64,000 bases of DNA from assembly GCA_030603385.1 (NCBI GenBank), contig JAUVXW010000003.1, positions 62,001 through 126,000 of the forward strand, given 5' to 3'. This DNA is from Promethearchaeota archaeon. Its GTDB lineage: Archaea; Asgardarchaeota; Lokiarchaeia; Sigyniarchaeales; SOKP01. The position numbers and the translations under genes are program-made. The notes under the pieces were generated by a model that saw only the letters and a list, made by a program, of their open reading frames with translations, searched no databases and was not told where the DNA came from. Position 1 is the first letter of the stretch; each line of letters opens with the position of its first letter. Positions 1 to 64,000 of the stretch are shown piece after piece.

Positions 1-912
1 GCATTTACTTTAGCTGATGGTATTTCATATGTTGAAGAGGTTCTCGAAAGGGGCATTGATATTGATGATTTTGCTCCAAGATTATCTTTCTTCTTTACCA
101 CTCATAATAATTTTTTTGAGGAGATCGCGAAATTAAGAGCGGCAAGACGATTATGGGCGAGGCTCATGAAGGATCGGTTTAATGCTAAAGATCCTAACTC
201 ATTAAGGTTAAGGTTTCACATCCATACTTCGGGGAGCACATTGACGGCCCAACAACCTCAAATTAATATTATTAGAGCTACTCTTCAATCATTAGCCGCT
301 ATATTAGGAGGGACTCAATCTCTTCATACTTGTGGAGCTGATGAGGCTTTGGCTATCCCTACTGAAGACTCAGCTAGACTTTCATTAAGAACACAACAAG
401 TGCTTGCATATGAAACTGGAGTTACGGATGTTGTTGATCCATTGGGTGGATCTTATTATATTGAACATTTGACCAGTAAATTAGAAGAAAAAGCATTGGA
501 ATATATTGATAAAATAGATAAAATGGGTGGCATGCCTATTGCCATTGAAAATGCTTTTATTCAAAAAGAAATTCTAGATAATGCTTATATGGAACAAAAG
601 CGGATTGATGATGGAAGTAAAAAAGTCGTTGGAGTAAACATATTTTGCACTGATGACGAATATAAAATAGATACCTTCAAATATGATAAGGACTCTGAAA
701 GAAGAATCAAAGAAGCATTAAATAATTTAAAGAAAGACCGAAATGTAAACCTCGTTAAAGAAAAATTAAATCAATTAAAAGAAGTTGCTAATTCTTCTGA
801 AAATATTATGCCGATTATGATTGAGACAGTTAAAACTTACGCTACTGTACAAGAAATTTGTGATGTCCTACGAGATGTATTTGGGGAATATCAGTCTCCT
901 CAGATATTTTAA
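1..912 (+). CDS. Methylmalonyl-CoA mutase large subunit, catalytic domain (5' end cut by window)
   Basis: Open frame 1 from base 1 (AFTLADGISYVEEVLERGIDIDDFAPRLSFFF...FHIHTSGSTLTAQQPQINIIRATLQSLAAILGGTQSLHTCGADEALAIPTEDSARLSLRTQQVLAYETGVTDVVDPLGGSYYIE), typical MCM sequence. Confidence 0.95.
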   Translation, partial: AFTLADGISYVEEVLERGIDIDDFAPRLSFFFTTHNNFFEEIAKLRAARRLWARLMKDRFNAKDPNSLRLRFHIHTSGSTLTAQQPQINIIRATLQSLAAILGGTQSLHTCGADEALAIPTEDSARLSLRTQQVLAYETGVTDVVDPLGGSYYIEHLTSKLEEKALEYIDKIDKMGGMPIAIENAFIQKEILDNAYMEQKRIDDGSKKVVGVNIFCTDDEYKIDTFKYDKDSERRIKEALNNLKKDRNVNLVKEKLNQLKEVANSSENIMPIMIETVKTYATVQEICDVLRDVFGEYQSPQIF

Positions 913-1035
913 AACCATAATAGTTTTATTATTTTTTGTCTTTTTCTATTTAATTATTTATGTAATGGTTAGTTAACTTACTTATAATTATTAATCATAA
1001 GAAAATTTAAGCTACATCTATTATTAGAGATATCT

Positions 1036-1602
1036 ATGAAATTAAAAATACGATTTTCAGGTCGCGGAGGTCAGGGGATAAAAACACTTGGAAGTGCATT
1101 AGTTCGGGTTGCAATGGTTGCTGATTATTATGCAACACTCACCGTTGACTATACACCATCTGTTAGGGGGGGTCCTATTTTCTGTGATGTTATTTTAGGT
1201 TCTGATCCTATTTCATATCCATTCTGCGATAAAGATGCTGATATTTTTATTGCAATAGATCAAAAAGGATTCGAACGAGCAGCTGAATGTATATATGAAA
1301 AAACTTTTTCTTTTATCGATGAGCATACAATCGCAAACGCCGAAGAAATCATTCAGGAAGGGAAAATTCACCGTGTTCCAATTACAAGACGAGCTGATGA
1401 AAATAAATTACCAAAGAGCGCGAATATTCTCTGTTTAGGATTCCTTTCTAAATATCTTCAAGAAAATGGAAAAATAGATCTAAAAGAAGAATATTATGAC
1501 CAAGTCTTGAATAATATGCCAAAACGGTTTAGAGATGTGAATATTCATAGTTATCAACTTGGTCAAGCTCTTTATCAAGAATTTATAGATAAATCTCAAT
1601 AA
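1036..1602 (+). CDS. korC: 2-oxoacid:ferredoxin oxidoreductase gamma subunit (KorC-like)
   Basis: RFSGRGGQGIKTLG...DYTPSVRGGP; gamma-domain motif, adjacent to delta/alpha/beta genes. Confidence 0.85.
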   Translation: MKLKIRFSGRGGQGIKTLGSALVRVAMVADYYATLTVDYTPSVRGGPIFCDVILGSDPISYPFCDKDADIFIAIDQKGFERAAECIYEKTFSFIDEHTIANAEEIIQEGKIHRVPITRRADENKLPKSANILCLGFLSKYLQENGKIDLKEEYYDQVLNNMPKRFRDVNIHSYQLGQALYQEFIDKSQ

Positions 1603-1759
1603 GATGTATGTATTAATTCTCAACAGAGCTGTTTATTAAGAATAGTACACTTTTTAATGAGTTGCTTATACTTTTAAAAAGCAAATTTAAAAGAGAACCT
1701 ACTATTTTAAAGCATAAGAGAAAAAAATATAGTCAGAATGTATAATAGAGGTTTAAAAA

Positions 1760-2047
1760 ATGTTAAAATCTAAACGAATACCAATTTTGCCACCTCCTTC
1801 CCCCGAGAAAAAATATGAAATAATAATAGATTCTGAACAATGCGATGGTTGTGAATTATGTTTGTCATTCTGTCCAAAAGAATTAATAGAAATAAGTGAA
1901 GATAAGTTCAATAGTCGCATGCTCCACTATGCGATCGTGGTTAAACCTGAAGAGTGTGCAGGATGCGGACAATGTGAACGGTTATGTCCTACAGTTTCAT
2001 TATATATTTTGGAAACAGATATTAAGGAGGTTGTAAACAATGAGTAA
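1760..2047 (+). CDS. korD: 4Fe-4S ferredoxin / 2-oxoacid oxidoreductase delta subunit (KorD-like)
   Basis: Two CxxCxxCxxxC motifs: CDGCELCLSFCP and CAGCGQCERLCP. Confidence 0.85.
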   Translation: MLKSKRIPILPPPSPEKKYEIIIDSEQCDGCELCLSFCPKELIEISEDKFNSRMLHYAIVVKPEECAGCGQCERLCPTVSLYILETDIKEVVNNE

Positions 2048-3185
2048 TGCAAACTTCCAAGAAAAAAGAATACTAACTACTGGAAATTCTGCATGTGCAG
2101 AAGGTGCGATTACAGCAGGATGTTTATATTTTGCGGGTTATCCAATCACACCATCCTCAGAAATTGCTGCTTACATGTCAAGACGTCTTCCTCAAGTTAA
2201 TGGAACATTTGTTCAAATGGAAGATGAGCTGGCTTCAATCACAAGTTGTTTTGGAGCTTCTTATGCTGGAAAGAAAGCTATGACTGCAACTTCAGGACCA
2301 GGTCTTTCACTTATGGCTGAAAGTATAGGTTTGGGAATGATGTTAGAAGCACCAGCAGTTATCGTCACAATAATGAGAGGAGGTCCTAGTACAGGACAAC
2401 CTACAAATGCATCTCAATCTGATGTATATCAAACGAGATATGCATCTCATGGAGATTATGAAATAATTGTATTAGCCCCATCTACAGTTCAAGAAATGTA
2501 CGATTTAACCATACAAGCATTTAATTTGTCTGAGAAATATCGTATACCTGTAATTGTCGCTTCAGACGGAATTTTAGGACAAATGATGGAAGTTGTTAAT
2601 ATACATTCAAATATTGAATTGGTAGAGCGTAAAAAACCTCAAGTTCCACCTGAGAAATATAAACCTTTTGAAGCTTTTGATGATGATCTTGTGCCTGGAA
2701 TGGCAATAGCAGGAACGGACTACTCTTTTTATGTTTCAGGTTTAACTCATGATATAGAGGGTAATCCAGAAATGACACCAGAAGCGGCAGAAGTTCTCAT
2801 TACACGGCTTTGTGAAAAAATTAGGAGAGCAAGACCTCAAATTAATGATTGGGAAGAAAAACATTTAGACAATGCTGATATCGTTATCTTAGCCTATGGA
2901 ATTAATGCAAGAGGGGTGCCAGAAGTCGTTGAGCAAGCACGCCAAAAAGGATATAAGGTGGGACTTATCCGATTAAAAAGTCTATGGCCCTTCCCTGATG
3001 AATTAATGGAAAGAATTGGACAAATGGGGGCTTCAAAGGTTATCGTTTGTGAAATGAACAATGGAATGATGATTAGAGAAGTCCAGAGGTTTCGACATTT
3101 GTTTACTGTTTCTGGTATTACAATTCCTACTACTATTCCTTTTAGTCCTAAATTTATTTATGAGAAGTTGATGAAGGAGGTTTAA
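2040..3185 (+). CDS. korA: 2-oxoacid:ferredoxin oxidoreductase alpha subunit (KorA-like)
   Basis: GNSACAEGAITAGCLYFAGYPITPSSEIAAYMSRRLP...QMEDELASITSCFGASYAGKKAMTATSGPGLSLM; start overlaps the ferredoxin stop. Confidence 0.92.
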   Translation: MSNANFQEKRILTTGNSACAEGAITAGCLYFAGYPITPSSEIAAYMSRRLPQVNGTFVQMEDELASITSCFGASYAGKKAMTATSGPGLSLMAESIGLGMMLEAPAVIVTIMRGGPSTGQPTNASQSDVYQTRYASHGDYEIIVLAPSTVQEMYDLTIQAFNLSEKYRIPVIVASDGILGQMMEVVNIHSNIELVERKKPQVPPEKYKPFEAFDDDLVPGMAIAGTDYSFYVSGLTHDIEGNPEMTPEAAEVLITRLCEKIRRARPQINDWEEKHLDNADIVILAYGINARGVPEVVEQARQKGYKVGLIRLKSLWPFPDELMERIGQMGASKVIVCEMNNGMMIREVQRFRHLFTVSGITIPTTIPFSPKFIYEKLMKEV

Positions 3186-3188
3186 AAT

Positions 3189-4055
3189 ATGAGTCCATCA
3201 GATCAAATATCAATCCCCCCTGAAGCACTTGGTCATCCCTTAAGTGATATGTTAAATTTACACCGATTCATTTTTTGTCCGGGTTGTTTAATTGGAACAG
3301 TAATTACATCAATTACAAGCTGTTTAAAAGAAAGAGGACTCACATCTAAAGATTATGCCATTGTATCTGGCATAGGATGTACTGGTCGATCTAGTGGCTG
3401 TTTTAAAGCACCTGCCTTCCATACTACACATGGGAGAGCTATACCTTTTGCGACGGGTATAAAATTAGCAAATCCTAAATTAAAGGTTATTGTTTTATCG
3501 GGAGATGGAGATCTTTTTGCTATAGGTGGGAATCATTTTATCCATGCTGCTAGAAGAAATATAGAATTAACTGTTCTCTGTGTAAATAACAATATATATG
3601 GCATGACTGGAGGACAAGTAGCCCCTACAAGTCAGATTGGCGACATCACTCAAACAACACCATATGGAAATGTGGAACCTCCCTTCAATTTAGTAAGTCT
3701 AGCAGCTGCGGCAGGAGCGACATATGTCGCTAGATGGCCTGCATATGACACACTTAGATTACAAAAAAGTATTTTTAAATGCATAGACAATCAAGGATTC
3801 AGTTTTATAGAAGTGCTTGTTCCTTGTTTTGTCCAATATGGTTCTAAAAATAAATTAGGTGATGCTGTAGAGATGATAGAATGGTTAAAAAAGCAAATTA
3901 GGATTAAGGTTGATTGTCCCCCTCATCAAGCAACTTTTGATTTCAAGAAAGGGATTGTTATATGCGGGGAATTTGTTGAAGAGGAGCGGGAAGGATTTAG
4001 CAAACAAATAGAGCAAGTTCGAATTAAAGCACAAAATAAGAAAATTATAAGATAA
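3189..4055 (+). CDS. korB: 2-oxoacid:ferredoxin oxidoreductase beta subunit (KorB-like), canonical domain order
   Basis: FCPGCLIG...GIGCTGRSSG...SGDGDLFAIGGNH...NNNIYGMTGGQVAPTS in normal TPP-motif order. Confidence 0.92.
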   Translation: MSPSDQISIPPEALGHPLSDMLNLHRFIFCPGCLIGTVITSITSCLKERGLTSKDYAIVSGIGCTGRSSGCFKAPAFHTTHGRAIPFATGIKLANPKLKVIVLSGDGDLFAIGGNHFIHAARRNIELTVLCVNNNIYGMTGGQVAPTSQIGDITQTTPYGNVEPPFNLVSLAAAAGATYVARWPAYDTLRLQKSIFKCIDNQGFSFIEVLVPCFVQYGSKNKLGDAVEMIEWLKKQIRIKVDCPPHQATFDFKKGIVICGEFVEEEREGFSKQIEQVRIKAQNKKIIR

Positions 4056-4065
4056 ATTTAAGATA

Positions 4066-6429
4066 GTGAGTGAAAATATGACTGAAAGTGCTGATAAACC
4101 TGGAATCGAACCTAACATTGGGGTTTTCCTATGTAAATGTGGAAAAAATATTGGTGGAACCATTGATATTGATCAATTAGCTAAAGAAATTGAAGGAGAT
4201 GCAAGAGTCAGACTAGTTCAAGTTAATACATATACTTGTTCTGATCCTGGGCAAGTAGAAATCGAAACAGCAATTAAAGAGCAAGGTATAGAGAAGATAG
4301 TTATAGCTGCATGCTCCCCGAGATTGCATGGTCCAACATGGAAAAAGCTTTTAAGACGAGTTGGAATAAATCCTTCGCTAGTAGAAGTAGCTAATATCCG
4401 AGAACAATGTAGTTGGGTACATCTTTCAGAGAAAGAAGAAGCGACTAAAAAAGCTAAAGAAATCCTTGAAATGGCAATCGCTAAAGCTGAGTTATTAGAA
4501 GCAATTGATGACATTATTGTTCCCATTACACGAAGAGTCTTAATCATTGGTGGAGGTGTAGCAGGAATTCAAGCTGCGTTAGATTTAGCTGATGATTATG
4601 AAGTTATTCTTGTTGAAAAAGCACCTACTATTGGAGGAAAGATGGCTCTCATCGATAAAACTTTTCCAACAATGGATTGTTCGATCTGTATTTTAGGTCC
4701 CAAAATGGCTGATGTAGGTAATCATGAAAATATTAATTTAATTTCATGTGCTGAAGTTACAGGTATATCTGGATACATTGGTAATTTTGAGGTTACAATT
4801 AAAAAATACCCCCGTTATGTAGATGAAAACCTCTGTACTGCATGCGGAGATTGCGTCTCAATCTGCCCTGAAAACGTTATTGATGAGTATTCTGGCAACT
4901 TAGGTTGGAGGAAAGCAATATATATCCCATATCCACAAGCAGTACCAGCTAGTTATATAATTGATGAAAAGAGCTGTTTAGGTCTCTCTCCTCTGGCCTG
5001 TGGAAAATGTGTTCCTGAATGCGAAAAAGAAGCTATAAATTATGAGGATTCCGAAAAAATCTTTAATTATAAAGTCGGAACCATTATTATCGCAGTAGGC
5101 TTTGAACTTTTTGATGCCTCTAAACTCCCAGAATATGGATGGGGTAATTATTCTAACGTTATAACAACCTTTGAATTCGAAAGGTTAATAAATGCTGCAG
5201 GACCAACAAATGGAGAACTTATACGTCCAAGTGATCTTAAGAAGCCAAAAAAAGTTGCTTTTATTAATTGTGTAGGATCGCGTGATAAGAGATTTAATCC
5301 ATACTGTTCTAACTTCTGTTGTATGGAAAGTATAAAGAATAGCCTTTTAATTAAAGAACATTGGCCTGATGTTGAGGTTACAATATTCTTTATTGATATT
5401 AGGGCTTTTGGTAAAGGATTTGAAGAACTTTATTCACGGTCAAGAGAAGAGGGTGTTCTATTTATACGTGGGCGTCCTGGTCAGATCAAAGAAAAAACCA
5501 TCACTAATAATCTTATTGTCAATGTTGAAAATATAAACACTGGAACAATCCTCTCTGAAGAATTTGAGTTAGTAGTCCTTTCTATAGGAGTTGAAGGGTC
5601 ATCAGAATCTATCCCCTTTCCTATTGCTAAGGATTCAAATGGATTTTACATTGAAGCACATCCAAAGCTTCGACCAGTAGATACTCCAACTGATGGTATT
5701 TTCATTGCTGGTGGGGCAGAATCACCAAAAGATATTAGAGAAACTGTTACACAAGCTAGTGCTGCAGCAGGACGCTGTAGAAATTTGCTTTCAAAAGAAG
5801 AGTTCCATGTAGAACCTTTATATGCATTTGTGGATACAGATAAGTGTACTAGTTGTGGGACTTGTGAATCTCGTTGTCCTTACGGTGCTATTAGTGTTGA
5901 TCAAGAAAAAAAAACACCTGCACGAATTATTCCCGTGTTATGTAAAGGTTGTGGAACATGTGCAGCAGATTGCCCTACAAATGCTATTACCATGACAAAT
6001 TTTACAGATACCATGATCCTCAGACAAATTGATATAGCTCTTCGTGAAAATGCCTCAGAAAAAGTATTGATTTTTGCTTGTAATTGGTGTTCATATGCTG
6101 GAGCGGATTTAGCTGGAACAAGTCGAATCCAGTATCCAACTAATACGAGAATTGTTAGAACTATGTGTTCAGGACGAGTAAATGTTTCTTTTATTAAACA
6201 CTGTTTTAACCGCGGAGCTGGAGCTGTTATGTTGACTGGATGCCATCCACAAGATTGTCATTATATTTCTGGAAATGATTTTGCCATAAAGCGAGAAAAA
6301 AGAATTAGAAGCTGGATGAAGAAAAATAATATTTCTGATGAGAAATTTGTCATTGAATGGATCTCTGCAGCAGAAGGAAAAAAATTTGCCGATGTAATCT
6401 CGCAAGTAAGTAAAATAGCTTTAAAATAA
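4066..6429 (+). CDS. hdrA: HdrA-like heterodisulfide reductase flavin/FeS subunit with C-terminal MvhD-like domain
   Basis: Flavoprotein motif VLIIGGGVAGIQAALDLADDYEVILVEKAPTIGGKMA...FPTMDCSICILGPKM; several CxxCxxCxxxCP motifs; C-terminal LIFACNWCSYAGADLAGTSRIQYPTNTRIVRTMCSGRV typical of MvhD/FrhD. Confidence 0.9.
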   Translation: MSENMTESADKPGIEPNIGVFLCKCGKNIGGTIDIDQLAKEIEGDARVRLVQVNTYTCSDPGQVEIETAIKEQGIEKIVIAACSPRLHGPTWKKLLRRVGINPSLVEVANIREQCSWVHLSEKEEATKKAKEILEMAIAKAELLEAIDDIIVPITRRVLIIGGGVAGIQAALDLADDYEVILVEKAPTIGGKMALIDKTFPTMDCSICILGPKMADVGNHENINLISCAEVTGISGYIGNFEVTIKKYPRYVDENLCTACGDCVSICPENVIDEYSGNLGWRKAIYIPYPQAVPASYIIDEKSCLGLSPLACGKCVPECEKEAINYEDSEKIFNYKVGTIIIAVGFELFDASKLPEYGWGNYSNVITTFEFERLINAAGPTNGELIRPSDLKKPKKVAFINCVGSRDKRFNPYCSNFCCMESIKNSLLIKEHWPDVEVTIFFIDIRAFGKGFEELYSRSREEGVLFIRGRPGQIKEKTITNNLIVNVENINTGTILSEEFELVVLSIGVEGSSESIPFPIAKDSNGFYIEAHPKLRPVDTPTDGIFIAGGAESPKDIRETVTQASAAAGRCRNLLSKEEFHVEPLYAFVDTDKCTSCGTCESRCPYGAISVDQEKKTPARIIPVLCKGCGTCAADCPTNAITMTNFTDTMILRQIDIALRENASEKVLIFACNWCSYAGADLAGTSRIQYPTNTRIVRTMCSGRVNVSFIKHCFNRGAGAVMLTGCHPQDCHYISGNDFAIKREKRIRSWMKKNNISDEKFVIEWISAAEGKKFADVISQVSKIALK

Positions 6430-6796
6430 ATATTTATTTCTTGAAAAATCTTTGATATTTAATTGAGAACAGCCTTGTTCAGTCATTAAATCGAAAAATG
6501 AACTAGATAATTAATTTTTTAAGATTTTATTCTTTCTGAAATTGTCCATAATAAAATTTAAATGTAATGGGATAACACACCCACCATTTTTTCACTTAAG
6601 TTAAGATTTAAAATGAAAAATTTTAAATAACAAGTCTTCAAATATTTCAATCACCGTAAGCCTTGAAATTTTTTTAAAGTTTCAAGAATTTCTTACCAAT
6701 GTTCTAAATATATCATTCTTTCCACGCGGAAAATAATGAATTTTTAAGAACTAAAAACCAAATATTTACAAAAAAAAAAAATGAGTTGATAAAAAA

Positions 6797-8908
6797 ATGA
6801 ATAAAAAACAATTAACCGCATTACTAGTAGTCTTAGTGTTTATAAATGTTGCTAGTGTTGGAACATTTTTAGTATCTGCCACAGCGAGAACAACCGAACT
6901 TCCCGAATACATAGCCGTTGACATTAATAGTGGTTTAGCGGGGAATGTAGCTAAGCCAAAAATAGCATTCAATTCTGGAGAATATAACTCAATAGCACAA
7001 CTCGAATCTACACCTCCAGTAGGAACGTCTGTTTATGACTGGTACTGTGATGCTCTAACAGATTATTCAGGTAATCCTAATATGACTCTTAGAAAAGTTA
7101 TGGGGAATGTTGAAATTTGGACACAAGATGATATGTCTTATCCAGAAGGTGATCCAAGAAATGATGATCCATACAACACTATGATTTCAGATGATATGAT
7201 AAATTATTTAGCCCTCGAATTTAATGAGGTAATTTACCCCACCGATACGGAATTCTTTGGAATACCACTTGATAGATGGGGTAACAATACTATTTTTGAG
7301 GCGTTGGGATGGAATCCTTCAGAATGGGAGTAGATTGAAACTGATAATCCTCAAAGAGTCATATTAAAGATTCTCAACGAGCGCGATGATAATTATTACG
7401 ACTATACTTATCCATATTATGTAGCTGGGTTCTTTGCTGATCTCTATGATGATGTTTATTATGATAGAAATATGATCCATCTTGATTCATGGAGATGGTG
7501 GCAAAGGTTGGGGGATGAAGGGACTCAATGGTTCCCAGAACGACAAGATCTAGTTGTCAATCGTCCGAATTTGTATGATGGAACTACAGCACATGAATAT
7601 CAGCATCTCATTCATCATGACCATAACCCTGATGATGAGCTCTGGATGAACGAAGGTTGTTCTACATTTGCCGAAATACTTTGTGGCTATCCCGTTGATT
7701 GGAGTAGCATTAACAGCTTTTTGGCTACACCTGATAATTCCCTCACTGACTGGGGAGATCAAGGAAATATTAACATCTTAGCTGATTATGGTCAAGTACA
7801 ATTGTTTGCTACTTATTTGAATGACCATTATTCTACCGATATACAATTCCTTTCGGAGTTTATTGGAACAGGCCTTCCTGGAATTGAAGGAATAAATGAA
7901 GCTTTAACTAATCTTGGACACTCAGTACAATTTGAAGATATATTTAAAGATTGGCAACTTGCTAATTTAATCCATTCTGGAGATGGATTATACAATTATA
8001 AAACAATTGATTTCAATGACCCCGAAGCTGGAGAATTGAGAGTTTATGAGCTAAAGGAAAAATGGCTTACAGATTTTCATGGAACCGATTTTGGAAATAC
8101 ATTTTCGATCCTCGGTTATGATACAGGCGTATCTAGAGTTGGCTCATATGGAACGGATTATGTCTTATTAAGCAAATTAAAATGGCAATATGACTCTGAA
8201 TTATTATTTAATGGAGACACTCATGCCTGGACACCACACTGGGATAAGGACGGTACAGCATGGTATTCAAGCAGTTCTGGACCTTTAACAGCATTAGATC
8301 TTTTTTTGGATGTAGACATAACTGGTGATTCAGTTTTAACAATTGATACTATGTATATTATAGAAGAAGGTTGGGATTTTGGTATTATTCAAATATATAA
8401 TGAAAGTTCAGGAGAATGGGTTTCGCTTGAAAATGCTTATACAACTTATGATAACTGGGGTACTACTGACGAAATTCTCGCAAGCCTACCAGGATTAACG
8501 GGTGATAGTGGTGGTTGGATGACAATGAATTTCGCTCTTGCAGGATTTTCGGGACCATCGACTATTCGTTTCCGTTATATGACAGATTGGGCTTATATGG
8601 ATCCTGGATGGTGGATTGATAATGTAAAAATCGATGAAACACCAGTGAATGAAGGTGATTATTGGGACCTATATGATCCACCGGCAACCTCTTTCATAGT
8701 AACAGTGATAAGACTGGATTTCTGGGAAGGAGAATATTATTTCAGCTTAGTTACTGAGATGGTATTGGATGCAAGCAATGACGGCACTATAGATTTAGCA
8801 CCCTTCCTTTCGTCACCTGGACCAAAACTTCGATATCCTGACATCATATTAGCGATTACTCCTCGTGTTGGTATTGCAGACTACTCATTCTCTGTAGCCA
8901 AAACTTAA
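6797..8908 (+). pseudogene. Secreted M6 / immune-inhibitor-A-like metalloprotease, one reading frame interrupted by a single in-frame TAG at 7331-7333
   Basis: Signal peptide MNKKQLTALLVVLVFINVASVGTFLVSATA; HEYQHLIHH...DELWMNEGCSTFAE zinc protease motif; ORFs 6797-7333 and 7472-8908 are in the same frame and 7334-7471 is open. Could be readthrough or an error rather than a true pseudogene. Confidence 0.75.
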
Positions 8909-9035
8909 TGAAATTAATGAAATTTGTAAAACAATTTTAAATATTTTTTTTTATTATTTCTTGTTATTTTAAACAGAATAGGATAATTAGTATCTTAAAA
9001 AGCAAAAATCAAGAGTAATCACAGTTTATTAATAA

Positions 9036-9536
9036 AAATCTAAATATTTAGAATCTAGACCTCTTCTAGAGGGACGCAGAGCTGCTGAAATTCTATCAAA
9101 ATATTTCAAAGTGAACCTAATAATTGATGCTGCTATTGGAAAATTCGCAAGTCAAATAGATTTTGTGTTAATAGGAGTCGATAGTGTGTTGAGAGATGGG
9201 TCAATAATAAATAAAATTGGGACTTATCCCTTAGCGGTTATAGCGAAATCAAATAAAATTGATGTTTTCGCAGCAGGTGATTCTCATAAATATAATCTAA
9301 GAAGTCATTATGGTCAAGAAGTCATAATTGAAAAAAAGCCAAGTAATGAGATTTATGATAAAGGAGGAATTAGAAATTTAGAAATTCATAATTACTATTT
9401 TGATATTACTCCACCAGACTATATTACTGGTATAATCTCTGATTTAGGAGTACTGAACACACAAAAATTTGTAGAAAAAGTGAAAGAAAGCATACCAATC
9501 GAGTGGTTTAAATATTTTTTAAAAGATAATGGTTAA
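9036..9536 (+). pseudogene. Truncated eIF2B alpha/beta/delta-family protein (C-terminal domain only)
   Basis: Upstream of the called GTG (9111) the frame encodes KYLESRPLLEGRRAAEILSKYFKV, followed by LIIDAAIGKFASQIDFVLIGVDSVLRDGSIINKIGTYPLAVIAK; stop at 9033-9035, no N-terminal domain found upstream. Confidence 0.6.
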
Positions 9537-10783
9537 TGACTCCTAAATCGAAAACAAAAGAAAATCAATTAAAATATAACTCTATTGATGAAAAAGGTTC
9601 TGGTAAGTTGATTGAAGTAGATAACGCATATAGAATAACAGAAAGGCTGGCACTCCCTCGATTAATAGGTTCTGAAGGAGAGAAGAAAGCAATTGAAACT
9701 GTAGTTGAAGAATTTAAAAATGCAGGATACGAGTCAATAAATCGACATGAGTTTATGACTTCATTTAATAATTTAATTTACTCAAGATATATCTTTCTAA
9801 TACTAGGAACGGGATTGATATTATTAAGCCTCTCACTCTATATAAATCCTTTATTAACTTTAGGTCTAATTGCTCTAGCATTATTCCTTTCATTTAAAGC
9901 ACTTCAAACTGCTACTTCTACCAAAATAAAATTATGTAAAAATATGAAAAATAATTATAAGACTGAAAACATTTGGGTTGATTTGAAAAGTAAGAACTCT
10001 AGAGGTAAAGTAATTTTTATGGGGCATTGGGATTCTAAATCTCAAGTATTTCCAACGTCAACACGTATTATGATATTTTTAATATTCATATTTAGTTCTC
10101 TTATTCTTTATATGCTATACTGTATTTTGAGCCTTCTTAAAATTTTAATTAATTTTGAACTACCAATTTTGAACAATATTTTATTAGATGTGTGTATAAT
10201 TACTGCATTAATTGGAGCACTTAATTATTTTAACAAAACAGGAAATAATTCTCCAGGTGCATTCGATAATGCCGCCGCCGTAGGATCAATAATAGAGCTC
10301 GCAAGATACTATAAAACAGATCCAACTAACAATATTGATTTAACATTTCTAAGTCCCGGTTCAGAAGAGTTAAATTTAGGTGGCGTAATTAATTTTATCC
10401 ACAATTTTAAAGACAAGTTAAACAGCGAATCAACTTATTTCATAAACCTAGATCTTATTGGAGGCTCAGAAATAATTAGATTAACAAGTTCTTATGGAAT
10501 TCCACGAAAAAATTCTTCTAAAAAATTGAACGCACTGTTTTTAGTAAGTGCTAAAGAGAAACAAATTAAAATAAAAGATATATATTCTCCCACTGGTGTG
10601 TGGTCGGATTTTATGCCTGTTGTACAAGAAGGCTTTGAAGCATGCTGGCTCGGTTCTGAACCTGGTTTGAAATTTGTCCATACAAAGAGAGATGATATGA
10701 AATTAGTATCTAAAGAAGGTATTAAGAACATACTTACTTTATGTGTTGATGTCATTAAGAAATTAGATAATGAGTTTAAGTAA
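9536..10783 (+). CDS. M28-family metallopeptidase with internal transmembrane segments
   Basis: MGHWDSK...GAFDNAAAVGSIIELARYY...FLSPGSEELNLGG; hydrophobic stretches between. Confidence 0.8.
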   Translation: MTPKSKTKENQLKYNSIDEKGSGKLIEVDNAYRITERLALPRLIGSEGEKKAIETVVEEFKNAGYESINRHEFMTSFNNLIYSRYIFLILGTGLILLSLSLYINPLLTLGLIALALFLSFKALQTATSTKIKLCKNMKNNYKTENIWVDLKSKNSRGKVIFMGHWDSKSQVFPTSTRIMIFLIFIFSSLILYMLYCILSLLKILINFELPILNNILLDVCIITALIGALNYFNKTGNNSPGAFDNAAAVGSIIELARYYKTDPTNNIDLTFLSPGSEELNLGGVINFIHNFKDKLNSESTYFINLDLIGGSEIIRLTSSYGIPRKNSSKKLNALFLVSAKEKQIKIKDIYSPTGVWSDFMPVVQEGFEACWLGSEPGLKFVHTKRDDMKLVSKEGIKNILTLCVDVIKKLDNEFK

Positions 10784-10924
10784 ATATCTGCTTCTTTCTT
10801 TGTTCAATTTATAATAAAAAAGCAAAATCTTGTAAAATTTTAATAATTAATGTATAAAACTTAAATTATTTTCCTAGATTTAATTTATAGATCTTAATTA
10901 TATATAAAAAAGAAGTTTTCTAAA

Positions 10925-11908
10925 ATGTTGACTCCAGAACAATTTAAAGAATTATTAAAGGATAATGTTATAAATCTTCGAATTCACGCTAGAGGTGGAC
11001 AAGGAGGTGTGACTGCTTCAAACTTATGCGTAGAAGCCTTTTATGGATATGGTGTTTGCCAACCTCTTTTTGGTGCAGAAAGAATGGGGTCTCCTACTGA
11101 AAGTTATGTCAGACTTAGCGCAAATGATGATCTTGTAAGGTCCAATGAACAAGTATATTCACCTCATTTTGTTTGTGTATTAGATCCTTCTCTTCTAGGT
11201 GAGATTAACGTAACCGCTGGTTTAGCTAAGGGAGGATGGTTAATTGTTAATACAACATTAAATCAGGAAGATATTCAAAATATTGTAGGCAGAACTGATA
11301 TAAATGTTGCTACTATTGATGCTACAAGAATCGCTTTAGAAGTTTTAGGCAGAAATATAACAAACACTATTATACTTGGCGCTCTTCTTAGGGTTGGACC
11401 AATATTTACGGTAGAAGCTTTAGCTGATGCGATTATGAGGCGTTTTAAAGGAGAGATTGCTGGAAAAAATGTAGCTGCAATTAAACAAGCAATCGAAGAA
11501 ACATGTGTTTATGATATTGGTCTTGATCCAGATCTTACTATGGATACAAAAATTCCATGGCAACAAGTATTTCCTGGGTTACCGGGCTTTAAAGAATTAG
11601 ATAAAGCAGGTGTTTGGTATTGCGATGAAACAGTTATAGAGATAGGAAGCAATCAAGTGAATACAGGTTCTTGGGGTGAATGGGACATGATTTGGGATGA
11701 AGAAAAATGTACAGATTGCGCTCAGTGCTGGTATATTTGCCCAGACTTTTCTATAATTAGAGAAAAGGGAGAGGATGGATTATGGCACATGAAGGGTATT
11801 GATATACTTCATTGTAAATCATGTCAAAATTGCCTTGAAATTTGTCCAGTTGAAGCTATTAGTAAAAGATTAAAACAAGGTCCGGCGTCATGTGCCGCAC
11901 CAGAATAA
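10925..11908 (+). CDS. 2-oxoacid:ferredoxin oxidoreductase (pyruvate-type) fused gamma-delta subunit
   Basis: RIHARGGQGGVTASNL...GAERMGSPTESYVRLS; C-terminal CTDCAQCWYICP and CKSCQNCLEICP. Confidence 0.88.
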   Translation: MLTPEQFKELLKDNVINLRIHARGGQGGVTASNLCVEAFYGYGVCQPLFGAERMGSPTESYVRLSANDDLVRSNEQVYSPHFVCVLDPSLLGEINVTAGLAKGGWLIVNTTLNQEDIQNIVGRTDINVATIDATRIALEVLGRNITNTIILGALLRVGPIFTVEALADAIMRRFKGEIAGKNVAAIKQAIEETCVYDIGLDPDLTMDTKIPWQQVFPGLPGFKELDKAGVWYCDETVIEIGSNQVNTGSWGEWDMIWDEEKCTDCAQCWYICPDFSIIREKGEDGLWHMKGIDILHCKSCQNCLEICPVEAISKRLKQGPASCAAPE

Positions 11909-11922
11909 AGAGGTAGATAAAA

Positions 11923-13152
11923 TTGAGTATTGAACCAATGAAAATATTTTTTAAAGAAATTAAAGAGCCAATCACCACCACGATGATAGGAAATTATGCC
12001 GTTGCTGGTGGTGTTACTCAAACTGACCCAGATGTTATCTGTGCTTTTCCCATTACTCCACAAACTCAATCAGTAGAAGGATTATCTGATGTAGTCCATC
12101 AAGGTAGATTAAAGGCTGCTTTTGTAAATGTTGAATCTGAATTGGCTGCGATAAGTTTCTCAACTGCAGCGTGTGCCGCAGGAGCAAGATCTTTTACTGC
12201 TACAGCAAGTCAAGGGTACTTATTGATGACAGAGGGTCTACCAATGGCAGTTGGATGGAGATTACCCTTAACGATGATGATTTCCGCTCGTGCTTTTAAC
12301 TCCCCAAATTTATCTATTTGGAATTCTTGGGAATATACACAAGTTAATTCGGAACTTGGGTGGAATATAATCGTTTCTGAAAATGTTCAAGAGACCTATG
12401 ATGCAGCGATACTTTCAGTTATGATATCCGAAGATTCTTTGTTCCCAACAATTTTCGTTCATGATGGATTTATAATATCACATTCTGTACAAAAATTAAC
12501 TTTAATTCCTGATGAAAATGTAAAAAGAATGACTCCAAAAAAGCCAAGAGAGACAATTGACCCTTCAAAACCGGGAACTTGGGGTGGAATAGTTACTCCT
12601 GCTTATTTTATGGAAGGCAGAGCTAATTTAGATAAAGCTAAAGAACCAGTTTTGGGCCAAATGACTGATGTGTTCAAAAAATTTAAAACAGAAACTGGGA
12701 GAGAATATAATTTAATTGAAACTTATAATTTGGATAATTCATCAAAAACAGCAATATGTACTATGGGATCATTGTCTGGGAATATAATAAGCTGGATGAC
12801 TAAAAATAAGGATATTGGGTTAATCAAAATCCGAGTCTTTAGACCATTTCCTTATGAAGAACTAAGAAAAATCATTGAAGAATATGGAATAGAAAAGCTT
12901 ATACTGTTAGAAAAAAGTGATTCTTTAAATGGCATGTTACCTCCCTTTTCAATGTCCATAGCTACTGCGCTTTATCCACTTGGAACAATATTTAGAAGTT
13001 TTATTGTGGGTTTAGGTGGTCGAGATGTTACCAGAGATGAATTTGATATTGCGAAAAAGAAAATGGCTTCGATAACTGATATGAAAGGTCCACTTTATAT
13101 GTATCTCGGGGTAAGAGAAACTAAGGAAAAAATTCTTGGGGTGAGTGAATAG
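11923..13152 (+). CDS. porA: 2-oxoacid:ferredoxin oxidoreductase (pyruvate-type) alpha subunit
   Basis: GNYAVAGGVTQTDPDVICAFPITPQTQSVEGLSD...VNVESELAAISFSTAACAAGARSFTATASQG. Confidence 0.9.
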   Translation: MSIEPMKIFFKEIKEPITTTMIGNYAVAGGVTQTDPDVICAFPITPQTQSVEGLSDVVHQGRLKAAFVNVESELAAISFSTAACAAGARSFTATASQGYLLMTEGLPMAVGWRLPLTMMISARAFNSPNLSIWNSWEYTQVNSELGWNIIVSENVQETYDAAILSVMISEDSLFPTIFVHDGFIISHSVQKLTLIPDENVKRMTPKKPRETIDPSKPGTWGGIVTPAYFMEGRANLDKAKEPVLGQMTDVFKKFKTETGREYNLIETYNLDNSSKTAICTMGSLSGNIISWMTKNKDIGLIKIRVFRPFPYEELRKIIEEYGIEKLILLEKSDSLNGMLPPFSMSIATALYPLGTIFRSFIVGLGGRDVTRDEFDIAKKKMASITDMKGPLYMYLGVRETKEKILGVSE

Positions 13153-13153
13153 A

Positions 13154-14242
13154 ATGTCAAAACCAGAAAGAAATATAATTAATTTTGAAGATATTTTAGC
13201 AAGAGATGGAAAATGCAATGTGTTATTCTTTAATTATGATAATGAAGCGTTTATGAACACGGGAATTCAAGAAAGTGGAGCAACTCCTCCTTACGCATCT
13301 ACAACAACGGGTCCTGCAGGAGAGAAAATACCTGGAAAGGTTGGAGTAAAACAAGATTTGGTTACACCCTTCGCTTTCTATGGGACTAAAAAACTTTTCT
13401 TAGCTACAGTTAACCCAGCATATCCTAATGATTTTATGGGAAAGATGATGGATGCTCTCAAATCAAATGGTTCCGCATTCATTCAAGCATATTCAGATTG
13501 TATGAGAGGATGGAGACATGAAGCTGCTGACGCATTTAAAATATCAAAATTAGCGACAGATTGTGGATATTGGCCGTTATATACTATTAGAGTGGAAGAT
13601 GGAATGCCAGTTTTTACATATTACCGGGGATTAGATCTTGATAAAGATAAATTTGTAGAATACCTAAAATCCATGGGGAGATTTAGACATTTATTTAAAC
13701 CAAAATTCATGGAAAAAGAAATTAATGAAATCATTTATTTAACAGAAAAAAGAAATGAAAAATTAAAAGGATTAATAGAACAATTCGGAGCTGAAAAGCC
13801 AATTGATTTATATAGGGTAAATAGAAAAAAATTAGCTCCTCAAACTCATTTACAACGAGGTCATGGGCTTTGTCCTGGATGTGGGGCAGGAATGGTCTTA
13901 AATCAAATGGCTACTGCTGCTACAGCTGTAGCAGGCAATAATATTATTTATGTGAATAATACAAGCTGCTCTGAAGTATCCACTTCGAAAGATAACGTAA
14001 CTTCTTGGAATGTTCCCTGGGTGCATCACTTATTTGAATCAGGTGCCACAGTTGCAGATGGCATAATAACAGCTAAAAAAATCATGAAAGCTAAGGGATT
14101 ATATGATAGAGATATCCCATGGGTTATTCATATTGCAGGAGATGGTTCTACATATGATATTGGGTTCCAATTTCTTAAAGCAGCACTTATTAGAACAAGT
14201 AGTTTTATGGAAATGAATCAGTATCTAATAAATCAAAAATAA
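13154..14242 (+). CDS. porB: 2-oxoacid:ferredoxin oxidoreductase (pyruvate-type) beta subunit with circularly permuted domain order
   Basis: N-terminal half VLFFNYDNEAFMNTGIQESGATPPYASTTTGPAGEKIPGK...SDCMRGWRHEA...KLATDCGYWPLY; C-terminal half LQRGHGLCPGCGAG...NTSCSEVSTSKDNVTSWNVPWVHHLFESGATVADGI...IAGDGSTYDIGFQFLKAAL. ATG 13154 directly follows the porA stop. Confidence 0.9.
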   Translation: MSKPERNIINFEDILARDGKCNVLFFNYDNEAFMNTGIQESGATPPYASTTTGPAGEKIPGKVGVKQDLVTPFAFYGTKKLFLATVNPAYPNDFMGKMMDALKSNGSAFIQAYSDCMRGWRHEAADAFKISKLATDCGYWPLYTIRVEDGMPVFTYYRGLDLDKDKFVEYLKSMGRFRHLFKPKFMEKEINEIIYLTEKRNEKLKGLIEQFGAEKPIDLYRVNRKKLAPQTHLQRGHGLCPGCGAGMVLNQMATAATAVAGNNIIYVNNTSCSEVSTSKDNVTSWNVPWVHHLFESGATVADGIITAKKIMKAKGLYDRDIPWVIHIAGDGSTYDIGFQFLKAALIRTSSFMEMNQYLINQK

Positions 14243-14359
14243 TTTATTTTTATAATTTCATTTTTTTTATTTCATTATCAACTATATTTTTTAAATTAAT
14301 TCTACAAATCTGGTTTTTCCTAAAGGAATATTTTTTTTAATTCAACTACTATTTCTTTT

Positions 14360-15127
14360 ATGGTAATTAAAGTCGAAAAGAATTATCCAATTTATACAGT
14401 AATAATTGATAATCCCGATGTGAAAAATGCTGTAGATAAAGATGCTGCTAATCAACTTGCTAATGCATTTAGAGAATTTGAATTAGATGAAAAAGCTTTA
14501 GTTGGTGTCTTATGGGGTGCAAATGGAACTTTTTGCTCAGGAGCAAATTTAAAAAATATTGCTGAGGGAGGGGGAAACCGAAAAGAAAAAGATGGGGATG
14601 GACCAATGGGTCCGTCTAGATTACAATTATCTAAACCTGTGATCGCAGCAGTAGCAGGATATGCAGTTGCAGGGGGTCTTGAACTTGCTTTATGGTGTGA
14701 TATGCGAGTAGTTGAGAGAAATGCTATATTTGGGGTTTTTTGCCGTAGATTCGGGGTACCTTTGATTGATGGTGGTACTGTCCGGCTTCCAAGGCTTATT
14801 GGATTAAGCCGAGCTTTAGATATGATTCTTACAGGGCGTCCTGTTAATGCAGAGGAAGCATATAATTGGGGATTAGCAAATCGGATTGTTGATATTGGGC
14901 AATCAAGACAGGAAGCTGAGAAATTAGCAAGGCAGATTGCTGAATTTCCACAAATATGTATGAGAAATGATAGGTTATCCTCTTATAGTCAGTTTGGATT
15001 GAATATAAAAGATGCAATGCTTCAAGAGTTTGAATATGGTTTAAAAACTTTAGAAACAGGAGAACATCTAAAAGGGAGTAAAACATTTATTCAAGGAAAA
15101 GGAAAGCATGGCTCTTTTGATAAATAG
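14360..15127 (+). CDS. Enoyl-CoA hydratase/isomerase (crotonase) family protein
   Basis: ALVGVLWGANGTFCSGANLKNIA...LSKPVIAAVAGYAVAGGLELALWCDMRV. Confidence 0.9.
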   Translation: MVIKVEKNYPIYTVIIDNPDVKNAVDKDAANQLANAFREFELDEKALVGVLWGANGTFCSGANLKNIAEGGGNRKEKDGDGPMGPSRLQLSKPVIAAVAGYAVAGGLELALWCDMRVVERNAIFGVFCRRFGVPLIDGGTVRLPRLIGLSRALDMILTGRPVNAEEAYNWGLANRIVDIGQSRQEAEKLARQIAEFPQICMRNDRLSSYSQFGLNIKDAMLQEFEYGLKTLETGEHLKGSKTFIQGKGKHGSFDK

Positions 15128-15172
15128 AAACTAATTTATGTATCTGCAAATTAAATAATAATTGGTGATGAT

Positions 15173-15589
15173 ATGATTAAATTTGAAGAATTTAGACTCA
15201 AAACCCCAGAGAGAGAAATACTTTTAGATGTAACAAATGAAGTGCATAAAATTGTAAGGAATTCTAATATACAAGAGGGTATATGTCGAGTATTTGTACC
15301 CCATACTACAGCAGGAATAACAATTAATGAAAATGCAGATCCTTCAGTAATAAAAGACATAAGTAACTATTTAGGAAAACTAATTCCACATGAAGGAGGA
15401 TTAGGATACACCTTTAAGCACAGAGAAGGAAATTCAGATGCCCATATCAAATGTACGCTAACTGGACATTCAGTTGAAATAATAATTCATGAAAACAGAT
15501 TAATGCTTGGAACATGGCAAGGTATAATGTTTGCTGAATTTGATGGTCCTCGTAACAGAAGGATTTATGTACAGATTCAGGGGCAATGA
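15173..15589 (+). CDS. YjbQ / UPF0047 family protein
   Basis: VPHTTAGITINENADPSVIKDI...HREGNSDAHIKCTLTGHSVEIIIHENRLMLGTWQGIMFAEFDGPRNR. Confidence 0.92.
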   Translation: MIKFEEFRLKTPEREILLDVTNEVHKIVRNSNIQEGICRVFVPHTTAGITINENADPSVIKDISNYLGKLIPHEGGLGYTFKHREGNSDAHIKCTLTGHSVEIIIHENRLMLGTWQGIMFAEFDGPRNRRIYVQIQGQ

Positions 15590-15679
15590 TAAGAATCGGG
15601 CTCAAATTGATATAATCTATAATAAACCTTAATTCATTTCAAAAATTTAATCTTATAATTATTTATATAGGGGATTTAA

Positions 15680-16750
15680 ATGGAATTTGGTTTTAATTCG
15701 CTCTCGAATTTAGCAAAAATTAAAAAAAATGTCAAAAGAAAGAGAATTTCCAGCTACGATAAAAGTGGGGCAAATGCAGATTTTATTTTTATAGAAAACA
15801 AGGAAAAATACAATATATGTGATATTCATGGATCGGGTATAATAAAACACATTTGGATGACATTGGCATCCCAAGATAATAATTATTTAAGGAAAGTCAT
15901 TATTCGAATGTGGTGGGATGATGAAGAAAATCCCTCTGTTGAATGTCCAATTGGTGATTTTTTTGGTATTGGACATGGGAAAACTGTAAATTTTTGGAGT
16001 TTACCACTATCAATGGGTCCTAATGATGGCAAGGGCTTTAATTGCTTTTTCCCCATGCCGTTTTCTAGAAGAGCAAGAATCGAAGTCGAAAATGAAAGCG
16101 ATGAAAGCAAATTAATATGTTATTTTTATATTGATTATGAAGAATATTCTGAAATTGAACCATCTTATGGAAGATTTCATGTTTTATGGAGAAGAGAAAA
16201 CCCTTGCAAGGGTCAAGACTATGAATATCTAAAGAAAAGAAGTTATAAAGCATCAAAGTTTAGTAAAAAAAATCCATCTCATGAAGATGATTATTTAGTT
16301 ATGGAAGCTGAGGGAGAGGGTCATTATGTGGGGTGTCATTTAGATATCCATAACTTATTTGAAACTGAAAGACATAATTGGCCTGGTGAAGGCGATGATT
16401 ACATTGAGATTGATGATGGTGAAATCGTTCTTTATGGAACAGGAACAGAAGACTATTTCTGTGGCTCGTGGTGCCCTATTCAATATTATTGTTCACCTTA
16501 TTTTGGAGTAACTTTAACTGGTGGGAAGAATTGGAGTGGAAAGATCTCATATTATCGGTATCATATTGAGGATCCAATTTACTTTCATAAAAATATTAAA
16601 ATAAAAATAGAACATGGACACGCTAATCAACGTTCGGATGATTGGTCATCAACAGCATATTGGTATCAAACAGAACCTCATAAAAAGTTTAACCCATTAC
16701 TGCCTGTAGATGAAAGATTGCCAAGAGAAAAGCCTAAAGAAATAAAATAA
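15680..16750 (+). CDS. DUF2961 (GH172-like) family protein
   Basis: RISSYDKSGANADFIFIENKEKYNICDIHGSGIIKHIWMT...IGDFFGIGHGKTVNFWSLPLSMGPNDGKGFNCFFPMPFSRRARIE...GTGTEDYF. Confidence 0.85.
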   Translation: MEFGFNSLSNLAKIKKNVKRKRISSYDKSGANADFIFIENKEKYNICDIHGSGIIKHIWMTLASQDNNYLRKVIIRMWWDDEENPSVECPIGDFFGIGHGKTVNFWSLPLSMGPNDGKGFNCFFPMPFSRRARIEVENESDESKLICYFYIDYEEYSEIEPSYGRFHVLWRRENPCKGQDYEYLKKRSYKASKFSKKNPSHEDDYLVMEAEGEGHYVGCHLDIHNLFETERHNWPGEGDDYIEIDDGEIVLYGTGTEDYFCGSWCPIQYYCSPYFGVTLTGGKNWSGKISYYRYHIEDPIYFHKNIKIKIEHGHANQRSDDWSSTAYWYQTEPHKKFNPLLPVDERLPREKPKEIK

Positions 16751-16778
16751 AAATTGAAGAAATTGAAAAATTATACTT

Positions 16779-17477
16779 TTATTCAAGAGCTTTTTTAATA
16801 GCAGCTCTTGCGAGCAATCGTGTAGAATCGAGGAGAGGTAACGGTGAATTATCTGGATCAACTAATAGAGGTATTTCCGTACATCCTAGTACAACCGCAT
16901 CACAACCGTTAGCTTTAAGTTTTTGTAGTATCTTATTAAAAAATATACTAGATTTCTCAGTAAAAATACCATTTACTAATTCTTCAAAAATAATCTGATC
17001 TATTTTTTCTTGATCTCTTTCTTGTAGAATTTCACAGTTAATCCGAAATTTTTTAAGAGCATCGGGATAAACTGGTGATGTGACAAGATATTTTGTTCCT
17101 AATATGCCTAAATGTTTAAATTTCTTATTTTTAGCTTCTTCTCCTACAACTTCTGCAATATTCAACCAAGGGATTGGTGATCTGGATATCATTAGGTTAT
17201 ATGCTTGGTGTATTGTATTATCAGGGCAAATTGCAAAATCAGCTCCTGCTTTTGCTACAATTTCCGTGGAAGTAAGCATTAGCTCTGCTACTTTTTCCCA
17301 ATCCCCATTCCAGATGTATTGCATATAATCAGAAAGAGGTGGTGTATGCATAGTGATCTCAGGATGTCTATATTTAAACAATTTTTCCTGTGCTTCTATA
17401 CATATTGTAGTATAACATAAGGCAGCTCCTTCTGCACTACAAGCAACAATTCCAATATGTTTGACCAAATTTAACAC
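16779..17477 (-). CDS. Aspartate/glutamate racemase family protein
   Basis: IGIVACSAEGAALCY...AICPDNTIHQA...DAVVLGCTEIPLLVD. Confidence 0.8.
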   Translation of the reverse strand: MLNLVKHIGIVACSAEGAALCYTTICIEAQEKLFKYRHPEITMHTPPLSDYMQYIWNGDWEKVAELMLTSTEIVAKAGADFAICPDNTIHQAYNLMISRSPIPWLNIAEVVGEEAKNKKFKHLGILGTKYLVTSPVYPDALKKFRINCEILQERDQEKIDQIIFEELVNGIFTEKSSIFFNKILQKLKANGCDAVVLGCTEIPLLVDPDNSPLPLLDSTRLLARAAIKKALE

Positions 17478-17587
17478 CTATTTACTTTAAGTATTATATT
17501 TTTGCTAATTTAAATTCTCTTAATTTTTTTAATTAACGCTAATTAGCAGTACTAGAATGTACATAAACTTCATTTCCTTCACCATTG

Positions 17588-18394
17588 TTATTTCAATCCT
17601 AATATAACTCTTGCTTCTGATGGATCTGCTATTTCACGACGAACATGTTTACAAATATCGACATAATTTTTTATAATTTCTGCATTATTTTTTGCTGGTT
17701 TTTCTTTTTTAATGAACGGGTAATCCTCCGTACCAACCCTTATATTTCCATCATGGGTAAGAACAAATACTAAAAGCTTCATTTGATCTTCTCCCATTAC
17801 ACTCACACCATGAATAGATTTCTGTGGCATGAATTTTTTTCTATACATATATTCTTGATAATTTGCTGGACTCCACATACCTCCTGGCCAATTGAAGAAT
17901 AAAGTTAAAATATGCGGATTTGACCATTCTATTAAACTTTTATCGATTAAATAATTTAAATTCCAGGAAGATCCCGTATGCCACAATTCCCAATCAGGCT
18001 TAATATTATATTTTTTTAATTTCATACAGTATTCTTCCAATTCTTTTATTGGATGTAGAATATCCACTTTAACTTGATCAAAATACTCAGCATCATGATT
18101 CAACATTACTGACATCATTTCTGGTTTAGCATCAAAATCTCCTTTTCTTTGTTGGATCGACTCACTAGACAGCCCCGCCTGAATAATTATATCACATCTT
18201 TCTCGTATTCTCTTGACTGTTTCAATTTCCTTTCCTCGAGGCAAGTGAACATGAGCAACTGCAGCACCCGCATCACAACATTCGACTACATCCTCAATTA
18301 GTTGCTCAGTTGTTTCTGCCCAATTTTTTACTTCAGGATATACCAAAGAATTTGCAGTGGTAGCGGTTATTATTATTTTTTGGTTTTCTTTCAT
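17588..18394 (-). CDS. BKACE family (3-keto-5-aminohexanoate cleavage enzyme-like; DUF849) protein
   Basis: MKENQKIIITATTANSLVYPEVKNWAETTEQLIEDVVECCDAGAAVAHVHLPRGKEIETVKRIRERCDIIIQAG; ATG at 18394 chosen because the longer ORF overlaps the divergent gene. Confidence 0.85.
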   Translation of the reverse strand: MKENQKIIITATTANSLVYPEVKNWAETTEQLIEDVVECCDAGAAVAHVHLPRGKEIETVKRIRERCDIIIQAGLSSESIQQRKGDFDAKPEMMSVMLNHDAEYFDQVKVDILHPIKELEEYCMKLKKYNIKPDWELWHTGSSWNLNYLIDKSLIEWSNPHILTLFFNWPGGMWSPANYQEYMYRKKFMPQKSIHGVSVMGEDQMKLLVFVLTHDGNIRVGTEDYPFIKKEKPAKNNAEIIKNYVDICKHVRREIADPSEARVILGLK

Positions 18395-18523
18395 AATTAT
18401 ATTCAATAAGTTCTTATGATACCTTGTAGTATATAAGCCTTTATATACCAAAAAAGCTAATTTTTTTTTTACTTGACTTCCTAAAAAATTTAATAAATAA
18501 AAATATTTGGAGATAGTCCATTT

Positions 18524-19321
18524 TTGCCAAAAGTAAAAGTTAATGATATTAATATATATTACGAGATTCATGGAGAGGGATTTCCGCTTTTAATGATAAG
18601 AGGATTATCCTCTGATGTATATCGTTGGCCTTTGAGTTTAGTGAAAGAAATTTCAAAACATTTTAAAGTGGTTCTGTTCGATAATAGAGGAGCAGGTCGT
18701 ACAGATAAACCTAATATCGAATATTCAATTAAGATAATGGCTGATGATACAACTGGTCTAATGAAAGTTTTAAATATAGAAAAAGCACATATACTTGGAT
18801 ATTCAATGGGGGGATTTATTGGTCAAGAGATCGCTTTAAATTATCCTGAAAAAGTAAAAAAACTTATATTATGTTCAGCAGGGTGTGGCGGTCCAAAAAG
18901 CGTTCCTGCATCGGAAGAAGTAAGAGAAGGACTAGATAGTAATCGGGAAGGCTTATCAGATGAAGAATTACTCAGAAATTGGCTTCCCATTTATTTCACT
19001 GAAAGCTTTATACAGATTAACCCTGATGAGGTAGAAGAATATGTACGTAGATCCCTCTTAGCGCCAATACCTCCCTATGCCTACAGACGTCAATTGATGG
19101 CGGCATTTAGTTTTAATTCATATGAAAGGCTAAAAGACATAAAAACTCCAACTTTAGTTTTAAGTGGGAAGGAAGATATACTAGTTCCTCATGAAAACTC
19201 AATTCTATTAGCAGAAAACATACCTGGAGCAAGATTATCTTTACTTGAGAACCTTGGTCATGGTCTTTTCACACCAGACCCATTGCTAATCGCAAAAATA
19301 ATCATTGAATTTCTTACTTAG
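18524..19321 (+). CDS. Alpha/beta hydrolase
   Basis: FDNRGAGRTDKP...HILGYSMGGFIGQEIALNYPEKVKKLILCS...LVLSGKEDILVPHENS...LGHGLFTPDP; TTG start. Confidence 0.9.
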   Translation: MPKVKVNDINIYYEIHGEGFPLLMIRGLSSDVYRWPLSLVKEISKHFKVVLFDNRGAGRTDKPNIEYSIKIMADDTTGLMKVLNIEKAHILGYSMGGFIGQEIALNYPEKVKKLILCSAGCGGPKSVPASEEVREGLDSNREGLSDEELLRNWLPIYFTESFIQINPDEVEEYVRRSLLAPIPPYAYRRQLMAAFSFNSYERLKDIKTPTLVLSGKEDILVPHENSILLAENIPGARLSLLENLGHGLFTPDPLLIAKIIIEFLT

Positions 19322-19414
19322 TTTCAAGATAAAATAAACTCATAGTAATGTTTAATAAAATATAAAATGAGAGTTATATGTTAGATGAATCAAGACATTT
19401 CCATGTAATAATAT

Positions 19415-20602
19415 TTATACATATTCTATAGTTGCTGGTGGTTTTGGAGTTACATCGAAGTATACAATTTTAGTTTTAGGAATTTTAAGAAGTTCTTGTT
19501 TTAACTGATTTAACAGCTCAAATGGCAAATTTGTAACTGTTGCGGTTCTGGCATCTCTACTATTGATAGATCTAATTATTACATCGTATTGACCTGTAGG
19601 ATTATTACCTAGTTCGAATAAAATCCGAGAAAAACCTTTGAGTTCGGAAGCCTTTTTAATAAGCTTATCAAAATCCCATTCTCCTTTTTCAATTTTAGGT
19701 GTCTGATAAGTTCTGCCTCCATTAACTAATCCTGTAACTTTCTGACTAATAACACCTTCGCTAATTGCAGCAAAAACTTGGAACGGTTCCTGTTCTCCAT
19801 AGCTATTAATAATCATTGTCTTTCCATATTGATTTTTATAGAAATCTTCTAAACGAGCTTCAACGAGGTCATGAACCTTTTTCTCAAATTTCAAATTTTC
19901 AAAGGTGACAGGACCAATGATTCGAGCTGATAAGGCAGGCCCTGGAAACGCTTTCCTATAGATTAGCTCATCTGGCATTCCTAGATATTCAAGCACTTTA
20001 CGTATTTCATGTTTAGTCAAACTTGCTACTGGTTGAATTGTTGCCTCAACATCATATTCAATTTCTACATTATGCTGGCTTTTTACAAATCTTTTTATAT
20101 GAGTATTTTTCAAGGCAAGTTCTTCCTCTAATGTCATAGTTTCTTTTAAATCAGTGATTTTCACCCCAAAACTTTCTTCTATATCGGGGAGTATCGTTCC
20201 ATCTGCCAGAAGATCGCATTTTTCTTCTTTTATAACTTCACTAATAGTACCAGAATAGGCATCCTTGAATAAATGTCTTTTCTTTTCAGCATCTCCTTCA
20301 CCTATAATTTTGGGAAGAAATTGGTCTCGAATATCTAAAATAATTATATCAGGAAACAATTTTTTAATATATTCTCTCTCTTCGACACCTCTAATAACTC
20401 TCATTAACCCATGATCAATAAAAACAGGGATTGTATCAATTTTTGCCTTTTTAAGTAAAAGGTATGCAGTTGAGCTATCAATTCCCCCTGATAAAGCACA
20501 AAATACTTTTTTACCTTTAGCATGCTTATTCAGAAATTTAATTGCTTCCTTAACAAACTTCTTGGGTTCTCGAGGGGGATTAATTAATCTGTGATTTAAC
20601 AT
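19415..20602 (-). CDS. guaA: GMP synthase ATP-pyrophosphatase subunit (GuaA B)
   Basis: VFCALSGGIDSSTAYLLLKKA...PVFIDHGLMR...RKAFPGPALSARIIGPVT...VTPKPPATIEYV. Confidence 0.9.
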   Translation of the reverse strand: MLNHRLINPPREPKKFVKEAIKFLNKHAKGKKVFCALSGGIDSSTAYLLLKKAKIDTIPVFIDHGLMRVIRGVEEREYIKKLFPDIIILDIRDQFLPKIIGEGDAEKKRHLFKDAYSGTISEVIKEEKCDLLADGTILPDIEESFGVKITDLKETMTLEEELALKNTHIKRFVKSQHNVEIEYDVEATIQPVASLTKHEIRKVLEYLGMPDELIYRKAFPGPALSARIIGPVTFENLKFEKKVHDLVEARLEDFYKNQYGKTMIINSYGEQEPFQVFAAISEGVISQKVTGLVNGGRTYQTPKIEKGEWDFDKLIKKASELKGFSRILFELGNNPTGQYDVIIRSINSRDARTATVTNLPFELLNQLKQELLKIPKTKIVYFDVTPKPPATIEYV

Positions 20603-20869
20603 AGAGTTGATTAATATTTATGTTAAAATAAGTGTAGTTATTAAGTGGTTATGATTTATGATTTATTCGCATGATTCGAACTGATCAAGGGCAAATTTGA
20701 ATGGTCCTGGGGGAGTATCTCCTCTAACTATTGCTCCAGATGACCTTAAGGATCTATTGATTCCTGTGGAAAGAAATCCGTTAGAGTATAACATAAAGGG
20801 GTATTCAGGATATAAATATATACCAGATTGGAAAATAAACACTGAGTCCTTCACCTGCTTTCCGGTTAT

Positions 20870-21391
20870 TCAGTCTTGATTCTGGAGAAATTCTTCGAGT
20901 TGGACGAAAATCCCATCTGGATCCCTAGCCGTAACGATTTTTATTAGATCCTTTCCTGGTGTTTCAGGAGTTAGGTCTGCAACTTGAGGAGGGCTAATAA
21001 ACTCAACACCCTTTGACTTTAGATAGTTGTATACTTTGTCAACATCATCCACCTCAAGGGAGATCCGAGTGATTCCGACATTGTTTATTTTATCATAAGG
21101 TTTTCCCGTAGAAGGTGGTTTAGTCCATTGAAGAAGATCAAGCACTGTTGCATTTTTATCATAGCCAAAGCGGATAACCCAGCCTTTATATTCCGCTGTA
21201 TTACCCAACCCAAGAGCAATTCCGACGCCTTCGCTCTCGGTCTTTCTTTTAATAATCTCTGCCTTCTCTCTATTCCCGAGTAAATGTCCTCCTAGCAAGT
21301 CAACATAGAATTCCAGTGATTTTTCAATGTCTGAACAAACTACATTAAAATGAATAATCCTTTTTATCATTAGAGTGCTTTTTTTTTTCAT
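20870..21391 (-). CDS. VOC / glyoxalase superfamily protein
   Basis: IIHFNVVCSDIEKSLEFYVDLLGGHLLGN...ISLEVDDVDKVYNYLKSKGVEFISPPQ...TARDPDGIFVQLEEF; start may be an internal Met (MIKRIIHFN). Confidence 0.85.
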   Translation of the reverse strand: MKKKSTLMIKRIIHFNVVCSDIEKSLEFYVDLLGGHLLGNREKAEIIKRKTESEGVGIALGLGNTAEYKGWVIRFGYDKNATVLDLLQWTKPPSTGKPYDKINNVGITRISLEVDDVDKVYNYLKSKGVEFISPPQVADLTPETPGKDLIKIVTARDPDGIFVQLEEFLQNQD

Positions 21392-21616
21392 TTTTTTTAC
21401 TATTCCTATTTGTTAATTTTTAAATATAATCAGCTTAATTTATTTAAAAGAATTTTCCTTCGAAAGTTAACCTTTTTCAAATCAGAAAATTGTATAAATG
21501 ATTATTAAATCAATATAAAATACCCCTTTTTTTCGGAAAAATTCTTTTTTGATCTTATTTTAATTTGCTAAAATTCAAGTAATAAACAAAATTTTCAAAT
21601 TTACAGGTGAAAAATA

Positions 21617-22480
21617 ATATCAAGAAATGACTTTAAGATTTTTGACGCGCATCTTCACACTTATGGTGTGTTCCTTAATCCTCATAAAGATATAATAAGT
21701 TATATGGATCAATACAATGTAGAAAAGGCGATTATTACAACAATTAATAGAACCAAATATCACGAAAGACAGAAAGAAGTTGCTTCTACAATAAGTGAAG
21801 GGGATAAGATTACTAAATTTATGGCTGATTTTAAGAAATTAATGACTAAAGGTCAACTTGATCATACCGATGTTAAAGAAATTGCGAAAAAAGCTCCTGA
21901 TCGTTTTTACAAATTTTTTTGGTTTAATCCAAAAATGGATTCAGAAGAACAAGAAGAAGATTATAGGATTTTAGAAGATCATTTTAAGGAAGGATTTTGT
22001 GGTGTTAAGATACATTCAGGTTTTCACGCTATCAAGGTACCAAATGATATCCAAAAGCTAATTTCATTTATGCAAGATTATGATAAAAATTTAATATTTT
22101 ACATACACTCACTTCCTAAAACGTCCTTTTTTGGGGGTGTATCAACAAGAGACATTGCGAATTTGGCGTCAAAAAATCCTAATCTAAGGATTATAGTAGG
22201 CCATGCGGCCAATACAATGTCATATGCACTCGATGTCGGAATGACATTGAGGAGGTATGAAAATATCTATTTTGAAACATCTTGTTCTGTTTCTTTTGGT
22301 ATTTATAATCTAATCAAGACAATTGGTCATGAAAAAATCTTGTTTGGTTCAGATTCACCTACAGCATCTACATTACCAATAGAAATTGAGAAAATTCTAT
22401 CCTTACCTAGAATCTCTCATGAAGAAAAACAAGATATATTATATAATAATGTGAATACTTTACTGGAAATGAAATCTTAG
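21617..22480 (+). CDS. Amidohydrolase-superfamily metal-dependent hydrolase
   Basis: Homology (SRNDFKIFDAHLHTYGVFLNPHKDIISYMDQYNVEKAII) extends upstream of the called GTG (21668) to a TGA at 21608; later GVKIHSGFHAI, IVGHAANTM, ILFGSDSPTAS. Start codon unclear. Confidence 0.75.
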   Translation: MSRNDFKIFDAHLHTYGVFLNPHKDIISYMDQYNVEKAIITTINRTKYHERQKEVASTISEGDKITKFMADFKKLMTKGQLDHTDVKEIAKKAPDRFYKFFWFNPKMDSEEQEEDYRILEDHFKEGFCGVKIHSGFHAIKVPNDIQKLISFMQDYDKNLIFYIHSLPKTSFFGGVSTRDIANLASKNPNLRIIVGHAANTMSYALDVGMTLRRYENIYFETSCSVSFGIYNLIKTIGHEKILFGSDSPTASTLPIEIEKILSLPRISHEEKQDILYNNVNTLLEMKS

Positions 22481-22751
22481 AATTCCCTTGCACTTTTTAT
22501 GTTAGAATAATCTTAATTTTTTAAAATTTTTTGATTATTTGCAGACAGTTAATCATTTAATTAAATCCAATTCAAAGCCCTTTTCTCAAGTGTTAAAATT
22601 ATTAACCATTTAATTTTTTATCAACTTACTATTAAAATTTGAGATAATTAAACCATATTCAATCTTTTATTTCTATTTTAATAATAAATCAATTAAAAGA
22701 GAAATCCTATTTTATTTTAATTATTAAGAAAAAAATTCATAGGATGATTAA

Positions 22752-23321
22752 GTGAGTTATTTAAGGGATAATAAAATCTGGGAAGAAGAAGAAGATCTAA
22801 ATTGGGATGTTATAGAAATTTCGAAAGTTGACGACAAAATTATTAGATATTTACTTGATAACTTAAAATTGGATAAATCCGATTTATCAGATAATTTTTT
22901 CATTGCCTTTGAAAGTCTATTGAAGATTGGTAAGAAAACAGAAAATGTTTTAGATTCTTATATTAGAGAAACGAATGAAATTCATAATTTTAAAATAGAT
23001 GTTTTCAATTTTATGCTAGATTTCATTAAAAGCAATAAGATTGAATATCTCTTAGTTCCACACTTATATGACCCCGATTTTATTACTAGAGCCAGAACAA
23101 TATTTAAGATTGAACAAGCTGGAGATAAAAAATATTTAAAATTTATATTACCGTTATTGAATGATCCTGACGATTCTGTTCGTTGGGCAGTATTACGATT
23201 TTTGGATACCTTTGATATGATGAAAAATCCTTTAGTTTGTAAAGAACTAAAATGCTTTATAGAAAAAGAATCAAATCCTATAATTAAAGAAAAGGGTAAA
23301 GAAATCTTTAAAAAAACATGA
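22752..23321 (+). CDS. Small HEAT-repeat-like protein
   Basis: HLYDPDFITRARTIFKIEQAGDKKYLKFILPLLNDPDDSVRWAVLRFLDTF; GTG start. Confidence 0.6.
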   Translation: MSYLRDNKIWEEEEDLNWDVIEISKVDDKIIRYLLDNLKLDKSDLSDNFFIAFESLLKIGKKTENVLDSYIRETNEIHNFKIDVFNFMLDFIKSNKIEYLLVPHLYDPDFITRARTIFKIEQAGDKKYLKFILPLLNDPDDSVRWAVLRFLDTFDMMKNPLVCKELKCFIEKESNPIIKEKGKEIFKKT

Positions 23322-23366
23322 TAATTTGTGTTTATTCAAGCTTTTATTAAACCAAATTACTTCTTA

Positions 23367-24413
23367 TTAGTATAGTGTACTAATAAATTTCGTCATGTAA
23401 TTTTTGAGAATTGGTATCAAATCATTTTTCCATGCAAGTCCATCTAATTTTCGCACTTTATTAATCCTATTAAAACTGTTCATAGTATTCGATACTGAGC
23501 GTTTAATGTTGTCTAAAGTATTATTTTTTCTAAATTTTTCTGATAAAGCTGAAGTTATATCTTCTGCTAAATTTTGGGTCAATAAATCTTTAAAATCATC
23601 AAAATTATAGATTGTTCCGAATTTGAAATATGATGATAAAAATTGAGAAACAGCACTTTCAATTTCTTTTTGAGAAATTTCAATTTTTCTTATGCAAAAT
23701 GTTCTAATTACTCTTTCTAATAAATATCCATTAAACCTTTTTTCCAATTCTGATTGAACAACTTTGTTTTTTTTAAATTTAAGCTCTTTTCTCATCTTTT
23801 CTTCTTTTCTGGCAAATAAGACGTTTTCATAATCTTTTACAATTATAACTGATAAACCAGACCTTAAAACTATGATATTGGTGTCTAACTTTTCCAATCC
23901 TTGAAAGTGGGTTGGTACTTTATCAATATGCCTTTCTAAAATGTCTTTTATATTGAGGTTTTTTGAATCATATGGGCTGAAAAAGATTTCATACAACGCA
24001 CTAAAATTATATTCGCGAATATCTGATTTAAGTAATTTTCTTATATACTTATCGTACTTTAAGAAGAATCTAAAAATACTGTCATCAACAGCTAAACTTA
24101 AATTATTAAACGGATATTGAGCTCTAACTAGATATTTCTTATATTCTAATCTGATTTTTTGAGCCCTTATCCATTCGAATGCCAAATCTAAGATTTCTTT
24201 ACCTTCCACAATTTTATCTCTGAAATATATTAATGTGTTATAAACCTCTTTGTAATCAGACCCTATTGACTGGTTAACTAAAAACCTTGACGTAAGTTGA
24301 ATTGGACTTAAATTTTTGAATTGATTCTTAAGCCTTTCATAATATCTTAAAATTTTATCTTTTTCAATGTTATATACTTGTTCAAAATCCAATTCTTCCA
24401 TTTTAATCATCAA
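23367..24413 (-). CDS. Uncharacterised protein (348 aa)
   Basis: Long ORF, start overlaps the stop of the upstream gene 24410-25462 (apparent operon); no family recognised. Confidence 0.75.
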   Translation of the reverse strand: MMIKMEELDFEQVYNIEKDKILRYYERLKNQFKNLSPIQLTSRFLVNQSIGSDYKEVYNTLIYFRDKIVEGKEILDLAFEWIRAQKIRLEYKKYLVRAQYPFNNLSLAVDDSIFRFFLKYDKYIRKLLKSDIREYNFSALYEIFFSPYDSKNLNIKDILERHIDKVPTHFQGLEKLDTNIIVLRSGLSVIIVKDYENVLFARKEEKMRKELKFKKNKVVQSELEKRFNGYLLERVIRTFCIRKIEISQKEIESAVSQFLSSYFKFGTIYNFDDFKDLLTQNLAEDITSALSEKFRKNNTLDNIKRSVSNTMNSFNRINKVRKLDGLAWKNDLIPILKNYMTKFISTLY

Positions 24414-25462
24414 ACCTCAAATTCAAAATCAGCATCACCATCAAGAACTTCTCCGATTCTATTAAGTTCCTCATCTAAAATTGTTCCCCATCTTTCCTCT
24501 TTAAAATGAGGGTTTATTAATCTAAGAATTTCTTTTAGATCTTTTTTACTATCTAATATAAGCCTTAATTTTTTTCTAAAATATGATATATTCTTATTCA
24601 TTTCTGTAACTTCGTTTTGTTGAACTAAAATTACACCGTAACTATTAAGTATACCATTATCCAAAGTAAATTCTTCTAAATAAACAACTTTTTTATTCTC
24701 ATAACATAGATTGATTGATCTAATACTAGGGTGCACTCCTTTTTTATTATATAGCTCTAGGGTTTCATTTATCAAGTGTTCATAATAATCTGGTAGAATT
24801 GACACAACGTAATAGGAGGGAATAAAATCTAAATATCTTTTTCTGAGAGGATCATTTTTATCAAAAGTATAAAGGTTGGAAACTCTTATATCTTCAGAGT
24901 TTTTCCTTTCAATTAATCCCACACAATAATATCTTTGCCCTTCTTCCCAATACATCTTTCTAGAAGACCCAAGAGAGTACTCTATTAGATTAATCCCTCT
25001 ATATAATTCAGCTTCTATGAATCGGGAAAAGTTAAAACGACTTCCCAACAAATTTTCGTTTACTACTTTACCTTGCATAATGCTGGGATGAATGTATTCT
25101 GAAATTTTATCATAAATCAGTTTTGTATCTTCTGTAAAAGGAGTACTTATTAAAGCAAAAAGATTTGTTGATCCTTCTAAAGTGTCTATTGAGGAATTGA
25201 GAGTAAAAAAAGATTGAATTACATCTGCTTCAATGGCTTTTGAATAGCGCAAAGATAAAGAAGCTTCGATAGATTCAATTTTCCAATTATTTCCGATTCC
25301 ACTCGCCGCGGTTAAAAAAACAGGACCTAAGAATTTAAAGGAAAGCATTTTCAGCTCATTCCTTTTCTCCTCACTAAAATCATCTGAACATTTAATATTA
25401 TCAAATACCAAATTATCCTCGTCAGCATAGAATAGTCCTAAAATTATTTCCTTGTCATTCAT
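24410..25462 (-). CDS. Uncharacterised protein (350 aa)
   Basis: Long ORF divergent from the small GTPase; no family recognised. Confidence 0.75.
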   Translation of the reverse strand: MNDKEIILGLFYADEDNLVFDNIKCSDDFSEEKRNELKMLSFKFLGPVFLTAASGIGNNWKIESIEASLSLRYSKAIEADVIQSFFTLNSSIDTLEGSTNLFALISTPFTEDTKLIYDKISEYIHPSIMQGKVVNENLLGSRFNFSRFIEAELYRGINLIEYSLGSSRKMYWEEGQRYYCVGLIERKNSEDIRVSNLYTFDKNDPLRKRYLDFIPSYYVVSILPDYYEHLINETLELYNKKGVHPSIRSINLCYENKKVVYLEEFTLDNGILNSYGVILVQQNEVTEMNKNISYFRKKLRLILDSKKDLKEILRLINPHFKEERWGTILDEELNRIGEVLDGDADFEFEV

Positions 25463-25852
25463 TTACATTATTCTCATAGATATGGTTTTTTGCTGCTCCC
25501 ATTAAAAAATAAACCACATTGTTTTAAGTTTAAGCTTTTCAGAAAATCTACTTCTAAATGATACGTACAAAAGTATAGGTTTTAATATTAAAAGTTGTTA
25601 AGAATACCCTTAGGTAAGGGAAGTTATCTATTTACTGATTTATCAATTTTTGTGGTAAAACTCGAATTCCCTATGTTTTCTAAAGAGTTAATGAAGTATG
25701 TTTGTACTGATGATTTATACAAAAAAATTTCAGACTACATTTATAAGAATTCATTTCCATTAGAAATATAATTATCGAGTGGTATAATAATATAAAAATT
25801 TATTAAATTAAATAATAATTAATATATCTAATTATAATTAGGATTTATAAAA

Positions 25853-26383
25853 ATGTCTCATTACGATTACACATTTAAGATTCTTCTTCTTGGAGATGCA
25901 TCCGTTGGTAAAACATCGTTCACAAAACGCTATTGTTATAATATTTTCAACCCAAGTGAAAGATTAACGATTGGTGTTGACTTCCATGTTAAAACAATTG
26001 AATTGAATGAAACTAAAATAAAACTTCAAATATGGGATGTCGGTGGAGAAGAACGGTTTAGATTCCTTTTACCGACATATTGTTTAGGTGCCAATGCTGC
26101 ATTTCTACTTTATGACATAACAAGACCTTCTACTCTGGATAATATTTCAGAATGGATGACAATTGTCAGACAAAAGGGCGGACCTATACCAATAATGCTC
26201 GTTGGTTCTAAAATTGATCTTTCGAAAAGTTCTCGAAAAGTTCCAAGAGAATATGGTATTCAAATCGCTGAAAAAAATAACATGGCGAGTTTTGTTGAAA
26301 TTTCAGCCAAAGAAAATGTTAATGTTGATGAAGGTTTTAAAGTTCTCACCGAACTGACATTGGATAAGACTAATAATAGGTGA
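25853..26383 (+). CDS. Ras/Rab-like small GTPase
   Basis: G1 GDASVGKTS, switch I region TIGVDFHVK, G3 WDVGGEERFRF, G4 GSKIDL, G5 ISAKEN. Confidence 0.95.
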   Translation: MSHYDYTFKILLLGDASVGKTSFTKRYCYNIFNPSERLTIGVDFHVKTIELNETKIKLQIWDVGGEERFRFLLPTYCLGANAAFLLYDITRPSTLDNISEWMTIVRQKGGPIPIMLVGSKIDLSKSSRKVPREYGIQIAEKNNMASFVEISAKENVNVDEGFKVLTELTLDKTNNR

Positions 26384-26387
26384 TGTA

Positions 26388-27353
26388 ATGGAAGATACCA
26401 AATATTTATCTCTCAGCCAATTATTTGATTCCATTGGTGTTATTGAAAAAGGTATAGAAAGAATTTACCATTACATACTAGTTAATAAAAGAATTGATAA
26501 TTTAAAGGATGTGTGTGATCAATTTAGTCTCTCTTTAAAACGGGGATATAAAATCTGTTCAGTGCTCAGCGATTTAGAACTTGTTCAGATTTATGATAGA
26601 CCAATGAAAATTCACCTGGCAAACCCTATTTTAGGTTTATGGCAAAATCTTGTTAATAAAAGAATAGAGAATCTCCAAAATGAATTTGATGAGAAGAGAG
26701 ACAAATGTGAAATCTCGCTAGATGTTTTTATAAAGAACTTCAAATTGGAAGAACAAGTGGCTCAAGTACCTGTTGAATTTGTCAACTATGATGTGAAAAA
26801 TTTTGATGAAAGCTATTATTCGTTTTTAGCTGAAAAAGAATGTAAAATAGCGATAGGCATCAGATATCACAGTCCTTTAATCGATTTGATCCAAGAGTAT
26901 GGTTTTACCCGTATTCCAGAAGAAATTGGTGAATCTATGAAGGCAGGAATGATCAGAATTAAAGAAAACCTTAAAAATATTAAGGTACAAGTTATTTTTC
27001 ATTCTGATGTAGTTAAGGACCTTATAAGCAGTGAAGAATTTGGACTTCTTACAAAACATATTAATCCTATGAATATGGAATTTAAAAATCTTAAAATTCA
27101 TGTAACAGACGAAAATTTTAGTAATTTTAGCCTTTCTGATAGTGAATTTATTATTCAACCAAGTTTTGACCCGACAAATATCTTAATTGGGGCATATATC
27201 TCTCGAAATAGAAATATTTATCAGATCTTCGATACAAAATTTAATGAGATATTTAAAACTGGAATTACTATCGAAGAATTTTTACAAAAGGATAAAAGTT
27301 TAAATATGGATTCTATTACAATAGCCCAATCCTTTGCTTTATGTGTATTGTAA
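26388..27353 (+). CDS. TrmB-like winged-helix transcriptional regulator
   Basis: N-terminal HTH-like region (IERIYHYILVNKRIDNLKDVCDQFSLSLKRGYKICSVLSDLELVQIYDRP) and a C-terminal sensor-like region; starts 4 nt after the GTPase stop. Confidence 0.6.
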   Translation: MEDTKYLSLSQLFDSIGVIEKGIERIYHYILVNKRIDNLKDVCDQFSLSLKRGYKICSVLSDLELVQIYDRPMKIHLANPILGLWQNLVNKRIENLQNEFDEKRDKCEISLDVFIKNFKLEEQVAQVPVEFVNYDVKNFDESYYSFLAEKECKIAIGIRYHSPLIDLIQEYGFTRIPEEIGESMKAGMIRIKENLKNIKVQVIFHSDVVKDLISSEEFGLLTKHINPMNMEFKNLKIHVTDENFSNFSLSDSEFIIQPSFDPTNILIGAYISRNRNIYQIFDTKFNEIFKTGITIEEFLQKDKSLNMDSITIAQSFALCVL

Positions 27354-27405
27354 GGTTACTTGATTTGAATAAAAAAATTAAAAATTATTAAAAAAACTAG
27401 TAGAA

Positions 27406-28980
27406 CTATTTATCTTCTTGTTCTCTCTTTTGTTTTGCTATTAAAGCTTTTCTAAACTTTTCAAGCATTGCTCTTGGTGTTACTGTGTAATCTTCTTGTC
27501 GTTCAAATCTTTTTAAGTTTTTCTTAATTCCAAATAAATATTTAGCAATATCTTTAAGCTTCTCTAATGGATATCGTCCCATCATTGCAATAGTTTCCAT
27601 TTGGGGTGATCCACCACCATGAAGTCCAGCAACTTGCAATAGACCTGCAATATCAGAACATCCAATACATTCAATTCCTTTAAAACATTTTAGGACATTC
27701 TCTGGGGACACTCTTGGATTTCTTTGCATATACTTCATTGCTAAAGGCCCTACTTCTTTATCATAGAATGTATCGAGAAATGGCAGTGTTGCCATTAATC
27801 CACCTGCCAAATCAGCCAAAATCTTATATTCTTCATATATTTGCTCCCCCGCAAGTTTACGCCCCGCATTCGTAAGAATCTCATCTGGAACTTGAGTACC
27901 AGATGGAGCTTTTTCAGAATGGAGAGCACTTGATTCACCTGCAGCAAAAACTAATTCTGCTGTTCCTAAAATATGTGAAAGCTTATCTCTTACATGGGAT
28001 GTGCTTTGAATTCCATTATACTCTGCAACTAGAGCAGCAGCACTGGCTAGCACTTCTGACATTGCTGCTTTACAACCTGTGTAAGAATGACGATGATAAT
28101 GTGCAAACATTAAAGCTAAAAATCCTGCAAAAGGTGTTTGTTTATGATCTGCATGACCATTTAAAAAAACTCGTTCTTTGGGGATGAAGACGTCATCAAA
28201 TATTATAAATGTTTCACTGTCACCGAGAGCTAAGGCTGCAGATTTCATACTCTCTGGAACATTTTTAGGTTGATGAAAATATGCAGGTCTTACAAGTAAT
28301 TTTACACCCTCCCAATCAGCTGGGATTGCAAAAGCAACTGCATAATCGTGATCATCTGGCATCATCATTCGACAGGGAACCGCGATTATCTCATGTATAT
28401 AAGGTGTATTGGTGATACTACATTTTGCACCGCGGACTATAATGCCATCATCTCTCGTTTCGACAATCCGTAAATATGCATCTGGATTTTCTTGTTGCGA
28501 AGGGCGTTTTAAGCGATCACCCTTAACATCAGTCGACGCACAAGAGCCCGCTAAATCATTTTCTTGAAAATATTTTAAGAACTTTTCGAAATTTTCATAA
28601 TAATTTGTTCCTAATGCTTGATCACATTCATAAGTAATAACAGAAAGAGCATTTAGGGCGTCTATTCCCATACATCTTTGAATACAGCCTGAAACTCTAT
28701 GGCATAAAACTCTAGTCATTCTTTGCTTTTTAAATAAATCCTCTTTACTCTGATGGATGTGGCAAAATCTATTTATCTTTTCTCCAGTTAAGTGAGAGGT
28801 TGCCGTACATAGATCTTCAAATTTCTTATCGTGAGCAAGGTCATATGTCTCGCGCATGATATTAATTCCGCCTCTTATTCGAGGATCATCTCGACCAACC
28901 ACTTCGTCACCTATCCATATGTTCTTTTTCATCAAGTAGAGTGACTCAAGATATTCTTCAAAAGTTTTCATAATTAGCAA
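27406..28980 (-). CDS. abfD: 4-hydroxybutyryl-CoA dehydratase / vinylacetyl-CoA delta-isomerase
   Basis: 4-HPA-3-hydroxylase-like fold sequence with CIQRC (C-x3-C) and HRHSYTGC (H-x6-C), matching the FeS ligand pattern of AbfD. Confidence 0.88.
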   Translation of the reverse strand: MLIMKTFEEYLESLYLMKKNIWIGDEVVGRDDPRIRGGINIMRETYDLAHDKKFEDLCTATSHLTGEKINRFCHIHQSKEDLFKKQRMTRVLCHRVSGCIQRCMGIDALNALSVITYECDQALGTNYYENFEKFLKYFQENDLAGSCASTDVKGDRLKRPSQQENPDAYLRIVETRDDGIIVRGAKCSITNTPYIHEIIAVPCRMMMPDDHDYAVAFAIPADWEGVKLLVRPAYFHQPKNVPESMKSAALALGDSETFIIFDDVFIPKERVFLNGHADHKQTPFAGFLALMFAHYHRHSYTGCKAAMSEVLASAAALVAEYNGIQSTSHVRDKLSHILGTAELVFAAGESSALHSEKAPSGTQVPDEILTNAGRKLAGEQIYEEYKILADLAGGLMATLPFLDTFYDKEVGPLAMKYMQRNPRVSPENVLKCFKGIECIGCSDIAGLLQVAGLHGGGSPQMETIAMMGRYPLEKLKDIAKYLFGIKKNLKRFERQEDYTVTPRAMLEKFRKALIAKQKREQEDK

Positions 28981-29148
28981 TAATATCTTATTTTAAAAAA
29001 ATTTTCAGAAATTAAACTTAAAACACATATCAAGAATTAACTATTTTTACTTATTTTCATTAAAAAATATAATTATTAGGAAATAAGTTGATTAACAAAA
29101 TCATTTAATTGATTTTGTTTTATCTGTTCAATAAAAAATCGTCGATAT

Positions 29149-30135
29149 ATGAATGAAGAATTAACTCCAGAAAAAATTCAAAAAAGTTTTCTAAATGGAG
29201 ATATAACTAAAGAAGATACTGCTGATCGTTTAATCTCATTAATTGATAGAAGCGAGGATGCGAAAGTTCGGACAGCAAGTATTGAAGCATTGGAAAAAAT
29301 AGATTTTAAGGATGAAATTATTTTTAAAATTCTTGAAAATCATTTAGTATCTGATGAGAATGCTAGTGTTAGAGCTTCAGCAGCAAAAGTTATTATTCTA
29401 AACTTTCTAGATGAAGGATTAGAACCTTTAGAATGGACTACTAAGCATGATAAATCACCTTTAGTTATGAAAGCGATTTTTGATACATTTGCGAGTAAGA
29501 AAATCTCAAACCACGAAGCAATCGAGAAAAACTTAAGTAGTTTTCTGGAGACATTCGCTTTAAATTTGGGGGTTGCGTTTGAAGAAGCTAGGTTTTTTTT
29601 GGATTTAGAAGCTATATTTTCGAAAGGTAAGAGAAGTTATGAAGTTAATCCTCTTGATTATAAAAATTTTGAAGTACTGTATGATTATAAAGATTCTGAA
29701 CCATGGTTAGTGATAAAAAATAAGCACGTTGTGGTCCTTAACCTAAATTTTTTCAATTGGAGATTTGTTAAGGAAAATGGGGAGCTTCTTAATTCCTTTT
29801 CAAAATTAAAATACTTGGACATCTATCTCAATATGATTAAAAAATACAATAATTTTAATCTTGAATATACCAAAGTTCCTGAATCAATTGGTAGACTTAC
29901 ATCCCTCAAAAAGTTAGCATTAGCAAGAAATAATCTTCAGAGTATTCCTGAATCAATAAAAAATTTAAATTTGCTTTCAGAGTTAGATTTAAGCCATAAT
30001 CAATTTCAAGAAATCCCTCTAAGTTTAAAATCACTTAATTCACTTGAGCTATTAAATATGAAAAGCAATAATCTTCAGAGCGTTCCTCAATCAATGAAGA
30101 ATTTTGTGAATTCTCTTGCAGATTTTAAATTATAA
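29149..30135 (+). CDS. HEAT-like plus leucine-rich-repeat protein
   Basis: N-terminal HEAT-like helices (VRTASIEALEKIDF, VRASAAKVIILNFL); C-terminal LRRs (LTSLKKLALARNNLQSIPESIKNLNLLSELDLSHNQFQEIPLSLKSLNSLELLNMKSNNLQSVPQS). Confidence 0.8.
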   Translation: MNEELTPEKIQKSFLNGDITKEDTADRLISLIDRSEDAKVRTASIEALEKIDFKDEIIFKILENHLVSDENASVRASAAKVIILNFLDEGLEPLEWTTKHDKSPLVMKAIFDTFASKKISNHEAIEKNLSSFLETFALNLGVAFEEARFFLDLEAIFSKGKRSYEVNPLDYKNFEVLYDYKDSEPWLVIKNKHVVVLNLNFFNWRFVKENGELLNSFSKLKYLDIYLNMIKKYNNFNLEYTKVPESIGRLTSLKKLALARNNLQSIPESIKNLNLLSELDLSHNQFQEIPLSLKSLNSLELLNMKSNNLQSVPQSMKNFVNSLADFKL

Positions 30136-30206
30136 ATACGAGTCTTAGATAATTAGTTAAATTTTAAAATTGAGAATAATATCATTAATTAATTTTTATT
30201 AATATA

Positions 30207-31874
30207 GTGATGATAATGACAAATGGTAAAAAAATTAAGGGTGGCGATGTTTTAGTTAAATGTCTTTTAGAAGAAGATGTTAAGTATATATTTGGGATAG
30301 TAGGTGGTCAACTTTTAACGATATATGATGCTGTTTACAGATGGGGCCGTGAAAAAGGAATTGATACCGTTATGTTTCGGCATGAACAAGCTGCAGCGCA
30401 CGCAGCCGATGCGTGGGCTAGAGTTACTAATACACCAGGAGTGTGCATGGGAACAGTTGGTCCTGGTACAACACACTTGCTTCCAGGTGTAGCGGCTGCG
30501 TGGAGTGATAATATTCCTGTAATTACAATAGTGGCGCAAATGCATAGTAGAGATATTGATAGATTCATGTATCAGTCAGGATTAGATCAAATAACAATGT
30601 ACAAACCCATAACCAAATACCAAAAAGCTGTCCACAAGATAGAAGAAATTCCTGATGCTGTCCGCAAATCTTTTCGAGAAGCTATGGGGGGACGTCCTAG
30701 ACCTGTTTTATTAGAATTGCAAGAAGATGCATTAATTGCAGAGATTGATGAAGATAAGGTCTCAATTCTTACCAAAAATCAATATCGGGCAATTGGAAAG
30801 CCTGCAGTTGATAATCAATTAATTAAAGATTCACTCAACCTGCTGTTAAACGCAAAGAATCCTCTAATTATCTCAGGTGGAGGAGTTGCTCGGGCTGAAG
30901 CATGGAATGAGTTACAAGAATTTGCAGAATACTTGCAAATCCCCGTTATAACTACTATAAGTGGTATTGGTACTCTCTCAAATCAATCAAAATGCCATTT
31001 AGGTTTATCGTTTATATCGCATATGTCAATGGGACGTGAAGCTGATGTAGTTTTAAGTCTTGGTTGTAAATTTTCTTTTATATTAGGACACGGTGCAGAG
31101 CCGGCATGGAAGGATTCCCAAACATTAATACAGGTTGATATTGATCCTAGCATGATTGGACGAAATAAACCAGTCACCTTAGGAATTGTGGCTGATTGCA
31201 AATCATTTTTAACTCAAATTCTTGAGGAAGTAAAGCATTCGAAGAGAATTGAGAAAAGAGAATGGTTAGAAAAACTCATTAAGTCCAAAAACCAATATGA
31301 TACAACAATGAAGAAAAGTGCTTCCAATGACAGTATACCAATCACCCCAGAAAGGATGGTAAAAGAAGTTTTGGAGTTTATTGATGAAGATGCAATATTA
31401 ATAATAGATGGTGGAAACATTGCAAGTAGTGCATTTAGACAAATTAATTCATACAAGGACAGGAAGCCATTATCGACACTTCAATCAACAGGTATGGGGC
31501 ACTTAGGAACTTCAGTACCATGGGGTATAGGCGCTAAGCTGGCAAAACCAGAAAAACAAGTAATATCGATTTCAGGGGATGGTAGTTTCATGATAAATAT
31601 ACAAGATTTACAAACGGCAGTAAGTTTAGGCTTTAATAACTTGATCTTTGTAGTAGCTAATAATAGTGCGTGGGGTATGATTAAGACAGGGCAACAACAT
31701 GCGTTTGGCAAGCGATATATTGACGTAGACCTCCCTGAGTTTGATTATGCTAAATGTGCTGAGGCATTTGGATGTTATGGTGAATCTGTATCTGATCCCA
31801 ATGAAATTAAAAATGCTCTTGAACGCGCTAAAAACTCAAACAAACCAGCAGTCATTGATGTAAAAACTAAATAA
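30207..31874 (+). CDS. TPP-dependent enzyme, acetolactate-synthase large-subunit-like, copy 1
   Basis: FRHEQAAAHAADAWAR...GTVGPGTTHLLPGV; C-terminal GDGSFMINIQDLQTAVSLGFNNLIFVVANNSAWG (GDG..NN). Confidence 0.88.
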   Translation: MMIMTNGKKIKGGDVLVKCLLEEDVKYIFGIVGGQLLTIYDAVYRWGREKGIDTVMFRHEQAAAHAADAWARVTNTPGVCMGTVGPGTTHLLPGVAAAWSDNIPVITIVAQMHSRDIDRFMYQSGLDQITMYKPITKYQKAVHKIEEIPDAVRKSFREAMGGRPRPVLLELQEDALIAEIDEDKVSILTKNQYRAIGKPAVDNQLIKDSLNLLLNAKNPLIISGGGVARAEAWNELQEFAEYLQIPVITTISGIGTLSNQSKCHLGLSFISHMSMGREADVVLSLGCKFSFILGHGAEPAWKDSQTLIQVDIDPSMIGRNKPVTLGIVADCKSFLTQILEEVKHSKRIEKREWLEKLIKSKNQYDTTMKKSASNDSIPITPERMVKEVLEFIDEDAILIIDGGNIASSAFRQINSYKDRKPLSTLQSTGMGHLGTSVPWGIGAKLAKPEKQVISISGDGSFMINIQDLQTAVSLGFNNLIFVVANNSAWGMIKTGQQHAFGKRYIDVDLPEFDYAKCAEAFGCYGESVSDPNEIKNALERAKNSNKPAVIDVKTK

Positions 31875-32136
31875 TAAACTTTTAGTCTAATGGCAAAGAT
31901 CTGGTCGCACTTACGATAATTTTGAAAAATGTCAGTTAGAATAAATAATGATTCTGAAGATCTTTTTTTTACTTCTATTTCTAATGAAATCTGTTAATAA
32001 ATAATTGGTATGATTCTACGATTTCATTCGATTCTGTAAAATCATAATTTTTTAATTATTTGTTGATTAGTTAATTATATAAATATTCAAGTCAAGATTA
32101 ATATCAAACTTATTATCCTTTTAAGATGTCAAAAGA

Positions 32137-33852
32137 ATGTCGAGTGGTAAAAAAATTAATGGTGGCGATGTTTTAATTAAATGCCTTTTAGAAGAAAATG
32201 TTAAATATATGTTTGGTATCCCTGGTGGGCAATTATTAAGTATGTATGATGCTGTTTATCGATGGGGTAGAGAAAAAGGTATCGATACTGTAATGTTTCG
32301 TCATGAACAGGCAGCTGCGCATGCAGCAGATGCTTGGGCAAGAATTACCAATACCCCAGGTGTTTGTTTTGGGACTGTTGGTCCTGGTGCGATGCATCTA
32401 GTTCCTGGTGTTGGGGCAGCATGGGCGGATAATATACCTGTTATAGCCATTGTACCTCAAGTTGATATTGCTTTACAGGATACTTTTACATTACAAGGGA
32501 ATCTTGATCAGGTAGCGTTATTTAAACCAATTACAAAATACCAAAAAAGTATAAGAGAATTAAAAAAAATTCCGGATGCAGTTCATAAAATATTTCGGGA
32601 GGCAACAGGAGGGCGACCTCAGCCTGTATTATTAGAAATTTTTCCAGATGCTTTGATTGAGCGTGTTAAGGAAGAAGATCTTCAAATTCTGTCAGCTAAA
32701 CAATATAGGGCGATTAATAAGCCAGCAATTTCTAAAGATATAATTAGCAAATCATTAGATTTATTATTAAGTGCGGAGAAACCTTTGATTGTATCTGGGG
32801 GAGGTGTCACACGATCAGGAGGATGGGATGAAGTACAGGAATTAGCAGAATATTTACAGATCCCTGTGATTACCACAGTTATGGGTACAGGGACGATGTC
32901 ATCGAGATCAAAATGTAATCTTGGAGTAGCAATGAATAATGCTATTTTTCAGGCAACTAGTCAGTCAGATATGGTTTTAGCTCTTGGTTGCAAATTTGGG
33001 TTTTCTATGGGGCATGGTAAATCACCTACTTGGAGTAAATCCCAAAAGATGATACAAGTTGATATTGACCCAACAATAATTGGTCGTGCTAAGCCAATTA
33101 CACTAGGTATTGAGGGGGATTGTAAAATATTTCTAAAACAAATTCTTGAGGAAGTTAAGAAAACTAAAGAAGTTGAAAAAAGAGAGTGGATGGAGACTTT
33201 AGCTGAAAGTAGGAAGAGTGTTATTGAATCAAAGATTAATGTAGCTTCAAATGATGAGATCCCAATAGATCCTCAAAGAATGATTAAAGATGTATTTCAA
33301 TTTATGGATGATGATGCTATATTAATTATCGATGGCGGAAATATTGCATTTTATGCTTTAGAGCAAATTGATTACTATAAACCCAGGAAACCTCTCTCAA
33401 CTCTTCAGGCAATCGGAATGGGACATCTTGGGGTATCTGTACCATATGGAATTGCCGCAAAATTAGCAAAACCAGACAAACAGGTAATTTCAATTTCTGG
33501 TGATGGGGCTTTTATGATAAATATCAATGATCTAGAAACTGCTGTAAGGCTTGGTTTGAAAAATTTAATTTATGTTATTGGGAATAACAGTGCATGGGGG
33601 ATGATTAAAGTTGGGCAAGAATTTGGGTATCAAAAGCGTTATATAGATGTAGATTTTCCAGATTTTGATTTTGCCAGATGTGCTGAGGGATTTGGATGTT
33701 ATGGGGAAGTAATAACTGATCCAAATGAAATCACCCCTGCTCTTAATAGAGCTAAAAACTCAGGTAAACCAGCAGTATTAGATGTTAAAATCAAATACGC
33801 CACCCCTGATGTTCTTATGTTATTGTTTTCATTGGGAGTATATTTTAGGTAA
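32137..33852 (+). CDS. TPP-dependent enzyme, acetolactate-synthase large-subunit-like, copy 2
   Basis: Paralogue of copy 1: GGQLLSMYDAVYRWGREKGIDTVMFRHEQAAAHAADAWAR; SISGDGAFMININDLETAVRLGLKNLIYVIGNNSAWG. Confidence 0.88.
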   Translation: MSSGKKINGGDVLIKCLLEENVKYMFGIPGGQLLSMYDAVYRWGREKGIDTVMFRHEQAAAHAADAWARITNTPGVCFGTVGPGAMHLVPGVGAAWADNIPVIAIVPQVDIALQDTFTLQGNLDQVALFKPITKYQKSIRELKKIPDAVHKIFREATGGRPQPVLLEIFPDALIERVKEEDLQILSAKQYRAINKPAISKDIISKSLDLLLSAEKPLIVSGGGVTRSGGWDEVQELAEYLQIPVITTVMGTGTMSSRSKCNLGVAMNNAIFQATSQSDMVLALGCKFGFSMGHGKSPTWSKSQKMIQVDIDPTIIGRAKPITLGIEGDCKIFLKQILEEVKKTKEVEKREWMETLAESRKSVIESKINVASNDEIPIDPQRMIKDVFQFMDDDAILIIDGGNIAFYALEQIDYYKPRKPLSTLQAIGMGHLGVSVPYGIAAKLAKPDKQVISISGDGAFMININDLETAVRLGLKNLIYVIGNNSAWGMIKVGQEFGYQKRYIDVDFPDFDFARCAEGFGCYGEVITDPNEITPALNRAKNSGKPAVLDVKIKYATPDVLMLLFSLGVYFR

Positions 33853-33910
33853 ATATTTAAAAAACAAAAAATAAAAGAAATACCAATTTTTATATAAATT
33901 TTTACATTAG

Positions 33911-35632
33911 GTGAAAAATTTGGCAGAAGAAAAGAAAATGATGAATGGTGGAGATGTTTTAGTGAAATGTCTCCTCCAAGAAAATGTGAAATATATGTTT
34001 GGAATCCCTGGTGGACAACTCCTTACTATGTATGATGCTATTTATCGATGGGGAAAAGAACAAGGTATAAGCACTATTTTATTCAGACATGAACAAGCAG
34101 CTGCTCATGCTGCTGATGCTTGGGCAAGACTAACTAATACTCCTGGAGTTTGCTTTGGAACAGTTGGTCCAGGAGCAACTCATCTTATTCCGGGAGTTGG
34201 GGCGGCGTGGGGTGATAGTATACCTGTTATTGCAATAGTACCACAGGTGAATAGTAGATTTGAAGATCACCAAACTCTACAAGGAAATCTTGATCAAATA
34301 ACGCTGTTCAAACCTATTACAAAATATCAAAAAAGCATTCGTAAAATTGAAGAGATACCTGATGCAGTTCGGAAAGTGTTTCGGGAAGCAACAAGTGGGC
34401 GTCCTAGACCCGTATTTTTAGAAATTTTTGAAGATGCATTTCTCGAAGAAATCGAAGAAAATAAGCTGTCAATATTATCTTCTGATAGATATAGGGCTAT
34501 TGGAAAACCCGCTGTTAACGATGAATTAATAAAAGAATCCCTAGATCTTTTACTAAATGCTGAAAAACCAATAATAATATCTGGTGGAGGAGTCTCAAGA
34601 GCAGGAGCTTGGAAGGAACTAGAAGAGTTTGCTGAGTATTTACAAATCCCGGTTATTACTTCCATCATGGGGATTGGTACGATTTCAAATAAATCTAAGT
34701 GTTTAGTTGGGGCTTCATTGGGAGGTCCTGCTGTTTCAGTAACGATAGAAGCAGACGTGATTTTAGCACTAGGCGTAAGATTTTCACATATATTAGGACA
34801 TGGTGAAGAACCATTTTGGAAAGACTCACAAAAGTTGATACAAGTCGATATTGACCCTACTAACATTGGAAGGGCGAAACCGATAACATTAGGTATTGTT
34901 GCTGATTGCAACATGTTTTTGAAGCAAATCCTTGAAGATGTAAAGAAGACCAAGAAGATTGAAAAAAGAGAGTGGTTGGAAAATGTTTTTGATGGTAGAC
35001 AAAAGGCGATTGAGGCTAATAACAAAAAAGCTTCAAGAGATAAAATTCCAATCATCCCCCAAAGATTAATCAAAGATGTCCTTGAATATATAGATGAGGA
35101 TGGAATATTAATAATTGATGCGGGAGATCTTACATGTTATGCTATGGAACAGATCGATTTTCATAAACCATTAGGACCTCTTTCAGTTCTTAATTCTGTA
35201 GGTATGGGGCATCTTGGAACATCTGTTCCCTATGGAATTGGAGCTAAATTAGCTAAACCCGATAAACAAGTTATTTCTTTATCTGGTGATGGCAGCTTTA
35301 TGATCAATATCCAAGATCTTGAGACTGCTGTGAGGTTAAATCTTAAAAATCTAATATATGTGATTGCTAACAATAGTGCGTGGGGGATGATTAAGTCAGG
35401 TCAAAAATTAGCGATGGGTAAACGTTATATAGATACAGATTTGCCAGAGTTTAATTATGCTGCTTGTGCTGAAGGATTTGGTTGTTATGGTGAAGTTGTC
35501 ACTGATCCTAATGAAATTAAACCTGCACTCGAACGAGCTAAAAATTCAAACAAACCCGCAGTAATAGATGTGAAAATAAAATATGATACTCCTGATGGCA
35601 CAAAATTACTGCTATCTATGGGTGTTCTATAA
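33911..35632 (+). CDS. TPP-dependent enzyme, acetolactate-synthase large-subunit-like, copy 3
   Basis: Paralogue of copies 1 and 2: GGQLLTMYDAIYRWGKEQGISTILFRHEQAAAHAADAWAR; SLSGDGSFMINIQDLETAVRLNLKNLIYVIANNSAWG. Confidence 0.88.
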   Translation: MKNLAEEKKMMNGGDVLVKCLLQENVKYMFGIPGGQLLTMYDAIYRWGKEQGISTILFRHEQAAAHAADAWARLTNTPGVCFGTVGPGATHLIPGVGAAWGDSIPVIAIVPQVNSRFEDHQTLQGNLDQITLFKPITKYQKSIRKIEEIPDAVRKVFREATSGRPRPVFLEIFEDAFLEEIEENKLSILSSDRYRAIGKPAVNDELIKESLDLLLNAEKPIIISGGGVSRAGAWKELEEFAEYLQIPVITSIMGIGTISNKSKCLVGASLGGPAVSVTIEADVILALGVRFSHILGHGEEPFWKDSQKLIQVDIDPTNIGRAKPITLGIVADCNMFLKQILEDVKKTKKIEKREWLENVFDGRQKAIEANNKKASRDKIPIIPQRLIKDVLEYIDEDGILIIDAGDLTCYAMEQIDFHKPLGPLSVLNSVGMGHLGTSVPYGIGAKLAKPDKQVISLSGDGSFMINIQDLETAVRLNLKNLIYVIANNSAWGMIKSGQKLAMGKRYIDTDLPEFNYAACAEGFGCYGEVVTDPNEIKPALERAKNSNKPAVIDVKIKYDTPDGTKLLLSMGVL

Positions 35633-35690
35633 TTTTTCTTATTTTTTTTATTTCTTTTTAACTAAAATTATAAATGTATGTGTTATACTA

Positions 35691-36709
35691 TGAAAGGAGT
35701 AATTTTTGAAGGGAAACATAAGATTTCAATTAAAGATGATTTAATAAAACCAGAAATAAATCCGGATGAAGTCTTAATTAAGGTGAAGAAAGTAGGTATT
35801 TGCGGGACAGGAGTTGGCTCTTATGAGAGTGGAGGGCCATATATCCCTGGTAACATTGTTGGTCATGAATTTTCTGGAGAAATCATCGAGATTGGGGAGA
35901 AAGTTAAGAAATTAAAGATTGGGAATAGAATAACTGTAAATCCTCAAATTCCTTGCCATGAATGTTATTATTGTATTCATGATCAAGAAAACAAGTGTAA
36001 GCTACAAAATTATGCACTTGGTACAACAGAACATGGTGCTATGAGAGACTATATTAACGTTAAAGCAGAAAGAGTTCATATTTTGCCCGATAATGTTTCT
36101 TATGAAAATGGAGCCATTGTAGAACCATTATCGATCGCAATAAACGCAGTTCAAGAATCTGATTTTAAAATTGGTGATAAAGCAGCAATTATTGGCGCAG
36201 GTCCAATCGGATTAATGGTGATTCAAGTATTACGAGTTTCTGGAGCTCAAAAAATATTTGTACTGGAACCTGTGGAATCAAAGCAAAAAAAAGCACTTGA
36301 TCTAGGCGCCGATAGAGTTTTTAATCCTAATGCTTGGAATAAAATTGTAAGATTAGCTGACAAAATAGGACCTGATCATGTATATGATTGTGTGGGATTA
36401 TCATCTACTGTAAGTACTTCTCTATCTCTCATTAAGAAAGGAGGCTGTATTACTGTAATAGGAATGCATGATAGTACATATGAATTAAAAAACGCTGGGT
36501 TACTAACAATAAATAGCATTACAATGAAAGGAGTTTATGGCTACAAACAAGAGACTTTTAGAACAGCTATAAGCTTGTTAGAACAAGGAAAAGTAAGTGG
36601 TGAGTTAATTATTACAAACCGAATAAAAATAGAAGAAGTCCCCCAAATGTTTGAAAAATTAGCAAATCCTCCTCATGATGAATTAAAAGTTATGGTTGAT
36701 TTTGAATAA
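35691..36709 (+). CDS. Zinc-dependent MDR alcohol dehydrogenase
   Basis: GICGTGVGSYESGGPYIPGNIVGHEFSGEIIEIGEKVKKLKIGNRITVNPQIPCHECYYCIHDQENKC; Rossmann AAIIGAGPIGLMVIQ; ATG at 35691. Confidence 0.9.
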
Positions 36710-36826
36710 AATAAAAATAGCATTTTTCCACTTTTTCTTCCATATTTTTTCATAAAAATATTTTAAGAATTTCGACTAATACTAATTATAATTTAAATTT
36801 TATAACTACTATAGGAAGTTGGATCA

Positions 36827-38107
36827 ATGTTAAATAAGAAAGGAGAAGTCCAATGTATTAATGATGAAATACTTGAAAAGATGAGTTTGAAACATCGCTA
36901 TAATTTCTTAAATAACAATTTAATGAGCATTTTAAAACCCGATGACTTTAATTTCTTAAAACAAGCTCAAAAGTTTTTTCTTAGATTTGAAAAAAAAAAT
37001 AATATCACCCATAATGAAGATTTCTATGATTGGATTCCTGAAATTGGAAAGGAAGGTTTAGTCACCAGAATAAATAGTTTTAAAGAATTAGGGTTAAATT
37101 ATGAACCATATGGAATGACAGCCGAATTCATGAGGTGTTTAGCTATTGATTTTTTTGATCCTCAATTAGCTATGGGAGTCGGGGCGAATGTTTTATGTGT
37201 AAATCCTCTAATGTCTCATCATGAAGATGTGGATGAACGTTTGAAAGCACTTAAAGAATTGGTTACAGGAGAAAAGATTGGATGTATATGTATTACTGAA
37301 CCAGAAAGAGGTTCTGATGCGTTACATATGTTAACAACTTGTGAAGAAAATAAGGATGGCAGCTATACTATAAATGGTGAAAAAATTTATCAAACTAATG
37401 GAGCTAAAGCAGATTTAGCCGTAGTATATGCTGTTGCAGAGGAAAATAACGGAAATACAATGGCCCAATTTTTAGTAGATACATCATGGGAAGGATGGAA
37501 TGTTGAAAGGTTGAATATCCCTTGGACGCCAAGAGTATCTATCGGGAAGGAAACTTTTACAAATTTAAGAGTTCCTGCAGAATATGTTTTAGCCAAGCCA
37601 GGTATGGGTAGGGAACACCTTTTTGAAGGATTAAATTTGGAGCGGTTAGGTATCGTACTACTTAACGTATCAGAAGCGTGGAATGCAATTTCTCATGCCA
37701 CAATATATGCGAATATGAGAAAACAGTTTGATCAAGAGATATTAAAATATCAGGGAGTTGGGTTTCCCTTAGCAGATATGTGGGCAAAAACTATGAGTCT
37801 TACTTTAGCAGCATTACATATCTGTCAAATCATTGATGAAAAAATAGAGCAATTTGGCACTCTTCCGCAGAATTTTAATTTAACTCTTGTTGTAACTGCT
37901 TCGCAATTAAAATCTCAAAGTGCTAAATTAACTGAAAGAGTTTGTTTTGGGTGCGCTGATCTAATGGGAGGTGCTGGTTTGTGTGACAATACTTTAATGA
38001 GTGATTTATTAGGAATATCAAGAATTCATCAAGTTGGAGGAGGAACATCTCAAATTCAGAAGTATATTATGTCTTTGGCTCTAAGACAGCTTTTTAAGCT
38101 TCTATAA
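36827..38107 (+). CDS. Acyl-CoA dehydrogenase family protein
   Basis: GCICITEPERGSDALHMLTTCEENKDGSYTINGEKIYQTNGAKADLAVVYA...GISRIHQVGGGTSQIQKYIM. Confidence 0.9.
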   Translation: MLNKKGEVQCINDEILEKMSLKHRYNFLNNNLMSILKPDDFNFLKQAQKFFLRFEKKNNITHNEDFYDWIPEIGKEGLVTRINSFKELGLNYEPYGMTAEFMRCLAIDFFDPQLAMGVGANVLCVNPLMSHHEDVDERLKALKELVTGEKIGCICITEPERGSDALHMLTTCEENKDGSYTINGEKIYQTNGAKADLAVVYAVAEENNGNTMAQFLVDTSWEGWNVERLNIPWTPRVSIGKETFTNLRVPAEYVLAKPGMGREHLFEGLNLERLGIVLLNVSEAWNAISHATIYANMRKQFDQEILKYQGVGFPLADMWAKTMSLTLAALHICQIIDEKIEQFGTLPQNFNLTLVVTASQLKSQSAKLTERVCFGCADLMGGAGLCDNTLMSDLLGISRIHQVGGGTSQIQKYIMSLALRQLFKLL

Positions 38108-38141
38108 TAAACTTCAATAAAGTTATTAAGAGTAGAATAAA

Positions 38142-38963
38142 ATGAAAATAGAAGATTTAAGTGAAGTAATTTATGAAAAAGAAGAAAATGGAATTTGTAC
38201 GCTTACATTCAATATCCCAAAGAGGAGAAATGCTTTATCCTATGTCACATTCTTAGAGATTTGGACTGTTCTTGATGATATGGAAAAAGATAAGAATGCT
38301 AAAATACTCGTAATTACTGGTTGTAAGGAAGCTAATGCTTTTTCTTCGGGAGGTTATTTTAATATGAAATATGTTACATCTATTTCTCCAGAAATTATGA
38401 AGGAAATCGATCTAATGGATATAGCTCAGAAGAGATTATGTATGAAATTTTGGAGTTTTAATAAACCAGTTATTGCTGCTATTAATGGATTAGCTGTAGG
38501 TATAGGAATTACATTGCCTCTAGTTGGGGCTGATTTGATTTACATGTCAGAAGATGCATGGTTAGGGTTTTATTTTGTAAAACGAGCAGTAATTCCAGAA
38601 TTTAGCTCATCTTTTATCCTTCCTTTTTTAGTTGGTTTTCAAAAAGCAAAAGAAATTATATTTTTTGGTGATAAAATTACTGCTCGTGAAGCAGAAAACC
38701 TTGGATTAGTTAATAAAATATTAGCTCCTAATGATTTAATGCCTTATGCAAGAGAACAAGCCTTACGTTTAATTCCTCCCAAAGCTCCTTCACTTGCTCT
38801 CAATCGAATGAAAAGGGTAATGCATGATTATTTTAAAGATATTTTGTCAAAAACATTGGATTTAGAAAATGAAGCACTTAGGGAATCAATGAAAACTAGT
38901 GATTTTAGAGCAGCGACAAAATCATTAACTACAAAAGAAGATCCTGAATTTAAAGGAAAGTGA
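38142..38963 (+). CDS. Enoyl-CoA hydratase/isomerase (crotonase) family protein
   Basis: FNIPKRRNALSYVTFLEIW...NAFSSGGYFNMKYV...FNKPVIAAINGLAVGIGITLPLVGADLIYMSEDAWLGF. Confidence 0.88.
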   Translation: MKIEDLSEVIYEKEENGICTLTFNIPKRRNALSYVTFLEIWTVLDDMEKDKNAKILVITGCKEANAFSSGGYFNMKYVTSISPEIMKEIDLMDIAQKRLCMKFWSFNKPVIAAINGLAVGIGITLPLVGADLIYMSEDAWLGFYFVKRAVIPEFSSSFILPFLVGFQKAKEIIFFGDKITAREAENLGLVNKILAPNDLMPYAREQALRLIPPKAPSLALNRMKRVMHDYFKDILSKTLDLENEALRESMKTSDFRAATKSLTTKEDPEFKGK

Positions 38964-39097
38964 ATAAAGTTATTATTTTAAAATTAATAGTATAGTTTTT
39001 TTTTTCATCGAAACTCTTATTAAATGTGCGGGATATTTAATATTTTTATTTTGAAGGATTTATAAAAAAAGTTTTTTACAAAGAGAAAGTCGATATT

Positions 39098-40780
39098 ATG
39101 AATACGAAGTGTAAATTTGTATTTGTTACGGGAGGTGTTATGTCTGGAATTGGAAAAGGCGTCGCTACTGCCAGTATTGGGAAAGTTCTTCAATTTCGGG
39201 GTTTTAAAATATCCGTGGTTAAAATCGATCCTTATCTAAATGTGGATCCCGGAACATTAAATCCCATAGAGCATGGAGAATGCTTTATTACAGAAGATGT
39301 ATGGGAATTTGAGCCCGTTTACGAATCTGATGAAAGATCATACCGAATCTCAGAAATCGATCAAGATTTCGGTACGTATTCCAGAATACTGGGTATTGAG
39401 ATGCACCCTTCTCATAACATAACATCAGGGCAAATATATCTTTCTACAATCCTTAGTGAAAGAAAGGGAAGATTTTTAGGAAAAACAGTTCAGATAATTC
39501 CACATGTTACTGACATAATTAAAGAAAGGTTAATGGAAATTGCTGAAAAGGAAGTCTTAGATGTGTTATTAATTGAATGTGGTGGAACTGTAGGGGATTT
39601 AGAGTCAAGTATCTTTTTAGAGGCATTCAGGCAAATAAAATTAGAATCACCTAAACGAACTGCTTTTATTCATGTGACCTTAGTACCATATTCTCGGGCA
39701 GTAGGGCAACAGAAGTCCAAACCAACTCAACATTCTGTTAAGATGCTTCAAAGTATTGGATTACAACCTGATATAATAATAGGGAGAAGTGAAAAACCCT
39801 TAGATATGGCGGTAAAACGAAAAATCTCACTCTATACTAATGTACCTGAAAATGCCGTAATTTCAAATCCAGACTTAGAGGTTATATATGAATTACCTTT
39901 ACTTTTTGAGGAGCAGGGGTTAGGAGACCTAATATGTGAGCTTATAGACCTCAAGGCAAAATTAGTATCTTATAATGAAGTTACCAATTACTCTGAATGG
40001 TTAAAAATGGTTGAATTATTCAAGAAACCTAAAGACACTATAAAAATAGCTATGCCTGGCAAATATTTTAATATTTCAGATTCCTATATCTCTATTAATG
40101 TTGCTTTAGAAGATGCTGCCGCCCATCATGGATACAAAACAGAATTAAAAATGATAGATATTGATGAAAATACGAATATTCAGGAAGAACTAAATGATTG
40201 TGATGGTGTCTTACTAACACCTGGATTTGGTGAAAGAGCTGTAGAAGGAATGATTACATCTGCAGAATATGTAATGGAAAACAAACTGCCCTTTCTTGGT
40301 GTATGTTTCGGGGCTCAACTGTTTTTTATAGCATTTTGTAGGAAATATTTAGGTTTAAAAGGAGCCAATTCGACAGAAATTGATCCAAACACTCAATATC
40401 CCGTGATAGATCTCTTAGAGAGTCAAAAAAGCGTTACTGAGAAAGGAGGAACTATGAGATTAGGTGCTCAAAAAATTTTAGTTGAAAAAGGAACAAAATT
40501 ATTTGAAGCATACAAACAAAATGAGATTTTTGAAAGATTTAGGCACAGATTTCATATTCAAGAACAATTTATCACTGATGAAGCTAAAAATAAAGGTATG
40601 GTTATTTCTAGTCGAGATGAAACAGGTAAGATTATAAACAGTATTGAACTAAAAAGAAAGGATCATTGGATGGTTGGTGTTCAATTTCATCCTGAATTCA
40701 AATCAAGACCATATAAACCATCTCCAATGTATTTCGATTTCTTAAAAGAGTGTATAAAGTATAAAAAGTCGAAAAAATGA
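39098..40780 (+). CDS. pyrG: CTP synthase
   Basis: KFVFVTGGVMSGIGKGVATASIGKVLQFRGFKISVVKIDPYLNVDPGTLNPIEHGECFITEDVWEFE; GATase PFLGVCFGAQL. Confidence 0.97.
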   Translation: MNTKCKFVFVTGGVMSGIGKGVATASIGKVLQFRGFKISVVKIDPYLNVDPGTLNPIEHGECFITEDVWEFEPVYESDERSYRISEIDQDFGTYSRILGIEMHPSHNITSGQIYLSTILSERKGRFLGKTVQIIPHVTDIIKERLMEIAEKEVLDVLLIECGGTVGDLESSIFLEAFRQIKLESPKRTAFIHVTLVPYSRAVGQQKSKPTQHSVKMLQSIGLQPDIIIGRSEKPLDMAVKRKISLYTNVPENAVISNPDLEVIYELPLLFEEQGLGDLICELIDLKAKLVSYNEVTNYSEWLKMVELFKKPKDTIKIAMPGKYFNISDSYISINVALEDAAAHHGYKTELKMIDIDENTNIQEELNDCDGVLLTPGFGERAVEGMITSAEYVMENKLPFLGVCFGAQLFFIAFCRKYLGLKGANSTEIDPNTQYPVIDLLESQKSVTEKGGTMRLGAQKILVEKGTKLFEAYKQNEIFERFRHRFHIQEQFITDEAKNKGMVISSRDETGKIINSIELKRKDHWMVGVQFHPEFKSRPYKPSPMYFDFLKECIKYKKSKK

Positions 40781-40795
40781 TGAATCGTTTCTTTT

Positions 40796-43648
40796 TTAAA
40801 TTATTGTAACTTCTGACATTTCTCTTAGAACCTTGATATGATTGGTGAACTCATCATTCGAACATAGATTTAGTAATTCTTTCTTCGAAATTTCAGCAGC
40901 ATCATTTTTTTCTCTAAATTCAAAAGGCGAGAGAATACCAGAAGAACTCTTCTCCTTCAATTTATTAACTATTTTCTCAATTTCTTGGTTAAATTCATCC
41001 AAATTTTCTAAGTTTTCAGATAATGCTGCTGGAAGACTTGAATGTACTTTTTTCAAAGAATTTGAATACTTTAGAAGTGTCTTAGAAAATTCAAGTCTTG
41101 ATTCTATGATTTCATGCATTTTTTCTGATTCATCTAAGAGCTTAAACATAATTTCGTAATACTTAATTTCATTTTTATCTCTATTAAGAAATTTTGTTAA
41201 GTTGATAATTTTTTGAGATGCATCAAAATCCTTAAAATTTTCATAATCTCTAATTCTATTTTCAGTATCTTTGATATCGAGTTGAAGTTGTTCTAGTTTC
41301 TGGTTGCTTAGATATTTGTCTAATTTCATTATTTTTTTTTGGTATTCTTGTTCATCAAGAACTGTTCTTGTAGTTTCAAACACTTCTGGTAGCGGAGTAT
41401 ATAAATATTTTAGTAGCAATATATATATCGAATGTTCTGGATTAGCGACTTTGTAATCAAAGAATTCGATAGTATCAATATTTTCTCTTAAATCTACTAA
41501 TAGTTTAAAGAATTTTCTAATAGCTAACATATTTTGTTGGGCATCAAAAGCAATTTGATACATCTCTTTAAAATATTTATTATAAAATCTGTTTGCTAAA
41601 TCAAGTTTTTGAAGAAATGAATTTACAATTGGGATTAGTTCTCCTGTAAAACCTGATTTTTTATATTCAGTACCAATATCTTTTAAACGCTCTTCTTCAC
41701 GATATGTAATTATTTTAATTATTAACTCAGGAAAATCTTTTGTAACAATATCATATGTTTTTATGAAGTATCCTTTTTTACTTAGAACTGGAACGATTGT
41801 ATTAATTGTCATTGTCCGTTGTTGAATTGCTTTAAGATCTTCTGAAAGTATTCGGTTAATATGTTCATCGATATTTTGCTTTTTCTCAAAATTTGCAACT
41901 TTACGATCTTTTAATAATTGATTGAGTCTAATTCCTCTGATTTGCGCATTCCTACCACCAAACATCTCAATAAAAATTGTTCCAAGAATCCTAAAAGCCA
42001 AAGCTGCTGTTAATTTTTTATCTTTTTCCGCATTTATTAAAATCTGATTAGTCAACATTGTTAGTAAACGAAATATAAATGTTCTTTCTTTTTCTCTTGG
42101 AATTTCTTTTATTTTTTCATGATACTGCTCTTGTATTTGATCCACTGGAAACTTATTTTCCCATAGAAAATCTAAGATTCGATCTCCCTCTGGGTCTGAA
42201 AGGATATCAAGAAAACGAGGAATAATTTCTGCTATTGCATTAGCCCAACTAAAATGCTCTTTTGCCAAGGGAATTTCATCATGGAATTCCGCCAACAAAT
42301 CATGAATTAAACCTCCTTTCTCAATCATCTTAGGTCCATTATATCTACCGAGAGTGTGGATAAGTATTTCATCAAAATTTGGCTCTGAAGACAAAGGCAT
42401 ACGTACTTCTATCTTCTCTAAAAATGCCTTAAATAAGTTGAATAGGCTTCTAACTTTATGATTTGATCTATTTATAATAAATTGATTGATTTCTGCATTA
42501 TTTAAATTACTTAATTCATTTAAGGAATTTGCAAACATGATTGCTCCATTAAATAATAACTCTACTTTTTCGGGTTCATGATAAGAAGCTGTTTCTGAGA
42601 ATTTAAATAAAAATTTTGCTAGATCAGAGCCAAGATATTCTCTGTGTTGTTCTGGAATTTGATCAATTGCATTTAATAATTCTTCCATTAACATTTGAAT
42701 CATGTCCTGACCCACTATAAGAGAATATTTCTTTTCTGCTCGTTTCAAAAAAGCTTCAACATCTGTAAATTGAATTCGTTTTTCTTCTTTCCCTAACAAA
42801 TGAATTAGAATATCTTCTAAGCTTTCACATTTTTCAATTGAACCTCCATTCTTAATTTCATTCAAAAATGCTATAAATAAATCTAATATTGTAAAAAATT
42901 TGTTCTTACTTCTTTTTATTATTTCTTGATTGATTTGCTCCTTAGATATTCCATTTAGATTAGAAAGTGCCCTATTGAAAAATAATACATGATTTAATAT
43001 TCCCTCTAAGGTTTCAGCAGGTAGATTCTCAACATTTTGAGAGAACTTAAACAGATATTTAGGAATCTCAGAGCTAATATAATCTTGAATATTTTCATCT
43101 ACTTTAGAAAAGGTTGTTATTATTTTTTTTGAGTAATTTTGTGATTTTTCCTCTCCAATTTTGGTTTTAAAATTCTTCTCAGCACGTTTGATAAATAATT
43201 CTAAATCATTTAATTGAGCAATTTCAGCTTTATCTCCAAAAATATAAGTGAGAACATCTTCGAAATTTCTACCTTTTTCAAAAATTCCCCCATTTTTAGC
43301 TTTCTCAACTAGAATATTTAGTAAATCAGAGAGGTTTCGCACTTTATTATTGCTTCTCTTAATTAAAAGTTGATTCATTTGATTACTATCTTTATTTATT
43401 AAATCTCTTAGTGACTCTGCAAATATTGAAACGTGCTTTAGAACGTTTTCAACTATTCCTGGGGATACATCCTCAATTTCTTGAGAATAATTAAATATGA
43501 ATCTTGGGATCTCTGAACCAATAACACGTCTAAATGTAGCAGGAATTTCATTCGTAGTTTTTCTTATGGTTTCCAACGTGGATGTCGCTTGTGCTTCTCC
43601 CAATTTTTCTTTAAATTGTCTTTCAGCTCTTTTTAAAAAAACTTCCAT
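40796..43648 (-). CDS. Uncharacterised 950-aa protein with three N-terminal ~147-aa tandem repeats
   Basis: Repeats begin MEVFLKRAERQFKEKLGE, DLELFIKRAEKNFKTKIGE, DVEAFLKRAEKKYSLIVGQ; no known family recognised. Confidence 0.85.
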   Translation of the reverse strand: MEVFLKRAERQFKEKLGEAQATSTLETIRKTTNEIPATFRRVIGSEIPRFIFNYSQEIEDVSPGIVENVLKHVSIFAESLRDLINKDSNQMNQLLIKRSNNKVRNLSDLLNILVEKAKNGGIFEKGRNFEDVLTYIFGDKAEIAQLNDLELFIKRAEKNFKTKIGEEKSQNYSKKIITTFSKVDENIQDYISSEIPKYLFKFSQNVENLPAETLEGILNHVLFFNRALSNLNGISKEQINQEIIKRSKNKFFTILDLFIAFLNEIKNGGSIEKCESLEDILIHLLGKEEKRIQFTDVEAFLKRAEKKYSLIVGQDMIQMLMEELLNAIDQIPEQHREYLGSDLAKFLFKFSETASYHEPEKVELLFNGAIMFANSLNELSNLNNAEINQFIINRSNHKVRSLFNLFKAFLEKIEVRMPLSSEPNFDEILIHTLGRYNGPKMIEKGGLIHDLLAEFHDEIPLAKEHFSWANAIAEIIPRFLDILSDPEGDRILDFLWENKFPVDQIQEQYHEKIKEIPREKERTFIFRLLTMLTNQILINAEKDKKLTAALAFRILGTIFIEMFGGRNAQIRGIRLNQLLKDRKVANFEKKQNIDEHINRILSEDLKAIQQRTMTINTIVPVLSKKGYFIKTYDIVTKDFPELIIKIITYREEERLKDIGTEYKKSGFTGELIPIVNSFLQKLDLANRFYNKYFKEMYQIAFDAQQNMLAIRKFFKLLVDLRENIDTIEFFDYKVANPEHSIYILLLKYLYTPLPEVFETTRTVLDEQEYQKKIMKLDKYLSNQKLEQLQLDIKDTENRIRDYENFKDFDASQKIINLTKFLNRDKNEIKYYEIMFKLLDESEKMHEIIESRLEFSKTLLKYSNSLKKVHSSLPAALSENLENLDEFNQEIEKIVNKLKEKSSSGILSPFEFREKNDAAEISKKELLNLCSNDEFTNHIKVLREMSEVTII
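42338..43648 (-). repeat. Region encoding three diverged tandem protein repeats
   Basis: Shared positions: FxKRAE, SEIP(R/K)(F/Y)xF(N/K)(Y/F)SQ, INQxxIxRSxNK, LxxLLG near unit ends. Confidence 0.75.
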
Positions 43649-43958
43649 TATTTTAACACATTCAAATCAAATAAGAAATATTGAACACTCACTTTTAAAA
43701 TGAATTCGTTCAAATTTATAATCAGATAAATAAATAACCTAGAAAATAAATTTAAATTTATGTTTCTTTAACTTTTTCCTCTTCATATAGAGCAACTTTC
43801 ATATCTTATATTAGAAATAAACTAAAAGAGTTGACATTTTGATTTATATGATTTAATAATATATGAGAAAGAGTAAAAAGATAAAAAAGTATAAAAAAAG
43901 AAACTTGAATAAGAAACAACAATCGAAATGATATATCCTAAAATTGCATTCTATTCAA

Positions 43959-45722
43959 TTAATTATCATAAACTAAGGTCTCTGATTCTTTTTGTTCTAA
44001 TGCCTTCTTTTGCATCCAAACAGGGGGATTCACACACCAAATGTAATGTCCCTCTTCGATTGTTATTTTATGAGGCGTTTTACGCATACATTCTTTCGTT
44101 CTTGCATCTGAAATACACCGGGGATTAAAAGTACATCCTGAAGGAGGTGCAATTGGACTCGGAACCTCACCCTTAATAACAAACTTAATTTCTTTATCGC
44201 TAGGATCAAGCTCAGTTCTTGAAGCTAATAATGCTTGAGAATAAGGATGAGTAGTATTGGAAAATATTTGATCAGTCTCCCCAACCTCAACGAATTTGCC
44301 AAGATACATAACCGCAACTCTATCGGCAATGTGATTAACAACAGCTAAGTTGTGTGTTATAAATAAAAATCCGTAACCATAAGTTTTCTGCAACGCTTTT
44401 AACAAATTAAGAATTTGAGCTTGAACTGAAACATCTAGAGCGGATGTAGGCTCATCTAAAATTATTAATTCCGGATTACTTGCGAGGGCTCTCGCAATGA
44501 TAATTCTTTGTTTTTGACCACCTGAAAACTCATGAGGGAAGCGATCCATATGTTCTCGCTTTAAGGAAACTTCATCTAACAGTTTTAACACTCGTCTTCT
44601 AATTTCTTCTTTCTTGGTAATCCCTAATAAATTCCGCAGCGGTTCTGCTATGATATTAACAACTTTCATTCGAGGATTTAATGATGCATCAGGATCTTGA
44701 AAAACGATTTGAATTTTTTGTCTTAGAAATTTTGCATAATCATTAGGAATAGGTTCACCATTAAATATAATTTCACCTGCTTCTTTTGGAACTAATCCTA
44801 AAATAGCTTTCGCAATGGTAGTTTTTCCACAGCCACTTTCTCCTACTAAACCTACAGTTTCGCCAGTATTTATATTGAAAGTGACACCATCAACAGCTTT
44901 AACGGATCCAAACTGTCTTTTTAACATTCCTCCAATCAAAGGATAATAGACTTTTAAATTTCTTACTTCTAATAATTTTTGATTTTTTTCAAGAATATTG
45001 ATGTCTCTGTATTGATCGAAAGCTAAGTTGGATTGAGCTAAAATTTTTACGATAATGCTTACTATTATTGTGATTACTACCCCCCACACAAGATGAGTAA
45101 AAAAACCTTGGATGAAAGCTGCCTCTTTTAATTCAAATATGTGCGCCAAGTAATAGAATCCGGGTATTATCGTTATCATGATAATGGTATTTTTATTTGT
45201 TAGAAACTGGGCTTTATTTCCCCAATTTATGAAAAAACCATTAATACCAACTATAATCAACATTATTAAAAAAAGCGCCAAACCAGCTGAATATACATCG
45301 TCTTTTTCACTGGTGACCATAAGTCTTACTACATCATTAGTAATTCTCAATAAAAAACCCAAAGCATATAACATAGCCTGAAAACTAATGATAAGAATAG
45401 AAGATTCTATAAATTCTTTATTAGCTGATTTCGATACTATAATTGAGGATATCCCTATCGTTATCAAAATAACTATAAGATCAGAAATTATGGATAATGT
45501 AAATCCTGCTCCAAGAAAATAGAGAAATATGAATTTAAAAGAAATGTTAAGGAAAAACCAAATCAAATTCACAATGATTACAAAAGAATCATTCCAATCT
45601 TTTCTTTTCGCATATGCCTTTAAAAAAGACACCCCATAAAAAAGTACTAAAATAGAGATGAGAAATCCAATAACTAACTCAGATAAAAATAATCCCGTGG
45701 ATATATTTGATGGTATTTGCAT
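43959..45722 (-). CDS. Oligopeptide/dipeptide ABC transporter ATPase (OppF/DppF-like) with N-terminal membrane domain
   Basis: Walker A GLVGESGCGKTTIAKAIL, signature HEFSGGQKQRIIIARAL, LIILDEPTSALDVS; ~245 hydrophobic residues before the ATPase. Confidence 0.9.
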   Translation of the reverse strand: MQIPSNISTGLFLSELVIGFLISILVLFYGVSFLKAYAKRKDWNDSFVIIVNLIWFFLNISFKFIFLYFLGAGFTLSIISDLIVILITIGISSIIVSKSANKEFIESSILIISFQAMLYALGFLLRITNDVVRLMVTSEKDDVYSAGLALFLIMLIIVGINGFFINWGNKAQFLTNKNTIIMITIIPGFYYLAHIFELKEAAFIQGFFTHLVWGVVITIIVSIIVKILAQSNLAFDQYRDINILEKNQKLLEVRNLKVYYPLIGGMLKRQFGSVKAVDGVTFNINTGETVGLVGESGCGKTTIAKAILGLVPKEAGEIIFNGEPIPNDYAKFLRQKIQIVFQDPDASLNPRMKVVNIIAEPLRNLLGITKKEEIRRRVLKLLDEVSLKREHMDRFPHEFSGGQKQRIIIARALASNPELIILDEPTSALDVSVQAQILNLLKALQKTYGYGFLFITHNLAVVNHIADRVAVMYLGKFVEVGETDQIFSNTTHPYSQALLASRTELDPSDKEIKFVIKGEVPSPIAPPSGCTFNPRCISDARTKECMRKTPHKITIEEGHYIWCVNPPVWMQKKALEQKESETLVYDN

Positions 45723-45799
45723 ATTAAATCCTTTTTTTCATAATTTTTCAATGTTTATATATTAATATTTTATTTTTCATTTACTCATTTATCTAAGAA

Positions 45800-48727
45800 T
45801 TAATTTTCTGCTTCTTTTATTGAGATCTCAGCGATATCCTTGTATTCAGGGTCATAAAGATGGCACGCTACAAAATAATCTGGTTCGATTTCTATGCTTT
45901 TAGGGGCCTTTGAATCACATGGTTCAAAACAATATTGACATCGAGGATGAAACCTGCAACCTGAAGGGGGATAAATCAAATTCGGTACCATTCCTGGTAT
46001 TACATCAAGCAATTCCCTTTTCTTCCCTATAACTGGTACAGATGATATAAGTCCCCGTGTATATGGATGATAGGGTGTGATAAATAATTTTTCTATGTCA
46101 CCATATTCAACGATGAATCCACTATACATTACAGCTACGCGATCACACATTTTAGAAATAATTCCTAAATCATGAGTGATAAAAAGTATCGAGGTGTTAT
46201 ATTTTTTCTTGAGGTTTTTCATTAATTGTAATATCTGGTTTTGAATTGTGACATCTAGGGCCGTAGTAGGCTCATCAGCAATTAATAGTTTAGGACTACA
46301 AGCAAGACCCATTGCGATTTGAACACGTTGTCGCATTCCACCACTTAATTCATGTGGATATCTATCAAATATTATTCGTGGAACGGGTATATTTAAATCT
46401 TTTAATATTTTTCTACTCCATTTTCTCGCAATATCATAGATACTTGTATTTTTTTTAACTGCTTCAATTAACAACTCATCCTCCATATGAAGACGATAAA
46501 CTTCGGCGATTTGATCCCCAATTTTATATACAGGATTTAACGAGTTAAGGGGATCTTGAAAAATCATAGTGATTTTATTTCCTCGATATTTTAGAAACTC
46601 TTCTTCAGTTTTATGATGCAGATCTTCTCCCTTAAAATATACTCTCCCACTCTTAATTTCACCTGGAGGACGAACCAATCGAAGGATAGATAACGCAGTC
46701 ACAGATTTACCACATCCTGTTTCTCCAACAAGACCGAGAGTCTCACCTTCATATATCTTAAACGAAACACCTTCTACTGCTTTAACTACGCCTTCCACTG
46801 TATAAAAATAGGTTGTGAGATCTTGAACATCTAAGATAGCCTCTTTTCTCTCTACCATAGTGTCTTGAAGCTGACTTTCTTCATAAGGTTTAAAAGCAGC
46901 ACTGAATCTATCGCTCATTTTCTCAGTAGAATCTGGCATAATCTGGATCCTTAAGGAACCAAGAATTGAAATAATATATATACCTGAAGCGACTAATAAT
47001 GGAATCCGGAGATCTGTAAAGCTATAATGATAAGAAATAATAAGGGATTGGAATAAACCTAGTATAAGACTCACACCTACGGTAGCTAAGTATACAACAA
47101 TTAGAGCGATTATCACAAATTTAAAAGATTCGGAAAATTTTCGTTTATACACCTTTCGAACTATTAATGTACCAATAATAATATTACTAACTGATATGAG
47201 AAATTCAATATATAAAATTGGGATTAACATATCATATTCTGTTGGCCAAACATGATCTGCCCAAAAAACGGAAAAGATTCTAGAATATGAAAACCCAAAT
47301 TCTGAGAAGGCTATAAATATAGAAACTCTACTGGCTACACTAAAAAAGAATAAAACTAAAGCAACCCTAGCGGCTTTCTTTTTAACAAATGATGCATTTT
47401 TCATTGACGCATCCCACATTTTTATTGATGTAGCATACCACCATATAATCCTAATACCTAACGTAAACATCACAATCGAGAGAATGGTAATGAATGTTAT
47501 GTTTAAGATAAATATCTCATTAATCAAGATAAATATATATAAATAGATTACAAGAAATGGTACAACCCAAATCCAATACGTTATAAATCCTCCAAAAAAA
47601 GCAGCGTGTTGAAGTAGTATTTTTGATGCCCGTTTGTTGACAGGATTCATCTTATTAAATAGATATGTAATAGATAGATCTGCAACAACCGTAAAAAGAG
47701 CACTCATACCACTTAGAAAAAGTACTCCTACCAAAGTATTTGAACTTAGAAGTATTTTAAATATCGAAATTATTATTATCGGTAAGCCCCATATTAATCC
47801 TATGATAATCTTATTTGAAGTAGTATTGAATTTACTCTCTAATAATGAAACATCATCTATTGATTGAGATTTATCAAATTTCCTTAAAAAATATATATAA
47901 ATTTTAAGGGAAATCCCTTGCGGAAAACGACGATCTTTATCCCCACTAATATCCTCTTGATCTTCTGATAGAAGTTCTTTTTCATTTGTATCCTGTTTTC
48001 TATTAAACTTCTTTAATTCAGATTCTAACAATTCTTTAACTCTTTTTTCACTTTTTTCACTAGCGTCAGGCAACAGTTTGCTTTTCAGTAAATTAAAAAA
48101 GACAGTAATATATAATCCTGTTACTACAATAGTTAATACTCGAATATCTTGCATAATAATTTGATATCCAAGCCATTTATGTATATATACTTCAAATATA
48201 ACAAGCTGAATAAACCAAATACCAAATGCAATAAACGCTCCTCCGTACATAGAATTTTTAAGTACCATTTTTTCTATTCGTTTCTCATCCACCAAGGTTC
48301 TATTAATTATTGATGTAATAATGATGCAAATGAAAACTACTCCAAAACTCCATAATACACCTAAGCTGAATTTATCAGGATAATTAGGAAACGAAGGATC
48401 CCTCAGTGAAATTTGAAGTAGTGTAATTGAAAGAAAAATTGCTGAAAAAGCCCATGCTATTATCATTAAAAAAAAAATATATTTCTTGAAACTGTAATTT
48501 TGGGGTCTTTCTTCATTTAAAACCTGTGAATAACCAAATTTTCCCAAAAATGGTTTATGGAGAAAGAAAAAGATCGTTACCATTATAGCAAAGTATAATA
48601 CATCATTATTTAGAATCCTAAATATATACCCATACATCCCTAAGGTTTCAAATATCATTCTGATACCCAATATGATACCGAAAATAATTAAGCTGGTTAC
48701 CAATGAACTTAATTGATATATTCTCAC
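45800..48727 (-). CDS. Oligopeptide/dipeptide ABC transporter ATPase (OppD/DppD-like) with large N-terminal membrane domain
   Basis: Walker A GLVGETGCGKSVTALSIL, signature HELSGGMRQRVQIAMGLA, LLIADEPTTALDVT, C-terminal GCRFHPRCQYC; ~625 mostly hydrophobic residues before the ATPase. Confidence 0.9.
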   Translation of the reverse strand: MRIYQLSSLVTSLIIFGIILGIRMIFETLGMYGYIFRILNNDVLYFAIMVTIFFFLHKPFLGKFGYSQVLNEERPQNYSFKKYIFFLMIIAWAFSAIFLSITLLQISLRDPSFPNYPDKFSLGVLWSFGVVFICIIITSIINRTLVDEKRIEKMVLKNSMYGGAFIAFGIWFIQLVIFEVYIHKWLGYQIIMQDIRVLTIVVTGLYITVFFNLLKSKLLPDASEKSEKRVKELLESELKKFNRKQDTNEKELLSEDQEDISGDKDRRFPQGISLKIYIYFLRKFDKSQSIDDVSLLESKFNTTSNKIIIGLIWGLPIIIISIFKILLSSNTLVGVLFLSGMSALFTVVADLSITYLFNKMNPVNKRASKILLQHAAFFGGFITYWIWVVPFLVIYLYIFILINEIFILNITFITILSIVMFTLGIRIIWWYATSIKMWDASMKNASFVKKKAARVALVLFFFSVASRVSIFIAFSEFGFSYSRIFSVFWADHVWPTEYDMLIPILYIEFLISVSNIIIGTLIVRKVYKRKFSESFKFVIIALIVVYLATVGVSLILGLFQSLIISYHYSFTDLRIPLLVASGIYIISILGSLRIQIMPDSTEKMSDRFSAAFKPYEESQLQDTMVERKEAILDVQDLTTYFYTVEGVVKAVEGVSFKIYEGETLGLVGETGCGKSVTALSILRLVRPPGEIKSGRVYFKGEDLHHKTEEEFLKYRGNKITMIFQDPLNSLNPVYKIGDQIAEVYRLHMEDELLIEAVKKNTSIYDIARKWSRKILKDLNIPVPRIIFDRYPHELSGGMRQRVQIAMGLACSPKLLIADEPTTALDVTIQNQILQLMKNLKKKYNTSILFITHDLGIISKMCDRVAVMYSGFIVEYGDIEKLFITPYHPYTRGLISSVPVIGKKRELLDVIPGMVPNLIYPPSGCRFHPRCQYCFEPCDSKAPKSIEIEPDYFVACHLYDPEYKDIAEISIKEAEN

Positions 48728-48869
48728 TAATGATTCCCCTTTAAAAGAAAACTTTACAAGAAAAATTAAAATCAGTAATAATAGCAGTAGTGAAAATAGA
48801 GATTCAATTATAGCATATCCGTAATTACCAACTTGAAATGTTATTCCAATAATTTTTAATCCCTCTTAT

Positions 48870-49787
48870 TTATATATGTAATCGAGGATCTAAAGCATCC
48901 CTCAATCCATCACCTATTAACATAAACCCAATAGCTGTAATTGCAATAAAAAGCCCGGGCCAAAAAACTGCATAATATGCACCCCAATGACCCCTCCCAT
49001 AATTGATATCAGTGCCCCAATCTGCAAAAGATTCATCTCCTAATCCCAAGAAAGCAATGCCTACAAAACCTAAAATTGCACCTCCCATTGCTCCGAAGAA
49101 ACCAATGATGATAGGAGACATTGCATTTGGCAAAACATGTCTAAACATTACTTTAAATTTTTCCGCCCCACTAGTTATTGCAGCCTCGACATAGACATTC
49201 TGTTTTACTTGCAGCACTAGGGCTCTTACCCATCGAGTAGATCCTGGTATACTAAAAAGGCCGAAAAGTATCAGTATGTTATATAAACTATTACCAATGA
49301 GGGGTGCTACAATAATTACAAGAATTAATACAGGAAAAGAAAACCAAAAATCACAAAAACGCATTATTATTGAATCTATTTTTCCACCAAAATATGCAGA
49401 TATCGTCCCTACAGAAAGCCCTCCAAGGGTACCAATTATAACGGGTAAAGCCGCCGCTGTTAGTGCTGTTCTTGCGCCCCAAATTATTCTTCCAAGAATA
49501 TCAAATCCATATTCTGTTGTGCCTAATGGGTGTTCTGGCGAGGGGGGAAGGAATGGTGTCTCAGGGAGAAAATCGGGTGGTGTTAAATGATCTATTGTAA
49601 ATGTAGTTAACCAAGGAGCATACATACCCATAAAAGCAATGAATAAGATCATTACCATTCCAGCTATTGTCAAAGGCGTAAGTAGGCGTCTAAATAATTT
49701 CCTTTTAGATTTTATTTTCCCTATTTCAAATTCAGTAGCTTCAAATTCTGGATCCCGCCATCCAGGTACTAAGTAGAATTTTAACAA
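48870..49787 (-). CDS. Oligopeptide/dipeptide ABC transporter permease (OppC/DppC-like)
   Basis: HPLGTTEYGFDILGRIIWGARTAL...EAAITSGAEKFKVMFRHVLPNAMSPIIIG; start uncertain. Confidence 0.9.
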   Translation of the reverse strand: MLKFYLVPGWRDPEFEATEFEIGKIKSKRKLFRRLLTPLTIAGMVMILFIAFMGMYAPWLTTFTIDHLTPPDFLPETPFLPPSPEHPLGTTEYGFDILGRIIWGARTALTAAALPVIIGTLGGLSVGTISAYFGGKIDSIIMRFCDFWFSFPVLILVIIVAPLIGNSLYNILILFGLFSIPGSTRWVRALVLQVKQNVYVEAAITSGAEKFKVMFRHVLPNAMSPIIIGFFGAMGGAILGFVGIAFLGLGDESFADWGTDINYGRGHWGAYYAVFWPGLFIAITAIGFMLIGDGLRDALDPRLHI

Positions 49788-49883
49788 TCTGGAGAACTTA
49801 TTCTTTTTGTCTGCTTGAGATTCATATCTTTTGGTTTCTTCTACAGAAATTTGCTTCAGTTTTATTCACTTCCTTTATTTTTT

Positions 49884-50951
49884 TTAATACAAAATTCTTG
49901 GATCTATAATTGTATAGGCAACATCTGCAATGAGAGTTCCTGATATTATAATAATCGTTGAAAAAACAAGAAGTCCATTTATTACTAAATAGTCACCGCT
50001 TGTTATAGCTATCAGCATGGTGTATCCAAATCCAGTATAGTTAAATGTAACTTCTACATATAATGACCCTAATAGAGCTCCTGCGGTCCCTGCTATAACG
50101 AGATGACTGGTAGGGAGTATCGCATTTCGAAGAGCGTGTTTATTAATGACGTCTTTTTCCAAAACACCTTTAGCACGCGCAGTTCTAATATAATCCTGAT
50201 CCAGCACACCTAGCATACTAGATCGAGTCTGCCTCGTAATCCCAGATAAAGATACAAAAATCATACAAATTACTGGAAGAATTAAATGAACAAGTGTATC
50301 CCATAAATAAATCTGATCATTATACAAAATACTATCAATTAGTCTAAATCCTGTACCACTCCCTCCTGATGGAACCGGAGTATTCAATATCGGATTATTA
50401 GGTAATAACACCTCAATAAAAAATTTCTCATGGGTAAATGTCCTTAATTCAGAGCCAATAAATAATTGTAGCAGGGTGGCAATATAAAAGATTGGAAATC
50501 CTGCTCCAACGATTGCTATTCCTCTAATTAATGAATCTTTTGGCGTATCTTTATGTTTTGCAGAGGTAACCCCAAGTTTAATACCGATAATTGGTACTAT
50601 TATAATCGAAAATAGCATCAACTCTATCGTCTTTGGAAAAATCTGAGCAATTAATTCAATTACAGGTGTGTTTTCGGCTATAACAAACGATTCACCCCAA
50701 TCTCCAGCGAAAAACCTTCTAAGATATATACCGAGTTGTACATACCATGGATCGTAGAAACCAGATCTTCGCAATTCTGCTTCATATCTAGCACGGTCTA
50801 CCACAGTCCCAGGAATCTTATTCAATGCAGGATTAATAGACATCTGGTGAGATAAAATCCATGTAAATATCAATACTGCTATAAGAATAGGAAACATTAG
50901 TAAAATTCGTTTAATAACATATTTTATCATATTTCGGGCTTGACGAGTCAT
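49884..50951 (-). CDS. Oligopeptide/dipeptide ABC transporter permease (OppB/DppB-like)
   Basis: GDWGESFV...RTARAKGVLEKDVINKHALRNAILPTSHLVI...VEVTFNYTGFGYTMLIAI. Confidence 0.92.
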   Translation of the reverse strand: MTRQARNMIKYVIKRILLMFPILIAVLIFTWILSHQMSINPALNKIPGTVVDRARYEAELRRSGFYDPWYVQLGIYLRRFFAGDWGESFVIAENTPVIELIAQIFPKTIELMLFSIIIVPIIGIKLGVTSAKHKDTPKDSLIRGIAIVGAGFPIFYIATLLQLFIGSELRTFTHEKFFIEVLLPNNPILNTPVPSGGSGTGFRLIDSILYNDQIYLWDTLVHLILPVICMIFVSLSGITRQTRSSMLGVLDQDYIRTARAKGVLEKDVINKHALRNAILPTSHLVIAGTAGALLGSLYVEVTFNYTGFGYTMLIAITSGDYLVINGLLVFSTIIIISGTLIADVAYTIIDPRILY

Positions 50952-51127
50952 TTTTTTCCTCCTTTTTCATAAGTCATAATTTAAAAAGAAGTTAAGCTTT
51001 GAGCTTCTTTATTATATGTACTTCTTATTTTTAAAAAATATAAAATTAACATTTTTTTTTCTTATTTCTAAAGATTGAATTTAAAAAAAATTCACAATAT
51101 TTAATAATTACGATTTAATTTATGATA

Positions 51128-51141
51128 ATTACGTTCGTAAT
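51128..51141. promoter_or_regulatory. Candidate operator: imperfect inverted repeat ATTACGTTCGTAAT in the divergent oppB / solute-binding protein intergenic region
   Basis: TTACG-TT-CGTAA arms; the same 12-mer occurs at 55249-55260. Confidence 0.3.
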
Positions 51142-51266
51142 CCGTGTATTTTGAAAACTTTAAATAGTTAAATGTCGTAACCTTATATTATCTTTACGAA
51201 GTAAAGTAAATTTAGAAAAAATATCTACTTAAAACAAAAAAGGTAATACGATAAGGAGAAAAAAAA

Positions 51267-53747
51267 ATGAATAAATCTACAAAAAGTATAGCTTTTTTCT
51301 TATTATTATCGTCAATAATCCTTCCAATTCTTCCAACAATTACAGTAGCTCAAGAAGAGAACATCGTTTTTAAAGTGTCTGCTTCGGCATTGCCAGATGA
51401 ATGGGACCCCGTAGTTACAGATTGGTACAATGTAATATATGGATCATACGCGGTATTTGCGGTCCAGTATCCCATTGGAACACCTGCGTATTACACCGCT
51501 GGAACACTAGGTCCAATAGAGGATGAGTGGGTCGGAATACTCGCTACTGATTGGGAACTTGAACGTTGGCCATCCGAGGAAAATAGCGCAGATCCACCAT
51601 TTAATAACTCAGGTGGAATAAGAACAGCTACATTTACACTTCGAGAGAATGTGACATTCCACGATGGATCCGATTGGAACGCTACAGTATGGAAATGGAA
51701 TATCGATAGAATGAATATTATTTCCGGAAATTATACCGGTAAATGTCGAAACACAGATGATAATGAAGCTGAAGGAAATCTTATGAACACCATTATCGTA
51801 GAAGATTATAAAACCTATTTTACAGAAACATGGAATATGACAAAATTTGACTCTCCATATCTTGGACTTATTCCGCCTGATCTGGGAAAAGAACCTAAGG
51901 TTACCGATTATGCCTATTATAATCTTGGACCTAATGCGTCCCTTGTCGAATATCCCGGCGTCGATGATATTTTACCAAATAATACTATACGCAATCCTGC
52001 CCCTTATGGAGGCTGGGATTATGTATCGGCTGCTGCCATACATTATGCGCCTTATGATAGATATCCTATTGTAGACTACGTGGAGATCCTTGAAAACCCA
52101 AAATCAGGAGGAAAGATTAAGGTTTACTTTAACCACTGGACCACTTCTGGACTAGCTGGGTGGGTGAATATGCCTATGCTTTCATACCATTCATATAGAA
52201 ATAGTTACACCACTAGAGGTATTTACGGGTATGAAAACGGCGTTGATGATGACCGAAATGCTGGACCAGTCACTCACATGATTGGCACAGGTCCCTACAT
52301 TTATATAGAGCACGATGAAACAGGTACACCCGCAGGGGGTTATATGTTAAAAAATGAGAATTACTGGAATAAAACCCTTCTTGAAGCCGATGGTTGGTTT
52401 GATGTTGATAGATACGAAGTTATTAATTTCCCTACAGGTCAATTAGGAGAAGATTCTAAAAATACAGCCATGCTTACACATGCTATAGATTTTGCATACG
52501 ATTCCATGTATATGCCTTTAGATTATGATGCTGTGTTAAGAAACAAAAATATTAGGTATGAGTCTACTGGGGCTACAACATATAAAACGAATATCGTACT
52601 GAATAGCATCAATGAAACATGGTGGGCATGGCCTGGGTATGATGCTTGGAGGAAAGTTCAATATCCTCGTGCTGGTGATAAACCTGCTGGTGGTGTTCCT
52701 CGAGCAATGCGAAAAGCGATGGGTTATGCGTTTAATTATGATCTTATGATACATACTGCTTTAAATGATCGCGCAGTTCGAGGTGGTGGGGTGCTAGGTA
52801 GCCCCAATATATATTATAATGACAGTATTCCCTTGGCAGATTATAATGTAACGAAAGCACGAGAAATTCTGCTTACCACTGAGAGTGACATATCAGGAGA
52901 AGTTTATACTACCATAGATGTTAATAGTTCATATTGGCCCAATCCCGATCTTTATAATTTCAGTAAAATGTGTGCCGATAGAAGTTTGACCGCAAGTAGC
53001 TCGGATGCTGATTGGCGATATATTGCTGACAACAATCCAATATACACACTTAACTTTTATTGGGATTCTGCTCATGAAGATGTAAAGAGTGTACTTCTAA
53101 CTTCTCTTCGAAATATTGGGTGTACTTTAAAAGACAAAACTGGAGCTACAAATAGGGTTACCACTATAATTTGGGATACAGTCCGTATTGGTCATTTGAC
53201 CACATTTGATGGAATCTATAGTCTCTTTTCTTGTGGTGCGTGGGTAATGGACGAGGACTTATCTCATACATCCCCTGAGTTAAATCTCTTTTGGGCTCAT
53301 GTTGATCCCGATAAAGGGAGATGGCGAACTTTGGGCGGTGGAGGGATCACGAGTTGGCACTATTGGGGTAACTTCGGATTTAATTTTAATGAACGAGCTG
53401 ATTATTATAATGATCGTATGTGGACTTCCGATCCAATGGAAAGAAAAATCTGGATTAATAAATTAGCACACGTCGAGCAAACCGTTGTTTTCCCAAAAAT
53501 CTGGTGTTATGAAGCATTGGGCGGATGGGCTCTATGGAAAGACTGGGAATTTTTTACAGTAAAGAACACAGGAGGACATAATACGGGTCTCTTTGGAGGC
53601 ATTTCAATCAGTTTCTTGAGATATGTAGGTCTTCCAGAAGATTTCGCATTAATTCCCGGAGCTCCATTACTCGTTACATTGACCATTTCAGCAGTTTCGA
53701 CACTCGGTATAATATATGCGATAATGAGAAAGAAAAAACTCAAGTAG
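51267..53747 (+). CDS. ABC transporter extracellular solute-binding protein (family 5-like), C-terminally membrane anchored
   Basis: Signal peptide MNKSTKSIAFFLLLSSIILPILPTITVAQ; TFTLRENVTFHDGSDWNATVWKWNIDRM; C-terminal TM LLVTLTISAVSTLGIIYAIMRKKKLK; divergent from oppB. Confidence 0.88.
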   Translation: MNKSTKSIAFFLLLSSIILPILPTITVAQEENIVFKVSASALPDEWDPVVTDWYNVIYGSYAVFAVQYPIGTPAYYTAGTLGPIEDEWVGILATDWELERWPSEENSADPPFNNSGGIRTATFTLRENVTFHDGSDWNATVWKWNIDRMNIISGNYTGKCRNTDDNEAEGNLMNTIIVEDYKTYFTETWNMTKFDSPYLGLIPPDLGKEPKVTDYAYYNLGPNASLVEYPGVDDILPNNTIRNPAPYGGWDYVSAAAIHYAPYDRYPIVDYVEILENPKSGGKIKVYFNHWTTSGLAGWVNMPMLSYHSYRNSYTTRGIYGYENGVDDDRNAGPVTHMIGTGPYIYIEHDETGTPAGGYMLKNENYWNKTLLEADGWFDVDRYEVINFPTGQLGEDSKNTAMLTHAIDFAYDSMYMPLDYDAVLRNKNIRYESTGATTYKTNIVLNSINETWWAWPGYDAWRKVQYPRAGDKPAGGVPRAMRKAMGYAFNYDLMIHTALNDRAVRGGGVLGSPNIYYNDSIPLADYNVTKAREILLTTESDISGEVYTTIDVNSSYWPNPDLYNFSKMCADRSLTASSSDADWRYIADNNPIYTLNFYWDSAHEDVKSVLLTSLRNIGCTLKDKTGATNRVTTIIWDTVRIGHLTTFDGIYSLFSCGAWVMDEDLSHTSPELNLFWAHVDPDKGRWRTLGGGGITSWHYWGNFGFNFNERADYYNDRMWTSDPMERKIWINKLAHVEQTVVFPKIWCYEALGGWALWKDWEFFTVKNTGGHNTGLFGGISISFLRYVGLPEDFALIPGAPLLVTLTISAVSTLGIIYAIMRKKKLK

Positions 53748-53883
53748 AATAGTAAATTTAAAGACTAAATAAATCTTTTTTCTTTTTTTTTTTTAATGTC
53801 AAACAACACTCAACAGACAAAAATAAATAGGCTCTTTGAGCTTAATAGAAAGATTTATCCTCGTTAAATCCTTATTTTATTTA

Positions 53884-54530
53884 ATGCCAACAAAGCCTTC
53901 TGAAATTAAAAAGGCTACAATCCATACTTATTGGAATTCTAAAGAAAGATTGATCTGCCCCTTATGTTCTTCTCAACTACAACATGAATTTAATAATGGA
54001 GGCAGGAAAATTATTACTTGAAAGGGACCTGTATGGGTATTGACTAATTATTATAGCTATATTAATCCTAAGTGTGAAATGCACGAGGCATTTCCAGTAG
54101 CATATCATTCAGTCATTCAACGGAAGCGATTTTCCTTGGAAGTATGGGCAAAAGTGATACAACATCATTTCAAGCATCAACTTAATTATTCCACCATCGT
54201 CAAACTCATGTGGGACGATTGGGACGTGTCAATTTCGAGGAACACGGTGAGAAACATCTGCGAATTTTTTGAAATGGCAGGAAAGCAATACACGGATAAA
54301 AATTCCTAAAAGGGGTAGAATCAAGCGGGAGAATCATTTTATCGCTTGATGGTGCCCAACCAGTTAAGAACGAGCCTTCTCTTTGGGTCTTTTCTGAGAA
54401 ATTGAAATGCTCTATGGCGTTCCCATCGTAGGCATCATTTCCGACAAGCAAAAAAGCATTGTGAATGGTGTCAAGCAATTCAAACCAGATATCCCACATG
54501 CATATTGCCAATACCACTTCCTTAACCACG
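53884..54530 (+). pseudogene. Decayed transposase remnant
   Basis: In-frame pieces LPTKPSEIKKATIHTYWNSKERLICPLCSSQLQ...(TGA 54019)...YSYINPKCEMHEAFPVAYHSVIQRKRFSLEVWAKVIQHHFKHQLNYSTIVKLMWDDWDVSISRNTVRNICEFFEMAG, then frameshifted SLDGAQPVKNEPSLWVFSE and VPIVGIISDKQKSIVNGVKQFKPDIPHAYCQYHF. Confidence 0.65.
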
Positions 54531-54631
54531 TTTTTTTTTGTTTTTGAAACTATCTTATGATTTTAAAAACAATAGTAAAAATATAGGGGATTATTAATCC
54601 TTAAATAATATCTAACTGAAGAATTAATTAG

Positions 54632-55147
54632 CTATATTTTTTTTCTGCCTACACTATATCGTTTAAGAAGCATACCACATATAGCCCCTGAGATGGCTAT
54701 TTCAAACAAAATAATTATGTCAAGCCATCCTCTAATATTACCAAATTTTAGGATAATCGGTTCTGTTGAAAAGCCAAACATAATAGCATAAAATATGAAA
54801 CCTTCTGCAATAAGAAGAGGTACCAGCCAGATGGATGCTTTAATTCCATAATGAGCTATTTCTTGTTTATATGTTAACACAAAACATACCAAAAACAACA
54901 CTAAAGCGGGTAAGAAGAAAGTTTTCAAATATGTTGTCCAAGTCCAAAAAAGTATGGTTCTATCCATATCAGTATAAGAGATCCATTCTTCATAATAATA
55001 ATCATACATCATAATGTTGGCGATAATTCCGTAATAACATAAAAAAGCAAAAATATACAAAAAAATAACACCCCCTTGTCGTCCCCAGTCAATTTTTATA
55101 TGACCTTTTGCTTTATAATCACTTTTTTCAATCTTCTCTGTTTCCAT
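54632..55147 (-). CDS. Uncharacterised multi-pass membrane protein (171 aa)
   Basis: Several hydrophobic segments; no family recognised. Confidence 0.6.
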   Translation of the reverse strand: METEKIEKSDYKAKGHIKIDWGRQGGVIFLYIFAFLCYYGIIANIMMYDYYYEEWISYTDMDRTILFWTWTTYLKTFFLPALVLFLVCFVLTYKQEIAHYGIKASIWLVPLLIAEGFIFYAIMFGFSTEPIILKFGNIRGWLDIIILFEIAISGAICGMLLKRYSVGRKKI

Positions 55148-55248
55148 ATGTTAAAACCTAGAAATTTCAAAATTAAATAAAACTTAACCTAAAAAATTAT
55201 TTTACAAATTTAAATTCTTTTCATTTTAGAATGCTATTTTTCAAAATT

Positions 55249-55260
55249 TTACGTTCGTAA
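55249..55260. promoter_or_regulatory. Second copy of TTACGTTCGTAA, between the acyl-CoA ligase and the membrane-protein gene
   Basis: Identical 12-mer to 51129-51140, flanked by TT and AG. Confidence 0.25.
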
Positions 55261-55264
55261 AGTT

Positions 55265-57076
55265 TTACCTTACTAAGAAATCTTTAATTCGACTATCCCA
55301 AGTATTATATTTAGATGTTCCGTCCTTCCACTTTTGTTTTGATGCTTCTTTTAAGAATTCAATTCCCGAATTTTTAGGCAATTCTTCGATAATTTCAATA
55401 TACCGTGGTACATGAAAGTAGGCGAGATTATGAAACAAATAGTCGCTAAGTTCTTCATGGGTGATAGTGCGATTTTTCGCTTTCACAGCAATGATTTTAA
55501 AATTAATATCAGGATCATTTCCATTCCGAACAGGTATGACAGAAGATTCAATGATATTTGGGTGTGAATTTGCTACTCGTTCAATATCCTTTGTAAAGAT
55601 TACTTCATTGTTTTTGGATATGATCTCGTTTCTTTTCCCCTTATAATAAACATATCCCTCATAGTCAATATAACCAAAATCACCCGTGTAAACCCAATTA
55701 TCCCTTCCTATTTTTACATCAATTTTTCCAGGTTGTCTATAATATTCAAAAATTGCTCCGGATGCTCTTCGTACTGCTATTTCTCCAACGTTATTTGGTC
55801 CTGGAGGCATTTCTGTTCCATTAGGGCCGATAATTTTTAATTCTATGAAATCTAATGGTGTTCCAATTGACCCCATTTTTCCACCTTCAGAACCTAGTTT
55901 ATTGATAGTTACACCAATTCCTTCTGCATGTGACCAGCACTCATGTAAGTGGATTCCAAACCTTTCTTCAAAAGCATTCCATAAATCCATTCCTGCGCCA
56001 AAACCGTAAGCAAACTTGATAGAATGAACTCGATCATTGACTTTGGGCTTTTGATACAATAGATTTGTCAGATGGCTACTGAAATAACAAAAACAAGTGG
56101 GTTCAAACTTATGGATTTCCTCCCAGAATGTTGATGCATTAAAATCTTCAGTAATTATAAGCGATTTATCATAGACAATTGAAGGTAATACCACAAAAAA
56201 ATGGGCAGTGCTACTAGATAAAGACATAGGGCAATAGATTTTGGATGCTTTGTCTAATCCTATCTTCATCAATTCAAATCCTAAAGCAATACCTGCTAAT
56301 ACAGTATTTCTATACACAACTCCTTTGGGTTGTCCAGTCACACCACTAGAATATTGAATTTCTGTAGGATCATCACTATACATATTAATCTCGGGATTTT
56401 GAGAATTTGATGTAATAATTGACTTAAAATTGGCATAGTGATTCTCAAAATTAAAATCAACAGGAGCATTGTGTATAAGTACTTTCTTGATCTTCGGTAG
56501 ATTTTTACTAACTTCTATGTATTTGCTAAGAAATTTATAATCAATAATCAAAACTTCTGTATCACTGTCTCTTAATATATATTCTAAATGATTGTCACTC
56601 AAAAATGTATCAATAGGTACAAATACACATCCGGCTTTAGCTATTCCAAACCATGTAAAAAGGAATTCTGGGCAAGTTTCCATAAGTAACGAAATTTTGG
56701 GTGCTTTTAAATCCAATTTATTAGTCAATTCAAGAAGTCCATGAGCAAGTTTGTTGGAATTATTATTAATTTCTTCATAAGAATAGCTTTTGTCTTTAAA
56801 GTAAAGATATGGTTGATCTTTATTTGCCTTTGCTTTAATTTCTAATAATCTCGGAAGTGTAGCGTTCTCTATTCCAAAATTTCTTATTATTCTCGAACGC
56901 TCATCATTTCTGCTTATCTTTAAAGACCCTTCCTCTATTTCAATAATTACTTCTTCATTATCTTGGAATGGAAATAATTCATCTTTATAAACCTTGCTTG
57001 GAATATATATCCAAACACTTTTATAACCACCATTTCCAGATTTTTTTGTAGTTATTTTTCCTTTAGCTACTTTCAA
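55265..57076 (-). CDS. AMP-dependent acyl-CoA synthetase/ligase with N-terminal AbrB/SpoVT-like extension
   Basis: EIQYSSGVTGQPKGVVYRN...ECWSHAEGIGVTINK...NWVYTGDFGYIDYEGYVYYKGKRNEIISKNNE; N-terminal KGKITTKKSGNGGYKSVWIYIPSKVYKDELFPFQDNEEVIIEIEEGSLKISR. Confidence 0.88.
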   Translation of the reverse strand: MKVAKGKITTKKSGNGGYKSVWIYIPSKVYKDELFPFQDNEEVIIEIEEGSLKISRNDERSRIIRNFGIENATLPRLLEIKAKANKDQPYLYFKDKSYSYEEINNNSNKLAHGLLELTNKLDLKAPKISLLMETCPEFLFTWFGIAKAGCVFVPIDTFLSDNHLEYILRDSDTEVLIIDYKFLSKYIEVSKNLPKIKKVLIHNAPVDFNFENHYANFKSIITSNSQNPEINMYSDDPTEIQYSSGVTGQPKGVVYRNTVLAGIALGFELMKIGLDKASKIYCPMSLSSSTAHFFVVLPSIVYDKSLIITEDFNASTFWEEIHKFEPTCFCYFSSHLTNLLYQKPKVNDRVHSIKFAYGFGAGMDLWNAFEERFGIHLHECWSHAEGIGVTINKLGSEGGKMGSIGTPLDFIELKIIGPNGTEMPPGPNNVGEIAVRRASGAIFEYYRQPGKIDVKIGRDNWVYTGDFGYIDYEGYVYYKGKRNEIISKNNEVIFTKDIERVANSHPNIIESSVIPVRNGNDPDINFKIIAVKAKNRTITHEELSDYLFHNLAYFHVPRYIEIIEELPKNSGIEFLKEASKQKWKDGTSKYNTWDSRIKDFLVR

Positions 57077-57302
57077 AAAATTATCACTTTACTTTTTATT
57101 AGATAGAATGCTTTACTACCGTAATTTAAGAGAGTAATCACTCTTTCTTTAAAATGTTTTCCATAACTCAGTGTGATCTATCAGCAAATTTTGACATCAA
57201 TTTTGATTTATGTTACAGCAGTAAGAACGAACTTAAAATATATATGGTATATAAAAAAAATAAAATGAAAATAAGGAGCTATATAATTATATATAATATA
57301 AA

Positions 57303-59234
57303 CTAAAGCTTTTGACCTATTGCATATCCCTCGTGAATTGCTTCTAACATTCTTCTAGCTTGTGAACAATCTCCTATCGCGTGTACAGTGGGTAATTTCT
57401 CCCTCAACATATTGAATAATTTATTTTGAGCTTCCATACCAGCAGCAATCACAACTGTATCAGCTTCAATTATTTCAGAGTTTCCTTCTCTTTCGATTTC
57501 TACTCCATCATCCGTTATTCTAATGACTTTAGAAGAAGTGTATTGTTTGATGCCCCATCTGGCTATTCTCATGGTGACTGACCATTTTGTTGCTGGGCCA
57601 ACATCTCGTGCAATCTTTGGCAACATTTCAACAATGGAAACATCCTTTCCTTGAGATCTTAGAAGCTCCGCCGTTTCACAGCCAATCATCCCCCCCCCTA
57701 TTATTACAACATTATCACCTGTGCTTGACATTCCCTTTAACACATCAACTGCCATAACAACATTTTCAGTGTTAATTCCTGGTATATCTGGAGTTATTGC
57801 TGTCGCACCAGTAGCTACGATAACCTCATCAGCGTTTTCCTTCAAAATAGAATCTACCGTTGCTTCTTTATTAAGCTGAACATTAATTTTTAATTTCTTC
57901 ATCTGATATATTAAGTAATGTGTTAAACAATTGGTCTCCTCCTTATGAGGGGCTAAGGACGCCGTTATTAAATTTCCTCCTAGCTGATCATTTTTCTCCC
58001 ATAGAGTCACTTTGTGACCTCTTAATGTTGCTACCCTTGCGGCTTCCATCCCAGCTGGACCACCACCAATAATGAGGATCTTTTTCAATTTTTCCGCTTT
58101 CTCTAATTTTTTACCTTCCTTACCCAATCCAGCGTTTACAGAACACACAATAGTTCCTGGACTAGCCATAGCATCAAAACAACGGCAACAAGCTATACAC
58201 ATATTAATATCGTCAAATTCACCTTTCATAGCTTTTTTTGGGAAATATGGATCAGTCAAAAATGGCCTGCCAAAATGTACCAAATCTGCTCTTCCGTCTC
58301 TTATAATCTCATTAGCAAATCGAGGATCATTGATTCTCCCTCCTGTCATAATAGGAACATTTATTATCTTTTTCATCGCTTCTGCTAAATATACAAATGC
58401 TCCCCTAGGAACTGACATAGGTAACATAGGTTTTGGTGATTCATGCCATCCTGCCCATGTGTGTATCACAGAAACTCCTGCTTGCTCTGCTAATTTTGCC
58501 ATAATTTGAGAATCCTCCAGAACTGTACCCCCATCTATGTATTCTTCAGCACTAATTTTATAGATTACAGGGAACTGGTTTTCAAGTTTTTTTCTAATAT
58601 TTTTAATAATTTCAACAATAAAAGTTGCCCGTTCTGCAGGAGATTTTCCTCCAAATCTATCAGTTCGTTTGTTGGTAAGAGGTGATCCGAATTGACTTAT
58701 TAAGTATCCTGTTGATCCCATTAATAATACACCTTTAAATCCTGCTTCAGCACTTCTTCTCGCAGAATCACCAAATCTTTCAACTAATTCTTCAACCTCT
58801 TCAGTAGATAATTCTCTTGGCATTTCACCTCTTCCTCTATAACCCGCAATGGGAGATGGTGCCACAGGTTGCATACCAGTAAGACCAGAATGGCAATATC
58901 TACCGCCATGTGATAATTCAATCATCGGAACAGATCCATTTTTATCAATGGCGTTCGCTAATTTTTTCAAACCTGGGGAATACTTATCATCATCAGTTGC
59001 TATCATACCTTTACCTGCTGTACTTCCTATCGGGTAGTCTATGATACCCATCTCTACACAAATAAAACCAGCACCTCCTTTAGCCCTTTCTACATAGTAA
59101 TCAACTAATTGGTCGGTTACATATCCATCGTAACCAAATCGGGTGTTCATAGGGGCCATCATTATTCTATTACTTATTTCAACATCTCCAATTGTTATTG
59201 GCTGAAATAAATATTTTACTTCTTCTACAACCAT
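57303..59234 (-). CDS. NADH:flavin oxidoreductase / 2,4-dienoyl-CoA reductase-like (OYE-FeS-flavin)
   Basis: LFQPITIGDVEISNRIMMAPMNTRFGYDGYVTDQLVDYYVERAKGGAGFI...CIACCRCFDAMASPGTIVCSVNAGLG...KKILIIGGGPAGMEAARVATLRGHKVTLWEK. Confidence 0.93.
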   Translation of the reverse strand: MVVEEVKYLFQPITIGDVEISNRIMMAPMNTRFGYDGYVTDQLVDYYVERAKGGAGFICVEMGIIDYPIGSTAGKGMIATDDDKYSPGLKKLANAIDKNGSVPMIELSHGGRYCHSGLTGMQPVAPSPIAGYRGRGEMPRELSTEEVEELVERFGDSARRSAEAGFKGVLLMGSTGYLISQFGSPLTNKRTDRFGGKSPAERATFIVEIIKNIRKKLENQFPVIYKISAEEYIDGGTVLEDSQIMAKLAEQAGVSVIHTWAGWHESPKPMLPMSVPRGAFVYLAEAMKKIINVPIMTGGRINDPRFANEIIRDGRADLVHFGRPFLTDPYFPKKAMKGEFDDINMCIACCRCFDAMASPGTIVCSVNAGLGKEGKKLEKAEKLKKILIIGGGPAGMEAARVATLRGHKVTLWEKNDQLGGNLITASLAPHKEETNCLTHYLIYQMKKLKINVQLNKEATVDSILKENADEVIVATGATAITPDIPGINTENVVMAVDVLKGMSSTGDNVVIIGGGMIGCETAELLRSQGKDVSIVEMLPKIARDVGPATKWSVTMRIARWGIKQYTSSKVIRITDDGVEIEREGNSEIIEADTVVIAAGMEAQNKLFNMLREKLPTVHAIGDCSQARRMLEAIHEGYAIGQKL

Positions 59235-59381
59235 GATTGCTTCTACCTTTTTATTATATAGTTTATATATTTCAACATGAATTTTATTAAAGTTTTCTAA
59301 TAATAATTAATACAATTTTTTCATTATCTTACCTAATATTTAAAACCAACTATTGTAAATTTACGGAAATATTGATAAATT

Positions 59382-61631
59382 ATGACTGAAAATGAACAGG
59401 TTAAGTTAATAAGAACTGCTTGTCCAGCACATTGCGGTATAGATTGTTGTGGAATTTTAGCTCATGTAAAAGGAAATCGTATTGTAAAATTGGAACCTGC
59501 GGACTTTCCTGATGAAAGAGATCGGAGGATTTGTTTACGTGGATTAGTTAGTTTAGATATTACTTATCACCCAGATCGTATTAAATATCCAATGAAACGA
59601 ATTGGAGAAAGAGGTGAAGGGAAATTTGAACGAATATCCTGGGAAGAAGCTTATATGATAATTGTTGCGAAATTTAAAGAAATTTCTGAAAAATATGGAT
59701 GGAAATCGATTGGATGGGTTTTAGGAGGACCTGGTGCAGGTACAACAAAATTTGGTGCATATCTTAGATTGGCAAGTTTAACGCAGAGTACTCGTGTGAG
59801 TGCTTGGGGCTATGGAGATGCAGGGTTACCCTGTGGAAGTAGAGTGATTTTTGGACACCAATTTCCTTATCTGTATTTGTTTGGGGAATTCTGGCAGAGG
59901 AAATATCCTGAGTTGTTAATGATATGGGGTACAAATCCAGCTGAATCCATGCCTTTACAAAATATGAGAAAAGTTTTAGATGCAAAAGAATATGGAACTC
60001 AGGTAATTGTTGTAGATCCACGTTTCACAGTTACAGCATCAAAAGCAGATGAGTATATTGGATTAAAACCGGGTACCGATAGTGCTTTAGCTTTAGGGAT
60101 CATGAATGTGATATTCCAAAATAACTTACATGATAAAGAGTTCATATTAGAACATACGAATGGAGCCTATTTAGTGAGAACCGATTCAGGAATAATGCTA
60201 CGAGGGAAAGATGTAGACGCAAAAAAGCCAGAAGCTTATATTGTATGGCATGAATCGTCTAATTTTCATAAAACACTATCTCGCACAAGTGTAAAAGAGG
60301 CAAGTCTTACTGGAACTTATATGATAAATGGAATTGAATGTAAACCAGTAATTCAGGTATTGATGGATCTAGCCTCTGAATATACCCCAGAAAAAACCGC
60401 AGAAATTACAGGGGTTAATAAGGATCTTATTGTTAAGTTAAGTAAGAGGATAGCTACAGCTGAAACAGTTAGATTTTTAACTCATATGGGTTTTACGAGA
60501 ACTTATCATGGAGATATTTCCTTAAGGGGTCTAATATCTGTAGCCGCGATTACCGGAAATGTCACTACATCAGTAAATTCTGGACATGTGCCAGGAATTC
60601 TAAATTGGAATCCTTTCCTTAAAGCAATTCCAGATAAACCCAGTTTTCATAGAATCGGTATCCTCAATCTCTATGAGGCTGTGATATCTAGTAATCCCTA
60701 CCCAATAAAGGCTCTCTGGTTTGCTTTCATTAACTTTTTGAACCAATGTGCAAATGCTAATAAAATAATTGAAGAGTTTTACCCCAAATTGGAGTTTATT
60801 GTACAAACAGAACTATTTTTAACACCCTCCGCTCGATATGCCGATTTAATCCTCCCGGTTTGTAGTTTTTTAGAATTTTCAGATTTTTTAGCTCAACCTT
60901 ATCCTTATGCACAACTTCAACAGAAAGTAATTGAACCATTATTTGAATCCAAATCAGATGCGACTATTGTTGCTGAACTTGCTGAATGTCTTGGGTTTGG
61001 TGACTACTTTAAGGGAGGAGAAGAGAGCTTGATAGATCTTATCATGGCGACCCGTTCCTTCGAAGGAATGACTCGAGAAACTTTAAAAACCCAAGCTATG
61101 AAATTACCATCACTACCAGAGGGAGCAAAATTTCCACTAAATTTTGGAACACCCTCTGGTAAAATTGAACTATATGCAGAACAGTTAGTAGAAGATGGGG
61201 AGGCTCTTCCAGTCTATTTGCCACCTATTGAAGCTCCAATTACTCCTGGTGAAAAGAAGTATCCTTTAACATTAGTGAATGGTCATAGTCGCTTCCGTAC
61301 GCATTCCATGTTTGCAAATGTCAAATCTTTGCTAGATTTGAACCCTGAACCCCTAGTTGACATCAATCCGATTGATGCTGAAACCAGAAATATATCAAAT
61401 AATGATATTGTGACTGTTTTTAATGATAGGGCTCGAACAACACTAAAAGCTAGAATCTCTGAAAGTGTTCAACCGGGCATACTTGATATTACTGAAGGCT
61501 GGTGGATAGAACAATTTAGAGAGGGAAGTTTAAACCATCTCACACACGATATTATTAATCCAGTACAAGATAAAGTTTACGAACCGAACATGCATATGAA
61601 CGATGTTGCCGTGGAGGTGGAGAAAAAATGA
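59382..61631 (+). CDS. Molybdopterin-dependent oxidoreductase, DMSO-reductase superfamily catalytic subunit
   Basis: TACPAHCGIDCCGILAHVKGNRIVKLEP...RICLRGLVSLDITYHPDRIKYPMKRIGERGEGKFERISWEEAYMII; no signal peptide or twin-arginine motif visible. Confidence 0.92.
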   Translation: MTENEQVKLIRTACPAHCGIDCCGILAHVKGNRIVKLEPADFPDERDRRICLRGLVSLDITYHPDRIKYPMKRIGERGEGKFERISWEEAYMIIVAKFKEISEKYGWKSIGWVLGGPGAGTTKFGAYLRLASLTQSTRVSAWGYGDAGLPCGSRVIFGHQFPYLYLFGEFWQRKYPELLMIWGTNPAESMPLQNMRKVLDAKEYGTQVIVVDPRFTVTASKADEYIGLKPGTDSALALGIMNVIFQNNLHDKEFILEHTNGAYLVRTDSGIMLRGKDVDAKKPEAYIVWHESSNFHKTLSRTSVKEASLTGTYMINGIECKPVIQVLMDLASEYTPEKTAEITGVNKDLIVKLSKRIATAETVRFLTHMGFTRTYHGDISLRGLISVAAITGNVTTSVNSGHVPGILNWNPFLKAIPDKPSFHRIGILNLYEAVISSNPYPIKALWFAFINFLNQCANANKIIEEFYPKLEFIVQTELFLTPSARYADLILPVCSFLEFSDFLAQPYPYAQLQQKVIEPLFESKSDATIVAELAECLGFGDYFKGGEESLIDLIMATRSFEGMTRETLKTQAMKLPSLPEGAKFPLNFGTPSGKIELYAEQLVEDGEALPVYLPPIEAPITPGEKKYPLTLVNGHSRFRTHSMFANVKSLLDLNPEPLVDINPIDAETRNISNNDIVTVFNDRARTTLKARISESVQPGILDITEGWWIEQFREGSLNHLTHDIINPVQDKVYEPNMHMNDVAVEVEKK

Positions 61632-62212
61632 GCAAGAGTAAACGGTTAGGAATGGTTGTCGAGCAAGAAAGGTGTATAGGATGCGAAGCATGTAGCGTAG
61701 CATGCAGAATAGAAAACAATTCAACTGATTTCTGGATAAAAGTTGAGACTCAAGGAACAAGTGTTAAAGATACTCCAGTAGGGAGATTTCCCGACTTAAC
61801 CTTGAATTTTCTCCCTAGATTCTGCAACCATTGTGAAAATCCACCTTGCATCGAATCTTGTCCAGTTGACGCTTTACAAAAACGGGATGATGGAATTGTA
61901 ATTTTAGACCAAAATCTATGCACTGGATGTCAAGCGTGTTTAGATGCTTGTCCATATGATATAATTGTGTTCGATGAGAATCATAACGTTGCCGAAAAAT
62001 GTAATCTATGTGCTCATAGGGTGGATAAAGGACTTGAACCCTTCTGTGTTCTTTGTTGTGAAGGACAAGCATTACATTTTGGAGATTTAAATGATCCTGA
62101 GAGTAATATTGCAAAATTACTCTCTAAAGATGATGTTTTTCAACTAAAACCAGACGAAGGAACAAAACCTAAGGTCTATTATATTCCTCCTAGACCTAAA
62201 AAAAGATTATAA
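61628..62212 (+). CDS. 4Fe-4S dicluster electron-transfer subunit (DmsB/PsrB-like)
   Basis: CIGCEACSVACRIEN, CNHCENPPCIESCPVDAL, CTGCQACLDACPYDI, CNLCAHRVDKGLEPFCVLCC; start overlaps the catalytic subunit stop. Confidence 0.92.
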   Translation: MSKSKRLGMVVEQERCIGCEACSVACRIENNSTDFWIKVETQGTSVKDTPVGRFPDLTLNFLPRFCNHCENPPCIESCPVDALQKRDDGIVILDQNLCTGCQACLDACPYDIIVFDENHNVAEKCNLCAHRVDKGLEPFCVLCCEGQALHFGDLNDPESNIAKLLSKDDVFQLKPDEGTKPKVYYIPPRPKKRL

Positions 62213-62339
62213 ATCTCCTTTTTTCTAATAATTAGAAAAAATTATTATTTTATTTATGCCGTATTATTTGGTGAAAATTTAAGAATTGAAAAAAATCAAA
62301 AAAATAAGAATTGAAATTATTAGGCAAAAATTTGTGAGA

Positions 62340-62750
62340 TTATAATGCTCTTGGTATTTTATCTGCTTCAGATATACCAATAAATAGTAGACCGATTACA
62401 ATAATAGCAGATAAGATTAAAAAGTATAGATCTAATGATAAAACTGTTAGTAAAATAATTATTATCATACTAAATGAATAACTAATCCAAAGAAAAGATC
62501 GTGTCATTGATGTTCTTTGAAATCTATCTCCAGAAATTAAACCTACTATCCCTAATACTGCTGGTGGGATAAAGTATAGAATAACATAAATGTAAAATAT
62601 TAAAGTTTCCTTCTGAATAATTATATCTAGTGATTCATTTGATATACTTTGAAAAACTATAAAAATTAATGATGAAAATAAAAATCCAATGACGAAAAGT
62701 GATAGACTTATTATAGAATATGCATTATATTTTTCTATTTTTGTTAACAA
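62340..62750 (-). CDS. Small multi-pass membrane protein (136 aa)
   Basis: Four hydrophobic segments; no family recognised. Confidence 0.55.
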   Translation of the reverse strand: MLTKIEKYNAYSIISLSLFVIGFLFSSLIFIVFQSISNESLDIIIQKETLIFYIYVILYFIPPAVLGIVGLISGDRFQRTSMTRSFLWISYSFSMIIIILLTVLSLDLYFLILSAIIVIGLLFIGISEADKIPRAL

Positions 62751-62884
62751 TGTCGTTCCTCCATTTTTTTGTTATATATGTTTTTTCTTTTGATATATAA
62801 ATATTAAATAATGAATAATTAATAAAATGTTAGGATAACTAATTATTTTTCTAATTTTAATTAAAAAATTTTTTTTAAATATTA

Positions 62885-64000
62885 TTAAGCATCTGTATTT
62901 TCAATTATCATTGCAGTTCCTTGTCCACCGCCACAACACATTGTAGCGAGACCATATTTCGCGTTTTTCTCTTTTAAAATTCTTGCCAATGTACCAACTA
63001 TTCTGGGGCCTGTTGCTGCTATTGGGTGCCCTATTGAAATGGCACCACCTTTAATATTAATATCGTCAATTTTATCATCTAACCCAACTTCATGAACCCA
63101 ATTAAGTCCTACACTACCAAACGCCTCATTAATTTCCCAAAAGTCGATATCATCTATAGTTAAGCCCGCATGCTTTAACGCCATCCAAGTTGCAGGAACA
63201 GGACCTCTTCCCATAACTGTGGGATCCACCGCACCATATCCATTCGAAACAATACGAGCTAATGGATCAAGATCATGTTTTTTCATTGCATCTTCTGACA
63301 TTAATAACAAGGTAGCAGCTCCTGCATTAATTGGGCATGAATTTCCCGCAGTTACTAGGCCCAGTTCTGTCCCAAACTCTTTAACATATTCATCTTTACT
63401 CATGAGTGGTCTATAGTATCCACCATCCCAACCAGGTTTACTTAGAGCTCTTAAATCCTTTGTTCCTTCATAGGTGGCATTTTTCCTGACAGAAAGATCA
63501 TGCTCAATTAACATAGGAGTATCCTCATCACCTTCAGCATGAGCCATTACAGGGGCAATTTCTCCCTTGAAAAACCCTTCTTCTTGACCTTTAGCAGCTA
63601 ATTGATGACTGCGAACTGAAAATCTATCATAGTCTTCTTTAGTGAAAATACCAGCATTCATTTCTGAGAGTTTTTGAGCTGTTTGTAGCATTGAGTACGA
63701 GCAACGGAAATCAACGACATCATCAACAAAAAGCTCATGTCCTACCCTCATAGCAGGGGGTGTTTCTCTTACCGTTGGACGTTTTGATCGTGACATAGTA
63801 GCATTATTTTTCCCAGTCGCTATCACTACATCAGAATACCCCATTGCAATATTATTATATCCTATGGAAGCGCAGGTCATTCCTGAACCACATTGCCTAT
63901 CTAATGCGATAGACGATATTTTTGCTGGAAATTTCGCTAAAAACAGGGAATATCTTCCTCCAAAGGCTATATTTTCATAATTAAAATGAGTAGCTCCTAC
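62885..64000 (-). CDS. Acetyl-CoA acetyl/acyltransferase (thiolase), 5' end cut by window
   Basis: Frame open to the window edge (VGATHFNYENIAFGGRYSLFLAKFPAKISSIALDRQCGSGMTCASIGYNNIAMGYSDVVIATG); NEAFGSVGLNW, GGAISIGHPIAATGPRI, CCGGGQGTAMI. Confidence 0.95.
   Translation of the reverse strand, partial: VGATHFNYENIAFGGRYSLFLAKFPAKISSIALDRQCGSGMTCASIGYNNIAMGYSDVVIATGKNNATMSRSKRPTVRETPPAMRVGHELFVDDVVDFRCSYSMLQTAQKLSEMNAGIFTKEDYDRFSVRSHQLAAKGQEEGFFKGEIAPVMAHAEGDEDTPMLIEHDLSVRKNATYEGTKDLRALSKPGWDGGYYRPLMSKDEYVKEFGTELGLVTAGNSCPINAGAATLLLMSEDAMKKHDLDPLARIVSNGYGAVDPTVMGRGPVPATWMALKHAGLTIDDIDFWEINEAFGSVGLNWVHEVGLDDKIDDINIKGGAISIGHPIAATGPRIVGTLARILKEKNAKYGLATMCCGGGQGTAMIIENTDA

Follow-up and report, generated by a model that had tools for sequence, protein, structure and literature searches.

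The open reading frame at positions 13154-14242 (+ strand) of a Lokiarchaeia contig carries the motifs of a 2-oxoacid:ferredoxin oxidoreductase (OFOR) beta subunit (that is, PorB) in an order that no canonical member of the family has, which raises the question of whether this is a genuine circularly permuted enzyme or an artefact, a remnant or a protein put to another use. Within the window (that is, the whole stretch of 64,000 nucleotides that was analysed), the gene and its relevant features are as follows:

10925..11908, + strand: porCD, fused gamma and delta subunits with two [4Fe-4S] motifs (Pfam/NCBIfam, synteny)
11923..13152, + strand: porA, alpha subunit with POR_N and PFOR_II domains (Pfam, NCBIfam, synteny, tree)
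13154..14242, + strand: permuted porB, encoding an OFOR beta subunit of 362 amino acids in circularly permuted order (motifs, phmmer, profile, homologues)
13154..13213, + strand: new N-terminal extension, residues 1-20, modelled as a strand and a short helix (alignment, model)
13214..13777, + strand: old C-terminal lobe, residues 21-208 (canonical profile positions 133-319, PDB alignment)
13235-13264, + strand: YDNEAFMNTG (Mg/TPP), in the old C-terminal lobe
13496-13513, + strand: DCMRGW with the fourth cluster cysteine, C116, in the old C-terminal lobe
13571-13582, + strand: WPLY (of CGYWPLY), in the old C-terminal lobe
13778..13819, + strand: new linker from the old C-terminus to the old N-terminus, residues 209-222 (profile, model)
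13820..14209, + strand: old N-terminal half, residues 223-352 (canonical profile positions 10-136, PDB alignment)
13871-13885, + strand: CPGCG, in the old N-terminal half
13967-13984, + strand: CSEVST, in the old N-terminal half
14015-14029, + strand: PWVHH, in the old N-terminal half
14138-14146, + strand: GDG, in the old N-terminal half
14210..14239, + strand: new C-terminal tail, residues 353-362, weakly conserved, pLDDT 55-66 (alignment, model)

The 362-residue product is a complete OFOR beta subunit with its halves swapped, as motif order, profile and PDB alignment agree. Whereas the canonical segments run CxxC, GDG, YDNE and C-terminal lobe, here the order is YDNE, C-terminal lobe, CxxC and GDG; that is, the protein starts with the segment that follows GDG in canonical PorB, and GDG with the helix behind it closes the chain. 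Against a profile of canonical PorBs, residues 21-208 score 170 bits at profile positions 133-319 and residues 223-352 score 105 bits at positions 10-136; these two stretches of the profile are adjacent and nearly without overlap, so that the match is far beyond chance. Each part is thus present once, and the new ends lie in the short hinge where the GDG helix gives way to the YDNE strand, with the cut at RGH(N/D)F. The parent fold is therefore covered fully and a single time, with the old termini joined and new termini opened elsewhere, as in a circular permutation. The original prediction, which had read this frame as a PorB with reversed motif order and a break separating the post-GDG helix from the YDNE strand, was borne out on these points. 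Its start at 13154 also stood, as an ATG backed by homologues (the program-made frame begins at a GTG at 13145), and so did its junction between old C-terminus and old N-terminus, although the linker proved shorter than proposed (only about 14 residues, 209-222). The motif I-x-x-E-D-x-L-A-R of the N-terminal extension is conserved in much of the class.

Separate alignment of the two halves, which had been proposed as a check, placed both on OFOR beta structures in swapped order. In a phmmer search of the PDB, residues 226-347 matched positions 3-115 and residues 23-193 matched positions 119-282 of the Methanosarcina acetivorans POR beta subunit (9bt4_C; E 5.6e-46), and the oxalate oxidoreductase beta subunit 5c4i_C gave the identical swapped pattern; homology to OFOR beta subunits of the PorB/VorB/OOR kind extends across both halves. 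The M. acetivorans protein shares all segments, including the cluster cysteine region, GDG and YDNExxxNTG, and is 31% identical to the model of the permuted PorB across the aligned part, but the latter has swapped halves, a new linker, a new N-terminal extension and a new tail, and porC and porD are fused in the Lokiarchaeia operon. The beta subunit of Moorella thermoacetica oxalate oxidoreductase (5c4i_C) has the same motifs, and both halves align, yet it is canonical in order and acts on another substrate, whereas in Desulfovibrio africanus PFOR (1b0p, 7plm) the YDNE-strand segment and cluster cysteine region of domain VI align in canonical order within a single chain of 1,231 residues. The PorBs with canonical order that other Asgard archaea encode, like two paralogues from the same genome (contigs C46 and C18), have homologous halves and the same subunit set, at roughly 30-48% identity, but they keep the canonical order and fall into clades separate from those of the permuted operon in both the PorB and the PorA tree.

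Profile-based annotation captures the protein poorly. It scores 205.4 bits in two pieces against the cut-off of 405 of the NCBIfam PorB equivalog NF008819, a shortfall that arises partly because a linear profile is unable to align a permuted chain whole; no match to PorB_KorB (TIGR02177) was listed in the NCBIfam search, and the gathering score of Pfam TPP_enzyme_C (PF02775) is passed marginally (22.7 versus 21.9 bits) with one half aligned only. Structure prediction is consistent with a folded chain. An AlphaFold monomer built from permuted rows alone reached pLDDT 72.6 and pTM 0.81, rising to pLDDT 87.3 and pTM 0.91 when canonical halves were supplied in rows of their own, which say nothing about connectivity. 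The linker region is predicted to be ordered (helix 187-211 and strand 212-221, pLDDT 92-95), and confidence is low around residues 31-40 and 51-60. In the Foldseek search, each of the 24 PDB matches with E < 0.001 is a POR, PFOR or OOR; they align about 200-236 columns in sequence order at a TM of about 0.4, a value that reflects part of the chain because Foldseek aligns no permuted chain whole.

Given that the source genome is a 3.9 Mb draft in 58 contigs, and that several drafts break within the permuted porB, it had to be considered that an ordinary porB might have been misassembled locally or its contig rotated. However, the gene is a continuous reading frame with operon neighbours, and the same order occurs in the complete chromosome of the cultured archaeon Prometheoarchaeum syntrophicum MK-D1 (L127, NZ_CP042905.1), the complete genome of Lokiarchaeum ossiferum B-35 (L128, CP104013.1), the single-contig Harpocratesius repetitus (L129) and dozens of independent, unrelated assemblies at 50-99% identity, which renders an assembly artefact vanishingly improbable, and we reject it. 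A search of relatives for the rotated order, as originally suggested, recovered, in 65 of the 86 genomes of the class, one collinear match in permuted order that spans 324 or more of the 362 residues, with partial pieces, mostly at contig ends, in six more (G037, G064, G067, G074, G077 and G079; both counts were tallied by hand from match rows). The order is thus common to close and distant relatives in the class, down to about 50% identity, rather than missing from all close ones; the carriers come from six of its seven families and include members of Helarchaeota and Sigynarchaeota. Elsewhere in the phylum, 146 genomes yielded no permuted porB: their best matches are about half-length (E of about 1e-38 or worse), and the ones inspected have the canonical order; outside the phylum, the search for independent permutations used two conserved peptides only. 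As the permuted order is nearly class-wide and is present in the cultured Prometheoarchaeum, we regard the rearrangement as genuine, very ancient and retained by evolution. Two records stand apart: L130 (WJJB01000299.1), labelled Bathyarchaeota, encodes a permuted PorB that groups with Lokiarchaeia and is probably mislabelled, and L144 (G083), a genome of the class without the permuted gene, has canonical PorB and PorA close to those of family f20, possibly through transfer or binning contamination (9% contamination).

The alpha, gamma and delta subunits expected of an OFOR complex are co-encoded, and the adjacency of porCD and porA to the permuted porB is conserved: the order porCD-porA-porB is kept across the class almost wherever the contig extends far enough, the exceptions being disrupted or displaced porB copies and a few loci without a detected porCD. 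In five genomes (G003, G004, G006, G012 and G049), the permuted porB and its cognate porA are both missing. At the loci examined, no canonical porB was found in the operon or beside its porA; a second intact canonical porB, which would have undermined the original reading, thus did not materialize. The neighbours, which had been described as ordinary, are not quite so: both belong to the same divergent, class-specific operon (PorA tree). The source genome also keeps two canonical PorAB sets distinct from this operon. In many relatives, porB is followed at varying distance by genes for an enoyl-CoA hydratase and a UPF0047 protein (window positions 14360-15127 and 15173-15589), and in one genome (G002; L159 3633-5117) the gene directly upstream of a permuted-type porCD-porA operon encodes a fusion in which a 2Fe-2S and 4Fe-4S (Nqo3-like) segment precedes a PorB of canonical order. 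No Rfam families were found near the permuted porB, and no tRNAs in the window.

When rotated in silico, 18 permuted PorBs group in a single clade (100/100) whose stem measures 1.31 changes per site, and their partner PorAs do the same (100/100; stem 1.62). As each is a single long-stemmed clade, the permutation most simply occurred a single time, on the Lokiarchaeia stem or earlier. Residual overlap of the two ends was considered as a trace of tandem duplication and rejected: the overlap is at most a few residues, and the match to the canonical profile gives single coverage, so that duplication-deletion and fission-fusion are indistinguishable. The N-terminal LLAR resembles the end of the old helix (LERG), a likeness that is no more than suggestive.

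In OFORs, Mg-TPP and the proximal cluster are bound by the beta subunit where it contacts alpha. Among 25 divergent members (down to about 50% identity), the four cysteines C116, C240, C243 and C272, which align with the cysteine segments of solved OFORs and which we take from established PFOR structures to be the proximal [4Fe-4S] ligands, are invariant, as are both parts of the Mg-TPP motif, G329-D330-G331 and Y28-D29-N30-E31 with A32. The earlier statements that all cluster ligands and TPP motifs are intact, and that GDG...N is split across opposite chain ends, accordingly hold. Pairwise dN/dS is 0.04-0.17 and is low in the N-terminal extension too. Disrupted copies in a few drafts (L142 and L170) might suggest a decaying or non-catalytic remnant retained by chance, but such purifying selection, the class-wide invariance of catalytic and cluster residues and the intact operon make this very improbable; we reject decay and side with the original view of a functional enzyme, whose enzymatic function we infer.

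We therefore consider it very probable that the protein functions as the beta subunit of a 2-oxoacid:ferredoxin oxidoreductase encoded by porCD-porA-porB, and that its chain underwent a single permutation on the Lokiarchaeia stem or earlier. In the proposed mechanism, the old ends would be joined via the short helix-strand linker, the new ends would open in a hinge of 4-6 residues that links the helix following GDG to the YDNE strand, and the folded subunit would have the ordinary PP-domain fold. With the GDG and YDNE parts at opposite chain ends, the TPP motif, contiguous in canonical relatives, would be assembled from both: Asp330 of GDG, near the new C-terminus, would meet Asn30 and Ala32, near the new N-terminus, to hold Mg-TPP, and C240, C243, C272 and C116 would hold the proximal [4Fe-4S] cluster. 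Together with PorA, the subunit would decarboxylate a 2-oxoacid, the electrons passing via PorCD to ferredoxin. The data show the segment order, its conservation, the single origin, the purifying selection, the intact residues and a confidently predicted fold; TPP and cluster binding, catalysis and substrate are here read from homology.

A like-for-like OFOR beta subunit is the most likely case. The long stems of PorA and PorB mean that a changed substrate or direction is possible, and with two canonical PorAB sets in the same genome the permuted protein could have been conserved but repurposed (for example, with its substrate or preferred direction altered by the moved termini); we find this unlikely, as all motifs of the standard chemistry are present and the sequence bears no sign of a specific new reaction. 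An adaptive move of the chain ends, in which the linker strand and the strand-helix added at the N-terminus (IIxxEDLLAR) form an element that contacts alpha or gates the cofactor site, is an equally tentative proposal, and if correct, Lokiarchaeia would possess an OFOR with altered substrate range, direction or oxygen tolerance. Alternatively, the permuted DNA might yield a canonical protein after RNA circularization, as in permuted tRNA genes with bulge-helix-bulge processing; bulge-helix-bulge-like mini-introns may sit inside porB of several relatives, but the gene retains its stop codon and distinct end extensions, the DNA 3' of it is unconserved with differing inserts, and the permuted chain is predicted to fold unaltered, so that this route appears exceedingly improbable.

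Shuffling of whole domains or subunits is familiar in OFOR evolution, but we know of no rearrangement inside the PP domain (PFOR domain VI), and natural circular permutations of catalytic subunits of central metabolism are, to our knowledge, rare; in this case the cut also splits a cofactor motif. The permuted PorB looks to be a clean shared character of Lokiarchaeia and a natural experiment in how far the TPP fold tolerates rewiring, and such a permutation can conceal a 2-oxoacid oxidoreductase from profile-based annotation in organisms whose 2-oxoacid metabolism plays a central part in models of how eukaryotes arose (PMC7015854). The class-defining beta subunit is apparently undescribed: no report of a permuted OFOR was found in the literature searched, which covered few subscription papers, and the sections of the MK-D1 report that discuss its 2-oxoacid oxidoreductases do not mention permutation (PMC7015854).

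Several relatives have unusual DNA at this gene. In isolate E44_bin85 (L142 6001-6108 and L119 6001-7086), the operon copy of porB is broken after residue 36 and an intact permuted porB lies elsewhere without porA; in G045 (L170 near 4990-6247), porA is present and porB diverges after about 11 residues, on a rearranged or chimeric contig. In four relatives, porB is interrupted at the MNTG/IQES (MNTGIQ) motif by inserts of 30-31 nt with a stop or frameshift (L143 6082-6160, equivalent to L072; L109 3001-3060; L117 6079-6140; L136 6082-6150, equivalent to L164). The inserts form strong hairpins of variable sequence with bulge-helix-bulge-like pairing (a close fit in L136), and their removal on paper restores the conserved reading; they are probably archaeal mini-introns in an mRNA, of the bulge-helix-bulge kind known from cbf5 (PMC2738675). 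Partial copies of the porB 3' end lie downstream of the intact gene in five loci (L079 8150-8248, L080 6123-6266, L116 2939-3082, L097 2085-2231 and L108 3596-3943), in what looks like repeated element insertion at this end; between gene and copy lie small cassettes, some encoding toxin-antitoxin-like proteins, such as the DUF3368 and UPF0175 proteins of L079.
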